This document shows positions 1 to 51,014 of a stretch of 51,014 bases of DNA, piece after piece; the stretch's first letter is position 1, and each line of letters begins with the position of its first letter. The notes under the pieces were generated by a model that saw only the letters and a program-made list of their open reading frames with translations, was not told the origin of the DNA and ran no database searches. This DNA comes from Patescibacteria group bacterium. GTDB taxonomy: Bacteria; Patescibacteriota; Patescibacteriia; 2-12-FULL-57-11. The position numbers and the translations under genes were made by a program. The stretch lies in contig SCSU01000052.1 in the NCBI GenBank assembly GCA_004299275.1, positions 1-51,014 on the forward strand. Direction: 5' to 3'.

Positions 1-1
1 C

Positions 2-469
2 TTCCGATCTAATTACTACGGCGCCGGCCAACAGCTCTGGAAGATTCTGCCGCGCGCCGCAATCACCGTTCATCGAGGAGAAAAACTGCCGCTGCACGGC
101 GGCGGCGCGGCGCTCAAAACCTGGATTCACGTCCGCGACGCGGCGCGGGGGGTGATTGCCGCGCTCGAGCGCGGGAGAGTCGGCGAGGTTTATCATTTCT
201 CCGACGCCGCCAATGTGCTCACCGTCGCCGAGGCGGTGCGGCGAATCAGCGCGGCGATGGGAGTCAATTTTGAAGAGGTGATCGAGATGGCGCCGGTCCG
301 GCTTGGCCAGGACCCGCGTTATCTCCTGGATTACAGCAAAGCCGGGCGCGAGCTCGGCTGGCGGCCGGAAGTAAAGTTTGACGACGGCCTTCGCGAATTA
401 ATCAGCTGGGTTCTGACCAATTGGACGACGATTAGCGGTTTGCCCCGAGAATATGTCCACCGGGCCTGA
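2..469 (+). CDS. NAD-dependent epimerase/dehydratase, C-terminal part (5' truncated by window start)
   Basis: Frame 2 is open from the window start: FRSNYYGAGQQLWKILPRAAITVHRGEKLPLHGGGAALKTWIHVRDAARGV, continuing into the 152..469 ORF. SNYYGxGQ and WIHVRDAA are typical of extended SDR sugar dehydratases. Confidence 0.8.
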   Translation, partial: FRSNYYGAGQQLWKILPRAAITVHRGEKLPLHGGGAALKTWIHVRDAARGVIAALERGRVGEVYHFSDAANVLTVAEAVRRISAAMGVNFEEVIEMAPVRLGQDPRYLLDYSKAGRELGWRPEVKFDDGLRELISWVLTNWTTISGLPREYVHRA

Positions 470-1673
470 AATTGAGAAAAAATATTTTTCTGTTAGCCGC
501 GAGCGCGACCGCTGTATCGTCTGCGGCCGGGCCGGACTAACCGAAGTTTTGCCGCTTCCGGCCTTGCCGCTTACCGGGATTTTCTTACAGCCGGGCGAAG
601 ACCGCTCGCGCTATCCGAATTTTGACCAGGCCCTGCTTTTTTGCGACGAGTGCGGCCATGGGCAGCTCCGTTTTTTTATTGACCCCAAAGTCGTTTACGG
701 CAGTATTTACACGCACCGTTCCTCACGAAGCCCGATTGCCGCCGGCGGCAACGATTTTTTCGCTGCCTTTGTCGGCCAAGTCGCCGCCGGCCGCAATTTC
801 AACCGCGTGGTGGATATCGGCTGCAACGATTTATATCTGCTTGGCAAGTTTCGGGGCCGCGCGGCGGAACTCATTGGCATTGACCCCATCTGGCGGGGGA
901 AAGCGCCGCCGGAATCCGGCGGGGCGCGGGTCATCGGCAAATTCGCGGAGGAGGTTGATTTTGAGCGCGAGGCCGGCGGCGCCGACCTTGTTCTTTCGGC
1001 CCACACTTTTGAACACGTGGATTCCCCGCTCGCCCCGCTCGCGCGCGCCCTCGCCGCCGCCGCGCCGGGCGCGCTTTTCGTGATTGAAGTGCCGAGTTTG
1101 GACACCTTGCTCGCTAATCTGCGTTTTGACCAAGTGTTCCATCAGCACGTCAACTACTTCAGCCTAGCGTCGATGAGCCGGCTCATTCGCGAGCTCGGCG
1201 GCGAGTACCTCGCGCATACTTATAATTACGGCTACTGGGGCGGCACGATGCTCGTCGCTTTCCGTAAACCCGCCGGCCGTCCCGCTCCGCCGCCGGAGTT
1301 CAACCGGCCCGCTCGCGAGAGTATTGCCGAAAGTTACGCGCGTTTCCGCGAGCAGATGGACCTCGTCCGCCGCGCGCTTCTCGCGGCTCGCCACGAGACA
1401 ATCTACGGTTACGGCGCTGCGCAGATGCTGCCGACCTTGGCTTATCATCTTCGGAGCGACCTCTCATTTTTGGCCGGTCTGCTCGATGACGACCCGGCTC
1501 GGGGCGGTTTGACGTATCCGACGCTGCCGATTATCATACGAAATCCGGCGGACGATTTTTCGCTCGCTAATTCAACGGCGCTTTTGACTGCGCTGGACTC
1601 GGCGCGGCCGATACTTCGGCGCTTAATTGCTCTCGGCGCGCGCCGCATCATCCTGCCATTACCTATTCTGTAA
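453..1673 (+). CDS. SAM-dependent C-methyltransferase with N-terminal zinc-binding domain
   Basis: N-terminal CxxCG...CDECGHGQL cysteine motif, VVDIGCNDLYLLGKF SAM motif, C-terminal YGYGAAQMLP/LLDDDPARGG; resembles sugar C-methyltransferases. Confidence 0.8.
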   Translation: MSTGPEIEKKYFSVSRERDRCIVCGRAGLTEVLPLPALPLTGIFLQPGEDRSRYPNFDQALLFCDECGHGQLRFFIDPKVVYGSIYTHRSSRSPIAAGGNDFFAAFVGQVAAGRNFNRVVDIGCNDLYLLGKFRGRAAELIGIDPIWRGKAPPESGGARVIGKFAEEVDFEREAGGADLVLSAHTFEHVDSPLAPLARALAAAAPGALFVIEVPSLDTLLANLRFDQVFHQHVNYFSLASMSRLIRELGGEYLAHTYNYGYWGGTMLVAFRKPAGRPAPPPEFNRPARESIAESYARFREQMDLVRRALLAARHETIYGYGAAQMLPTLAYHLRSDLSFLAGLLDDDPARGGLTYPTLPIIIRNPADDFSLANSTALLTALDSARPILRRLIALGARRIILPLPIL

Positions 1674-1675
1674 CT

Positions 1676-2452
1676 ATGGACTTGGGACTAAAGGGCAAAC
1701 GCGCGCTAGTGACCGGCGCTGGCCGCGGCATCGGCCGCGCCATCGCGCTCGCGCTCTCCCGCGAGGGCGCCAAGGTCGCGGTTTTCTCGCGGAATGACGC
1801 GGACGTGAGCTCGCTCCTCGCGGCGATGGGCGGCGCGGCGGCCGGCCACTATGGGGGACCATTTGACCTGATGGCGCCGGGTGCGCCGGAGCGTTTGGCC
1901 GAGACGCTAAACGCCCGTTTCGGACTGCCGGATATCTTGGTGCATAACGTCGGTGGGACGCTCGAGGTGACCGACCCGTTTTGTTCGCTCGTGGATTGGC
2001 GCCGGGTCTTTCGATTCAATTTTGAGATCGCGGTTGAACTGGATCAGATTTTTATTCCGGCGATGCGCGAACGGCGATGGGGGAGAGTGGTGCATGTCGG
2101 CTCGACTTCTTCGATGGAGAATAACGGCCCGATTACCTACTGCGCCGCCAAGGCGGCGCTCGTCGCTTATTCGCGCAGTATGGGGCGCGTGCTGGCCAAA
2201 GACGGAGTAGTGATGTCTGCGGTGCTCCCAGGCGCCGTTTTTACCGAAGGCGGTTACTGGGACGAGGCCCTGCGCGAACGGCCGGAGCACGTGCAAAAAT
2301 ATCTCGCCGACCGGTGCCCCTTGGGCCGCTTCGGCCGGCCGGAGGACATCGCGGCGATGGTCGTTTTCCTTTGTTCTGAACTCGCGGAGTTCTGCCAGGG
2401 TTCAATCGTCCCGGTTGACGGCGGGCAGAGCCGGCATTTTTTTGCCCAATAA
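1676..2452 (+). CDS. SDR family oxidoreductase
   Basis: TGAGRGIGRAIA, HNVGG, YCAAKAAL, C-terminal VPVDGGQS. Confidence 0.9.
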   Translation: MDLGLKGKRALVTGAGRGIGRAIALALSREGAKVAVFSRNDADVSSLLAAMGGAAAGHYGGPFDLMAPGAPERLAETLNARFGLPDILVHNVGGTLEVTDPFCSLVDWRRVFRFNFEIAVELDQIFIPAMRERRWGRVVHVGSTSSMENNGPITYCAAKAALVAYSRSMGRVLAKDGVVMSAVLPGAVFTEGGYWDEALRERPEHVQKYLADRCPLGRFGRPEDIAAMVVFLCSELAEFCQGSIVPVDGGQSRHFFAQ

Positions 2453-2468
2453 AATTATTACAACCTCT

Positions 2469-3146
2469 ATGGAACGCGCTTCCAAAGAAATCCATAACCA
2501 AAAGCAGTTTGACCTCTACGCCGAGCTCGGTCCGGTTCGTTTGGGACCCTACACTTCCTATATCTGGCGCACCGACCCAAAGCATCTGCAATTTTTACTT
2601 TCCCGTTACCTGTTCGTGAGCAAGATGCTCGCGGGCAAATCCGAAGCGCTCGAGGTCGGTTGCGGCGACGCCTTGGGGACGCCGATAGTGCTCCAAACGG
2701 TAAAAAAAGTTTACGCCCTGGATTTCGAGCCGATCGTGATTGACGCCGCGCGGCATTGCATTGACCCAACGCTTAATTGCGAATTCGTGGTTCAGGACAT
2801 CACCGAAGCGCCGTTCGCCAAAAAGGTGGATGCTGTTTACTCGCTCGATTGTATTGAACACATACCGCCGGAAAAGAGCGAACGTTACTTTGCCAATGTC
2901 GCCGCTTCAATAAACAACGATGGCATCGCGATTATCGGCACGCCGAATATTACGGCTAATGCCTACGCCTCGGAGGGCAGCCGCACCTGTCATGTCAACC
3001 TCCAGAGCCACGAGACGTTGCGAGCCGCTCTCGCGGCGCATTTCAAGAATGTCTTTATCTATTCCATGAACGATGGTCTGGTGCATACCGGTTTTTACCC
3101 CATGGCCCATTACTTGCTCGGGGTCGGCGTCGGCAAAAAAATATGA
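2469..3146 (+). CDS. class I SAM-dependent methyltransferase
   Basis: LEVGCGDALGTP motif, YSLDCIEHIP. Start placed at ATG 2469 rather than 2415, to avoid overlap with the SDR. Confidence 0.8.
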   Translation: MERASKEIHNQKQFDLYAELGPVRLGPYTSYIWRTDPKHLQFLLSRYLFVSKMLAGKSEALEVGCGDALGTPIVLQTVKKVYALDFEPIVIDAARHCIDPTLNCEFVVQDITEAPFAKKVDAVYSLDCIEHIPPEKSERYFANVAASINNDGIAIIGTPNITANAYASEGSRTCHVNLQSHETLRAALAAHFKNVFIYSMNDGLVHTGFYPMAHYLLGVGVGKKI

Positions 3147-4942
3147 TGAATGTTTCCGAATACATCGCGGACTTTTTGGTGCGGCAGGGCATCGGACACG
3201 TCTTTGTCGTGACCGGCGGCGCCGTGGCCTGCCTGATTGATTCGGTCGCCAAGGACCGGCGGCTCGCTTACGTTTGCACTCAGCACGAGCAGGCGGCGGC
3301 TTTTGCCGTGGACGGCTATACGCGAGTGACCGGCAAGATGGGGGCGGCGATTGTGACCACCGGCCCGGGAGTCACCAACCTCGCGACCGGTGTCGCCAAT
3401 CTTTATTATGATTCGTTGCCGTCTATTTTTATCGCCGGTCAGGTTTCTACTTTTCGTCTGGCCGAGAACGCGCCCGGCGTCCGCCAGCTGGGTTTCCAGG
3501 AGGCGCCACATGTCGAATTGATGAGACCGATTACCAAGTACGCGGTTTTGGTGGCGGATCCCTCTCACATCCGTTACGAATTGGAAAAAGCGCTGTACCT
3601 GGCGGTGACTGGCAGGCCGGGTCCGGTTTTTCTGGACATTCCCGACGACGTCCAGCGCATGGAAATTGATCCCGAACGCATGGCGGGGTTCGAGCCGCCT
3701 CCAGCGCCGACCAAAGATTTATCCGGACTTTCTTTACAGGTTGATGAGGCGCTCCGACTGCTTGCGGCGGCGCGGCGGCCGATTGTCGTCTTGGGCGCGG
3801 CGGTCAAAATCGCGCGGCAACAGGCGCAGGCGATTGAATTTGTGGAAAAGTTTGGTTTGCCGACCGCCCTCACCTGGGCGGTTTGGGAACTTCTCCCGAC
3901 CGACCATCCGCTCCAGACTGGCGGCTTCGGCGTGAGTTCCACGCGCCGCGGCAACTTCGCCATTCAGAACGCCGATTTCGTGCTGTCAGTCGGCTCGCGG
4001 CTTGACACTCACGCGACCGGCACGCCCATCGCGACCTTCGCCCGCGAGGCGAAAAAAGTCATTGTTGAATTGGACGCCGCCGAGCTCAATAAATTCATGA
4101 GCGGCGGGATGCGCGTGGATGTGCCGATACTCTCCGACGTCCGTGATTTTTTTGTCGCTCTCCGCGACAAATTTACGGCCGTACAAGTCGGCGACATTAC
4201 GGAATGGCGGGCAAAAATCGCCGAGTGGCGCGAGCGTTACCCGGTTTGCCTGCCGGAGTTCCGCGAGAGCCGCGGCAGCGTCAACCCCTACGTTTTCCTG
4301 GAGATGCTCTCCGAGGAAACCGCGCCGGATGATATTATTATTCCCGATTGCGGCGGTAATCTAATCCAGACTTATCAAGGGTATCGCTTGCGGCGAGGCC
4401 AGCGGATATTTTCCGCCTTCAATAATTCCCCCATGGGCTACTCGCTGTCCGGCTCCATCGGCGCATGTTTCGCGAACGGCGGACGCCGGGTTATCTGCAT
4501 CACCGGTGACGGCGGCCTGCAGGTGAATATCCAAGAGCTCGGCACCGTGGCCCATCACCATCTGCCGATTAAGATTTTTCTTTTTAACAATCACGGTTAC
4601 GGGATTATCCAGCAGACTCAGGACGACTGGTACGGTTCGCGCTACATCGCCTCGCGGCCGCAGACGGGCCTGGCTGACCCCGATTATGTGAAGATCGCCG
4701 AGGCCTACGGCATCCGCGCCTGGACCGCGCGCTCGCATGACGACCTGCGCCAGATTATCCGGCTCACCCTGGCCCATCCGGGCCCGGCCCTCTGCAACAT
4801 GGAGTTCAGTCAGGACCAGCGCCTCCACCCGATGCTTAAAGCCGGCCGGCCGATTGAGGACCCCAATCCGCTTTTGCCGCGGGAACAATTTTTCCGCGAG
4901 ATGCTGGTCAAGCCGCTTGACAGCTCGCTCTGCGAAGACTAA
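3143..4942 (+). CDS. thiamine pyrophosphate-binding enzyme, acetolactate synthase-like
   Basis: QHEQAAAFAVDGYTRVTGKMGAAIVTTGPG N-terminal TPP domain; GDGGLQVNIQELGT...NNHGYG cofactor motif. Confidence 0.9.
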   Translation: MMNVSEYIADFLVRQGIGHVFVVTGGAVACLIDSVAKDRRLAYVCTQHEQAAAFAVDGYTRVTGKMGAAIVTTGPGVTNLATGVANLYYDSLPSIFIAGQVSTFRLAENAPGVRQLGFQEAPHVELMRPITKYAVLVADPSHIRYELEKALYLAVTGRPGPVFLDIPDDVQRMEIDPERMAGFEPPPAPTKDLSGLSLQVDEALRLLAAARRPIVVLGAAVKIARQQAQAIEFVEKFGLPTALTWAVWELLPTDHPLQTGGFGVSSTRRGNFAIQNADFVLSVGSRLDTHATGTPIATFAREAKKVIVELDAAELNKFMSGGMRVDVPILSDVRDFFVALRDKFTAVQVGDITEWRAKIAEWRERYPVCLPEFRESRGSVNPYVFLEMLSEETAPDDIIIPDCGGNLIQTYQGYRLRRGQRIFSAFNNSPMGYSLSGSIGACFANGGRRVICITGDGGLQVNIQELGTVAHHHLPIKIFLFNNHGYGIIQQTQDDWYGSRYIASRPQTGLADPDYVKIAEAYGIRAWTARSHDDLRQIIRLTLAHPGPALCNMEFSQDQRLHPMLKAGRPIEDPNPLLPREQFFREMLVKPLDSSLCED

Positions 4943-4955
4943 GAAGACACTCATT

Positions 4956-6518
4956 ATGGCTCAAACTGACAACGCGCGAAAAAAGACAACGCTCCTCACC
5001 TTGCGGGCGATGAAGCAGCGGGGCGAGAAAGCGGTTTTTATCACCGCCTACGACTACCCCTTCGGCCTTTTTGCCGACCGCGCTGGCGTGGACATGATTT
5101 TGGTCGGCGATTCGCTGGCCATGACCACGCTCGGCCACGCGACCACTCTGCCGGTTACCATGGATGAGATGATCTCCCATGCCGCGGCGGTGCGCCGCGC
5201 GGTCAAGTATGCCTTCCTCATCGGCGACATGCCGTTTATGTCTTATCAGCCCTCGGACCGCGACGCCGTGCTCTCGGCCGGACGTTTTATCGCCGAGGCG
5301 GGCTGTGACGCGGTTAAGTGCGAGGGCGGTCGTCGAGTCGCGGCACGGGTCAAGGCCATGGTTGACGCCGGTATCGTCGTCATGGGCCACCTGGGGATGA
5401 CACCGCAGAATATGGCTCAAATCGGCGGCTACCGCGTACAGGGTAAAACCAAGGCGAGTTATGACGCGCTGCTTGATGACGCGCTGGCTCTGGAAGAAGC
5501 CGGAGCGTCATTTCTCTTGCTCGAAGCCATGCCCGCCGAAACCGCCGCTCTGATTCGCGATCGGCTTAAAATCCCGGTTTACGGCATCGGTGCCGGTGAC
5601 CAGGTGGACGGGCAGCTCGTGATTATCCATGACATTTTAGGGATGTTTGAACAGTTTAAGCCTAAGTTTGTGAAGCGTTTTGTGGAGGCGGGCGCGTTGA
5701 TCGAGGAAGGAATTACCCGCTACGCCTCCGAGGTGCGTTCCGGCAAGTTCCCGACGCGCGAAAATTTTTATGAAATTGACGGAGACGAGCTGCAAAAGAT
5801 TTGTTCCGCGCCGCGCGGCGAGGCGGCGCCGGTCTCGGCCGTCCAATTTTTACTTGGAAAAGAAATTAATCTCCTGGATCGTTATCCGCATTCTGCGCGC
5901 AACATTGCCGCGCGCGCCGATTGGCTGGCCGCTAAACCGGAAAACCGCGCCGTTGCCAAACAGTACGGCCGGGAATACTTCGACGGCACGCGCGACCAGG
6001 GCTACGGCGGTTACCATTACGACGGCCGTTGGATTCCGGTGGTGGAGCGTTTTATCGAGCACTATGGGCTCAGATCGGCGAGTTCCGTGCTGGATGTCGG
6101 TTCGGCCAAGGGGTTTTTCCTCCACGACCTCAGAATGCTTCGCCCGGGCATTTCGGTCGCCGGCCTTGATGTCTCGGAGTATGCTATTCAAAACGCCATG
6201 TGGGACGTGCGGCAATTTTTACAGGCGGGCAACGCCGTTTCCCTGCCGTATCCCGACAAATCTTTTGATTTGGTGGTGGCGATAAATACGCTGCATAATT
6301 TGAAACGCGAGGATTGCAAGCGCGCGCTCCGGGAGATTATGCGCGTCTCCCGCGGGCCGGCCTACATCCAAGTTGATTCGTATTTAAATCCCCGGCAAAA
6401 GGAAAATCTGGAGCGCTGGCAGCTCACGGCGGAGCTCATCTATTCGCCGGAAGAATGGCACCAACTTTTCCGCGAGGCGGGATATACCGGCGATTATTAT
6501 TGGACAATCATTGAGTGA
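4956..6518 (+). CDS. panB: 3-methyl-2-oxobutanoate hydroxymethyltransferase (PanB) domain fused to a SAM-dependent methyltransferase
   Basis: N-terminal part has PanB motifs (TAYDYPFGLFADRAGVDMILVGDSLAM, DMPFMSY, GHLGMTPQ, GGYRVQGKT, IGIGAG, EVRSGKFP). C-terminal part has VLDVGSAKGFFLHDL and DLVVAINTLHNL. Both lie in one continuous frame. ATG 4956 is used; the 4737 start overlaps the upstream gene. Confidence 0.88.
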   Translation: MAQTDNARKKTTLLTLRAMKQRGEKAVFITAYDYPFGLFADRAGVDMILVGDSLAMTTLGHATTLPVTMDEMISHAAAVRRAVKYAFLIGDMPFMSYQPSDRDAVLSAGRFIAEAGCDAVKCEGGRRVAARVKAMVDAGIVVMGHLGMTPQNMAQIGGYRVQGKTKASYDALLDDALALEEAGASFLLLEAMPAETAALIRDRLKIPVYGIGAGDQVDGQLVIIHDILGMFEQFKPKFVKRFVEAGALIEEGITRYASEVRSGKFPTRENFYEIDGDELQKICSAPRGEAAPVSAVQFLLGKEINLLDRYPHSARNIAARADWLAAKPENRAVAKQYGREYFDGTRDQGYGGYHYDGRWIPVVERFIEHYGLRSASSVLDVGSAKGFFLHDLRMLRPGISVAGLDVSEYAIQNAMWDVRQFLQAGNAVSLPYPDKSFDLVVAINTLHNLKREDCKRALREIMRVSRGPAYIQVDSYLNPRQKENLERWQLTAELIYSPEEWHQLFREAGYTGDYYWTIIE

Positions 6519-7549
6519 ACATGCGTGCCGCAGTACTTATCGCTCCGGGCAAGCCGTTAGAAATTTGGGACGTCGTTTTGCCGGAACCGGGTCTTGGCCA
6601 AGTCCGGGTGCGTTTGCGCCGGAGCGGCATCTGCGGCAGTCAATTGCTCGAAGTTAGCGGTAGCCGGGGGGAGGACGCCTATCTGCCGCATCTCCTCGGT
6701 CACGAGGGTTCGGGAACAGTGATCTCCGTCGGCGCCGGCGTCACTAAGGTGCGTCCCGGTGACCGGGTTATTATTTCTTGGATGACAGGAGTTGGTCTGG
6801 ACGCCGGCGGCCTTCGGCTTACTGCCGGAACCCGAACGGTCAACGCCGGGCCGGTCGCCACGCTGGCGGAGGAGGCAATTGTGCCGGAGAACCGGCTAGT
6901 TCCTATCCCCGACGGTGTTCCGCTCCCCGACGCCGCGCTGGTCGGCTGCGCGCTGGCCACTGGCTGCGGCATCGTGCGCAATACTCTGCAATTACGCGCG
7001 GGACAATCAATCGCGGTATTTGGCGCCGGCGGCATCGGAATCAATGTTGTCCAGATGGCACGTTACTCGGGTGCCGGCCCGATAATTGCCATAGACGTTG
7101 ACCAAAAAAAGTTGGCGTGGGCTAAGGAATTCGGCGCCACCGAGGTGATTGACGCGCGCCGCGAAGATGTTCTCGGCGCGATTTACGCGTTCTCCGGCGG
7201 CGGCGTTGACGCGGCGGTCGCGACTGCCGGTTCCCGCTCTTCAATGGAGCTCGCTCTCGCCGCGGTCAAGCGCGGCGGCACGGCGGTAATTGCCGGGAAC
7301 CTCGCGGCCGGCGAACGCGTGAGCATTGACCCGTTTGATTTGATCAAAGGAAAGCGGCTTATCGGCACCTGGGGTGGAGAGAATAATCCGGACAGCGACT
7401 TTCCTTTTTATCTGGATCTCGTGAGGCAAGGAGCGCTGCGGCTTAAAGAACTTGCCAGTCACAGCTTTCCTTTGGAAGCGGTCAACGAGGCGCTGGCTGC
7501 GCTTCGCGCCGGCAACGCGCTGCGCGCTGTTGTTGATCTCGCGCCATAA
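6515..7549 (+). CDS. zinc-binding (MDR family) alcohol dehydrogenase
   Basis: GHEGSGTV, GAGGIGINVVQMA, SGGGVDAAVATAG. The start overlaps the preceding stop (GTG at 6515, or ATG at 6521). Confidence 0.9.
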   Translation: MNMRAAVLIAPGKPLEIWDVVLPEPGLGQVRVRLRRSGICGSQLLEVSGSRGEDAYLPHLLGHEGSGTVISVGAGVTKVRPGDRVIISWMTGVGLDAGGLRLTAGTRTVNAGPVATLAEEAIVPENRLVPIPDGVPLPDAALVGCALATGCGIVRNTLQLRAGQSIAVFGAGGIGINVVQMARYSGAGPIIAIDVDQKKLAWAKEFGATEVIDARREDVLGAIYAFSGGGVDAAVATAGSRSSMELALAAVKRGGTAVIAGNLAAGERVSIDPFDLIKGKRLIGTWGGENNPDSDFPFYLDLVRQGALRLKELASHSFPLEAVNEALAALRAGNALRAVVDLAP

Positions 7550-7551
7550 AT

Positions 7552-8268
7552 ATGCCCGAGCTCACCATTGTCGTCCCTTGTTACAACGAAGTAACGGTCA
7601 TTGCCAAGACGCTTTCAAACATTATGGACGCTTTGGCCGGACGCAGTCTGGAGGCCGAAGTTTTGGTTGTTGACGATTGCTCAACGGACAACACCGCCGG
7701 TGTGGTCGCGGCGTATCAGAACGCGCACCCGGACGCAATGGTTAAATTGCATCGGAATCCCGTGAACCGCGGCTCCGGTTACAGTTACGCCGCCGGCGCC
7801 GCGTTCGGAACCGGCCGGTGGTGCATATTGGTCCCGGGTGATAACGACCTGCCGGCAGATGCGCTTAGCGCCATTTTTAATCGTCTCGGTTCGGCGGAGA
7901 TTCTTCTGCCCTACCCGCGACTGGAGGATTTCCGGGAGCGGCCGCTGCTCAGGCGCGTAGTTTCGCGCGCTTATAACGCGCTGATTTGTTTTGCCGGCGG
8001 TATCAGGGTGCGGTACGTGCACAGCCCGCCGGTTTATCCGCGGGAGTTTATTGTTTCTTCAAAAATTTCGCCATCTGGTTTTGGATATTTTGCCGAATTG
8101 CTCTGTCTAGCCGTCAGGACTGGACTAACGGTTGCCGAGTTCCCGGTACCGGCCCTTTACGGCCAGCAAGAGGGCACCAGCGCGTTTCGTCTCGCCAACC
8201 TGCGTTCGGTTGCCGCGAGCATCGCCAGGATTTTTATGCGGCGCGTGCTTCCGCGCTCTCACGGTTGA
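7552..8268 (+). CDS. glycosyltransferase family 2
   Basis: PELTIVVPCYNEVTVI, VVDDCSTDNT, VPGDNDLP. Confidence 0.88.
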   Translation: MPELTIVVPCYNEVTVIAKTLSNIMDALAGRSLEAEVLVVDDCSTDNTAGVVAAYQNAHPDAMVKLHRNPVNRGSGYSYAAGAAFGTGRWCILVPGDNDLPADALSAIFNRLGSAEILLPYPRLEDFRERPLLRRVVSRAYNALICFAGGIRVRYVHSPPVYPREFIVSSKISPSGFGYFAELLCLAVRTGLTVAEFPVPALYGQQEGTSAFRLANLRSVAASIARIFMRRVLPRSHG

Positions 8269-8326
8269 CAGCCGCCTCTCCAGCGGTTAATCTTTCTTCT
8301 TCTTTCAATGTTTTAATGTTTCGGTC

Positions 8327-9409
8327 ATGCTCGGGTGGGTAGATCACGCGGACTATCGCAAATGGCAGTCGCGTCAGGCGAAGGGAGACCTGCCGCCTGA
8401 TTTTTTATCGGGCCTGCGAGTTTTGGTTGTCGGCGCCGGTTCGATCGGCAAGCGGCATATCGGCAACCTCACGGCGCTTGGCATCGGCAACGTCGCCGTC
8501 GTTGAGCCGCGCGAAGACCGGCGGCGGGAGGCGCAAGAACGTTTTGGCGCGCTGCCGTTTTTTGCCACGGAGGAGCTGGCTTACGCGGCCGGCAGTTATG
8601 ACGCGGTCGTGGTGGCCAATCCGCCGGCGTTGCACGCCGCGAGCGGGGAACGCGCCTTGCTCGCTGGCGCGCACGTGCTCATGGAAAAAAGCATCACCGA
8701 CCGCGTGGAAACGGCGGAGCATTTTCTCCGCCTGGCTCGGCGCGCCGGCAAAGTCGTCGCGGTAAATTATGTCTACCGCTATGCCGACACGCTCAGAACT
8801 GTCGCGGAGCTCCTCTCCCGCGGCGAGATCGGCAAGATTTATTCGGCACAGATTGTTTTTTCGGAATGTTTGCTGGACTGGCATCCGGGCGAGCATCCGC
8901 GCGCCTGGTATGCCGGCCACAAGGACCTGGGCGGCGGCGAACTTTCTGACGAAAATCACGCCGTGGATATCGCGCGGTGGCTTTTTGGCGAGGTGCGCGA
9001 GGTAATGGCTTATGTCGGCCGGTTGGGTGAATTGACGCTGGACGCCGATGATTTCGCCGAAGTGACACTGACGCACCAAAACGGCATCATCTCGCAAATC
9101 CATCTGGACGCGCTCGGCCGTGAGCCGCGCAAAGAGATGCGGATTATCGGGGAGGCGGGGAGCATTTTTTGGGATTCCTATATGGGCGGGAACCGCGTGG
9201 AGCTTTTCCGCGCCGCGGACCGCCGGCGGGAAATTTTCCCCGGCGCGATGGCGCGTAACGACTATTTTGTCGAGCAGCTCCGCGATTTTTTACTCTGCGT
9301 TGCCCGCGGCGGCCGGCCGCTCGCGGGCGGCGACGAGGCGCTCGCGGCGTTAAAAATTTGCGCGGCGGCGGAGCGCTCCTCGCGCGAGGGCGTTAGGGCC
9401 CGACTTTAA
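8327..9409 (+). CDS. Gfo/Idh/MocA family oxidoreductase
   Basis: LVVGAGSIGKRHIGNL Rossmann motif, VLMEKSIT (EKP-like), GGGELSDENHAVD. Confidence 0.88.
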   Translation: MLGWVDHADYRKWQSRQAKGDLPPDFLSGLRVLVVGAGSIGKRHIGNLTALGIGNVAVVEPREDRRREAQERFGALPFFATEELAYAAGSYDAVVVANPPALHAASGERALLAGAHVLMEKSITDRVETAEHFLRLARRAGKVVAVNYVYRYADTLRTVAELLSRGEIGKIYSAQIVFSECLLDWHPGEHPRAWYAGHKDLGGGELSDENHAVDIARWLFGEVREVMAYVGRLGELTLDADDFAEVTLTHQNGIISQIHLDALGREPRKEMRIIGEAGSIFWDSYMGGNRVELFRAADRRREIFPGAMARNDYFVEQLRDFLLCVARGGRPLAGGDEALAALKICAAAERSSREGVRARL

Positions 9410-9455
9410 TTGTTACTGTTGACACTCGCGGTGTCAGCCGGTATCTTTCGGGCAC

Positions 9456-11342
9456 TTGCCTATGGCTATATTGGAAATTTTTGACCGGCGGATCGGCGCC
9501 GGCGAGCCCGTGCTCGTCATGGCCGAGATCGGCGTCAATCATCAGGGCAAGCTTGATTTGGCGCATCGCTTGATTGACGCTGCCGCCGACGCCGGAGTCG
9601 ACGTCGTCAAATTTCAAAAACGGAGCTTGTCCACGCTGTATCAGGAAAAATTGCTGGAAAATCCCAATCTCGGGGAGCAGGCTTTCCAGTATCTGCTGCC
9701 GATTTTGCGCGAGGCCGAGTTTGGCGAAAATGAATTTCGCGAATTGATGTCCCATGCCCGGAGCCGCGGGGTGCGGTTTTTATGCACGCCGTTTGACGAG
9801 GAGAGCGTTGACTTTCTAGAACGGCTGGGCGTGGTCGCCTACAAAGTGGCTTCGGCCGATCTGACCAACAATCTGCTGCTCCAGAAAATCGCTCGGGCAG
9901 GGAAGCCGATGCTCGTCTCCACGGCCATGGCGACGAGCGAAGAGATCCAGGGCGCGGTTGATTTTTTGCGTTCTTTGGGCGCGCGTTTCGCCCTGCTCCA
10001 CTGTGTGGCGGCCTATCCCGCGCCGCCCGAGGATTTGAATTTGCGCTTTATCACCGAACTGGAGCGGCGTTTCCCCGAGGTGCCCATCGGTTATTCTGGC
10101 CACGAACGCGGCATCGCCTGCACTTTGGCCGCGGTGTCGCTGGGCGCGGCGGTGGTCGAACGGCACATTACGCTCGACCGCTCCATGGAGGGGCCGGACC
10201 ACGCCGCCAGCTTGGAGCCGGACGATTTCCGCGCCATGGTCGCGATGATCCGCGAGATTGACCGGGCGTTGGGCGTGCCGCAGAAGATTTTGAGCCACAT
10301 GGAGCAGGCCAATCGCAAGGTCTTGGCTAAATCGCTGGTAGCGGCGCAAGACATCGCGGCTGGCACCGTGATTACCCGCGAGCTAGTTGCGGCTAAGAGT
10401 CCGGCCAAGGGTCTGCCGCCCTACCGTCTGCCGGAGCTACTCGGCCGTCGGACAACTCGCGCGATACCGCGCGATTCCTGCCTCTCACTCGAGGATTTCG
10501 GCGCGCCAACAGCGAGCTTTGCGCGGCCAGATTACCGGACGCCGTGGGCGCTCAAAACCCGTTTTTCCGAAATTGATTTTGCCGAACAGTTTGAGCCGCC
10601 GATGTTTGAATTCCACCTGTCGGACAAAGACATTGACGAACCATTCGTTCCCAAAAAACATTACCGCCAGCGCTTATTCGCGCACGCGCCGGATTACATG
10701 GGCCGGCGGGTCAAGGATCTGGCATCGCTCGATGATGACCACTGGGAGCGCTCCATCGCGTTTTGCCAGCAGGTGATTGACAAAGTGCATAGTTTAGCGC
10801 CATTTTTTGAGGGGCCGCCGGCTTTAGTGATCCACGTCGGCGGGGCCTCAATGGACCCGGTTTGTAAAAATCGGGAACGCCTGCTCGCGCGCTCGCTTGC
10901 GGCCTTCCGCCGGCTTCGGACGGACGGGATTATTTTGCTTCCGGAAAATTTGCCGCCCCACGGCTGGTATTTTTCCGGCCAGTGGTTTAACCACATTTTC
11001 GCCGAGGCCGAGGAGGTCGTTAACTTTGCCCGTGAATTGGGGCTGCGCATCTGTTTTGACACGGCCCACGCTCGCCTTGCCTGCAACGTTCTAAAAAAAG
11101 ATTACCGCCGGTTCGTGGAAACCGTCGCGCCGCTGACCGATTACGTGCAGGTATCCGACGCGGCGGGGTTCTCCCGCGAGGCGCTCCAGATCGGCGAGGG
11201 CGAAATTGATTTTGCCGAAACTTTTGATATCCTCAGACGCCACCCCGGCTGGCGCTGGTGCCCGGAGATTTGGGAAGGGCACCTCAATGGTTACCGCGGA
11301 TTTTTAACCGCGCTCGAACGGCTCAAGCCGTTTATCCCCTAA
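9456..11342 (+). CDS. NeuB-family ulosonate synthase with SAF domain, fused to a C-terminal TIM-barrel (sugar isomerase/AP endonuclease 2-like) domain
   Basis: MAEIGVNHQGKLDLA, VKFQKR, LLHCVAAYPAP, GYSGHERG, HITLDRSMEGPDHAASLEP, SAF segment AKSLVAAQDIAAGTVIT. Then about 260 aa with LPENLPPHG, ICFDTAHA, YVQVSDAAG and CPEIWEGH. Confidence 0.88.
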   Translation: MPMAILEIFDRRIGAGEPVLVMAEIGVNHQGKLDLAHRLIDAAADAGVDVVKFQKRSLSTLYQEKLLENPNLGEQAFQYLLPILREAEFGENEFRELMSHARSRGVRFLCTPFDEESVDFLERLGVVAYKVASADLTNNLLLQKIARAGKPMLVSTAMATSEEIQGAVDFLRSLGARFALLHCVAAYPAPPEDLNLRFITELERRFPEVPIGYSGHERGIACTLAAVSLGAAVVERHITLDRSMEGPDHAASLEPDDFRAMVAMIREIDRALGVPQKILSHMEQANRKVLAKSLVAAQDIAAGTVITRELVAAKSPAKGLPPYRLPELLGRRTTRAIPRDSCLSLEDFGAPTASFARPDYRTPWALKTRFSEIDFAEQFEPPMFEFHLSDKDIDEPFVPKKHYRQRLFAHAPDYMGRRVKDLASLDDDHWERSIAFCQQVIDKVHSLAPFFEGPPALVIHVGGASMDPVCKNRERLLARSLAAFRRLRTDGIILLPENLPPHGWYFSGQWFNHIFAEAEEVVNFARELGLRICFDTAHARLACNVLKKDYRRFVETVAPLTDYVQVSDAAGFSREALQIGEGEIDFAETFDILRRHPGWRWCPEIWEGHLNGYRGFLTALERLKPFIP

Positions 11343-11354
11343 TTACCGACATCT

Positions 11355-12305
11355 ATGGCCAGAATTCTCATCACCGGCGGCGCCGGCATGATCGGCTCGC
11401 ATCTCGCGGACGCCTTCCTCTCCCGCGGCGATTCGGTGACAGTTATGGACACGTTGGTCAGTGGCAAACGCGAGTTTGTGCCCGGCGGCGCGGCGTTCCT
11501 GCAGCGCGACATCCGCGATCCCTATTTGGATTTTTCCGGTTTTGACGGAGTGATGCACCTCGCGGCGGAGCCATACATCCCCGAGAGTTATATCCGGCCG
11601 CGCGAATTTTTTGACGTCAATGCTTTCGGGACGTTGAATGTTCTTTTTCAGGCCAAAAAAGCTGGCGTCAAAAAAATTATTTTTTACTCGTCGTCGGAGA
11701 TCTACGGTTCGGCCGTCACCGCGCCGATGGACGAGCGCCACCCGACCCTGCCGCATTCCACTTACGCGGTCTCCAAGCTCGCCGCTGACCGGCTGGCCTG
11801 GACGCTCTGGTACGAGCACCAAATACCGGTGGTGATCCAAAGACAGTTCAACGTCTACGGCCCGCGCTCGATGCAGCCCTATGTCATACCGGAGATAATC
11901 AAGCAGCTCCAGTCGGGCCGGACGGCGGTCCGCCTCGGCAACATCGAAGCGCGTCGTGACTTTACTTACGTTTCCGACGCGACGAGGGCGACGACTCTGC
12001 TCTGGGAGCGGGGACTGCCGGGCGAAGTGTATAACGTCGGCACCGGCGTGGCGCGCACCGTAGGGAGCATCGCGCGTGACATCGGGCGGCTGATGGGCCG
12101 GGAGATAACGGTGGAATTAGACGCAGAACGGCTGCGTCCGCTGGATGTTAACCACCTTGAGGCCGACGCGGGTAAAATCCGCTCGCTCGGGTGGTCGCCG
12201 CTGGTCGGCTGGGAGGACGGTCTCCGCCAGATGATTGCCTGGCATGGGGAGAATAGTCATCATTTTTCACCTGTCCGACCTTCGGGCTTGCCTGTCTTTG
12301 TATAA
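11355..12305 (+). CDS. NAD-dependent epimerase/dehydratase
   Basis: ILITGGAGMIGSHL, YSSSEIYG, HSTYAVSKLAADRLA, NVYGPRS. Confidence 0.9.
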   Translation: MARILITGGAGMIGSHLADAFLSRGDSVTVMDTLVSGKREFVPGGAAFLQRDIRDPYLDFSGFDGVMHLAAEPYIPESYIRPREFFDVNAFGTLNVLFQAKKAGVKKIIFYSSSEIYGSAVTAPMDERHPTLPHSTYAVSKLAADRLAWTLWYEHQIPVVIQRQFNVYGPRSMQPYVIPEIIKQLQSGRTAVRLGNIEARRDFTYVSDATRATTLLWERGLPGEVYNVGTGVARTVGSIARDIGRLMGREITVELDAERLRPLDVNHLEADAGKIRSLGWSPLVGWEDGLRQMIAWHGENSHHFSPVRPSGLPVFV

Positions 12306-12307
12306 AT

Positions 12308-12889
12308 ATGGCCTCTAACACATTACCGCGGGATCAGCTGTTGTCAGTAGCGGCTAAAGTTCAGGCAGTTGTGCTTGACGGCGACGGAGTCATCTTTACC
12401 GGTCGGGTGCTGACGCATCCGCGTGATGGAGAATTTCTTAAAGAACGCAGCCACATTGATGGGCAGGGGATTTCGCTTTTGCGGGCCGCCGGGATGCGTA
12501 TTGCTTTTGTCACCGGCGAGAATTCCGGTTTCGTGGAACGGCTGGCGGAAAAATTGAACGGCTTGCCTTCGGTCCGCGCCGGCCATTGGCCGCCGGTTTT
12601 TTTGGCGGCGAACGAACAGGGGAGAGGTAAGGTGGAAGTTGTTCGCGGCTGGCTCCAGAGTTTTGAAGCTGATTTCCCGGTTTGCGCGGTGATGGGCGAC
12701 GACCTTTCTGATCTCGCGCTGCTTGAACTCGCGGGCCTGGCCGCGGCGCCGGCACAGGCCGAGGCCGTGATAAAAGAGCGCGCGCACTGGATTGCGCCGA
12801 GGCGCGGCGGTGACGGCGCGATCCGCGATTTGGCTGACCTCATCCTCGCCGCCCGGGGCGTGGATGTCCGCACGTTGCCACTCCGATAG
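12308..12889 (+). CDS. HAD-family phosphatase, KdsC / ulosonate-phosphatase-like
   Basis: AVVLDGDGVIFTGR, IDGQGISLLRAAGMRIAFVTGEN, VMGDDLSDLALLELAGL; size about 190 aa. Confidence 0.82.
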   Translation: MASNTLPRDQLLSVAAKVQAVVLDGDGVIFTGRVLTHPRDGEFLKERSHIDGQGISLLRAAGMRIAFVTGENSGFVERLAEKLNGLPSVRAGHWPPVFLAANEQGRGKVEVVRGWLQSFEADFPVCAVMGDDLSDLALLELAGLAAAPAQAEAVIKERAHWIAPRRGGDGAIRDLADLILAARGVDVRTLPLR

Positions 12890-12924
12890 CTCACTGTTAA
12901 TTCGTCGCAATACAAAAATCCGAG

Positions 12925-12947
12925 GCTCGGAACCACCGAGCTTTTTT
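12925..12947 (+). terminator. Rho-independent terminator
   Basis: GCTCGG-AACCA-CCGAGC stem-loop followed by TTTTTT, downstream of the HAD gene. Confidence 0.7.
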
Positions 12948-12984
12948 GCTGGAGGCAAGCACTTTGTTCTAACCCATCAAGTCC

Positions 12985-13013
12985 TTGACCGGCGGCGGCG
13001 GACCGGTTATTAT
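12985..13013 (+). promoter_or_regulatory. putative sigma70-type promoter for the cytidylyltransferase gene
   Basis: TTGACC (12985-12990), 17-nt spacer, TATTAT (13008-13013); 33 nt upstream of ATG 13046 and just after a terminator. Confidence 0.55.
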
Positions 13014-13045
13014 TGATAACCCATTTAAAAAAGTAAGTTTTACCT

Positions 13046-13774
13046 ATGAATGTGCTTGGCGTCATTACTGCCCGCGGCGGCTCAAAGAGCGTCCCCAAGA
13101 AAAACATCCGGCCGATGGCCGGCAAACCCCTGCTGGCTCATACCATTGAACAAGCTAAGGGCTCGGCGCGGCTCACGCGGGTCATCCTTTCAACTGACGA
13201 CCCCGAGATTGCCGCGGTCGGCCGGGAGTGGGGCGTTGAAGCGCCGTTTATCCGGCCGGCGGAGTTTGCTCTAGACCGGACGCCGGACCTGCCGGTTTTC
13301 GTCCACGCCCTAAATTGGCTTAAGGTAAACGAGGGTTATTTCCCGGATGTCGTCGTGCACCTGCGTCCGACTTCGCCGGGCCGGACCAGCGGGATGATTG
13401 ATGAGGCGGTGGATTTGCTCTTGGCGCATCCGGAAGCCGACTGCGTCCGCGGCGTGGCACTGCCGCATGACAATCCCTTTAAGATGTGGACGATTGGCAA
13501 CGATGGTTATTTAAAGCCGCTGTTAGCCGTCCCCGGCGTTGCCGAACCATACAACGCGCCACGGCAGGCGCTGCCCGAGGTTTGGTATCAGCTCGGCTAC
13601 GTTGACGCGATTTGGCCCAAGACGATTTTGGAAAAAAATTCCATGACCGGCAGCCGCGTCTACCCGCTCCGCCTCCAGGTCGCGGAGTATACGGATATTG
13701 ATTCGCTTTTTGACTGGCGGGTAGCGGAGATGTATCTGGAGGAACAGCAAAAAAAGACCGGCAACGCGGGCTAG
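13046..13774 (+). CDS. neuA: CMP-nonulosonate/ulosonate cytidylyltransferase (NeuA-like)
   Basis: ITARGGSKSVPKKNIRPMAGKPLLAHTIEQA, STDDPEIA, LRPTSPGRTSGMIDEAV, DIDSLFDWRVAE. Confidence 0.88.
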   Translation: MNVLGVITARGGSKSVPKKNIRPMAGKPLLAHTIEQAKGSARLTRVILSTDDPEIAAVGREWGVEAPFIRPAEFALDRTPDLPVFVHALNWLKVNEGYFPDVVVHLRPTSPGRTSGMIDEAVDLLLAHPEADCVRGVALPHDNPFKMWTIGNDGYLKPLLAVPGVAEPYNAPRQALPEVWYQLGYVDAIWPKTILEKNSMTGSRVYPLRLQVAEYTDIDSLFDWRVAEMYLEEQQKKTGNAG

Positions 13775-13786
13775 TTTTCCTCTCTT

Positions 13787-15595
13787 ATGCCTCCGAAAGT
13801 TTTAATTATTGGGTTAGGGTCAATCGGCCGCCGGCATGTCCAGAACCTTCGCGCTTTGGGCGTGAATGATATTTTCGCTTTTCGCAGCCGCGGCGCGGCT
13901 GCCCGCCCGCTTGAGCCCGGGGAGCAGGTTCTGACCGTGCCGACTCTCGAGGCCGGACTGGCCCGGAAACCGGACATTGTTTTTGTCACCAACCCGACCG
14001 CTTTTCACCTCGCGACCGCCCGCGCGGCGGTCAGAGCCGGCGCCCATGTTTTTATCGAAAAGCCGATCAGCCATACGCCAAACGGCGTGGAGGAATTTTT
14101 AAGCGAGGCGGCCGCGGCCGGCCGTCATGTTTTTGTCGGCTTCAACTTTCGGTTCCATCCGACTATCCGTATTGCCCGCGAGCGGCTCCTTGCCGGCGCG
14201 ATCGGCCGGCCGGTGTCGGCGCGTTTTGCCATCGGCGAATATCTGCCCGACTGGCATCCTTGGGAGGACTATCGCACAAGCTACAGCGCGCGAGCTGAGC
14301 TCGGCGGCGGCGTGCTACTCACTCAAATCCACGACATTGATTTACTTAATTGGTTTTTTGGATTGCCTCGAGAGGTCACGGCTTCGTTGGGCACCTGCGG
14401 GGAGCTAGGCGTTGATGTTGAAGACGTCGCCGCTTTGATTTGCAATTATGAGCGACTGATTGCCGAAGTGCATCTGGATTATTTGGAAAAACCGGCGCGG
14501 CGGTGCTTCACCATCATCGGTACGGGAGGAAAAATGGAGTGGACGCAACAAGACGGCACGCTGCGTATCTGGCGCCACGGCGCAAGTGAGCCGGAAGAGC
14601 ACCGGGCGCCCCTGGGTTTTGAACGCAACGACATGTTTTTGGCGGAAGCGGCCCACGTGTTGGCGGTGCTCCGGGGAGAAGAAAGCTCCCTTATCTCCGG
14701 TGACGCCGGACGCGACGCGCTTAAAATCGCGGCGGCGGCGAAACGCGCTTCCGCCGAGCGCCGCATCTGTCCGCTTGTCGCGGGCGAAAGGGAGCATAAC
14801 CCCTTTGACCTTACTGGGCGCGTGGCTATCGTGACTGGCGCGACCGGACTATTAGGGCGAGAATATGCTGACGAACTCTCGCGCGCCGGCGCGACCGTCG
14901 TCGCCACAGATCTGAGTCAGGGGCGCTGTGTGGAGCTCGCCGCTTCGCTGTCGGCGGCAACCGGCGGCAAAGTCATCGGGCTCGCCGCCGACATCACTAA
15001 CAGCGAAGAGGTAGACCGGCTGGTCGCCGAAACGGAGAGGCGCTTCGGCCGGATTGATATTTTGGTCAATAACGCCGCGATGAACCCCGTCCCCGGTTTG
15101 GCGATTTTTGAAAAATCTTTCGCGCCTTTTGAGGAATATCCGCGCGAACTTTGGGAACGGGAGCTCGCGGTAAACGTTACTGGCCCCTTTTTGCTCTGCC
15201 AGCGCGTCGGCGCGCTCATGGCGCGGCAGGGGAGGGGTTCGATTATCAACATCTCTTCCACCTACGGTAATGTCGCGCCGGACCATCGCATATACGGTCC
15301 CGGCAAATACAAATCCGTCGGCTATGCCGTAACCAAATCCGCGGTGCTTAATTTGACGCGTTATCTTGCTGCTTACTGGGGGCCGAAAGGGGTCCGGGTG
15401 AATACGCTGACCCCGGGCGGCGTTGGTGCCGGACAAGACCCGGACTTCCGGCGCCAATATGCCGACCGGACCATGCTCGGGCGGATGGCCGAGAAGAACG
15501 AATACCGCGGCGCGATTCTCTACCTCGCTTCGGATGCCTCGAGTTACATGACCGGCGCGAATCTTATCGTTGACGGCGGCTGGACCGCGTGGTAA
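13787..15595 (+). CDS. Gfo/Idh/MocA oxidoreductase fused to a C-terminal SDR domain
   Basis: N-terminal VLIIGLGSIGRRHVQNLRALG, FIEKPISHT. C-terminal GRVAIVTGATGLLGREYADEL, DILVNNAAMNP, YAVTKSAV, LIVDGGWTAW. Single 602-aa ORF. Confidence 0.88.
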   Translation: MPPKVLIIGLGSIGRRHVQNLRALGVNDIFAFRSRGAAARPLEPGEQVLTVPTLEAGLARKPDIVFVTNPTAFHLATARAAVRAGAHVFIEKPISHTPNGVEEFLSEAAAAGRHVFVGFNFRFHPTIRIARERLLAGAIGRPVSARFAIGEYLPDWHPWEDYRTSYSARAELGGGVLLTQIHDIDLLNWFFGLPREVTASLGTCGELGVDVEDVAALICNYERLIAEVHLDYLEKPARRCFTIIGTGGKMEWTQQDGTLRIWRHGASEPEEHRAPLGFERNDMFLAEAAHVLAVLRGEESSLISGDAGRDALKIAAAAKRASAERRICPLVAGEREHNPFDLTGRVAIVTGATGLLGREYADELSRAGATVVATDLSQGRCVELAASLSAATGGKVIGLAADITNSEEVDRLVAETERRFGRIDILVNNAAMNPVPGLAIFEKSFAPFEEYPRELWERELAVNVTGPFLLCQRVGALMARQGRGSIINISSTYGNVAPDHRIYGPGKYKSVGYAVTKSAVLNLTRYLAAYWGPKGVRVNTLTPGGVGAGQDPDFRRQYADRTMLGRMAEKNEYRGAILYLASDASSYMTGANLIVDGGWTAW

Positions 15596-15630
15596 ATTAG
15601 GCGCGTTTTTTCGCCAATCATTGTTATTTT

Positions 15631-16680
15631 ATGTCCAGACAAATGATGATCGGCTCGACGCCGGTCGGCGACGGTTTGCCCTGCTACCTCATCGCTGAAG
15701 CCGGGGTTAACCATAACGGCGACCCAGAGATCGCCCGTGCGCTTATAGACCGCGCGGCGGAGGTTAAAGCCAGCGCGGTCAAATTTCAAAAACGCACGAT
15801 CCCCGAGATTTTGGTGCGCTCGGCGCTGGAGAAACCTTATTTGAGTTCCACCGCGCTCGGGCCGACTTACGGCGAGCACCGGGAAAAACTGGAACTCTCC
15901 GAGGCGGTTTATTACAAACTTTTCGCGGCCGCGGCGGAGCGGGGCATCCACTTTTTGGCCAGCGGCTGGGACAAAACCGCGGTGGACTTTTTGGATAGCT
16001 TGGGCGTGCCGGCTTTTAAGGCCGCCTCAGCCGATGTTACCAACCTGCCGCTGCTTGAGCATATTGCCCGCAAGAGTAAGCCCGTCATTCTTTCCACCGG
16101 CATGAGTTCAGTAGAGGAGATTGACGAAGCCGTAGAGACCGTGCTCGCGCACAACGAAAATTTAATTCTTCTCCACTGCGTTTCCACTTACCCCTCGCCC
16201 AACGACAGCATCAACCTCCGGGTGATGGAGACGCTCCGCCGCCGCTACAACTTGCCCATCGGCTACTCCGGTCATGAGCGCGGTATCGCGATTTCCGTCG
16301 CGGCGCGCGCGCTCGGCGCGGTGGTGATAGAAAGGCATTTTACTCTGGACCGCGCGATGCGCGGACCTGACCACGCCGCCTCGCTCGAGGTCGCCGGCCT
16401 CCAAAAACTGGTCCAGTATGTCCGTACCGTGGAGCAGGCCTTGGGCTCGGCCGAAAAGGGCATCCAAAGCGATGAGGCGCCGATGAGGAACAAATTGGCC
16501 AAGAGCGTGGCCAGCGCCGCGCGGATTCCCGCCGGCGCCGTAATCAGCGCGGCGATGCTCACGATCAAGGGTCCCGGCGACGGCCTGAAGCCCAAATATC
16601 TCCGCGCGCTTATCGGCAAAATCGCGCAGCAGGACATCGAGGCCGATACGCTGATTCCGCCGGAGGCGCTCCATTGGTAG
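15631..16680 (+). CDS. neuB: NeuB-family N-acetylneuraminate/ulosonate synthase with SAF domain
   Basis: IAEAGVNHNGDPEIA, VKFQKR, STGMSSVEEID, LLHCVSTYPSP, GYSGHERG, HFTLDRAMRGPDHAASLE. Confidence 0.88.
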   Translation: MSRQMMIGSTPVGDGLPCYLIAEAGVNHNGDPEIARALIDRAAEVKASAVKFQKRTIPEILVRSALEKPYLSSTALGPTYGEHREKLELSEAVYYKLFAAAAERGIHFLASGWDKTAVDFLDSLGVPAFKAASADVTNLPLLEHIARKSKPVILSTGMSSVEEIDEAVETVLAHNENLILLHCVSTYPSPNDSINLRVMETLRRRYNLPIGYSGHERGIAISVAARALGAVVIERHFTLDRAMRGPDHAASLEVAGLQKLVQYVRTVEQALGSAEKGIQSDEAPMRNKLAKSVASAARIPAGAVISAAMLTIKGPGDGLKPKYLRALIGKIAQQDIEADTLIPPEALHW

Positions 16681-16682
16681 CT

Positions 16683-17642
16683 ATGCGGAGCAATTTTTGG
16701 GACAATCGCCGGGTTTTTGTCGTCGGCGGCGGCGGCTATCTGGGCATTGAGCTTGTCCGGGCGCTGGCTCAGTATGGCGCCCGAGTGACGGTGTTTGACC
16801 GCGCGGACTGCCGGCCGGCTTTCGCCGGTTTCCCCGGCGCGCCGGTCGCGGTCAAAGTCGGCGACCTGCTCCGGGGCGATCTCGCGGCCTCACTCGCCGA
16901 GGTTCAGCCGGAGACCTGTTTTCATCTCGCGGGTCTCCCGGGCGTGGCTGCCTCGCAGGCTGACCCCGGCGCCGCGTTTGAGGCGAATGCCCGCGGCGTT
17001 TGGCTCTTTTTGCTCGCCGCCAAAGTTCAGCCGGGCATCCGCGAGATAGTTCTCGCCTCAAGCAACCACGTCTACGGCGAACAGGAAATTTTGCCGACCG
17101 GCGAGGACTCACCGCTCCGGGGCGCGAGCACTTATGCCGTCTCCAAAATCTGCGGCGATTACGCCGCCCGCGCTTTTGTCCAGTACGGCCTGCCTATTGC
17201 TCTCGCCCGCATCACCAACACTTTCGGCGCCGTTGACCCGCACTCGGAGCATATAATCTCGAGCACGATTCGCGCGGTGCTCGCCGGGCGGCGGCCGGTC
17301 ATCCGCGGCAACGGCAAAGACAGCAAGGGCTTCCTTTACTATAAAGACACGATTAACGCGTTCCTGACTCTGGCCGAGGAGCTCCAAGCCAAGCGCCTCT
17401 TCGGCGAAGCGTTCAATTTTGCGCCCGACTCACCGATAACGGTTTTGGAACTCACGCGCGTTATTGCCCGCGTCCTGGGCCGGCCGGATTTAGAACCGGC
17501 AATCCAAGGCGACCCCAACGGACCTTTTGAACGCGAATATCTTTCAATTGAAAAGGCGCGCCGCGTTTTGGGTTGGTCGCCAAGTTGGCGGCTCGAAGAC
17601 GCGGTCCGGGAGGCAGCCGCCGCGTCCGGCCCCGCGCATTGA
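16683..17642 (+). CDS. NAD-dependent epimerase/dehydratase
   Basis: VFVVGGGGYLGIELVRAL, LASSNHVYG, STYAVSKICGDYAARA. ATG at 16683 preferred over TTG 16674. Confidence 0.88.
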   Translation: MRSNFWDNRRVFVVGGGGYLGIELVRALAQYGARVTVFDRADCRPAFAGFPGAPVAVKVGDLLRGDLAASLAEVQPETCFHLAGLPGVAASQADPGAAFEANARGVWLFLLAAKVQPGIREIVLASSNHVYGEQEILPTGEDSPLRGASTYAVSKICGDYAARAFVQYGLPIALARITNTFGAVDPHSEHIISSTIRAVLAGRRPVIRGNGKDSKGFLYYKDTINAFLTLAEELQAKRLFGEAFNFAPDSPITVLELTRVIARVLGRPDLEPAIQGDPNGPFEREYLSIEKARRVLGWSPSWRLEDAVREAAAASGPAH

Positions 17643-17645
17643 TTT

Positions 17646-19022
17646 ATGACTTCGCGAACCATCTTTATCACCATCTCGCGCGGCGGCACCGCGCGAAATA
17701 TTTTACAGACGGATGCTTTTCGCCTTCTCCGCGAGAGCGGCGCTCGTTTGGTCATTTTGAGCCCGGCTTGGCAGGACGAGCGTTTTCGCCGGACTTTCGG
17801 CTATCCGGGCGTGGAGTTCGCGCCTCTTTATGAGCCGCCCTGGAGTTTTTGGGACTACCTTTTTGTCGGTTTGCACAAAGCGCTGGTTTACAACGCCAGC
17901 ACCGAGATGCGCGATCGTTACGGGATTTATTCGCCGGACGAGGCCAATGTTCTCCGGTATTGGGCGAAGCGCCTCGTGTTCCGGCCCCTGCGGAACATCG
18001 GCGCGCTCAAAGAGTGGGCGCGCGCGCTGGACGCGGCGGTGATCCGCGACCGGCACTACGGTGAGCTCTTTAGCCGGTACCGTCCGGCCGCCGTTTTTTC
18101 CACCAGCGTCATCGAGGACATGGATGTTGCCGTGCAAAAACAAGCGCGTGCCCGCGGGGTGCCGATTATCGCCATGCCCAAGTCCTGGGACAATCTCTCC
18201 AAAATCAGCTGCCGCGTAAAACCAGACCGCCTGCTGGTCTGGGGGCCGTACTCGGAAGAAGAAGCGGCGCGATTCCAGAACATCCCCTCCGCCGAGGTGG
18301 AGATTTGCGGCATTCCGCAGTTTGACCTTTACTCGCGGCCGGAAATTTTTGTCAGCCGCGAGGAGTTTTGCCGCGCCTTTGCTCTCGACCCGCAAAAAAA
18401 AATCATCCTCTACGCCTCCGAGGGCAAGGTGGCCAAGCATGACCCGGAAATGGTCCTAATGCTGGCCCGGGCCGCCGCCGCGCGCACTCTCGGCGCGCCG
18501 GCGCAGATTTTAATCCGGCCGCATTTTATCTACCCGGGTGATAAGGAAAAATTCGCGAGCGTCGCCTCCTTGCCGGGCGTTTTTATTGATAATTTTTATC
18601 AGCCCTCGGCGTGCTTTCGCGACCGCTGGGATTACAGCGTGGAGCAGATGAAACACTTGGCCAACCTCCTCCACCATGCCGACGTTTTGGTCACTTCCAA
18701 TTCAACCCTGACCCTCGATGCCTCGGCAATGGACAAGCCGACGGTCAACGTCGCTTTCGATGGCCGCGAGAAAAAACCCTTTACCGCCTCCATCGCCAAG
18801 TGGTACACGACCGAGTACTATCGTCAAGTGGTCGCGACCGGCGCGCCGTGGCTCGTCGGCTCCGAGGAGGAACTTTTGGCCGCGGTCCGCGCTCTCCTCG
18901 CTGACCCTTCGATTCGCCGCGCCGAGCGGCGGCGGCTGGCCGACTATTTTTGCGGTCCGCGCGACGGCCGGGCCGGGGAGCGTGTCGGACAAGCGGTTAT
19001 TGAGTTTGTTAATGGCGTATGA
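17646..19022 (+). CDS. GT-B-like protein (CDP-glycerol transferase/UDP-GlcNAc epimerase-like fold), paralog 1
   Basis: Shares the N-terminal TIFITISRGGTARNILQTDAFRLL pattern and the C-terminal ADVLVTSNSTLTLDASAMDKPTVNVAFDG pattern with the next gene; GIPQFDLY and LIRPHF in both. Confidence 0.6.
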   Translation: MTSRTIFITISRGGTARNILQTDAFRLLRESGARLVILSPAWQDERFRRTFGYPGVEFAPLYEPPWSFWDYLFVGLHKALVYNASTEMRDRYGIYSPDEANVLRYWAKRLVFRPLRNIGALKEWARALDAAVIRDRHYGELFSRYRPAAVFSTSVIEDMDVAVQKQARARGVPIIAMPKSWDNLSKISCRVKPDRLLVWGPYSEEEAARFQNIPSAEVEICGIPQFDLYSRPEIFVSREEFCRAFALDPQKKIILYASEGKVAKHDPEMVLMLARAAAARTLGAPAQILIRPHFIYPGDKEKFASVASLPGVFIDNFYQPSACFRDRWDYSVEQMKHLANLLHHADVLVTSNSTLTLDASAMDKPTVNVAFDGREKKPFTASIAKWYTTEYYRQVVATGAPWLVGSEEELLAAVRALLADPSIRRAERRRLADYFCGPRDGRAGERVGQAVIEFVNGV

Positions 19023-20410
19023 AAACACTCTTCATCATGTTAAGCCGGGGATTCGCGGCGCGGAACATTCTGCGCACGGAGGTTTTTCGGATTTTAAAAG
19101 AACAAAAAGATCTTCGGGTGGTTGTGTTCGTGCCCTTTAATATTCCCGATTACTTTCGCGAGGAGATGAGTCACCCGCGGGTAATTCTGGAGGAGACCGC
19201 CGAAATTCAATACGGACTTTTCCGCCGCAGGATCTGGAGCGAGCTCCTGCATCACCTGGTCTACACCAGCACTTCGCAATTTATGACTCGTTACCCCGGA
19301 CGCCTTAATCTTGGGCGCCGACGCCGGGTGGCGGGAACGCTGGGTTTTTTCTTTTTAAACCTGATTTTTTCGGCGCAGTCGCGGGTCGGCTTCCTTAAAA
19401 CTTTTTATAGATGGGTTGAGATGAATCTGTTCCCGGACAAAAACTATGACCATTTTTTTCGGAAATACGCCCCGGACCTTGTCTTCGCCGCGACCGTGGC
19501 GGCCAAACGTGACATTGCCATGATTAAAGCCGCGCGGCGCTTCGGCGTCCCCGTGGTCGGCATGACCCGTGGCTGGGACAATTTGGACCGTTTTTTTCTG
19601 CCGGTGGTTCCCGACCGCCTGATCGTTCAGAACACGCTGATGACAGATTTAGCGGTTCGGCTGCACGCCGTTCCCGAGGCGAAGGTGACCGTCGTCGGTT
19701 TTCCGCAATTTGACCTCTACGCCGACCCGAGCGTCTATCGTCCCCGGGAAGATTTTTTGCGCTCCCTGGGCCTTGACCCGGCGCGGAAATTAATTTTCTA
19801 CGGTTCTGAGGGGCAGTGGTGGGGGCCACATGACGAACACATTGTCCGAATTCTCCACCGTCTGGTGCAGGAGAACGCTTTTCCGTTTCCCTGTTCGCTG
19901 ATTATCCGCCCGCATTTTTCGGATTACACCGCGGAACGTTTTAAAGAATTAGTCGGCGCGCCCAATACCTATATTGACGCGACTTTTCGAATCACCAAAT
20001 TTTTTGCCGACCTGTGGGACCCATCAAGGGAAGAGATGCTGAAATTGGCGAATGAGTTCAGGCACTGCGACGTGCTGGTTTGCATGGCTTCAACGCTCGC
20101 GCTCGAAGCGGCGCTTTTTGACAAGCCCGTCGTCAATGTGGATTTCTACGCCGACAGCGAGCCGGATAATGGGCCGTACTTTGGCCGTTGGTACGATTCT
20201 TCGCACTATCGCGGCGTGGTCGAGACCGGCGGGGTGCGGCTGGCGCGGAACCCGGATGAGCTGCATAAATTTATTAGCTCGTATCTGACTGACAGCTCGC
20301 TCGACCGCGCCGGACGCGCGACGCTCGCGGAACGCTACTGTTTTTCAAAAGACGGCCGGGCCGGCGAGCGTATCGCCAAACTGTTGCTTCAGGAGCTCAA
20401 GATGACCTAG
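19019..20410 (+). CDS. GT-B-like protein, paralog 2 of the preceding gene
   Basis: TLFIMLSRGFAARNILRTEVFRIL, GFPQFDLYADP, IIRPHF, CDVLVCMASTLALEAALFDKPVVNVDF; overlaps the upstream gene by 4 bp. Confidence 0.6.
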   Translation: MKTLFIMLSRGFAARNILRTEVFRILKEQKDLRVVVFVPFNIPDYFREEMSHPRVILEETAEIQYGLFRRRIWSELLHHLVYTSTSQFMTRYPGRLNLGRRRRVAGTLGFFFLNLIFSAQSRVGFLKTFYRWVEMNLFPDKNYDHFFRKYAPDLVFAATVAAKRDIAMIKAARRFGVPVVGMTRGWDNLDRFFLPVVPDRLIVQNTLMTDLAVRLHAVPEAKVTVVGFPQFDLYADPSVYRPREDFLRSLGLDPARKLIFYGSEGQWWGPHDEHIVRILHRLVQENAFPFPCSLIIRPHFSDYTAERFKELVGAPNTYIDATFRITKFFADLWDPSREEMLKLANEFRHCDVLVCMASTLALEAALFDKPVVNVDFYADSEPDNGPYFGRWYDSSHYRGVVETGGVRLARNPDELHKFISSYLTDSSLDRAGRATLAERYCFSKDGRAGERIAKLLLQELKMT

Positions 20411-20412
20411 CG

Positions 20413-21264
20413 ATGTCGATTATGCCCTTAGAAAAAACATCAGAACAGCGCGGTCAGACGCAGTTTGAAGACAAATGGCGGACAGCCAATGATGTCCCCA
20501 AAGGGCCGGAAGAATGGACAGTATTCGTGCCGCCCGGGGCGAAACCGGCCACTCAGCGGCAATTTTCTCTTTTTTGGTATTCGGACTTTATTCGGCAGGC
20601 GATTCGCGGCAAAGGATATTCGCGCGGTCTCGAGCTCGGCTGCGGACGGGGAACCGCTTCCCTTTATCTCTCCAAGTACGACAAAATTAAAATGACGCTC
20701 GTGGATATTTCCCCGAGCGCGATTGAGCTGGCACGGCGCAATTTTTCCGCCGCGGGCGAGGAGGGAGAGTTTGTTTGCGCCGACGCGGCGGCGCTCCCAT
20801 TCCCCGACGGGGGCTATGACCTCGTGGTTATGATTGGGCTTCTGGAGCATTTTGCCGATTATCAGCCGATTCTCCGCGAATGTTTCCGCGTGCTCCGCCC
20901 CGGCGGCGCCGTCGTGACTTTAAACATTCCGGCCAAGCGTTCGGTGCAGGACCTGAACCGACTTTGGAAAACGTTGTTGCGCCTGTTTACCACCGTCGCG
21001 CCTCGTCCAGACTATTACCGCAACGCCGATACGCCGGCTGATTATGCGCGCGCCGCTCGCGAATCCGGGTTTAAAGAAGTCGCTATCACTTTTGTTAATC
21101 CTTTTGCTTTGTTCGCGCCGGCGCCAGAGTGGTTTGATCGCCTGGTCGCGCGGGCCGATAACCTGGTCGCGCGCCTGCGGCTTTTGTGGCGTCCGCAGCC
21201 CCTGGTCACCGGCTCGCGCCTCGCCCAAGCGCATTTTTTGGTTGCGGAAAAACCGCGTTCGTAA
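20413..21264 (+). CDS. class I SAM-dependent methyltransferase
   Basis: GLELGCGRGTASLYLSKY, LVDISPSAIELARRN, LEHFADYQPILRECFRVLRPGG. Confidence 0.88.
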   Translation: MSIMPLEKTSEQRGQTQFEDKWRTANDVPKGPEEWTVFVPPGAKPATQRQFSLFWYSDFIRQAIRGKGYSRGLELGCGRGTASLYLSKYDKIKMTLVDISPSAIELARRNFSAAGEEGEFVCADAAALPFPDGGYDLVVMIGLLEHFADYQPILRECFRVLRPGGAVVTLNIPAKRSVQDLNRLWKTLLRLFTTVAPRPDYYRNADTPADYARAARESGFKEVAITFVNPFALFAPAPEWFDRLVARADNLVARLRLLWRPQPLVTGSRLAQAHFLVAEKPRS

Positions 21265-21315
21265 GCGCTTAACTCCAATGCTGCCTCCTCGTTGACGGAG
21301 GCGGAGTTTGTTAGT

Positions 21316-22164
21316 ATGCTCACACCTGCTATTCGTTTTTTTATGATAAAGAATTATCTTCGGAAAAGCTGGCTGGCGATCCGACTCTACCGCACCGTCA
21401 AAAACGCGGTGGTCTTCCCGCTCCGTTTCACGCCCTTAAGGACGCTGCAGCTCAAGAACATGCCGCTTACCGACCTCTTGCGGCCGTGGAAGCTCCGTCT
21501 GATGATTGCGGTTTCGTCCCACACCAAGAACGGTTACCCCCGTCTGGCGAATATTTACGATTTAGCGACGGACGTCGAGCGCCGCGGCCTCGGCGGCGCC
21601 TTCGTCGAGTGTGGCACATGGAAAGGCGGCACGACGGCCATAATGGGCGCGGTGGCGCATCGCTTCGGCGATCGGCGCGCTACCTGGTACCTGGATTCAT
21701 TCGAGGGGATGCCTCAACCGGCGCCAGAGGACGGCGGCGAGACCGAGGAGATTGCCGGCGACGCGCTGAAGGCCTCGGTTGACGATGTAGAAAAACTAAT
21801 TTTCGGCAAGCTTGGTCTGCCGCCGGCGCACAACCGAATTATCAAAGGATGGTTTGAGGAGACGCTGCCGCGCGTCAAAAACGAAATCGGACCGATTGCG
21901 CTTTTGCGCCTTGACGCCGATTGGTACGAAGCGACGAAGTTAATCCTAAACGAGCTCTACGCTCAGGTTGTTCCGGGCGGTTGGCTGATTTTTGACGATT
22001 ACGGCCGCTGGCCGGGCTGTAAGACTGCCGTTGACGAGTTCTTCGCGGCGCGGCGTCTCGCGCCAAAACTCAGTTTCGTCGGTAACCGCGGCGGGGTCTA
22101 TGGCGATCGCCTCGCGCCGATGTATTTTAAGAAGCCCGAGGTTCAGGGAACCAAACATGGATAA
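21316..22164 (+). CDS. TylF/MycF-type O-methyltransferase
   Basis: FVECGTWKGGTTAIMGAVA, LDSFEGMPQPAPEDG, GWFEETLPRVKNEIGPIALLRLDADWYEATKLILNELYAQVVPGGWLIFDDYG. Confidence 0.85.
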   Translation: MLTPAIRFFMIKNYLRKSWLAIRLYRTVKNAVVFPLRFTPLRTLQLKNMPLTDLLRPWKLRLMIAVSSHTKNGYPRLANIYDLATDVERRGLGGAFVECGTWKGGTTAIMGAVAHRFGDRRATWYLDSFEGMPQPAPEDGGETEEIAGDALKASVDDVEKLIFGKLGLPPAHNRIIKGWFEETLPRVKNEIGPIALLRLDADWYEATKLILNELYAQVVPGGWLIFDDYGRWPGCKTAVDEFFAARRLAPKLSFVGNRGGVYGDRLAPMYFKKPEVQGTKHG

Positions 22165-22936
22165 TTTGCGTTCACTCCCGATCGCTGAACTCAGGCGCCG
22201 CGCGCAAGGCACGGCGCCGCTGGCTGGCCGCGAACCGCTGCTCGGCCGCACTTTTCGTTTTTTTTCCGTGTACCTGACTTGGATCTTCATCCGCCTGCCG
22301 ATCACTCCGAATCAGATTACGGCGGTCAGCGTCCTTTTTTTCTTTTTGGGCATCGGGTTGTTCGCCTGGAACAATCTCACGCCGCAGCTTGTCGGCTGCG
22401 CGATTATTTATTTTTCCACCGTTCTCGACGCGTCGGACGGCGAGGTAGCGCGGCTTAAATATCCAAAAAATATCGCCGGCGGCATCTACGCCGAACCGGT
22501 GAGCCACGACTTCCAGTACGCCTTTATGTATTTTCCGCTGACCCTCGGAGCTTACAGCGCGACTGGGACGCTCGTCACCGTACTCTTCGGCGCCGTTGCG
22601 GTGGTCGCTAAACTGCTCTTTCGACTCATTGGCGCCCGCGAGACGCAACTCTCAATGTGGATGAAGATTGAAAGTTCCGCAGGCGCCGTCAGCGCCAAGG
22701 ATTTCCAGGTGGCATTTAACCCCGATGTCGGTCGGTTCCATAAGTTTTACCGTTTCATCAACCGGACTTTTATGGGCTCGGGCAATCATGTTATTCTGCT
22801 GACAATTTTCGCCTTATTGCGGCGCCTGGATTTGTTTCTGTTGCTTTTTGCGGTTTATAACAGCGCGGTTCTGGCCGTGACTTTCGTCAATCAGCTGCGG
22901 CGGCTGCCAAAACCAAAGGCGGAGGGAGCATTATGA
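22157..22936 (+). CDS. CDP-alcohol phosphotransferase family protein
   Basis: FIRLPITPNQIT, DASDGEVARLKYPKNIAGGIYAEPVSHD (variant CDP-OH-P motif), several TM helices. ATG 22157 used; the upstream extension overlaps TylF. Confidence 0.8.
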   Translation: MDNLRSLPIAELRRRAQGTAPLAGREPLLGRTFRFFSVYLTWIFIRLPITPNQITAVSVLFFFLGIGLFAWNNLTPQLVGCAIIYFSTVLDASDGEVARLKYPKNIAGGIYAEPVSHDFQYAFMYFPLTLGAYSATGTLVTVLFGAVAVVAKLLFRLIGARETQLSMWMKIESSAGAVSAKDFQVAFNPDVGRFHKFYRFINRTFMGSGNHVILLTIFALLRRLDLFLLLFAVYNSAVLAVTFVNQLRRLPKPKAEGAL

Positions 22937-23691
22937 GCGCGACGCCGACTGGTGTCATTCTCGCCGCGGGGATGGGCACGCGGCTCGGGGAACTCACGGC
23001 TGGCATTCCCAAACCGCTCCTACCCGTCGCGGGCCGGCCGCTTTTGGACTACGGCATCTGCTGGATGCGCGCCGCCGGAGTCAAGCGCGTGGTCGTGGTC
23101 GGCGGTTACCGGATTGAACAGCTGCGGGAGTTTTTGGCCGCGCGCCATCCCGATGTTATCTTGGCGGAGAACAAGGAATACGCTACGACTCAGCGCATGG
23201 CTAGCTTGCTCGTTGCCGCGCCGCATATAAGCGGCGACTTGCTGGTCCAGGACGGAGACTATATTTTTACCGTAGCCGCGGCCGCGGCTCTGGCCGGAAA
23301 AATGCCGCCGCGGATTGTCCTCCACGGCACCCGCCGTCCCGATGCCTGCTGGTCGGCGATGGATGTAATTATCAGCACCGCCGCCGATAGCGTTACCGAA
23401 ATCCGTAAGACCGCCGGCACCCAGCCGCTGGGCGAAGGAGAGTATTATTTCAACAGCCAAATTTTTATGCCCGCGAGCGAGGTCGGAGAGTTTATGAGAT
23501 ACGCCGAACGCACTTCAGCGAGCCGCGGCGGCCTGGCGCATGTTGAAGACACGCTGCAGGATTATATTCGTTCCGGCCAGAGCGTTGGTGTGCGCCCGGT
23601 GGAGTCCGGCTTTTGGGTGGAAGTGGACAATCCCGCAGAACTCGAAGCGGCTCGACGTTTCGTCGCTGCCTTTCACGATGATATTCCCTGA
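22933..23691 (+). CDS. sugar/alcohol-phosphate nucleotidyltransferase (IPCT/LicC-like)
   Basis: VILAAGMGTRLGELTAGIPKPLLPVAGRPLLDY, QDGDYIF, FWVEVDNPAELEAARRF. Confidence 0.85.
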   Translation: MSATPTGVILAAGMGTRLGELTAGIPKPLLPVAGRPLLDYGICWMRAAGVKRVVVVGGYRIEQLREFLAARHPDVILAENKEYATTQRMASLLVAAPHISGDLLVQDGDYIFTVAAAAALAGKMPPRIVLHGTRRPDACWSAMDVIISTAADSVTEIRKTAGTQPLGEGEYYFNSQIFMPASEVGEFMRYAERTSASRGGLAHVEDTLQDYIRSGQSVGVRPVESGFWVEVDNPAELEAARRFVAAFHDDIP

Positions 23692-23693
23692 AC

Positions 23694-24266
23694 ATGACAG
23701 CATTCAAAATCGGAATTGATTTCGACGGCGTCATTGCCGATACCAGTTCGCTTAAACAGGAACAGGCGCGGTTGTTATATGGTGTCAGTATTCCGCCGCA
23801 TCAGTTTAAGGAGCAGCTGGTTACCGGTATGGGAATCCTGACACAACCGCAGTATCGCGCGCTGATGCGCCGAGTCTGCGGCACGCGCGAGGTCGGTCTC
23901 CGCATGGCGCCTCTCCCCGGAGCCGTCCCGAGCTTGCGGCGCCTCTTGGACGGTGGCCACCGCTGCACCGTAATCACTTCGCGCGAAGCGGAGGAGCTTG
24001 CGATTGCCAGCGAGTGGTGCGCGGCGCGGGGACTCGCGCCGGAGTTCGTGTCCGTGGGTTACGCCAAGCCCAAGGTCGAGGTGGCTCGGGGATTGGATGT
24101 CTATATCGATGATGATCTGCAGAAACTCCTGCCGCTTGTCGGCAACACGCCGAATCTGTTTCTTTTTCATCAGAGTTACAACGCGCACGAGGCCGAGCCG
24201 CCCGAGATACGCCGGGTGAGCTCTTGGGCGGAATTAGACGGACATCTTACGCGCCTCGGCGCCTGA
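23694..24266 (+). CDS. HAD-like hydrolase
   Basis: IGIDFDGVIADTSSLKQEQAR, VITSREAEELAIASEW, YIDDDLQKLLPL. Confidence 0.7.
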   Translation: MTAFKIGIDFDGVIADTSSLKQEQARLLYGVSIPPHQFKEQLVTGMGILTQPQYRALMRRVCGTREVGLRMAPLPGAVPSLRRLLDGGHRCTVITSREAEELAIASEWCAARGLAPEFVSVGYAKPKVEVARGLDVYIDDDLQKLLPLVGNTPNLFLFHQSYNAHEAEPPEIRRVSSWAELDGHLTRLGA

Positions 24267-24272
24267 CGGCTT

Positions 24273-25328
24273 ATGGAAGACCAGCTCCAGCGGCCGCAGC
24301 CGTTTGAAGACGCGCACTTCAGCCCCGTCGCGGAGATTTTTGGTTTGCGCGGCGGCGTAAATTCGGAGATCCGCTATGTGCGCCTGCCGTCCGGTTTGCT
24401 TACGGTTACCGCGCGTTATGGCGCGAAGAAAAAAGGTTTTTTGCGCGCCGAGGCCAATACCTGGAGTGAAGATATCGTCGCCTATCAGGAGGAACTTTTG
24501 CGCCGCGGCGTGCCGCTGCCGCCGATTGAAGGAATTATCATTGAATTTGACCAAGCCAGCCAAAAGGCGGTTATCGCCAAAACCTCTCCCTGGACCGGCC
24601 ATGACGTCAGCCACCTGATTCAGCACACGCCGCTCGGCAATGACGACAAAATACTTGGCGGCATTGTCGGGCAGATGTGCGCGATTCTGGTGATGGTCTG
24701 CGCCGAACGCCATCGTGGTTACGAGACCGAAATCGGCATAGACTCGCGCTGCAGCAACTTTACCATTGACGCGTCGGGCAAGATGTGGTTCGTTGACCTT
24801 TTCCCTCCGCGTTATCGGAAAGCCGGCGCGCCGCTCCTCGAATGGCCGACGCCGCTGACGGAAGAGGGGAGAGGACTGGGACTCTTTAAACACTACGACG
24901 CGCGCGGAATTACCCTGACGACGATTGCCCAGCTCTCGCGCGTCCTGCCGGCGCAGAAATCTTTTTTTGAGGAACGGGTGCTCGACGGCCTCGCGCCGGC
25001 TTTTAGTCCAGCCGAATTAGCGGCAATGCGGATGGAACTCTCCCGCGCTCCCTGGCGGCAATTGCGTGACCTTCTCGGCGCGACACAGGATACATCCGGC
25101 CGTAAGGACGCGGTCGAGGCAATTTTTGCCTGCCGCGACGCTGTCGTCTTTGGTGTTCCTTATGGAGTTTACGGCCTGCGCGAAGCCGCGCTCGAACTGG
25201 CCGCGGCGGGCCGCTTTTCCGCCCCCGCGTTGGAGGAGTTTTTCCGCGATTCGCATTTTGAGGACTCGCTCCCGAGCTCCGTAATTGATGATCTGACTCA
25301 TCGTCTGCGGCGCGCGGTTGAAGTTTGA
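24273..25328 (+). CDS. hypothetical protein, possible kinase-like (aminoglycoside/choline-kinase-fold) protein
   Basis: GIDSRCSNFTIDASGKMWFVDLFPPRY resembles the catalytic-loop/DxD region of kinase-like folds. The match is weak. Confidence 0.4.
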   Translation: MEDQLQRPQPFEDAHFSPVAEIFGLRGGVNSEIRYVRLPSGLLTVTARYGAKKKGFLRAEANTWSEDIVAYQEELLRRGVPLPPIEGIIIEFDQASQKAVIAKTSPWTGHDVSHLIQHTPLGNDDKILGGIVGQMCAILVMVCAERHRGYETEIGIDSRCSNFTIDASGKMWFVDLFPPRYRKAGAPLLEWPTPLTEEGRGLGLFKHYDARGITLTTIAQLSRVLPAQKSFFEERVLDGLAPAFSPAELAAMRMELSRAPWRQLRDLLGATQDTSGRKDAVEAIFACRDAVVFGVPYGVYGLREAALELAAAGRFSAPALEEFFRDSHFEDSLPSSVIDDLTHRLRRAVEV

Positions 25329-25357
25329 TCCTGTTTTTGTAGAATTCGTCTGAGTTT

Positions 25358-26008
25358 ATGAGCAAACCAACAAATGTCCCATGGCATACCTACGCGAAAT
25401 TCGGCGGCATAAAATATGTCCGAATAGTCGTTCGATCTCTGCACAAACTATTGTTAATGAGAGAGCCGGTGTGGAAAGATATTTCATATTTCAAATCAGA
25501 AGCAAAAAAATATCCACAGTTCACTAAAGGATACAGACATTGGAGTAAATATTACATACTTTATAAAATTGTCCGAAAACTGAAACCAAGATTTGTTCTT
25601 GAGTGCGGAAGCGGCATCTCCACAGCGATTATCATCTCTGCGCTTCGAGAAAATGGGGGAGGATTGCTTGTCTCCCTTGATGAATCGCCTGAATATGGAA
25701 ATGTCGTGAGAGATATTGTTGGAAGCGAGGTGGAAACGCACATCTCGCCTTCAGTTGAGGCCACATACGAAGGGTTAACGGGGACGAAATACGCGCAGAT
25801 ACCTGATTATCCCTACGATTTTATTTTCGTTGATGGGCCACAGACCCAGACCGTTGACCTTGATGCTTTTTATGTTTTAGAAAAAAATCCTATAGCCAAA
25901 GTTTTGATTGATTGTCGCGTAGCTACGGTACGGGCTTTGAAGCAGAGGTTCGGCGGATTATTTAATCCCTGGGTGAATTTAGGTTTTATAAACTTTCATC
26001 GAAAATAA
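25358..26008 (+). CDS. putative class I methyltransferase-like protein, AT-rich
   Basis: RFVLECGSGISTAIIISAL, GLLVSLDESPEYGN, DFIFVDGPQTQT; clearly lower GC than neighbours. Confidence 0.6.
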   Translation: MSKPTNVPWHTYAKFGGIKYVRIVVRSLHKLLLMREPVWKDISYFKSEAKKYPQFTKGYRHWSKYYILYKIVRKLKPRFVLECGSGISTAIIISALRENGGGLLVSLDESPEYGNVVRDIVGSEVETHISPSVEATYEGLTGTKYAQIPDYPYDFIFVDGPQTQTVDLDAFYVLEKNPIAKVLIDCRVATVRALKQRFGGLFNPWVNLGFINFHRK

Positions 26009-26033
26009 TTATTGTAGGTTGTGATTTCCCTCC

Positions 26034-26061
26034 TTGACAGGAGATGACGCATCGATAATAA
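26034..26061 (+). promoter_or_regulatory. putative sigma70-type promoter
   Basis: TTGACA (26034-26039), 16-nt spacer, TAATAA (26056-26061), upstream of ATG 26092. Confidence 0.45.
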
Positions 26062-26091
26062 TAAAACGCAATTCTTTTCGTTAATTTTTCT

Positions 26092-26892
26092 ATGATTCGT
26101 TCGGTTGGCATTTTGGGAGTCGGTTTTGTCGGCGGTGCGACCAAGCGTTACTTTGAGAAGGTCGGGATGCCGGTCGCGGCCCACGACCCTGGCAAGGGGC
26201 TCCACGACCTCGCCGGCGTCAACGCCGCCGACGCGGTTTTTATTAGCGTTCCCACGCCTTATGATGAGCAGAAAGGCGGTTTTGACCTTTCCATGGTCCG
26301 GGAGGCAATCGGTAGTATCACTGGAGAAAAAATAGTAATAATCAAATCCACGGTGCTCCCGGGCACGACCGAAAAATTGCAGCTGGAATTTCCCCAGCAT
26401 AAATTTCTTTTTAACCCCGAGTTTCTGACGCAGATTACGGCCGACCAGGACATGCAATTCCCCGACCGGCAGATAGTCGGCTACACCGAAAAAAGTTACA
26501 CCGTCGCCGCCGACCTCTTGGCGATTCTGCCGCTCGCGCCCTACGAGCGCCTGATGCCGGCGACCGCCGCCGAAATGGTTAAGTATTACGGTAACACCTG
26601 GTTTTCCACTAAGGTAACTTTTGCCAACCAGATGTATGACCTCTCTCTGAAGTTGGGGATTGATTACGACCTAATCCGCGACGCGGTGGCGGCGGACAAA
26701 CGCATCGGCCGTTCGCATTTGGAAGTTTTTCACAAGGGCTACCGCGGCTACGGCGGCGCGTGCTTGCCTAAGGACACTCGCGCCTTGATTCAGCTCGGCG
26801 ACCAGCTCGGCGCGGAGATGGCTCTGCTTAAACTTGTTGACCAGTTAAATAACGACTTGCACCGGAAGCAGGGGCTCGAACCGCCGAAGTGA
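26092..26892 (+). CDS. short UDP-glucose/GDP-mannose dehydrogenase-like protein
   Basis: VGILGVGFVGGATKRYF, STVLPGTTE, FNPEFL, GYGGACLPKDTRALI; only 266 aa. Confidence 0.82.
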   Translation: MIRSVGILGVGFVGGATKRYFEKVGMPVAAHDPGKGLHDLAGVNAADAVFISVPTPYDEQKGGFDLSMVREAIGSITGEKIVIIKSTVLPGTTEKLQLEFPQHKFLFNPEFLTQITADQDMQFPDRQIVGYTEKSYTVAADLLAILPLAPYERLMPATAAEMVKYYGNTWFSTKVTFANQMYDLSLKLGIDYDLIRDAVAADKRIGRSHLEVFHKGYRGYGGACLPKDTRALIQLGDQLGAEMALLKLVDQLNNDLHRKQGLEPPK

Positions 26893-26967
26893 CGCGCAAT
26901 TCATTGAAGCGCGTCATCTTGAGCGAGACACGTTAAACGGGATGAGTCAAAAGATCTAGATTCCATT

Positions 26968-27951
26968 ATGACCACGGCCGTGACCGGCGGCGCCGGGTTT
27001 ATAGGTTCGCATTGCGTCCGCGCGCTGCTCGCGAGAGGGGAGCGCGTTTTTGTGATTGACGACTTAAACAATTACTACGCTCCGGAAATAAAAAAAGAAA
27101 ACTTGACTCCTTTTTTAGGAAATCCAAATTTTACTTTTGTCCAAGCCGACATCCGCGATCGCGCCGCGGTTGGCGAATTTTTCGCCGCGGCTAAACCCGC
27201 TCGGCTTTTGCATTTGGCCGCCCGCGCCGGGGTTAGACCCTCGATCGAGGACCCGGCACTCTATTACGACGTTAATGTTACCGGCACGAGCGTGGTGCTC
27301 GAGGCGGCGCGGAGAGCTGGCGTCAAAAGCGCGGTGTTGGCTTCCAGTTCTTCAGTCTACGGCGAGCGAAGTGACAATCAGCCGTTCCGCGAGTCGGACG
27401 AACTCGGCGCCTCGAGCTCTCCCTACGGCGCCTCCAAACGGCTGATGGAAATTATCGCCGCCGAGTGGCGGGAGCGCACCGGCATCCCCGCGACCTGCCT
27501 AAGATTTTTTACGGTCTACGGCCCGGCTCAGCGGCCGGATATGGCGATTCACAAATTCGTCCGGGTAATGGAAAAAGGAGAAGCGCTCACCGCCTACGGC
27601 AACGGCGAAAGCCGCCGCGACTATACCTACATCGCGGACACGGTCCGAGGCATCCTCGCGGCGTTGGATAACCCCCGCGACTTTCGCGTTTACAACTTAG
27701 GCAGCGGCCGGGAAAAGAGCGTGACCTTAAAAGATTTAATCGCCTTAATTGAAAAGACGCTCGGAGTGCGAGCGCGAATTGATTGGCAGCCGTTCCAGCC
27801 GGGTGATGTGAGCGCGACACTGGCTGATATCTCTTTGGCCCGCGCCGAGCTCGGTTACGATCCGACTACGACTTTAGAGGAGGGGTTAGAAGAGTTTGTA
27901 AAATGGTATCGGGAGACAAGATTGGATCTCCCGCGGGAGATCCAATCTTGA
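26968..27951 (+). CDS. NAD-dependent epimerase (UDP-glucuronate 4-epimerase/GalE-like)
   Basis: TAVTGGAGFIGSHCVRALLARGERVFVIDDLNNYY, SSSSVYGERSDNQPF, SPYGASKRLMEIIA. Confidence 0.9.
   Translation: MTTAVTGGAGFIGSHCVRALLARGERVFVIDDLNNYYAPEIKKENLTPFLGNPNFTFVQADIRDRAAVGEFFAAAKPARLLHLAARAGVRPSIEDPALYYDVNVTGTSVVLEAARRAGVKSAVLASSSSVYGERSDNQPFRESDELGASSSPYGASKRLMEIIAAEWRERTGIPATCLRFFTVYGPAQRPDMAIHKFVRVMEKGEALTAYGNGESRRDYTYIADTVRGILAALDNPRDFRVYNLGSGREKSVTLKDLIALIEKTLGVRARIDWQPFQPGDVSATLADISLARAELGYDPTTTLEEGLEEFVKWYRETRLDLPREIQS
27917..27950. repeat. 34-bp perfect palindrome CAAGATTGGATCTCCCG|CGGGAGATCCAATCTTG (family A), inside the 3' end of the epimerase CDS
   Basis: Read directly; encodes the terminal RLDLPREIQS. 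Confidence 0.95.
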
Positions 27952-27962
27952 TTTTGAGAGTG

Positions 27963-29330
27963 TTACTGTCCTCTGGCTCTTACCACCGTATTCAGCGTTT
28001 TGAGCAGAATCAGCCAGTCTAAAAGATAGGAGCGATTTTTCAGATAAAAAAGGTCGTACTGCAGTTTGAGCCGGTGTTCCTCGGCTGTCGCGTAGTAGGA
28101 GTGGTTTACCTGCGCCCAGCCGGTAAGCCCCGGCCGGACCAAGAGCCGCATTGGGTAATAAGGCATGTCGGCGACGAGTCCTTGGACAAATTCCGGCCGC
28201 TCGGGCCGCGGGCCGATAAAGCTCATTTCGCCCGTGAGGATATTCCAGCACTGCGGCAATTCGTCCAAGCGGGTCAGCCGCAGAATCCGGCCAACGCGAG
28301 TTACGCGTCCGTCGCTTTTTTCCGCGAATTGCGCGCCGCTTTTTTCCGCGTCCACCGACATGGTGCGGAATTTTTTAATCCGGAATATCCTGCCGTCGCG
28401 GCCGACGCGCTCCTGGGCGAAAAAGGTCGGACCGCGGTCTTCGAGCCAGACCAGCGCGGCGACGATCGGCGTCAGAGCCAGCGTGGTGGCGCCGAGAATT
28501 AGAGCCAGCGCGATGTCCGTGCCGCGTTTCAGTTTTTCATAAAATCTTTTGCTGGATTCCTGAAGGTTTTCCAAAAACCAGACGCGGGTGATGGCCGAGA
28601 TGGGCACGCGCCGCGTGATTTGTTCGTAAAAGCCGATGATGTCCAAAAAGTTTATTTTAAGAAAAATGCTCTCGTAGAGCTGTCGCGTGAGTTCCGTGGA
28701 AGTTCGCGGGCTCATGGCGAGCACCACCGTGTCGGCGCGCTCCTCGCGGAGATATTCGGCAAATCCCTCGAGCGTCCGGCGCACCGGCACGCCCGGCGCG
28801 TTCGTGCCGTCCAGAGTAATCGCGCCGGCGACATCCAGGCCAACCAGGGGATTAGCCGTGAGACGGGTGATGAGCTCGCGGGCCTCATCGGTGAGTCCGA
28901 CAAAAACAATCCGGCGCCGGAATTTACCGCCCGCGAGCAACCGGAGCGAGACGAGCCGCCAGGGGACGAGCAGCGCGAAGCTCGCGAGCAGAACCAGGAA
29001 AAGGGTGGTTTTGGGCGAGATGCCGATGCCGGGGACGAGGTAAAAGAAAGCGACGGCCACCGCGGCGGCCGCAGCAGTGGCGGTAATAAGTTCGCCGAAA
29101 AGTTCAGTCCGGTCCCGGCCGAGTGTGAGGTCGTAGAGTCCGAGAGCGGCGAAAATAATTATCCAGAGAATAAAAATCGCCGCGAACGGCGGCCAGTGTT
29201 CGGCAAAGACAAAAGTTCCCTCGCCGGCCAGCCGGCGGGCCACCAGAGCCAAAACCAACGCCAAGAAAAAAACGGCCAGGTCGCCGAACACGAGTCCGAG
29301 GCGTCTTAGTGTGACAATCGCGCGGTCCAT
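27963..29330 (-). CDS. exopolysaccharide biosynthesis polyprenyl glycosylphosphotransferase (initiating sugar transferase)
   Basis: N-terminal TM helices, KRGTDIALALILGATTLALTPIVAALVWLEDRGPTFFAQERVGRDGRIFRIKKFRTM, RLDELPQCWNILTGEMSFIGPRPERPEFV. Confidence 0.93.
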   Translation of the reverse strand: MDRAIVTLRRLGLVFGDLAVFFLALVLALVARRLAGEGTFVFAEHWPPFAAIFILWIIIFAALGLYDLTLGRDRTELFGELITATAAAAAVAVAFFYLVPGIGISPKTTLFLVLLASFALLVPWRLVSLRLLAGGKFRRRIVFVGLTDEARELITRLTANPLVGLDVAGAITLDGTNAPGVPVRRTLEGFAEYLREERADTVVLAMSPRTSTELTRQLYESIFLKINFLDIIGFYEQITRRVPISAITRVWFLENLQESSKRFYEKLKRGTDIALALILGATTLALTPIVAALVWLEDRGPTFFAQERVGRDGRIFRIKKFRTMSVDAEKSGAQFAEKSDGRVTRVGRILRLTRLDELPQCWNILTGEMSFIGPRPERPEFVQGLVADMPYYPMRLLVRPGLTGWAQVNHSYYATAEEHRLKLQYDLFYLKNRSYLLDWLILLKTLNTVVRARGQ

Positions 29331-29428
29331 GTGTATTAATCTCTTATCGCGGGACTGGTATTTTTCCGCCTAATCAGGTAGTTTTTAACGGCAGCGGCGT
29401 TGAATAACCGTAAGCTAGCAGAAATATT

Positions 29429-30136
29429 ATGAAGTTTCAACCCTCTAAACGTTTTTTGGCGATTACGGGCTCGGTCGTTTTAACCGCGGCTCTGATTGCC
29501 GGTTTTTCTCTGGCCGCGCCGCGTCTGGCGCTTGGGGGGAAAGAGCGGGCGCTGATTCAGCAAATTGAAAGCAAGCCGGAGGCCAAAGAGGCCTACGCCG
29601 CGATTCTGGAGCATCAAAAGAAAAAAGCCGGCGACGCGGACAACCCCACTTGGTATATCGCCATCGGCAACAATTGGGTGTTGATTGGCGACCTGTTGGG
29701 CAATCAGACGGCGCGGGACAAAGCCATTGCCGAATATGAGCAAGGCATCGCCCGTCTTGGGAAAAAAAATACCACTTTGATAAATAACGCGGGGAACGCT
29801 TATCGCGCTTCGGGACGCTACGGCGAGGCGGAGGCCAAGTACCGCCAGGCGATAGAGGCGAATAGCGGCGAACCGACCGCCTATGAAAATCTGATTGATC
29901 TTTACCGGATGGATTTAAAAAAACCGCCGGCGGAGATAATTAAAGTTTTCCAACTGGCGCTAGACCGGCTGATTGAAAACGCCCGTATCATTCAGCTCTT
30001 GGCTGAGTATCTCGTCTCTGTCGGCCGCGAACGCGACGCCCTGCAATACTATTATTTGCTGGAAAAGCGCCACCCGGAGCAGTTCGCCTCGGTCATCGCC
30101 GATTTGGAGAGAAAGGTAAATCAGGAAAAAAAGTGA
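29429..30136 (+). CDS. TPR-repeat protein with N-terminal membrane anchor
   Basis: N-terminal hydrophobic segment; NNAGNAYRASGRYGEAEAKYRQAIEANSGEPTAYENLIDLYR TPR pattern. Confidence 0.75.
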   Translation: MKFQPSKRFLAITGSVVLTAALIAGFSLAAPRLALGGKERALIQQIESKPEAKEAYAAILEHQKKKAGDADNPTWYIAIGNNWVLIGDLLGNQTARDKAIAEYEQGIARLGKKNTTLINNAGNAYRASGRYGEAEAKYRQAIEANSGEPTAYENLIDLYRMDLKKPPAEIIKVFQLALDRLIENARIIQLLAEYLVSVGRERDALQYYYLLEKRHPEQFASVIADLERKVNQEKK

Positions 30137-30160
30137 AGGGGGAGTACAATTAATACCGCT

Positions 30161-32395
30161 ATGAAGGGAGCAGGAGGCGAGGCCGCCAAAAGATTTTTAT
30201 TTATTATCGCTGCAGTCGCGGTGATTGCCTTGGTGTTCAACCCGGCCGCGACTATCGCGTCTAGCGCGCCCCGAACTCACCGTCTCGGTGAACTGCTTAT
30301 TAAATACCGTGGCCAGAGCACGGTCAATAAAATAATTTTTGACAGCGAGGTGGCGGCTGACGGCGCGCTCGCGGCTTATAAAAAAAATCCATTGGTGGAA
30401 ACGGCGAGCCGGAATGCTTTGGTCAAAATCGCGGCCGAGGCGCCCTTCCCCGACGACGAGCAGTTTTACCAGCAGTGGTATCTCCAAAAAATTCGCGCGC
30501 CCGAGGCCTGGAAGACAACGCAGGGTTCAAGGACGGTGGTGGTGGCGGTATTGGACACCGGCGTGGACACCAATCACCCCGACCTTCGTAACAATATCTG
30601 GACCAACCCGCGCGAGATTTTGGACGGTCTAGACAACGACGGCAACGGCTACCCCGACGACACGAACGGCTGGAATTTTATTGACCAAACCGGCGATCCG
30701 CGGCCGACTTTTACGGGCGGCTGGACCGACGCCGGCGTCCACCACGGGACGATGGTGGCCGGCTTGATCGGCGCGGTCGGCAATAACTCGATCGGTGTCG
30801 CCGGCACCGCCTGGTACGTGCGGCTCATGCCGATTCGGGTTTTAGACAGCATGGGCGTCGGCGACGTGTTGGACGTGACCCGAGGCATTGATTACGCCGT
30901 AAAAAACGGGGCGCAAATTTTGAACCTATCCTTTGTCGGGCTGGAGCGCAACGACTTGCTGGACGCGGCGATTGCCCGCGCCCATGCCGCGGGAGTGCTC
31001 GTGGTCGCCGCGGCCGGCAACGACAGCGCGAACGGCGGGCTCAACCTTGACGCTAACCCGCAATATCCGGTGTGCTCTGACGGCGGTCCGGGGAATAATA
31101 ATGTGATTGGCGTTACCGCCACCACCGAGACGGACCTAAAGGCCTCGTTTTCCGGTTACGGAACCCATTGCGTTGACCTGGCCGCGCCGGGAGTGAGCAT
31201 CTTTTCCACCAGGTTTGAGAATCCCTCCTTACCCAATTTTCAAAAGGCCTACGGCGGTTATTGGCAGGGCTCCTCGCTCGCCGCGCCGCTCGTGACCGGA
31301 GCCGCCGCCCTGATTAAGTCGCTGAACCCCGCGCTCGGCAACGACCAGATTCGCGATATTTTAATGGCCTCGGCCGATAAAATTGACGGGCAGAATCCCG
31401 AGTTCTCGGGCAAGCTCGGCGCCGGCCGGCTGAATTTGGCCGTGGCGCTCAAATCCGTTGCCGGTAATCTGCCGGCCGCCGGCCTGTCACGCGCCTACCT
31501 CGGCGTGGCCGCGTCCGCCGGCGTTCCCGGGGAGGTAAAACTTTTTGACCGCAACGGCGGATTTGTCCGTTCCTTTTTGGCCTACGAGGCGCCCTTTAAG
31601 GGCGGGCTCACGGCCGCGGCCGGGGACCTCGACGGCGACGGCCATGAGGAAATCGTAACCGCGCCGCAGAGCTCCTACGCGCCATGGGTGAGGATTTTTG
31701 ATTCGGCCGGGATTAAGCGCGCTGAATTTTTGGCCTACGCCGCCTCGTGGCGCGGCGGGGTCAACGTGGCCGTGGGCGACGTTGACGGCGACGGCCGCGC
31801 GGAGATCGTGACCGGCGCGGGCAAGGGCGGCGGGCCGCACGTCAAAGTTTTTGATGGCCAGGGCCGGACGCGGGCGTCGTTTTTCGCCTATGACCAAAAA
31901 TTCCGTGGCGGGGTCAACGTGGCCGTGGGCGACGTTGACGGCGACGGCCGCTCCGAGATTGTGGCCGGACCGGGCGCCGGCGGCGGGCCGCACGTCCGTG
32001 TTTTTAACGGAGACGGCAGTTTGAAGACCGAGTTTTTTGTGGGTAAAAAAGAGGACAGCCGCGGCTTGCGCGTGGCGGTCGGCGACACCCAGGCCCAGGG
32101 CATCGGCGGCATCGGAGTTTTTCCGGCGGCCGGCGTGGCCAACACTCTTTATCTGATGAATATCCTGGGCGTGCTCTACGGCGTGGTGGAGGTCGCGGCC
32201 TCAACGCAGAATTTTCCTTTCGCTTTGGGCGATATCGATGGCCGCGGCCGGGCGTTCCTGCTCGTCTCCGTCCCGACTAAAGAGGGGATGAGCTTGTCGG
32301 TCTATGACACCGACGGCCGCGAGCGGGCTTATGCCCTGACTTACGTCAAAAAGAAAATGTCTCCGCCCAATCCTTTCGTGGTGCGGAGACCGTAG
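30161..32395 (+). CDS. secreted S8 (subtilisin-like) serine protease with C-terminal FG-GAP/VCBS-type repeats
   Basis: Signal peptide; VAVLDTGVDTNHPDL (Asp), HHGTMVAGLIGA (His), GSSLAAPLVTGAAAL (Ser); repeated VAVGDVDGDGRxEIVxGxGxGGGPHVxVF. Confidence 0.92.
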   Translation: MKGAGGEAAKRFLFIIAAVAVIALVFNPAATIASSAPRTHRLGELLIKYRGQSTVNKIIFDSEVAADGALAAYKKNPLVETASRNALVKIAAEAPFPDDEQFYQQWYLQKIRAPEAWKTTQGSRTVVVAVLDTGVDTNHPDLRNNIWTNPREILDGLDNDGNGYPDDTNGWNFIDQTGDPRPTFTGGWTDAGVHHGTMVAGLIGAVGNNSIGVAGTAWYVRLMPIRVLDSMGVGDVLDVTRGIDYAVKNGAQILNLSFVGLERNDLLDAAIARAHAAGVLVVAAAGNDSANGGLNLDANPQYPVCSDGGPGNNNVIGVTATTETDLKASFSGYGTHCVDLAAPGVSIFSTRFENPSLPNFQKAYGGYWQGSSLAAPLVTGAAALIKSLNPALGNDQIRDILMASADKIDGQNPEFSGKLGAGRLNLAVALKSVAGNLPAAGLSRAYLGVAASAGVPGEVKLFDRNGGFVRSFLAYEAPFKGGLTAAAGDLDGDGHEEIVTAPQSSYAPWVRIFDSAGIKRAEFLAYAASWRGGVNVAVGDVDGDGRAEIVTGAGKGGGPHVKVFDGQGRTRASFFAYDQKFRGGVNVAVGDVDGDGRSEIVAGPGAGGGPHVRVFNGDGSLKTEFFVGKKEDSRGLRVAVGDTQAQGIGGIGVFPAAGVANTLYLMNILGVLYGVVEVAASTQNFPFALGDIDGRGRAFLLVSVPTKEGMSLSVYDTDGRERAYALTYVKKKMSPPNPFVVRRP

Positions 32396-32406
32396 CCGAC
32401 GATTTT

Positions 32407-32838
32407 ATGCCCCATCCCATCAGCATTCCGCTTTTTTTCCGCCAGGCGGCCGCCTACGCCGCGGTCGGATTTTTTTCCATGCTGGCTGATGTCTTTTTTT
32501 TCGGTTGGCTGACTTTCGGTCTAAAAGTACATTATCTGGCCGCCAACCTTTTTTCGTTTATCGTCATCGGCTCGCTGAATTTTTTGGCCAACCGCCGTTT
32601 TACTTTTAACCATCGCGGCGTTCCCGGGGTTTCGCAATACCTGAAATTTTTCGCGGTGGTGGGTATCGGCCTGTTGCTCAACACCGCCCTGCTCGCTTTT
32701 TTTGTGGAAATAATTTCTCTCCACAAAATTCTGGCCAAACTTTTCGCGGCTGCGGTCACTTTTTTTTGGAACTTCGGCATGAATCGTTTTTGGACCTTTG
32801 CGGCAGCTCCCCGAAGAGCCGAGCAGGAGATTGTTTAG
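32407..32838 (+). CDS. GtrA family membrane protein
   Basis: YAAVGFFSMLADVFFFGWL, FLANRRFTF, FFWNFGMNRFWTF. Confidence 0.85.
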   Translation: MPHPISIPLFFRQAAAYAAVGFFSMLADVFFFGWLTFGLKVHYLAANLFSFIVIGSLNFLANRRFTFNHRGVPGVSQYLKFFAVVGIGLLLNTALLAFFVEIISLHKILAKLFAAAVTFFWNFGMNRFWTFAAAPRRAEQEIV

Positions 32839-32886
32839 CGTTTATTTTTTTGGTATAGTGGGTCGAGAAATCCAGGACGGGTTATG

Positions 32887-33032
32887 CCCGGCAGTGAAAC
32901 GCCGACAGCGGGCTGGACACAGACCTTGAGGGTCTGTAAAAACGGACCTTCAAGGTCTGGGCTAAAATTGTAAACAATATTCGCTCGTCGAACCCCGCCA
33001 AGCGGGGTTCGAGTCGGCGTTCTACTGCCGGG
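32887..33032. repeat. composite inverted-repeat element with termini CCCGGCAGTGAAACGCCGAC / GTCGGCGTTCTACTGCCGGG (copy 1)
   Basis: 20-bp terminal inverted repeats (18/20 pairing); TATG on both flanks; internal palindrome 32920-32959. The second copy has the same ends. Confidence 0.85.
32920..32959. repeat. inverted repeat CAGACCTTGAGGGTCTG-TAAAAA-CGGACCTTCAAGGTCTG
   Basis: 17-bp arms with 2 mismatches and a 6-nt spacer. Confidence 0.85.
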
Positions 33033-33033
33033 T

Positions 33034-34050
33034 ATGCCTACTACTCCAATTTTCGGAAAAAAGAACGTGCTTGTGACCGGTGGCGCCGGTTTTATCGGCT
33101 CGCACCTTTGCGAGCGCCTGCTTAAGGAAGCCAAGGTCATCTGTCTGGACAATTTTGTCAATTCCAACGTCCGTAACATCGAGCACTTGCTCCAGCTCCC
33201 GGACTTTGAGTTTATCCGCGCCGACATCAATCAGCCGATAGATTTGGATTCTTTTAAGGAGCTCGAAAAGTTTAAAGTTAAGTTTCAAGGAGTGCAGGAA
33301 ATTTATCATCTGGCCTGCCCGACCTCCATTAAAAATTTTGAGGAGTTTAAGATTGAGACGCTCCAAGCCAGCTCTGTCGGCATGTGCAATGTTCTGGAAT
33401 TGGCGGTCAAACACAAAGCGAAATTGCTTTTCACTTCAAGTTCGGTGGTTTACGGCGGTCGGCGGGCGAACGACAAATATTTCCGCGAGGAGGACATCGG
33501 TCTCGTGGACCAGCTCTCGCCGCGCGCCTGTTACGACGAAGGCAAGCGCTTTGGAGAGACGATGGTGGAGACCTACCGGCAAACGCACGGCCTGGACGCC
33601 AAAATTGCGCGCGTTTTTCGCACCTACGGCCCACGCCAACGGCTGTTTGACGGCGAGATGGTGCCGGACTTCATTACCAACGCCATTGACGGCAAAGATT
33701 TGGTAATTTACGGGGACGAAAATTTCCGCACTTCACTTGTATATGTTTCCGATTTGGTGGATGGGCTTATAAAGCTCATGAAGGCGCAACGGAATATCGG
33801 GCCGGTGAATTTGGGGGCGGACAGCGACGTCAAAATTATGGAAGTGGCGGAGATGATTGTGAAGTTATTGGGTTCAAAATCAAAAATAGTTTTTGAACCG
33901 TCGCTCCTGTTCTTGACCGAACTCGGTGTTCCGGATATCCGCAAGGCCAAGGAATTTTTGGGCTGGCTGCCGCTCGTGCGACTCCAAGACGGGCTCAAAA
34001 AGGGGATAGATTACGCCCAGGCGCAAAAGACATTGGTGGGGATTGGTTAA
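33034..34050 (+). CDS. NAD-dependent epimerase/dehydratase (UDP-glucuronate decarboxylase-like)
   Basis: VLVTGGAGFIGSHLCERLL, YHLACPTS, FTSSSVVYGG, CYDEGKRFGETMVETY, RVFRTYGPRQR. Confidence 0.9.
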   Translation: MPTTPIFGKKNVLVTGGAGFIGSHLCERLLKEAKVICLDNFVNSNVRNIEHLLQLPDFEFIRADINQPIDLDSFKELEKFKVKFQGVQEIYHLACPTSIKNFEEFKIETLQASSVGMCNVLELAVKHKAKLLFTSSSVVYGGRRANDKYFREEDIGLVDQLSPRACYDEGKRFGETMVETYRQTHGLDAKIARVFRTYGPRQRLFDGEMVPDFITNAIDGKDLVIYGDENFRTSLVYVSDLVDGLIKLMKAQRNIGPVNLGADSDVKIMEVAEMIVKLLGSKSKIVFEPSLLFLTELGVPDIRKAKEFLGWLPLVRLQDGLKKGIDYAQAQKTLVGIG

Positions 34051-34051
34051 T

Positions 34052-34717
34052 ATGAAAGTCATTGCCGTCATACCCGCTTGGAATGAGGAGCGGACCATTC
34101 GCGAGGTGGTCCGTTCTGTTTCTGCTTACGCTCTGCCGCTCGTCGTGGACGACGGTTCTGCCGACCGGACCGCCGAACTGGCGCTTGCGGCCGGTGCGCG
34201 CATGGTCCGGCACGCGGTCAACCGCGGGCTCGGCGCGGCGCTCGGCACCGGGCTCAAGGCAGCGCTCATGCTCGGCGCGGAGATAATTTTCACTTTTGAC
34301 GCCGACGGCCAGCACGATGCGGCGGATATCCCAGCGGTGCTCGCGCCAATCCGCGAGAGGCGGGCGGACGCGGTTATCGGCAGCCGTCTGCTCGCGCCGC
34401 AAGGCATGCCCTGGATTCGGCACATCGCCAATAAGCTGGGAAATCTTGCCACCCTCGCGCTTTTCGGCGCGCGGGTCAGCGATTCGCAATCCGGTTTCCG
34501 CGCTTTTTCGCGGCTGGCGGCCGAGGGGTTGACTATCCGCACCGACGGCATGGAGGTCTCGTCGGAAATCGCGGCGCAGATTCGCGAGAACGGCTGTCGC
34601 TTGGTCGAAGTCCCCATCCGCGCGGTCTACACCGACTACTCGCTGTCCAAGGGTCAAAGTTTTTTCGTGGGATTGTGGACACTGGGGAAATTATTTATTC
34701 ATCGAGTACGGCGCTGA
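34052..34717 (+). CDS. glycosyltransferase family 2 (polyprenyl/dolichyl-phosphate sugar synthase-like)
   Basis: VIAVIPAWNEERTI, VVDDGSADRTAELA, FTFDADGQHDAADI; ATG 34052. Confidence 0.9.
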   Translation: MKVIAVIPAWNEERTIREVVRSVSAYALPLVVDDGSADRTAELALAAGARMVRHAVNRGLGAALGTGLKAALMLGAEIIFTFDADGQHDAADIPAVLAPIRERRADAVIGSRLLAPQGMPWIRHIANKLGNLATLALFGARVSDSQSGFRAFSRLAAEGLTIRTDGMEVSSEIAAQIRENGCRLVEVPIRAVYTDYSLSKGQSFFVGLWTLGKLFIHRVRR

Positions 34718-34718
34718 T

Positions 34719-35093
34719 ATGAATTTTCTCCTCATTCAACTCCTAATCGTCTTGTTTGTTTCCTTCGCGGCCGTGGGCGTGGTGCGACGGTTTTTGCGCG
34801 GCGAGCTCCGGCGGGCAGCCGCGGCCGGCTGGCTCGCGCTTTGGGCCGCGGTCGCGGCGGCGGTTTTGGCGCCCAAGACCACCGAACTTTTAGCCCGCCT
34901 CCTCGGCGTCGGGCGGGGAGTGGACGTGGTGCTTTATCTCTCGGTGGTGGGTCTTTTTTATCTGCAATTTAGAACCATGCTTCGGTTGGAAAAGATGGAC
35001 CGCGCGATTACGGCCGCGGTCCGCGCCGCCGCGCTCGGTGATCTGGCTCGCGAACAGCCCGAAATCAAACCTAGCGCTCATTCGCGCGAATGA
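34719..35093 (+). CDS. DUF2304-like small membrane protein
   Basis: Three hydrophobic segments, LYLSVVGLFYLQFRTMLRLEKMDRAITAAVR; immediately follows a GT2 gene. Confidence 0.7.
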   Translation: MNFLLIQLLIVLFVSFAAVGVVRRFLRGELRRAAAAGWLALWAAVAAAVLAPKTTELLARLLGVGRGVDVVLYLSVVGLFYLQFRTMLRLEKMDRAITAAVRAAALGDLAREQPEIKPSAHSRE

Positions 35094-35097
35094 GCGA
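35076..35097. repeat. 22-bp perfect palindrome CGCTCATTCGC|GCGAATGAGCG (family B)
   Basis: Read directly; overlaps the DUF2304 stop codon. Confidence 0.92.
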
Positions 35098-35159
35098 ATG
35101 ACATGCGCGGGGGGTCTTGACAGGGCGCGAAGGTTCCGGTTGGGGTATGTTAGAGACAT

Positions 35160-35468
35160 ATGGATGTGAATAAATGGGAGCGTCTCTATAAGGCCCTGGC
35201 TAATAAAAGGCGGCTGGGCATCATTAGTTCCCTGTCGCGTCATCGGGAGCTTAGCGTCGCCGAGATTTCCGAACAATTGCATCTATCCTTCAAGGCGACC
35301 TCAAAACATTTAAACATCTTGAAAACAGAGGATCTTGTGCAAAATGAACAAAGGAGTCGGCAGGTTTTTTATTGGCTGGGTCCTGACCAACCACCGGCGG
35401 TGCGATGTTACCTCGACGACAATCTAGCGCACATTCGCGCGAATGAGGGTAAGGCGAAGAAGGGATGA
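35160..35468 (+). CDS. ArsR-family winged-helix transcriptional regulator
   Basis: KALANKRRLGIISSLSRHRELSVAEISEQLHLSFKATSKHLNILKTEDLV. Confidence 0.85.
   Translation: MDVNKWERLYKALANKRRLGIISSLSRHRELSVAEISEQLHLSFKATSKHLNILKTEDLVQNEQRSRQVFYWLGPDQPPAVRCYLDDNLAHIRANEGKAKKG
35435..35448. repeat. family B palindrome core (TTCGCGCGAA within GCGCACATTCGCGCGAATGAG), at the 3' end of the ArsR gene
   Basis: Shares CTAGCGCNCATTCGCGCGAATGAG with the copy at 35073-35096. Confidence 0.8.
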
Positions 35469-36538
35469 ACAAAATCGCGGTCATAATCTTAAGCTACAAC
35501 CACGAGCAGTTTCTGCGCGATCTTTTCGCGTCCCTTGGCCGCCTGAGCTATCCGCGCGAGTCACTCAAAATTTTTTTCCTCGACAACGCCTCGGCCGACG
35601 GCTCGGCCGCGCTCGCCCCGAGACTCCTTGCAGAGTTAAATTTTGAGCATGAATTTATAGAAAAAAAGGAGAATCTCGGTTTTGCCGGCGGCAATAACCT
35701 CTGTATCCGCCGCGCGCTGGACGAGAGTTTTGATTTCGTCTATCTGCTGAATCCCGATACGGAAGTGGAACCAGATTTTTTGGAACGGGCGGCGGCCGCG
35801 ATGGGCGACACCAGCGTCGGCGCGGCGCAGTCGCTCTTGCTCATGGGCGACGACCATCAAGTTATTAATTCCGTCGGCAACGCTTTCCATTATCTTGGTT
35901 TCGGTTATTGCCTCGGCTATCGCGACCGGCGGGACTCGCCGGTCTACGCCCAACTCGCGTCAAAAATGCCGGAGATCACGTATGCCTCCGGCGCCGGCGT
36001 GCTTTTGCGTGCCGGGGCGCTCCGGCAAGTCGGGCTCTTTGACGAAACGCTTTTTGCCTATCACGAGGACGCCGATCTCTCGCTCCGGTTATTTTTGGCC
36101 GGCTGGCGGATAGTTCTCGCCCCGCGGTCGGTGGTTTATCATCACTACCAATTTTCGCGGAGCATTAAAAAATATTACTGGATGGAACGGAATCGCTTTA
36201 TTGTTCTTTGGAAATGCCTGCGGCTCCGGACCTTGTTGTTGGTTTTGCCGATGCAGCTCGTTCTCGAAGCCGGGTTGCTGCTTTTTTCTTTTCGTACCGG
36301 CTGGTGGCGGGAGAAGCTCCGCGCCTGCGTTTGGTTTTTGAACCCGCACAATCTCGCCGCGCTCTGGCGCAGCCGGCGGGCAATCCAAAAATCGCGCCGT
36401 TTGCCGGATCGCGAACTGGCGCGGCGCTTTACTTCGGTAATTTCCTATCAAGAAATTGACAACATTTTACTGCGGCGAATCGGCAACCCGCTCATGACCG
36501 CTTACTGGCGCGCGGTTCGGCCGCTGATTAGGTGGTAA
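35465..36538 (+). CDS. glycosyltransferase family 2
   Basis: IAVIILSYNHEQFLRDL, FLDNASADGSA, GFAGGNNLCIRRAL, LLNPDTEVEPDFL. Confidence 0.9.
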   Translation: MNKIAVIILSYNHEQFLRDLFASLGRLSYPRESLKIFFLDNASADGSAALAPRLLAELNFEHEFIEKKENLGFAGGNNLCIRRALDESFDFVYLLNPDTEVEPDFLERAAAAMGDTSVGAAQSLLLMGDDHQVINSVGNAFHYLGFGYCLGYRDRRDSPVYAQLASKMPEITYASGAGVLLRAGALRQVGLFDETLFAYHEDADLSLRLFLAGWRIVLAPRSVVYHHYQFSRSIKKYYWMERNRFIVLWKCLRLRTLLLVLPMQLVLEAGLLLFSFRTGWWREKLRACVWFLNPHNLAALWRSRRAIQKSRRLPDRELARRFTSVISYQEIDNILLRRIGNPLMTAYWRAVRPLIRW

Positions 36539-36545
36539 GTTGGTT

Positions 36546-36579
36546 CGAGATTGGATCTCTTGCAGGAGATCCAATCTCG
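36546..36579. repeat. 34-bp near-perfect palindrome CGAGATTGGATCTCTTG|CAGGAGATCCAATCTCG (family A), fills the convergent intergenic gap
   Basis: One mismatch between arms. Confidence 0.95.
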
Positions 36580-36580
36580 C

Positions 36581-37903
36581 TCATACCCACCCAAGCATTA
36601 GCCCGTTCGCGGCGAAGGCCGCGCCGACGACTAGGGTATAGATTGTGAGCGCGCGGCGGAGGCGCGAGGGCAGAGTTGTATCAGTAATCTCTGCCGCGGT
36701 GATGAGAACAGCGAGCAGAACCGCCGACAGGATAAAAATCGGCTTGGCGTTGCCGCGTTCGAGCGAGCCAAAGCGGACAGTGTTCGCGATAAGCGCCGCG
36801 AGCGAACCGAGGAAAAATATAGCGAGCAAACCGTCGCCATCCGTCAGTTTTTTTCGCGCTCGAAGCAGAAAGCGCGCCAGGGCGAAAAGAAAGACGGGCG
36901 CGAGCGCGGCGCCGAGCCATACCGCTCGCTGTGCCAACCGCAGCCTTGGCGAAAGCTGGCGCTGCGCCAACCGCAGCCTTGGCGAAGGTTGGTCAGGATT
37001 TTTAAGCAAGTCGTCGTAGTCAGTAACAGTCGCGGCAAACACGACCGACCAAAATGAGTTGGAACCTGCGGGCCAAAAGGGCGAGAAGAAAATGTTGCTG
37101 TCCAGGGTCGTAAAAAAATTCGGCGGCAGGATACCCGGTGCTTTTTTTGCCTCAAAGGTGTTCGTAAACGGGCCGCCGAATTGCTTGGCGCTTGTCACAA
37201 GCCAAGGCGAGGCGATGGCGAGCGCTGTCACTGCTAAGAGCAGAGTGGAAATCAATAGTTTGCCAAGATTGGATCTCCTCGGGAGATCCAATCTTGAGGC
37301 AAAACGATAAATCTGCCAAACGACGATGGAAAAAAGGCCGAGGAAGGCCGTGACTTTGGTGAGGAGCGCGAGGCCGATAATTACTCCCGCGGCCAAGGCC
37401 GAGCTTTTTTTGTCTGGGTCTTTTTGATTGGCAGCGTAAAATAGAGCCAAGAGCAGCAAGAGATGCGCCAGTCCTTCGTTAGAAAAAAATGTTGAGGCGG
37501 TCAGCGCCACCGGCAGAGCGGCAGTGAGGAGAAGTGTGAGCGCCGGAGCCGCCGCTTGTTTGGTTCTCTTAAAACTCCACCAGCCGAGCAGGAAAAATGT
37601 CAGCAAGCCGAACGCCGCCGGCAGATAGGGGAGCGTTTTTTTCGCGGCCTCTGCGCCACCGCTCAGAGTTATTATTGGCGCGGCGATGGCGTAAAAAAGC
37701 GGCTCATGCCAAGCCACGTAAGTTTCCTCAAGCGTCGGCAGGCGCCCGGCGGTTGCCAGTATTTCGGCATAACGGAGATGCGCCCCGCCGTCATAGCCCC
37801 AGTAAGGGTTCCAGACCGAGGCGTTATGGAGACGCAGGAAGATGCCAGCCGCGAGTGCGGCGGCGGCCAAGCCCCACCAAAACCATTTTTGCCATGAAGC
37901 CAT
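36581..37903 (-). CDS. multi-TM GT-C-like (GT39/ArnT-type) membrane protein
   Basis: Hydrophobic; NPYWGYDGGAHLRYAEILATAGRLPTLEETYVAWHEPLFYAIAAP resembles the catalytic first loop of GT-C transferases. Confidence 0.65.
   Translation of the reverse strand: MASWQKWFWWGLAAAALAAGIFLRLHNASVWNPYWGYDGGAHLRYAEILATAGRLPTLEETYVAWHEPLFYAIAAPIITLSGGAEAAKKTLPYLPAAFGLLTFFLLGWWSFKRTKQAAAPALTLLLTAALPVALTASTFFSNEGLAHLLLLLALFYAANQKDPDKKSSALAAGVIIGLALLTKVTAFLGLFSIVVWQIYRFASRLDLPRRSNLGKLLISTLLLAVTALAIASPWLVTSAKQFGGPFTNTFEAKKAPGILPPNFFTTLDSNIFFSPFWPAGSNSFWSVVFAATVTDYDDLLKNPDQPSPRLRLAQRQLSPRLRLAQRAVWLGAALAPVFLFALARFLLRARKKLTDGDGLLAIFFLGSLAALIANTVRFGSLERGNAKPIFILSAVLLAVLITAAEITDTTLPSRLRRALTIYTLVVGAAFAANGLMLGWV
36931..36993. 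repeat. tandem 33-bp repeat x2, in frame (SPRLRLAQR twice)
   Basis: GTGCCAACCGCAGCCTTGGCGAAAGCTGGCGCT followed by GCGCCAACCGCAGCCTTGGCGAAGGTTGGT. Confidence 0.9.
37264..37296. repeat. 33-bp palindrome CAAGATTGGATCTCC-TCG-GGAGATCCAATCTTG (family A), in frame inside the membrane protein gene
   Basis: 15-bp perfect arms; encodes SRLDLPRRSNL in the minus-strand CDS. Confidence 0.95.
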
Positions 37904-37928
37904 ACGAAAGGTAATGTATCGTAATTGG

Positions 37929-37978
37929 TGAGTAGTTAGTAGTAGGTAGTACGTAGAACATAGTACGTAGAACGTAGA
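37929..37978. repeat. short-period repeat (AGTAGTTAGTAGTAGGTAGTACGTAGAACATAGTACGTAGAACGTAG)
   Basis: Read directly in the intergenic region; GTACGTAGAAC occurs twice. Confidence 0.75.
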
Positions 37979-37999
37979 CTATAAAACACAGCAGATGGT

Positions 38000-39112
38000 A
38001 TGAAGATTGCCGTTGTTGTCACCACTTTTCCGCCTTATCACGGCGGGATGGGGAATGTTGCGGAAGCACAGGGGCGTCTGCTGGTCCAGGCCGGGCACGA
38101 GGTGACGGTTTTCACAACCGTCGCCGGCGCGGCGGCAGGCGGCTACGTTTTGCGGCGCCTGCGGCCGCTCCTCCGCATCGGGAACGGTGCCCTGATACCG
38201 CAGCTTTTTTGGCGGCTCCGCGGGTTTGACGCCGTCCTGCTCCACTGGCCGGCTTTCGGGTTGCTTGAGGCCGCACTGGTCTGGCGCGCGATTTTTGGCC
38301 ACCGCAGCCGTTTTTTTGTTTATTATCACATGGATGCGGCGGCCGCCGGCGTTCGCGGTTTAATCTTTGCCCTCTACAACCGGATGCTGCTGCCGCTCCT
38401 TTTACGCGCCGCCGACCTAATTTTGGTATCCTCGCGCGACTACGCGGCCCAAGGGTTGCTCGGAAAAGCGCCGGAGGCGGTGCGCCAAAAAATTCGCGAA
38501 ATTCCGCTCGCGGTGGACACGGAATTTTTTTCTCCCGGCGGCTGCGGCTCCGGGGAGCGCGAGCATTTTGGATTGGCTGAAAAAAATATTTTATTTGTCG
38601 GCGGCATGGACCGCGCTCACGATTTTAAGGGTGTGCCGATTCTGCTTAGCGCTTTCGCCGCCGCGGCTATCCCCGACGCGCGAGTGCACTTGGTTGGAGA
38701 CGGCGAACTTCGGGAGTCATATGAACGACAAGCTCAGGAGTTGGGACTCGCGACAGCGGCGCGTTTCCACGGCCGGCTCAAGCGGGATGAGCTCCTGACG
38801 CTTTATCGCTGTTCTGGCCTCCTGGTCTTGCCATCGCTAAATCAGTCCGAGGCCTTTGGTCTAACACTTTTGGAAGCAATGGCCGCGGGCAAACCGGTGA
38901 TTGCCTCTAATCTTCCCGGCGTGCGCACCGTGGTTACGGACGATGTCGGCTGGCTCGCGCCACCGGGCGATACGCTGGCCTTAGCTCGCCTCTTGGAGGA
39001 AGTTTGGCGCGCTCCGGAACGGCTTTTGGCCAAAGGCCAGGCCGCGCGACGGCGAGTTTTGGAAAATTACAGTTTAGAATGTCTGCGGCGGGTGTTACGC
39101 GAAATTATATGA
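38000..39112 (+). CDS. glycosyltransferase family 4
   Basis: VVVTTFPPYHGGMGNVAEAQGRLL, FHGRLKRDELLTLYRCSGLLVLPSLNQSEAFGLTLLEAMAAGKPVIASNLPG. Confidence 0.92.
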   Translation: MKIAVVVTTFPPYHGGMGNVAEAQGRLLVQAGHEVTVFTTVAGAAAGGYVLRRLRPLLRIGNGALIPQLFWRLRGFDAVLLHWPAFGLLEAALVWRAIFGHRSRFFVYYHMDAAAAGVRGLIFALYNRMLLPLLLRAADLILVSSRDYAAQGLLGKAPEAVRQKIREIPLAVDTEFFSPGGCGSGEREHFGLAEKNILFVGGMDRAHDFKGVPILLSAFAAAAIPDARVHLVGDGELRESYERQAQELGLATAARFHGRLKRDELLTLYRCSGLLVLPSLNQSEAFGLTLLEAMAAGKPVIASNLPGVRTVVTDDVGWLAPPGDTLALARLLEEVWRAPERLLAKGQAARRRVLENYSLECLRRVLREII

Positions 39113-40296
39113 AGTTACTTGTCGTCTCTTCGCTCTGGCCGCCGGCCGGCGGCGGGGCGGAAATTGTCGCGCGCCGCACCGCTCGTCTCCTCGCCGCGAG
39201 GGGAGACGAGGTTATTGTGGTTAGGAGCGCTCGGCCGGACGAACCAAGGTATCGAGAGCAAGATGAAGAGGGAATGAAGGTTATTTGTTACCGACCTTGG
39301 AATGTTGGAACCGTTTTTAATTTATCAAAATTTGGTTTACCGCGCCGAACGCTCTGGCACATGCTCGACGCCACCAATTTTTTAAGCGCCAAGATTTTCC
39401 GCCGGATTTTGGAAAAAGAACGGCCGGATGCCGTGATCTCCCACGGACTTAAAGGTCTGGGTTACCTTCTACCCCGCACCGCCAAAAAATTCGGCACCAA
39501 GACGATTCACGTGCTCCACGACGTCCAGTTGATTGAACCATCGGGTATTGCCGAGCTTGATGTTGTGCCGACCGCGAGCAGGCGACTGTGGAGCGCCTAT
39601 ACCCGCAAACTTTTCGGCTCGCCCGACGCGGTGCTCTTTCCCTCTCATTGGCTTATGGAACTTTCAAAAAAGTGGGGATTTTTTCCAGAATCATCCTGCC
39701 GTGTGGTTAGAAATCCGGTTGAGAGCGTGACGAGGTCAGACCTCCTCGGGAGGTCTGACCTCGTGCCAGCGGCTCGCTCGCGTACAGCCCGCACGCTTCT
39801 TTTCCTCGGACAGCTTGAGCGTCACAAAGGAATCCGCGAACTGCTCCAGGCGGCGCGGGTAATTTCCTCCGACTATCGTCTGCTCGTCGTCGGTGACGGC
39901 GCGCTCGCGGATTTGGTAAGAGCGGAAGCCGCGCGCAATCCGCGCGTGAGCTATCTGGGCCGGCGCGAGGGAGCGGCGCTCGAGGAAGTTTGGACTGAGA
40001 CAGATTTAGTCATCGTGCCTTCCATTTGCGCCGAAAACGCGCCCAACGTGATTCAGGAAGCCGCGAACCGCGGCTTGCCGGTTATCGCCAGCCGCACGGG
40101 CGGCATTCCGGAGCTCGTTAAAGAAGGGGAGACCGGCATCTTGGTGCCGCCAGGCGACGTTTCTGTTTTGAGTCAGGCGATTGAGGCGCAATTAGGGAAA
40201 ACAGTGAATGACGAAATGAGGCAAGCGATGAGCGATCTGGCGCGGAGCTGGAGCAGTGAGCTGTTTCTTGGCGAATTAAAGGCCGTAATTGCCTAA
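39109..40296 (+). CDS. glycosyltransferase family 4
   Basis: LLVVSSLWPPAGGGAEIVARRTARLL, FLGQLERHKGIRELLQAA, VPSICAENAPNVIQEAANRGLPVIASRTGGIPELV. ATG 39109 (ATGA overlap with the previous gene). Confidence 0.92.
   Translation: MKLLVVSSLWPPAGGGAEIVARRTARLLAARGDEVIVVRSARPDEPRYREQDEEGMKVICYRPWNVGTVFNLSKFGLPRRTLWHMLDATNFLSAKIFRRILEKERPDAVISHGLKGLGYLLPRTAKKFGTKTIHVLHDVQLIEPSGIAELDVVPTASRRLWSAYTRKLFGSPDAVLFPSHWLMELSKKWGFFPESSCRVVRNPVESVTRSDLLGRSDLVPAARSRTARTLLFLGQLERHKGIRELLQAARVISSDYRLLVVGDGALADLVRAEAARNPRVSYLGRREGAALEEVWTETDLVIVPSICAENAPNVIQEAANRGLPVIASRTGGIPELVKEGETGILVPPGDVSVLSQAIEAQLGKTVNDEMRQAMSDLARSWSSELFLGELKAVIA
39731..39763. repeat. 33-bp palindrome CGAGGTCAGACCTCC-TCG-GGAGGTCTGACCTCG (family A variant), in frame in the GT4 gene
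   Basis: 15-bp perfect arms (16 including A39730/T39764); encodes RSDLLGRSDL. Confidence 0.95.
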
Positions 40297-40298
40297 AT

Positions 40299-41114
40299 AT
40301 GAGAAAGTCGTGCCGGACGATGACTAATTGGTTGGCGCTCACTTTGCTTGGAGCGCTGGTTTTGACCGGTTGGGATTGTTCTGTTTCCCTGCCCCCAACC
40401 AATCAAGCGCACATTCGCGCGAATGTGCGCTTGAAGGAAGAAGTTTTGCCGCCTTACGCCAGCCGGCGTTTTTATACTATAGAGAATAATGAGACGGCGA
40501 ATTTTCTTGTCCTAAAAATTGAGCCGGCGCTTTGGTCCTGGGGTCTGGCGGAAGACCCGGCAAAACCCAAGTCCGTGGCCGCCTGGCGTGAGGCGAGCGG
40601 CGCGACAGCGGTTTTGAACGCTGCCTATTTTACCGAGAGCGGCGAGCCCAGCGGTTACTGGAAAAATACGCCGACAGTTCCCGTGAGCGCCATATCTTGG
40701 CCGAAGAAGGGGAGCGGTTACACCGGCACGGTGATGATTAAAGACGGCGCGCTCGCGCTCGCCTATCTTCCGTCAGACGCACCGGATCCGGCGAAATCTG
40801 ACGCGATTTTTCTCACCTTCCCGACGCTCATTGCCGACGGCCGGCCGCTGGTGGAAAAAGAAACCGGTCTCAAAAGCCGGCGCACGGCTCTGGCTGAAGA
40901 CCAGAGCGGCACGGACTACATTATTATTACTGAGGAGGGAATTGTTTCGCTCCACCAGTTCTCCCGCTGGCTTTCCGAGCAACCGGAGCGTTTTACGCGC
41001 GCCGTAAATCTGGACGGCGGGCCGTCAACCGGCCTGTCGCTCAAGGACGGCGGAGAGGCGCTGGAAATACCTTCCGCGCCAGTGCCGAATGTGCTCCTCT
41101 TGCGACGAAGGTAG
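40299..41114 (+). CDS. phosphodiester glycosidase (NAGPA-like) family protein with N-terminal signal
   Basis: ATAVLNAAYFTESGEPSGY, VNLDGGPSTGLSLKDGG; hydrophobic N-terminus. Confidence 0.82.
   Translation: MRKSCRTMTNWLALTLLGALVLTGWDCSVSLPPTNQAHIRANVRLKEEVLPPYASRRFYTIENNETANFLVLKIEPALWSWGLAEDPAKPKSVAAWREASGATAVLNAAYFTESGEPSGYWKNTPTVPVSAISWPKKGSGYTGTVMIKDGALALAYLPSDAPDPAKSDAIFLTFPTLIADGRPLVEKETGLKSRRTALAEDQSGTDYIIITEEGIVSLHQFSRWLSEQPERFTRAVNLDGGPSTGLSLKDGGEALEIPSAPVPNVLLLRRR
40403..40434. repeat. 32-bp perfect palindrome TCAAGCGCACATTCGC|GCGAATGTGCGCTTGA (family B), in frame in the glycosidase CDS
   Basis: Read directly; encodes QAHIRANVRL. Confidence 0.95.
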
Positions 41115-41122
41115 TCCCTCGA

Positions 41123-41160
41123 CCTGCCTACTCCGCCAGTTGGCGGATTCGGCAGGCAGG
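41123..41160. repeat. imperfect palindrome CCTGCCTACTCCGCCAGTTGGCGGATTCGGCAGGCAGG
   Basis: Read directly, intergenic. Confidence 0.8.
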
Positions 41161-41190
41161 CAAGCTCGGGAACTATAATGAACCCAACCA

Positions 41191-41213
41191 CGCCCCGACG
41201 TAACGTCGGGGCG
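41191..41213. repeat. palindrome CGCCCCGACGTAACGTCGGGGCG
   Basis: Read directly; the same CCCCGACGTAACGTCGGGG core recurs at 44026-44044. Confidence 0.85.
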
Positions 41214-41291
41214 GTATTCGGGCGAACGTAATAAAGTCTCCGAGTGTAATCGAGGGGCCGCCTTTTATTTTCCTTCGTTTGATTTCCTCCG

Positions 41292-41320
41292 TTGCCCTGG
41301 TCAGGTTCGTGTGATATAAA
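41292..41320 (+). promoter_or_regulatory. putative sigma70-type promoter of the sigma-factor gene
   Basis: TTGCCC (41292-41297), 17-nt spacer, TATAAA (41315-41320); strong SD GGAGGAGG before ATG 41359. Confidence 0.55.
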
Positions 41321-41358
41321 TTTCGCGCTCGTTAGATGACGGGCAGGAGGAGGATGAA

Positions 41359-42381
41359 ATGAGGAGTCGGCAGTCAGCCGAGACAGCCGGAAAGCTGGCG
41401 CTTCGGCGCATCGAGGAGCTGGACAGCGACCCGCGGGAAAGACTCGGCGAGTTGAGCCGCTACCTGCGGCACTTCCGCGGCTATCCGATTCTCCGCGAGC
41501 AGGCGGATTTCGACGCGCTCCACCGGCAATACCGGTTGGCCAAGGGTGAGCAAAAGACGCGTGCCCGCGACTTGCTGGTCTACGGCAACATCCGGCTCGT
41601 GGTCTGGGTGGCGCGGCGCTACGTTGGGCGAGGTGTGCCGCTCTCTGACCTGCTACAGGAGGGCGTGCTCGGAGTGATGCGAGCGATTGACCTCTTTGAT
41701 CAGTCGCGAGGCACGCGTTTCAGCTCCTATGCCGTGTCGAGCATCCGTCGGCGCATCCGTCGGGTGATTGAAGACGCCAACGAGCGCGGCGCCTTCCGGA
41801 TTCCGAAACATTTGCAGACGAAGATGCGTCAGATTTCGCAGGTGGAAAACCATCTGACGAAAATCCTCGGCCGCCCGGCCACGAATCGCGAGATCCTCGA
41901 CCGCTTGGGTGAATCGCCGGCAAAGACCGCGCTGACGGTGCGGATTGCCGACATTCTTTACTACCAGCGGCGGTGGAAACGCGGCAACGGCAAACAGTCG
42001 CTGGACGCGCCGCTCCTCGCGGAAGGGCTCGATACGCGCACGCTCCATGACGTGGTCGGTGACCTCGGGAAGAATACCGAGGTTCTTCTCGAGGCGCAGA
42101 TGCTCCTCGAAAATCACGAACGCGCGCTCGAGAATCTGGTGCGGAGCGCGGCGCGGGTAAACGCCCGCGACGGGATGCTCCTGAGCAAACGGTTGGGGCT
42201 CGGCAATTTCGAGTCAGCAACGCTCAAGGAGACCGGCGCGGAGGTCGGGGTATCGCGCGAGCGGATTCGGCAGATCGAACGGTGCGCGGCGGCTCGAGTT
42301 GGGCTGACCGTGAGTGAGCTCTGGGAAATCGTCGCCGCGCGCGAACGGCTGGTGAAGCTCGTCTCACTGCTCGCCGGTTAA
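41359..42381 (+). CDS. divergent sigma-70 family RNA polymerase sigma factor
   Basis: Region 2 LVYGNIRLVVWVARRYVGRGVPLSDLLQEGVLGVMRAIDLFDQSRGTRFSSYA, region 3 segment, region 4 LKETGAEVGVSRERIRQIERCAAARV. Confidence 0.92.
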   Translation: MRSRQSAETAGKLALRRIEELDSDPRERLGELSRYLRHFRGYPILREQADFDALHRQYRLAKGEQKTRARDLLVYGNIRLVVWVARRYVGRGVPLSDLLQEGVLGVMRAIDLFDQSRGTRFSSYAVSSIRRRIRRVIEDANERGAFRIPKHLQTKMRQISQVENHLTKILGRPATNREILDRLGESPAKTALTVRIADILYYQRRWKRGNGKQSLDAPLLAEGLDTRTLHDVVGDLGKNTEVLLEAQMLLENHERALENLVRSAARVNARDGMLLSKRLGLGNFESATLKETGAEVGVSRERIRQIERCAAARVGLTVSELWEIVAARERLVKLVSLLAG

Positions 42382-42406
42382 GAGCGACGCCTGTCGCTCT
42401 TTTTTT
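42381..42406 (+). terminator. Rho-independent terminator
   Basis: AGAGCGAC-GCCT-GTCGCTCT followed by a T run, directly after the sigma-factor stop. Confidence 0.85.
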
Positions 42407-42478
42407 GTTGGACAACGGCGGCCAGAAGTTGTAGCGTAGCGGCGGGTTCTTTACCGACGACCCGGGAAGGAGGATTCA

Positions 42479-43900
42479 ATGGAGGTTTTTTGCCAGATCG
42501 CCGAAGGCGATGTGTCCGAGGATTTCTGCAGCCGCGAACAGGGGAAACCGGAGTGTCAGGGGTGCGTGGCGCCGACTCGTCGTTGTACGGCCTGCAAAAA
42601 ATCCGGCCACCTGGTTGAGCCGCGCCTGGGGCTCTGCGCCGTCTGTCAGCGGGCGAAGGGCAACGGAACAGTAGAGCAGCGCCGGAGCGTGGAGCACCTC
42701 CTCGAGGAACGAACGGCAGCCTTGCGCAAGATTTCGTCTTCGCGCCGGTTCTCGGCCGCCGCTGAACCCGTAGTTGCGCCAGAACCGGCAACCATCGGTT
42801 CGTCAGTCATCGAGGCGATTGATGGGCTGAGTGATCGCAAACGGGAGGTGCTCCGGCTGCTGCTCGGACTGGACGGCGGCGGCGTCCGCACACTGCCGGA
42901 GACGGCCGAAAAGCTTGGCGTCTCCCCGCGCGCGATTTACATGGCGAAGTACGAAGCCGTTAGTTTGCTCCGCGGCCGCGTCTCGGAGCAGGAGCTCGAG
43001 GCGATCAGGCGTTCTATCCCGCGGGGCAAGCGGGAGCGGAGGCGGGCGGTTCCAGCGCCGCCGCCTATGAGCGCCAGTCCGGTCCAAGAGCCAGTTCCGG
43101 TATCGGTTCCGCTCGCTGACGGAGTTGTCGCCATTTCTCAATCGTCAGCGATGCCAGCGGCGGCGAAAGCAACGAAGGCGACTTTGTCGCCGGCGGCGAG
43201 TAAGCCGGAACGCGGACCAAAGGCGGCCGACGCCGCGGCGAAACCGTTGCGAGAGGGCAGAGGGACCGTTTCCCGTTTGCGCGCCAACGACTTGTCCGCG
43301 GCGGTCATCAAGGCGATAGGTCGGTTGCCGGAATTGCAGGCGCGGATTATTCGTCTGCGTCTCGGGATCGGCATTGCCCGGAAGCGTTACCTCCACGAGA
43401 TTGCCAAGGAACTGTGTGTCTCCGAACGCACAGTTCTTCATCACCAGGAGCGGGCGACCGTTGCTCTGCGTCAGTTGCTCACGGACGACGCTTACGCGCG
43501 CGTGTTTAGGATCCTGCGCAGCAGACCGGATCGGCACGAAGCCGGTCGCCGGAGAAGTCACGGGGTCGCCACGAGCGCTCGCCGCGCTGACCAAAACACC
43601 CGGTTTTTCTCCGACGATGATAGGCAGGCGATGCAGAAGCTGCTTTCCCTGCCTGACGCGGGGAAGGGAGAGGTTTTCACTGATCAACGGAGTGAGTCTT
43701 TCGGTTCGGCCGCCGCGATCAGCCGACTGCTCCAGGTTGACCCGCGTCGCCTCAAGTCGTTCCTCACCGTCCACAAGCGCCGCATCCGCCTGCGTTCCGC
43801 GCGGAACGCCAAGGGGGAGACGATACTCTGTTGGTCGTTCACGGATATACAGGGGATCCTCACCTCGTGGATCAGGGCGCAGTTGGCGAAGTCCTCTTAG
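42479..43900 (+). CDS. cysteine-rich, multi-HTH sigma-region-4-like protein of unknown function
   Basis: N-terminal CQGC...CTACKK...CAVC. Two sigma-region-4-like HTH segments: LSDRKREVLRLLLGLDGGGVRTLPETAEKLGVSPRAIYMAKYEAVSLLRG and LPELQARIIRLRLGIGIARKRYLHEIAKELCVSERTVLHHQERATVALRQLL. C-terminal possible HTH AISRLLQVDPRRLKSFLTVHKRRI. Confidence 0.75.
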   Translation: MEVFCQIAEGDVSEDFCSREQGKPECQGCVAPTRRCTACKKSGHLVEPRLGLCAVCQRAKGNGTVEQRRSVEHLLEERTAALRKISSSRRFSAAAEPVVAPEPATIGSSVIEAIDGLSDRKREVLRLLLGLDGGGVRTLPETAEKLGVSPRAIYMAKYEAVSLLRGRVSEQELEAIRRSIPRGKRERRRAVPAPPPMSASPVQEPVPVSVPLADGVVAISQSSAMPAAAKATKATLSPAASKPERGPKAADAAAKPLREGRGTVSRLRANDLSAAVIKAIGRLPELQARIIRLRLGIGIARKRYLHEIAKELCVSERTVLHHQERATVALRQLLTDDAYARVFRILRSRPDRHEAGRRRSHGVATSARRADQNTRFFSDDDRQAMQKLLSLPDAGKGEVFTDQRSESFGSAAAISRLLQVDPRRLKSFLTVHKRRIRLRSARNAKGETILCWSFTDIQGILTSWIRAQLAKSS

Positions 43901-43905
43901 TTCAC

Positions 43906-43940
43906 CGCAGGCGGCGCAGACGCGCAACCTGCGTTTTTTT
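43906..43940 (+). terminator. Rho-independent terminator
   Basis: CGCAGG...CCTGCG stem followed by TTTTTTT. Confidence 0.7.
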
Positions 43941-44025
43941 ATTTTTAAGTCATCCGCGTTTTTTGGCGGAGTCAAATTTTTTCCAGCTATTCTTTACTCA
44001 CTATCCTGCCTTTGGCGGGACCCCG

Positions 44026-44044
44026 CCCCGACGTAACGTCGGGG
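44026..44044. repeat. palindrome CCCCGACGTAACGTCGGGG (second copy)
   Basis: Exact core match to 41191-41213. Confidence 0.85.
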
Positions 44045-44060
44045 TGGCTCACGACCAACG

Positions 44061-44132
44061 ACTCACCTTCGATATTCAAAAATCATCACTTTGCCGCCGG
44101 CGATCGGCCAAACCGCGTCGGCGGTTTTTTGC
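44061..44132 (-). pseudogene. 3'-end remnant of a paralog of the downstream 709-aa membrane protein
   Basis: 44058-44132 aligns without gaps to 44275-44349 (65/75 by hand count). Minus-strand translation QKTADAVWPIAGGKVMIFEYRR* vs QKTADSFWSIASGKVMIFEYRR*. Confidence 0.85.
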
Positions 44133-44183
44133 CCGCGCCAGTGCCGAATGTGCTCATATTAAAAAAAGTGAGTCGTGAGTTGT
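44133..44183 (+). pseudogene. 3'-end remnant of a phosphodiester glycosidase paralog
   Basis: 23-bp exact match CCGCGCCAGTGCCGAATGTGCTC to 41074-41096, same frame: APVPNVLILKK... vs APVPNVLLLRRR*. Confidence 0.75.
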
Positions 44184-44204
44184 GAGTCGCGGGTAGTTTT
44201 TTCT

Positions 44205-44240
44205 CTCCGCCAAAAAACGCTATAGCATTTTTTGGCGGAG
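44205..44240. terminator. 36-bp near-perfect palindrome with A6/T6 tracts, likely bidirectional terminator
   Basis: CTCCGCCAAAAAACGCTA|TAGCATTTTTTGGCGGAG, one mismatch. Confidence 0.7.
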
Positions 44241-44279
44241 TCGAATTTTTTCCACTACACACTACTCTCTATTCACGAC

Positions 44280-46409
44280 TCACCTTCGGTATTCAAATAT
44301 CATCACCTTGCCGCTGGCGATTGACCAAAAGCTGTCGGCGGTTTTTTGCGCTTCGGCATCGAGTTGCGGAAAGCGTTTCCAGTAGTCGTGGAGCATCAGG
44401 TAAACCGTATCCACGCCGTAATCGTCCAGCACTTTTTGCATCAGCTCGCGCGTCGGACCATTGTATGTCGCCTCGAGATAGTAGCCGTAAAGCTTGAGAC
44501 TGCCAGATGGGTGTGAGTAATAGAATTCGTCTTTAACGTAGCGGGAAAAACCGTAGCGCCAGATTTCCGCCGCCGCCGCGGTTTGGTTGGCGAGAACAAC
44601 ATAACTGCCGCTTGCCCGTGTGTGGAGGAAATCCACGGCTTCCACGGTCGCCGCGGAAACGCTCCGGTTGCCGGTTTTTTCTTCCGGGTCAACTCGGGGA
44701 TAGGCCAGATAGACTGCGGCGGGGACGGCGAGCGACAAGGCCAGCGCGAGAGCCAGACGGCGGTAGGGAGTTCGCAAAAATTTTTCGGCAATGAGGATTG
44801 CTCCCGAGAGAGCGAGAGGAAAAAGGAAGATTCCGGCGAGGCCGACAAAGCGGACGGGGAAAATCGCTTGTTCATAACCGATAATGCCCGGGAGTTTGAC
44901 GGCAGCGGCAAGCAGGAAGCCGCCCGCCGCGGTCGCGAGCGCGCCGGCGATGAAGACGCCGGCTAGCCGACGTTCACCCTGCTTCTTTCGGAGCGCGAAA
45001 AGTAAGGCGAGCAGCAGCACGATTAGCGGCAAATAAGTCCGCGCTGAATAGATGAGCGTGCGTCCGGGAGAAAAGGTGCGCAAGGTTGGCGCCGGAAAGA
45101 CGGTTTGCGCGAGCTGGGTGAGCCGTTCGCGGCCGCCTTGGAGCGAGAGCGCTGGCGCGAGGCGGCTTTGGGAGAAAAAGGCCGCGGTGGGGAAGATGAG
45201 CAATGCCGCGAGGCAGGTGGTAACGAATCCTCGGCGGAGCCGAGGATTTTTTACGCGCGCTCGGGAGTAGGCGAGCGCGAGCAGGAGCAAGGCGGGAACG
45301 CCGGCGAGTGGATGGACGGCGAGCGCGGCTAGCGCGGCGGCAAGAGGTAAGAGCCAGCGTTCTTTTTGCTGGATGGCGCGGAAGGCAAAAACCGCCGCAA
45401 GCAGGGCGAGGGCATTGGCGATGCCTTGCGGCGTGGTAGCGATAAAGTCTGCAAGCGGTCCGAAGGCGGCCAATAAAATTGCCAAGGGGAGAGAGGTGGT
45501 AAGTAGAGCGGCAGAGACGAGCGCGAGCCAGCCGACAGCCGGACCGGCAAAACGATTGACCTCATGGAGCGGCAGAGCGGTCAGCCGCGAGAACGACACT
45601 AAATCAACATAGGCGCCGATGTAGTAGGGTGTTTTGGGAAGCACGGCGCCGTTCGCGGCAATCTCGCGCATGGCCGCCTCGTGGATAAAGGGGTCAAAGC
45701 CGTAGCCGATTTTATAAATCGCGGCGCCGGCAAAAAGTCCGAGACCGAGAGTGAATGCGGCGAGAATGGCGGCGAGCCGCCGTTCGGTGAGTTTTGTTCC
45801 GAGGGTGACAGCGGCAAAGACAGCCAAGCCGAGGAGCGGCAAAAATCGCGGCGAGACAACTTCCCATGGCGTGCGGATGGCTTCGACTGTTCCCGAGTTA
45901 AAAAGAATTACGGCCGCTAAAACGAGTGAGGTTAAACCAATAAGAGCGACAAGCAATTCAAGTTTCGAGGTCCCGAGTTTCGAGATTGGATCTCCCCCGC
46001 CTACGCTAAAGCTTCCTCCTTCGCTTGCGCTACGGCGGACAGGTCGGCGGGCAGGCGTGGAGATCCAATCTCGTCCAGCTGCACCCCAAGCAAAAAAACC
46101 GGCAACCGCGCCGAGCGCGAGTAAGGCGACGATTGCGAACAAATTCCATTGCCAGAGGTAATAGACAGCCGTGGCGGCAATGGTCCACGAGGCGACGACC
46201 AAGAGCGCGCCGCGAATAACCAAGGTCAGACCTCCTGCAGGAGGTCTGACCTTGGACGCCACCGCGCTGGAAAGCAAAAACCCGTACAAAAGCATTGCCG
46301 GCACTCCCAAAAAAGGCGTATGAAACACAGCGGCATTCAAGGCCAGAGCGGCTACCGCGAGCGCCACCCCCATGCTATAGTGTTTGCGATTAAGGCGCAG
46401 AAATTTCAT
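44280..46409 (-). CDS. large multi-TM membrane protein (possible GT-C-like transferase), 709 aa
   Basis: Long hydrophobic ORF with many TM helices and a soluble C-terminal tail; convergent/paralogous 3' end supported by the remnant at 44061-44132. Confidence 0.7.
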   Translation of the reverse strand: MKFLRLNRKHYSMGVALAVAALALNAAVFHTPFLGVPAMLLYGFLLSSAVASKVRPPAGGLTLVIRGALLVVASWTIAATAVYYLWQWNLFAIVALLALGAVAGFFAWGAAGRDWISTPARRPVRRSASEGGSFSVGGGDPISKLGTSKLELLVALIGLTSLVLAAVILFNSGTVEAIRTPWEVVSPRFLPLLGLAVFAAVTLGTKLTERRLAAILAAFTLGLGLFAGAAIYKIGYGFDPFIHEAAMREIAANGAVLPKTPYYIGAYVDLVSFSRLTALPLHEVNRFAGPAVGWLALVSAALLTTSLPLAILLAAFGPLADFIATTPQGIANALALLAAVFAFRAIQQKERWLLPLAAALAALAVHPLAGVPALLLLALAYSRARVKNPRLRRGFVTTCLAALLIFPTAAFFSQSRLAPALSLQGGRERLTQLAQTVFPAPTLRTFSPGRTLIYSARTYLPLIVLLLALLFALRKKQGERRLAGVFIAGALATAAGGFLLAAAVKLPGIIGYEQAIFPVRFVGLAGIFLFPLALSGAILIAEKFLRTPYRRLALALALSLAVPAAVYLAYPRVDPEEKTGNRSVSAATVEAVDFLHTRASGSYVVLANQTAAAAEIWRYGFSRYVKDEFYYSHPSGSLKLYGYYLEATYNGPTRELMQKVLDDYGVDTVYLMLHDYWKRFPQLDAEAQKTADSFWSIASGKVMIFEYRR
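45226..45248. repeat. inverted repeat AATCCTCGGC-GGA-GCCGAGGATT inside the 709-aa CDS
   Basis: 10-bp perfect arms. Confidence 0.85.
45981..46073. repeat. family A palindrome split by a 63-bp insert (CGAGATTGGATCTCC ... GGAGATCCAATCTCG), in frame in the 709-aa CDS
   Basis: 15-bp perfect arms at 45981-45995 and 46059-46073; total 93 bp = 31 codons, encoding DWISTPARRPVRRSASEGGSFSVGGGDPIS. Confidence 0.9.
46220..46255. repeat. 36-bp perfect palindrome CCAAGGTCAGACCTCCTG|CAGGAGGTCTGACCTTGG (family A variant), in frame
   Basis: Read directly; encodes KVRPPAGGLTL in the minus-strand CDS. Confidence 0.95.
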
Positions 46410-46463
46410 AAATAATATACCTTCGGCATTGTAGCACGAGCGCGTTTAATTTATGGTGTGTGG

Positions 46464-46673
46464 CCCGGCAGTGAAACGCCGACAGTTTAGTAAACGTCAT
46501 CTCGACCAGCGTGGAGAGAACTTCAATTCGGCGATGACGATTGAGAATTGAAGATCCCTCGGCTTCGCTCGGGATGACAGTAAAGTCTAGAATCCAACCT
46601 AATATAGTAAAAACGAATGTTCGCTGGCTGAACCCCACCTGGCGGGGTTCGGAGTCAGCGTTCTACTGCCGGG
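46464..46673. repeat. composite inverted-repeat element (copy 2), termini CCCGGCAGTGAAACGCCGAC / GTCAGCGTTCTACTGCCGGG
   Basis: First 22 bp identical to copy 1 at 32887. Conserved right end with GAACCCC...GGGGTTC hairpin; different interior. Confidence 0.85.
46496..46578. repeat. GTCATCTCGACC...TTGAAGATCCCTCGGCTTCGCTCGGGATGAC interspersed repeat, nested in composite copy 2
   Basis: Same ends and body as 48941-49021 and 49045-49123. Confidence 0.9.
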
Positions 46674-46713
46674 TGGGTGATAGGGAATAGGGGATAGAGT
46701 AAATAAACAATGT

Positions 46714-48324
46714 ATGGAAAAATTTTCGCGCAGGCAAAAAATTCTGCTGGCAATAATCGCTTTCGCCTTTTTTTTCTCGTCGTCCCTGCTCTCTTTCGCC
46801 AACCTTATTCGTCCAGCCGGCATCTCGCCGCATTTTGACTGGCCGGATGAGACGATGAACGCCTTTTTTGCCAAGCGATTTGCCGAGTTCGGCTCTTTGC
46901 GCGCGCCGCTTTTTTTCGGTAGCGAGCTGGTGCGGCCGCGGAGCTTTAACGTGCAAAACGGCGCTCTCGTGCCCGGCGGTTTCCTCGGCCTGCCGCTTTT
47001 ATACGGCGCGGTGATTAAATTTTTCGGAGTGAACGCGTCGCTGTTTGCCACGCCGTTCCTCGCCGCGCTGGCGCTCCTCGCCTTTGGCGGATTAGTTCGC
47101 CGTCTTTTGGGCGCCCGTATTGCGCTCCTCGCCGTGCTCCTTGCCGCGGCGCACCCGGCAGTCTGGTATTACTCGAGCTACAGTTATCTGCCGAATGTTC
47201 CCTATATCGCGTTTCTATTATTTTCCGCGTATTTAGCCGTCGCCGGATTTTCTTCAGCGCAAAAGAAAAAAAAGCTGTTCCTTATCGCGGCCGCCGGCGC
47301 TCTGCTCGGCATCGCGCTCGCTATCCGCACTAATGAAATACTTTGGATTGCCGCGGCGTTAATACTTGCTTTGGCGTTCACCGACGTTTGGCGTCAAGCG
47401 CGGCCGGTTGCGCTTTTCCTCACCGCCGCCGTGATTTTTTTCGCGCCAATTTTTTGGTATCAGTGGCAGACTTTCGGCAGTGCGCTCACTACTGGCTATT
47501 CGCGTTTCACCGAAACAGGCGTCGCGGCGCCGACGGAATTCGCCGCCGCCGCCGCCTCGCCGCTCAAGATCGCTTTTTCCGCCCTGCTCCTGCCTTACGG
47601 GTTTCATCCGCGCGTTATCTGGTACAACTTCTGGCGCTCCTGGCTCGCCTTGGCACCCTGGGCCAGCGTGCCGTTCTTTTTGGCGGCTGCCGCTTGGTTT
47701 TTGCGCAAAAAAAAGCAGCCGGCCGAGCGCGCTTTTTCCGCGGTTATTACCGTGGCGACGGTCTGGCTCCTCGCCGCCTACGGCAGCTGGATGCTCGCTG
47801 ACCCGCTCATGCTTAAGTTAAATACTATTGGCTTGTCGCACGTCCGTTACTGGCTGCCGTTTGTTTTTTTTGACGCGGTGATTCTCGCTTGGGCCCTGGC
47901 GCGTCTTAAAGAGCGGGGGAGAGTGTGGCATTTGGCGACCGGCATTTTTCTTGCCGCCTACCTCGCGTTTTCCGCTTGGCTGGTTTTTTGGAAAGCGCCG
48001 GAAAGTTTGCTTTACGTCGCCGAGCGCGTTCGTCTTTACAACGTCGCCGCGAAAACTATCGTGGAAAAAACCGAACCAAACGCGGTAATCATCACCGACC
48101 GCACGGACAAAGAAATTTTTCCCGACCGGGCGGTAGTAGCCGGTCTTCAGCTCGGCGACCTATCTACAGTCTGTAGCATTTCTGGTCCGGTTTATGTTTA
48201 TACCGTCATGACCGATTTGGAAGATAATGTAGCGGATACCTCTTGGGTGGTTCTGCCTCGTGCCGGTTACGCTCTTTGGCTAGTTGCGGATTCTACCGAC
48301 CGGTGCACCGCTGACACAGACTGA
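46714..48324 (+). CDS. multi-TM GT-C-like (ArnT/PMT-type) membrane protein
   Basis: FDWPDETMNAFFAKRFAEFG first loop, many TM segments, PNVPYIAFLLFSAYLAVAGF. Confidence 0.7.
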   Translation: MEKFSRRQKILLAIIAFAFFFSSSLLSFANLIRPAGISPHFDWPDETMNAFFAKRFAEFGSLRAPLFFGSELVRPRSFNVQNGALVPGGFLGLPLLYGAVIKFFGVNASLFATPFLAALALLAFGGLVRRLLGARIALLAVLLAAAHPAVWYYSSYSYLPNVPYIAFLLFSAYLAVAGFSSAQKKKKLFLIAAAGALLGIALAIRTNEILWIAAALILALAFTDVWRQARPVALFLTAAVIFFAPIFWYQWQTFGSALTTGYSRFTETGVAAPTEFAAAAASPLKIAFSALLLPYGFHPRVIWYNFWRSWLALAPWASVPFFLAAAAWFLRKKKQPAERAFSAVITVATVWLLAAYGSWMLADPLMLKLNTIGLSHVRYWLPFVFFDAVILAWALARLKERGRVWHLATGIFLAAYLAFSAWLVFWKAPESLLYVAERVRLYNVAAKTIVEKTEPNAVIITDRTDKEIFPDRAVVAGLQLGDLSTVCSISGPVYVYTVMTDLEDNVADTSWVVLPRAGYALWLVADSTDRCTADTD

Positions 48325-48350
48325 TAATTTGCCGGACAGCAGGGTGCGTT

Positions 48351-48938
48351 ATGCAACAAGCAATAATTAAACGCATTGGCTGGTTAGCGGTTGCGCTCGC
48401 GCTCGCATTTTTTGTCATTTCCGAAATTGGCATTCAGAGAACGCAAACATTGGAGACGGATTTTTTGTCGGGTAATCGCTCTTTTTCCGCTCTCGGTCCG
48501 CCGACGCGGATTGACGGACGCGACGCCACTACCGGCAACACAAAAATCGTCGGCGAGCCGGTGTATTTTGACGTTCGCTTGCCGGTGCTGACCGAACGCG
48601 CAAGCGTGACAATTGTTTGGGACAAAACGCCGACATTGCCAGACCCGCAAATCGGCGTGGTTCTCGGCGGCTTTGACGAACCTGACCAGCGCTTCGCGCT
48701 TTATCCGCCTGAGGCAGTTCGAAGTGATGTCGGGACGTTGGATGTCGGGACGTTGGACGTCCGGCGCTGGACGTCCAACGTCCAAGTTGACCTCCGCGGC
48801 GTGCCGCGGCGCGACGGGGGAGTACGCTTCCTTATCTCCATTCCCGGCGCGTCTTCCACCACGCCGTTTTTCCTCGGCCCTGTACAGATTGCCGCTTCAC
48901 GCCCGCCGTTCGGTGAGGTGTTGAGGAGATTTAAATAA
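48351..48938 (+). CDS. hypothetical protein with N-terminal TM anchor
   Basis: Hydrophobic N-terminus IGWLAVALALAFFVISEIG; no recognised motif. Confidence 0.6.
   Translation: MQQAIIKRIGWLAVALALAFFVISEIGIQRTQTLETDFLSGNRSFSALGPPTRIDGRDATTGNTKIVGEPVYFDVRLPVLTERASVTIVWDKTPTLPDPQIGVVLGGFDEPDQRFALYPPEAVRSDVGTLDVGTLDVRRWTSNVQVDLRGVPRRDGGVRFLISIPGASSTTPFFLGPVQIAASRPPFGEVLRRFK
48726..48783. repeat. tandem 15-bp repeat GATGTCGGGACGTTG x2 merging into inverted repeat GGACGTTGGACGTCC-GGCGCT-GGACGTCCAACGTCC, in frame
   Basis: Perfect 15-bp arms at 48748-48762 and 48769-48783. Confidence 0.92.
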
Positions 48939-48940
48939 TT

Positions 48941-49021
48941 GTCATCTCGACCCTTGTGGAAAGAACTTCAATTCGTCAATGCAATAAGAATTGAAGATCC
49001 CTCGGCTTCGCTCGGGATGAC
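48941..49021. repeat. GTCATCTCGACC...GGGATGAC interspersed repeat
   Basis: Read directly. Confidence 0.92.
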
Positions 49022-49044
49022 ACGGTTTCCGTCATAAAACATCC

Positions 49045-49123
49045 GTCATCTCGACCCTTGTGGAGAGAACTTCAATTCGTCAATGATAAGAATTGAAGAT
49101 CCCTCGACTTCGCTCGGGATGAC
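49045..49123. repeat. GTCATCTCGACC...GGGATGAC interspersed repeat (tandem neighbour of the previous copy)
   Basis: Read directly. Confidence 0.92.
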
Positions 49124-49132
49124 AGAGAACCT

Positions 49133-49324
49133 ATGAATCTAAAAACACAGATTTCAGAAATATCCAAACACCTCGCCGCGCCGGTAGCCGCGCTGGCCTT
49201 TGGTTCCCTTTTTTTGGAACTGCTCGCCCCGGGCATCGTCTCGCGTTGGCTTCCATTGCCGCTCTTTTTCTTTAGCTTGCTTTTGTTGGCGCTTGTGGCA
49301 CACTTATTCGCAAATTCGGATTGA
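49133..49324 (+). CDS. small hydrophobic protein, 63 aa
   Basis: MNLKTQISEISKHLAAPVAALAFGSLFLELLAPGIVSRWLPLPLFFFSLLLLALVAHLFANSD; hydrophobic helices. Confidence 0.5.
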   Translation: MNLKTQISEISKHLAAPVAALAFGSLFLELLAPGIVSRWLPLPLFFFSLLLLALVAHLFANSD

Positions 49325-49345
49325 TTCGTTATTCGCAACCTCTGT

Positions 49346-49756
49346 ATGACTGGCTGCATTTTTTGCAAAATCGCGTCCAAGCAGATTCCCGCCAATGTTG
49401 TTTATGAAGACAAAATGACGCTTGCCTTTTTGGACATCCATCCGGTGAATCCCGGGCACACTTTAGTCATTCCCAAAGAACACGCGCCGACGTTGCTTGA
49501 ATCATCTCGCGAGTCAGCGCACGCGGTCGTGGACACGGTGCAAAAAATTACGCCAGCCATTCTCGCCGCGGTCGGTTCGCCGGCATTTAACCTCGGGGTC
49601 AACACCGGTTCAGCGGCCGGACAGGCCGTCCATCACTTCCATCTCCACATTATGCCGCGTTTTGACGCCGACGGCCGCGAGCTTTGGCACGGACGCGAAA
49701 CGGTGCCGGGCGAGCTCGAGGCCGTGGCGGCGAAAATCAAGGAGCGGTTAGAATAA
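49346..49756 (+). CDS. HIT family protein
   Basis: CIFCKIASKQIPANVVYED, FLDIHPVNPGHTLVIPKEH, GQAVHHFHLHIMPR (HxHxH). Confidence 0.95.
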   Translation: MTGCIFCKIASKQIPANVVYEDKMTLAFLDIHPVNPGHTLVIPKEHAPTLLESSRESAHAVVDTVQKITPAILAAVGSPAFNLGVNTGSAAGQAVHHFHLHIMPRFDADGRELWHGRETVPGELEAVAAKIKERLE

Positions 49757-49830
49757 TTGTGGAAAAAGTGCTGGTACCTAAAACTCAGCAGGTGCGTAAA
49801 AATGGGTACCGGTGGTATTGGTGATTTTTT

Positions 49831-50847
49831 ATGAAATTACTTGTTTGCGGCGGCGCGGGGTTTATCGGCTCCAATTTTATCCGGCACATCCTTACGGCGC
49901 GCGAGGATGTCCAAGTGATAAATTACGATAAGCTGACTTACGCCGGGAATTTGGACAACCTCGCGGCGGTAGCGGAAAATTCCCGCTATCGCTTTGTCCA
50001 AGGCGACATCAGCGACGCCGAGGCAGTAGATTCGGTTTTTGCCGAACACCAGCCGGACGCGGTGGTCAATTTCGCCGCCGAGACGCACGTGGACCGCTCC
50101 ATTCACCTCGGCTCGCGCGAGTTTGTGCTGACCAATGTTGTCGGCGTGCAAACACTACTTGACGCTTGCCGTCGCCATGGCACGAAAAAGATAGTCCAGA
50201 TTTCAACTGACGAGGTCTACGGTTCGCTCGCGCTCGACGAAACGCGAAAATTCATCGAAACAACGCCGTTCGCTCCTAATCCGCCCTACGCCGCGGCCAA
50301 GGCCGGCGGCGACCTCATCTGCCGCGCCTACTTCCAAACTTTCAAAGTCCCGGTGATCGTTACCCACTGTTCCAACAACTACGGGCCATATCAGTTTCCG
50401 GAAAAGCTGATTCCGTTTTCCATCTTTAAAGCGCTGGCCGATGAACCAGTGCCGATTTACGGCGACGGTCTTTATGTGCGCGACTGGATCCACGTGCTGG
50501 ACCATTGCCGGGCAATCCAGGCGATTTTGGAGCGGGGGAGTGCCGGCGAGGTCTACAACATCGGCGCGGACAACGAACGAGCGAACCTTGACGTGGTCAA
50601 GATGATTCTGGCCGAACTGGGCAAACCGGAAACGCTGATGGAACAAGTTGCCGATCGGCCCGGGCATGACCGCCGCTACGCCATTGATGCCTCAAAAATT
50701 ACCCGCGAGCTCGGCTGGCGGCCGAACTATACGCGGGAAAAATTCGCCGACGGTTTGCGCGAAACAATCAGCTGGTATCGGGAGAACACCGCTTGGGTGG
50801 AAAAATTGCGAAAAAGACAAGCGGAAATTAACGCGCACATTCGGTGA
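49831..50847 (+). CDS. rmlB: dTDP-glucose 4,6-dehydratase
   Basis: LLVCGGAGFIGSNFIRHIL, NYDKLTYAGNLDNL, FAAETHVDRSI, STDEVYGSL, SNNYGPYQFPEKLIP, GDGLYVRDWIHVLDHCRAI. Confidence 0.95.
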   Translation: MKLLVCGGAGFIGSNFIRHILTAREDVQVINYDKLTYAGNLDNLAAVAENSRYRFVQGDISDAEAVDSVFAEHQPDAVVNFAAETHVDRSIHLGSREFVLTNVVGVQTLLDACRRHGTKKIVQISTDEVYGSLALDETRKFIETTPFAPNPPYAAAKAGGDLICRAYFQTFKVPVIVTHCSNNYGPYQFPEKLIPFSIFKALADEPVPIYGDGLYVRDWIHVLDHCRAIQAILERGSAGEVYNIGADNERANLDVVKMILAELGKPETLMEQVADRPGHDRRYAIDASKITRELGWRPNYTREKFADGLRETISWYRENTAWVEKLRKRQAEINAHIR

Positions 50848-50851
50848 GCAC

Positions 50852-50883
50852 GAGATCGGATCTCCTGCAGGAGATCCGATCTC
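50852..50883. repeat. 32-bp perfect palindrome GAGATCGGATCTCCTG|CAGGAGATCCGATCTC (family A variant), between rmlB and rmlC
   Basis: Read directly. Confidence 0.95.
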
Positions 50884-50901
50884 TGGCGAACCAGAAGTTG
50901 T

Positions 50902-51014
50902 ATGCCAGAACTCATAACCACCTCCATCCAAGGTCTAGATGTCCATTTGCAAAAAGTCGTCGGCGACTCGCGCGGTATTTTGGCGGAGATGCTCCAGGGC
51001 GGCGTTGAAAATCC
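50902..51014 (+). CDS. rmlC: dTDP-4-dehydrorhamnose 3,5-epimerase, N-terminal part (3' truncated by window end)
   Basis: MPELITTSIQGLDVHLQKVVGDSRGILAEMLQGGVEN; position directly after rmlB. Not in the ORF track. Confidence 0.7.
   Translation, partial: MPELITTSIQGLDVHLQKVVGDSRGILAEMLQGGVEN

Follow-up and report, generated by a model that had tools for sequence, protein, structure and literature searches.

A PanB-type domain paired with a YerE-like ThDP-dependent enzyme in a glycan locus of a Patescibacteria group bacterium: a probable source of building blocks for branched surface sugars and not of vitamin B5

The window analysed here is a stretch of 51,014 nucleotides from a Patescibacteria group bacterium, the left end of which carries a series of genes on the forward strand. 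The C-terminal part of an NAD-dependent sugar-nucleotide epimerase/dehydratase (2..469), cut by the contig start and open in frame from base 2, is followed by a sugar C-methyltransferase of the Methyltransf_13/23/14 type (453..1673; Pfam, with the Methyltransf_14 part below cut-off; 49% identical to a homologue in locus L194), a short-chain dehydrogenase (1676..2452; Pfam; 60% identical to its L194 neighbour) and a class I methyltransferase (2463..3146; Pfam; 43% and 38% identical to proteins of L194 and L195). Next come a ThDP-dependent enzyme (3143..4942), a fused gene (4956..6518), a zinc-type alcohol dehydrogenase (6515..7549; Pfam; 46% and 44% identical to the genes that follow the methyltransferases of L194 and L195) that may reduce a branch ketone, and a family 2 glycosyltransferase (7552..8268; Pfam). 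The N-terminal part of the epimerase is apparently at the edge of contig G000:C2, and the frame at 2..469 appears to continue it; contig C2 is almost certainly contiguous with the window. Only one assembly scar was found, at this left end, where bases 1-10 (CTTCCGATCT) resemble the end of an Illumina adapter.

The open reading frame at 4956-6518 encodes 520 amino acids without internal stops, and its description in the first-pass annotation as PanB and a class I methyltransferase in one uninterrupted frame proved correct, both domains being full. The Pantoate_transf domain (PF02548, Pfam) matches residues 10-267 over profile positions 1-258 of 259 (350 bits versus a cut-off of 28.7, E 9e-105), and PRK00311 and TIGR00222 (panB) both score above cut-off (310.6 versus 207.6 bits for TIGR00222). 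The PanB-type hydroxymethyltransferase domain is assigned to residues 1-288 (4956..5819) from this match, its intact catalytic core and its clade membership. All seven catalytic residues that we take to be those of the E. coli structure (D45, S46, D84, K112, E114, H136 and E181, E. coli numbering) are kept. Matches to Methyltransf_11, 25 and 31 (Pfam) lie at residues ~373-511, within a complete class I SAM-dependent methyltransferase domain (5859..6518) that has free-standing homologues in L194 (54% identity), L195 (52%), L196 (44%) and L188 (43%). These relatives start at the equivalent of residue ~302 (position ~5859), and therefore the fusion joins two full-length proteins; a short linker forms the junction (5820..5858), between the point where PanB ends in the Chloroflexi locus L002 and the first residues of the free-standing methyltransferases. 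In the predicted structure the PanB barrel is mostly confident, and the methyltransferase part is unusable (mean pLDDT 62.5).

No second PanB-methyltransferase fusion turned up among 80 genome loci, 63 viral loci, 287 genomes of the phylum and 4 genomes of the order, and a methyltransferase search of the viral contigs gave no match. This rarity is what would be expected if the fusion were a misassembly or sequencing error joining two true but separate neighbours, a reading that we consider extremely unlikely. Both domains are complete and in frame; no in-frame ATG, GTG or TTG is present between 5736 and 6038, which leaves the methyltransferase without a separate start near the junction; and neither GC nor GC3 jumps there. 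The order of methyltransferase then alcohol dehydrogenase is shared with L194 and L195, which also argues against misassembly. The emphasis placed on the fusion fared less well: the fusion is real, but as a conserved architecture it was rejected, since it was seen only in the window among the loci and genomes searched. Syntenic relatives encode the methyltransferase as an ordinary gene of its own, so the fusion is of secondary importance; what matters is the pairing of PanB with the ThDP enzyme.

The gene at 3143-4942, which automatic annotation would call acetolactate synthase, contains all three TPP-enzyme domains (Pfam) and is described here as a YerE-like ThDP-dependent carboligase. Its nearest PDB chain by a clear lead is 8rph (JanthE, 380 bits), followed by 5ahk, which we take to be PpYerE (272 bits), in a tie with E. 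coli AHAS I (271 bits), and by plant AHAS (~258 bits). Its score against TIGR00118 (AHAS) is 385.9 bits, below the cut-off of 538.35, and the AHAS acceptor residues are replaced, Arg of DDRVTG by His and Trp of MQWED by Thr; the Trp is also missing from 68 of 68 viral ThDP enzymes. A role as AHAS in valine biosynthesis was rejected on these two grounds, and the initial suggestion of a YerE-like enzyme is borne out. By sequence comparison the enzyme is closer to YerE-like enzymes than to AHAS, and carboligation to a ketone is predicted. It is only 37-44% identical to its counterparts in L194, L002 and L003 and 29-40% identical to the viral ThDP enzymes, so substrates may differ.

When the neighbours of related PanB genes were tabulated, every partner was a ThDP enzyme and none was PanC. 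The comparison comprised 64 module loci, namely 63 IMG/VR viral contigs (mostly marine) and L002, with the window excluded; the viral loci had been found with PanB alone as the search query. A ThDP gene of the same family lies near PanB in all 63 viral loci and in L002, mostly directly adjacent (in L140 and L154 one or two genes intervene, and in L142 the ThDP gene is split), versus 0 of 78 ordinary PanB loci (Fisher p 5e-42). Conversely, PanC occurs in none of the 64 module loci versus 31 of the 78 ordinary ones. The module PanB proteins (45 sampled) form one side of a branch with SH-aLRT support of 95, and in the same tree the window PanB groups with that of L002 (support 98). The catalytic core is invariant in 66 of 66 module proteins, and the clade-specific changes V183M, I200Y and L213V (E. 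coli numbering) are close in sequence to residues that presumably line the keto-acid pocket. Among phage records, the PanB proteins are only 36-48% identical, and the best of them, that of MaAM05, for which the neighbours were read, is beside panC.

These observations bear on whether the window PanB serves pantothenate and CoA synthesis in the usual way, or is a viral gene for vitamin B5, and lies in a glycan locus by chance. Automatic annotation calls PanB above cut-off, and in a marine viral survey the vitamin gene found most abundantly in viruses encoded a pantoate transferase and was taken for a pantothenate gene (PMC8940887). The genome, however, encodes neither PanC nor KARI (IlvC), and the window PanB is its sole PanB; therefore it cannot serve de novo pantothenate synthesis, and the absence of KARI leaves no route of the cell's own to 2-ketoisovalerate. 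The Chloroflexi genome containing L002 carries, in addition to the PanB of that locus, another one whose neighbour looks like PanC. Together with the opposite distributions of PanC and the ThDP gene, these facts make the vitamin reading very unlikely; it was rejected for this genome for want of PanC and KARI and is already largely refuted. The original view that the pathway is not for pantothenate is supported.

The genome also encodes a candidate pathway for the acceptor sugar. Its only DegT-family protein is RfbH (712 bits versus a cut-off of 423 for NF011936; 575 bits to 3bcx), which has His at the PLP-lysine position (SFYPAHQITMGEGG). It is encoded on contig C2 together with genes resembling glucose-1-phosphate cytidylyltransferase (RfbF-like) and CDP-glucose dehydratase (DdhB-like), both of which score below their equivalog cut-offs. 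No 3-dehydrase lies within the window, and the linkage of RfbH to it follows from the inferred join of C2 and the window. Among the module loci, 51 of 64 encode a DegT-family protein, and all 53 copies have His at the PLP-lysine position; thus most loci of the clade are predicted to encode a 3-dehydrase of the ColD/RfbH type, the DegT protein of L002 being nearest to ColD. SHMT, for cofactor supply, is present in the genome.

From the gene content we infer that the PanB domain probably feeds a donor to the YerE-like sugar-branching enzyme, in steps for which the following substrates and order are proposed. PanB would move a hydroxymethyl group from methylene-tetrahydrofolate onto a small 2-keto acid. 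The likeliest candidates are pyruvate, which would give 4-hydroxy-2-oxobutanoate, and 2-oxobutanoate, in place of ketoisovalerate. The ThDP enzyme would decarboxylate the product and attach the resulting hydroxyacyl group at the ketone of a nucleotide-activated 3,6-dideoxy-4-ketosugar, an acceptor that RfbF, CDP-glucose 4,6-dehydratase and RfbH would supply, to yield a C-branched sugar. This sugar would then be methylated by the methyltransferases (the fused one and its neighbours), reduced by the alcohol and short-chain dehydrogenases and built into a surface glycan. The YerE-like enzyme ErwE, a precedent for such a donor, refuses pyruvate and prefers 4-hydroxy-2-oxobutanoate and its homologues (PMC12247030). 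The putative pathway to a branched sugar or keto-acid decoration envisaged at the outset gains support from the constant ThDP pairing, the likeness to JanthE and the CDP-3,6-dideoxy-4-ketosugar 3-dehydrase in the genome.

Loci related to the window but without PanB bear on the order of these steps. A NeuB-cupin protein is beside or near the ThDP gene in L170, L172, L173 and L184, as is a class I/II aminotransferase in L183 and L194; it is plausible that these are makers of 2-keto acids, often in the slot of PanB. L164-L166 and L177 have a GHMP kinase, no PanB and no obvious donor enzyme. Whereas the PanB proteins form one clade, the linked ThDP enzymes are scattered among PanB-free ones over several deep ThDP clades, with at least 4 label changes, as would result from re-pairing. 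An unlikely alternative is the reverse order, in which the ThDP enzyme, like YerE, first uses pyruvate to place an acetyl unit on the ketosugar, and PanB then hydroxymethylates the methyl of the acetyl branch; this would take the same genes. PanB chemistry requires a 2-keto acid chelated to Mg, and the catalytic core is unchanged, which speaks against this order, as does the presence of other plausible 2-keto-acid makers in the slot in several PanB-free loci, pointing to donor supply and not tailoring. The donor of YerE is nonetheless pyruvate (PMC12247030). Slightly less improbable, but still doubtful, is that PanB makes ketopantoate from 2-ketoisovalerate of the medium or host, and that the ThDP enzyme or an acyltransferase sets a branched C5 decoration on the sugar. 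In its favour, the sequence is unmistakably that of a PanB whose core is intact, and viral hosts may supply ketoisovalerate, but the genome has no KARI, a neopentyl-type donor derived from ketopantoate would on chemical grounds be very hindered in addition to a ketone, and V183M, I200Y and L213V lie near the presumed pocket.

The locus can be compared with several known systems. Like the C-branched sugar systems of YerE, ErwE and JanthE (yersiniose A, erwiniose), it places a ThDP carboligase from the decarboxylase superfamily among surface-glycan genes, and the genome has a pathway for 3,6-dideoxy-4-ketosugars; the difference is that here a dedicated PanB is proposed to supply the donor. The YerE review text makes no mention of ketopantoate or hydroxymethyl transfer, and no literature on PanB in glycan loci was found among open-licence full texts. 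Like PanB of known structure (PF02548; PDB 1m3u), the window domain is full-length with intact catalytic residues, but it belongs to a separate clade, has a ThDP partner instead of PanC/PanE and a fused methyltransferase, and presumably acts on another keto acid. The 3-dehydrases RfbH/DdhC (3bcx) and ColD (2gms), which make 3,6-dideoxy-4-ketosugars, likewise have His in place of the PLP lysine, but here they would probably feed C-branching instead of sugars of the abequose or colitose type. The trio of a PEP-mutase-superfamily enzyme, a ThDP decarboxylase and an alcohol dehydrogenase recalls the phosphonate genes PepM, Ppd and ADH, but the window has PanB and not PEP mutase; a phosphonate reading was rejected, as the open reading frame has no match to PEP mutase families in Pfam or NCBIfam and its PanB core is intact. 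Separately, such a PepM, Ppd and ADH locus is seemingly present, by inspection, at L093.

With moderate confidence, we regard the PanB of this clade, widespread in mostly marine viral contigs and present in a few bacteria, as the non-vitamin, donor-making half of an exchangeable cassette, in which a maker of 2-keto acids and a YerE-like ThDP carboligase together build hydroxyalkyl-branched sugars, and viral 'pantothenate' panB auxiliary genes belonging to the clade as misread. The enzymes of the clade probably make precursors of unusual branched surface sugars, not vitamin B5. If this is true, a vitamin enzyme has been reused for surface-glycan chemistry and is an enzymatic source of the functionalised keto-acid donors needed by sugar-branching enzymes of the ErwE type, and PanB/ThDP pairs would be new biocatalysts for tertiary alcohols. 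Some viral panB genes would be re-read from vitamin B5 supply to sugar branching, and C-branched sugars would be predicted both for uncultured bacteria and for glycan loci carried by phages.

A single open frame (4956-6518) encodes a complete ketopantoate hydroxymethyltransferase (PanB) domain and then a complete class I methyltransferase, bearing out the uninterrupted fusion proposed in the first-pass annotation. The PanB part matches PF02548 over profile positions 1-258 of 259 (350 bits) and possesses seven of seven catalytic residues. Homologous free-standing methyltransferases begin at the equivalent of residue ~302, and the end of the PanB part resembles that of the stand-alone PanB of a Chloroflexi locus (L002), which indicates that two full-length proteins were fused with a joint of about a dozen residues. 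No in-frame start codon occurs within 5736-6038, base composition is even over the junction, and in the predicted structure only the PanB part, over most of its length, is folded with confidence. Two free-standing methyltransferase relatives (54% in L194, 52% in L195) have the same ADH gene directly 3', and the partner of PanB in the window is the gene placed just before ADH in relatives; another, on a Desulfovibrionaceae plasmid (47%), follows a transketolase-C (E1beta-like) gene. The methyltransferase family is thus found with ThDP enzymes of either type, YerE-like or E1beta-like, and the fused copy may carry out O- or C-methylation of a branched sugar.

The genome, 1.0 Mb in size and rated as 100% complete, was examined for a separate panB or panC: the fusion protein is its only PanB, and neither PanC nor ketol-acid reductoisomerase (KARI, IlvC) is present; SHMT is present. 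PanB exceeds the cut-off in just 4 of 287 genomes of the phylum, including this one; the other three (L089-L091) lie near genes that by inspection look like PanC, and a PanB of the window's type was not found in the three other genomes of the same order. Taken together, these absences place the window PanB outside the de novo pantothenate route, and its scarcity in the phylum and order indicates that it was probably acquired horizontally. The modest genome size and the scarcity of panB also suggest an organism of the Patescibacteria type.

The closest PanB sequences found were those of L002 (71%) and L003 (61%). The latter is filed under a Prochlorococcus single cell, but is most likely viral, since an IMG/VR record (L098) has the same size (130,604 bases) and identical match coordinates. 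With PanB as the sole query, viral contigs yielded 63 loci. All 63 contain an ALS/YerE-like ThDP gene, which in most cases is the immediate neighbour of PanB, and both gene orders occur. With L002, the ThDP gene is present in 64 of 64 such module loci versus 0 of 78 other PanB loci from genomes (Fisher p 5e-42), whereas PanC is found in 0 of 64 versus 31 of 78 (Fisher p 5e-10). The module PanB proteins form about 22 groups at 80% identity, and therefore the pairing is not a single clone counted repeatedly. In a tree of 83 PanB proteins, a branch with SH-aLRT 95 separates the 45 module members from the rest, and those of the window and L002 group together (SH-aLRT 98); a second PanB of the L002 genome, with a neighbour that reads as PanC, falls outside the clade. 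Phage-type genes flank some viral loci (UvsX-like recombinase, L154; sigma factor, L140; exonuclease, L099); the viral status of the remaining contigs is the collection's own labelling. A B12-binding radical SAM protein is encoded close to the pair in 18 of the 64 loci (e.g. L002:6014-7528, L098:6431-7963). In nine (L139 and L120 among them) E1-type dehydrogenase/transketolase ORFs adjoin PanB and the ThDP gene, and so these viral sugar clusters combine two kinds of ThDP system.

The ThDP enzyme directly upstream of the fusion (3143-4942) is complete, with three domains. Its suggested kinship to YerE agrees with its best PDB match, 8rph (380 bits, versus ~271 for both 5ahk and E. coli acetolactate synthase (AHAS) I), the structure cited in the paper on JanthE, which is YerE-like and joins keto acids to ketones (PMC12188165). 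The L002 enzyme gave 331 bits to 8rph, 284 to 5ahk and 261 to plant AHAS. AHAS handles its acceptor by an Arg and a Trp; the window enzyme has His and Thr at these positions, and among module enzymes the Trp is missing from all and the Arg retained in about half. PanB-linked ThDP enzymes form several deep branches interleaved with PanB-free ones (at least four label changes). As PanB is one clade and its partners are scattered, PanB has probably changed partners among different carboligases, which is what a role as supplier of their donor would predict. The carboligase apparently occupies two adjacent ORFs in L142 (6255-8007), L177, L178 and L181, read directly, and in L146, L147, L151, L155 and L156, judged from short best ORFs.

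Four PanB-free viral loci encode a NeuB-cupin protein directly before the YerE-like ThDP gene (L170:6503-7999, L172:6476-8005, L173:6508-8004, L184:6490-8004), and a fifth (L183) a class I/II aminotransferase; an aminotransferase also precedes it in L194, a locus of the same phylum syntenic with the window. NeuB condensation and PanB hydroxymethylation give 4-hydroxy-2-oxo acids, and aminotransferases give 2-oxo acids; a 2-oxo acid donor is what all three have in common. Four PanB-free loci (L164-L166, L177) do not fit: there a GHMP kinase gene lies beside the ThDP gene, and a donor enzyme is not evident.

A DegT-family protein is encoded in 51 of the 64 module loci, and in all 53 copies, as in ColD and RfbH/DdhC, His takes the place of the PLP lysine of aminotransferases. 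The L002 copy is nearest ColD, and a long viral form (L150) passes the RfbH cut-off. The sole DegT protein of the source genome, on contig C2, is RfbH (712 bits versus a cut-off of 423; 575 bits to 3bcx); the contig also has genes resembling those for glucose-1-phosphate cytidylyltransferase and CDP-glucose 4,6-dehydratase, both under equivalog cut-offs. At its left end, C2 (G000:C2:1-530) carries the front portion of an epimerase gene, and the remaining portion of such a gene opens the window, behind ten adapter-like (Illumina) bases at 1-10 (CTTCCGATCT); the two contigs, which do not overlap, are therefore almost certainly neighbours. If adjacent, they would have RfbF-DdhB-RfbH lying upstream of the window genes, together with a second ThDP system. 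The acceptor of YerE is CDP-3,6-dideoxy-4-keto-D-glucose (PMC12247030). The second system, an E1alpha/E1beta-type pair resembling pyruvate dehydrogenase/transketolase within a sugar locus (L186, G000:C2:527-2576), is possibly another sugar-branching enzyme; in L195 the same pair replaces the YerE-like enzyme.

The window also encodes a NeuB synthase fused to a xylose-isomerase-like TIM barrel (AP_endonuc_2; 9456-11342), a second, unfused NeuB (15631-16680), a Gfo/Idh/MocA oxidoreductase fused to a short-chain dehydrogenase (13787-15595) and, inside the glycan locus region, a subtilase with C-terminal FG-GAP repeats (30161-32395). Elsewhere in the phylum, PEP mutase-like, phosphonopyruvate decarboxylase-like and ADH-like genes, identified by inspection, stand in a row in what is apparently a phosphonate locus (L093, G092:C2).

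The best reading of the pathway is YerE-like sugar branching fed by a hydroxymethyl-keto acid. Genomic context (ThDP gene in every module locus, PanC in none; a genome without PanC or KARI) strongly supports joint action of PanB and the ThDP enzyme in one such pathway, and favours a branched sugar, one of the two products first proposed, over pantothenate. Among open-licence full texts, no paper linking PanB with YerE-type chemistry was found. PanB acting on pyruvate would yield 4-hydroxy-2-oxobutanoate. Changes specific to the module clade (V183M, I200Y, L213V, E. coli numbering) may touch the keto-acid pocket. Given these changes, the missing KARI and the precedent of ErwE, a YerE-like enzyme that prefers 4-hydroxy-2-oxobutanoate and its homologues and refuses pyruvate (PMC12247030), our guess is that the donor is 4-hydroxy-2-oxobutanoate or its 3-methyl homologue. 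In a marine viral survey, a viral pantoate transferase was interpreted as serving the supply of pantothenate (PMC8940887); the existence of the module clade suggests that viral genes of this kind may serve sugar branching instead.
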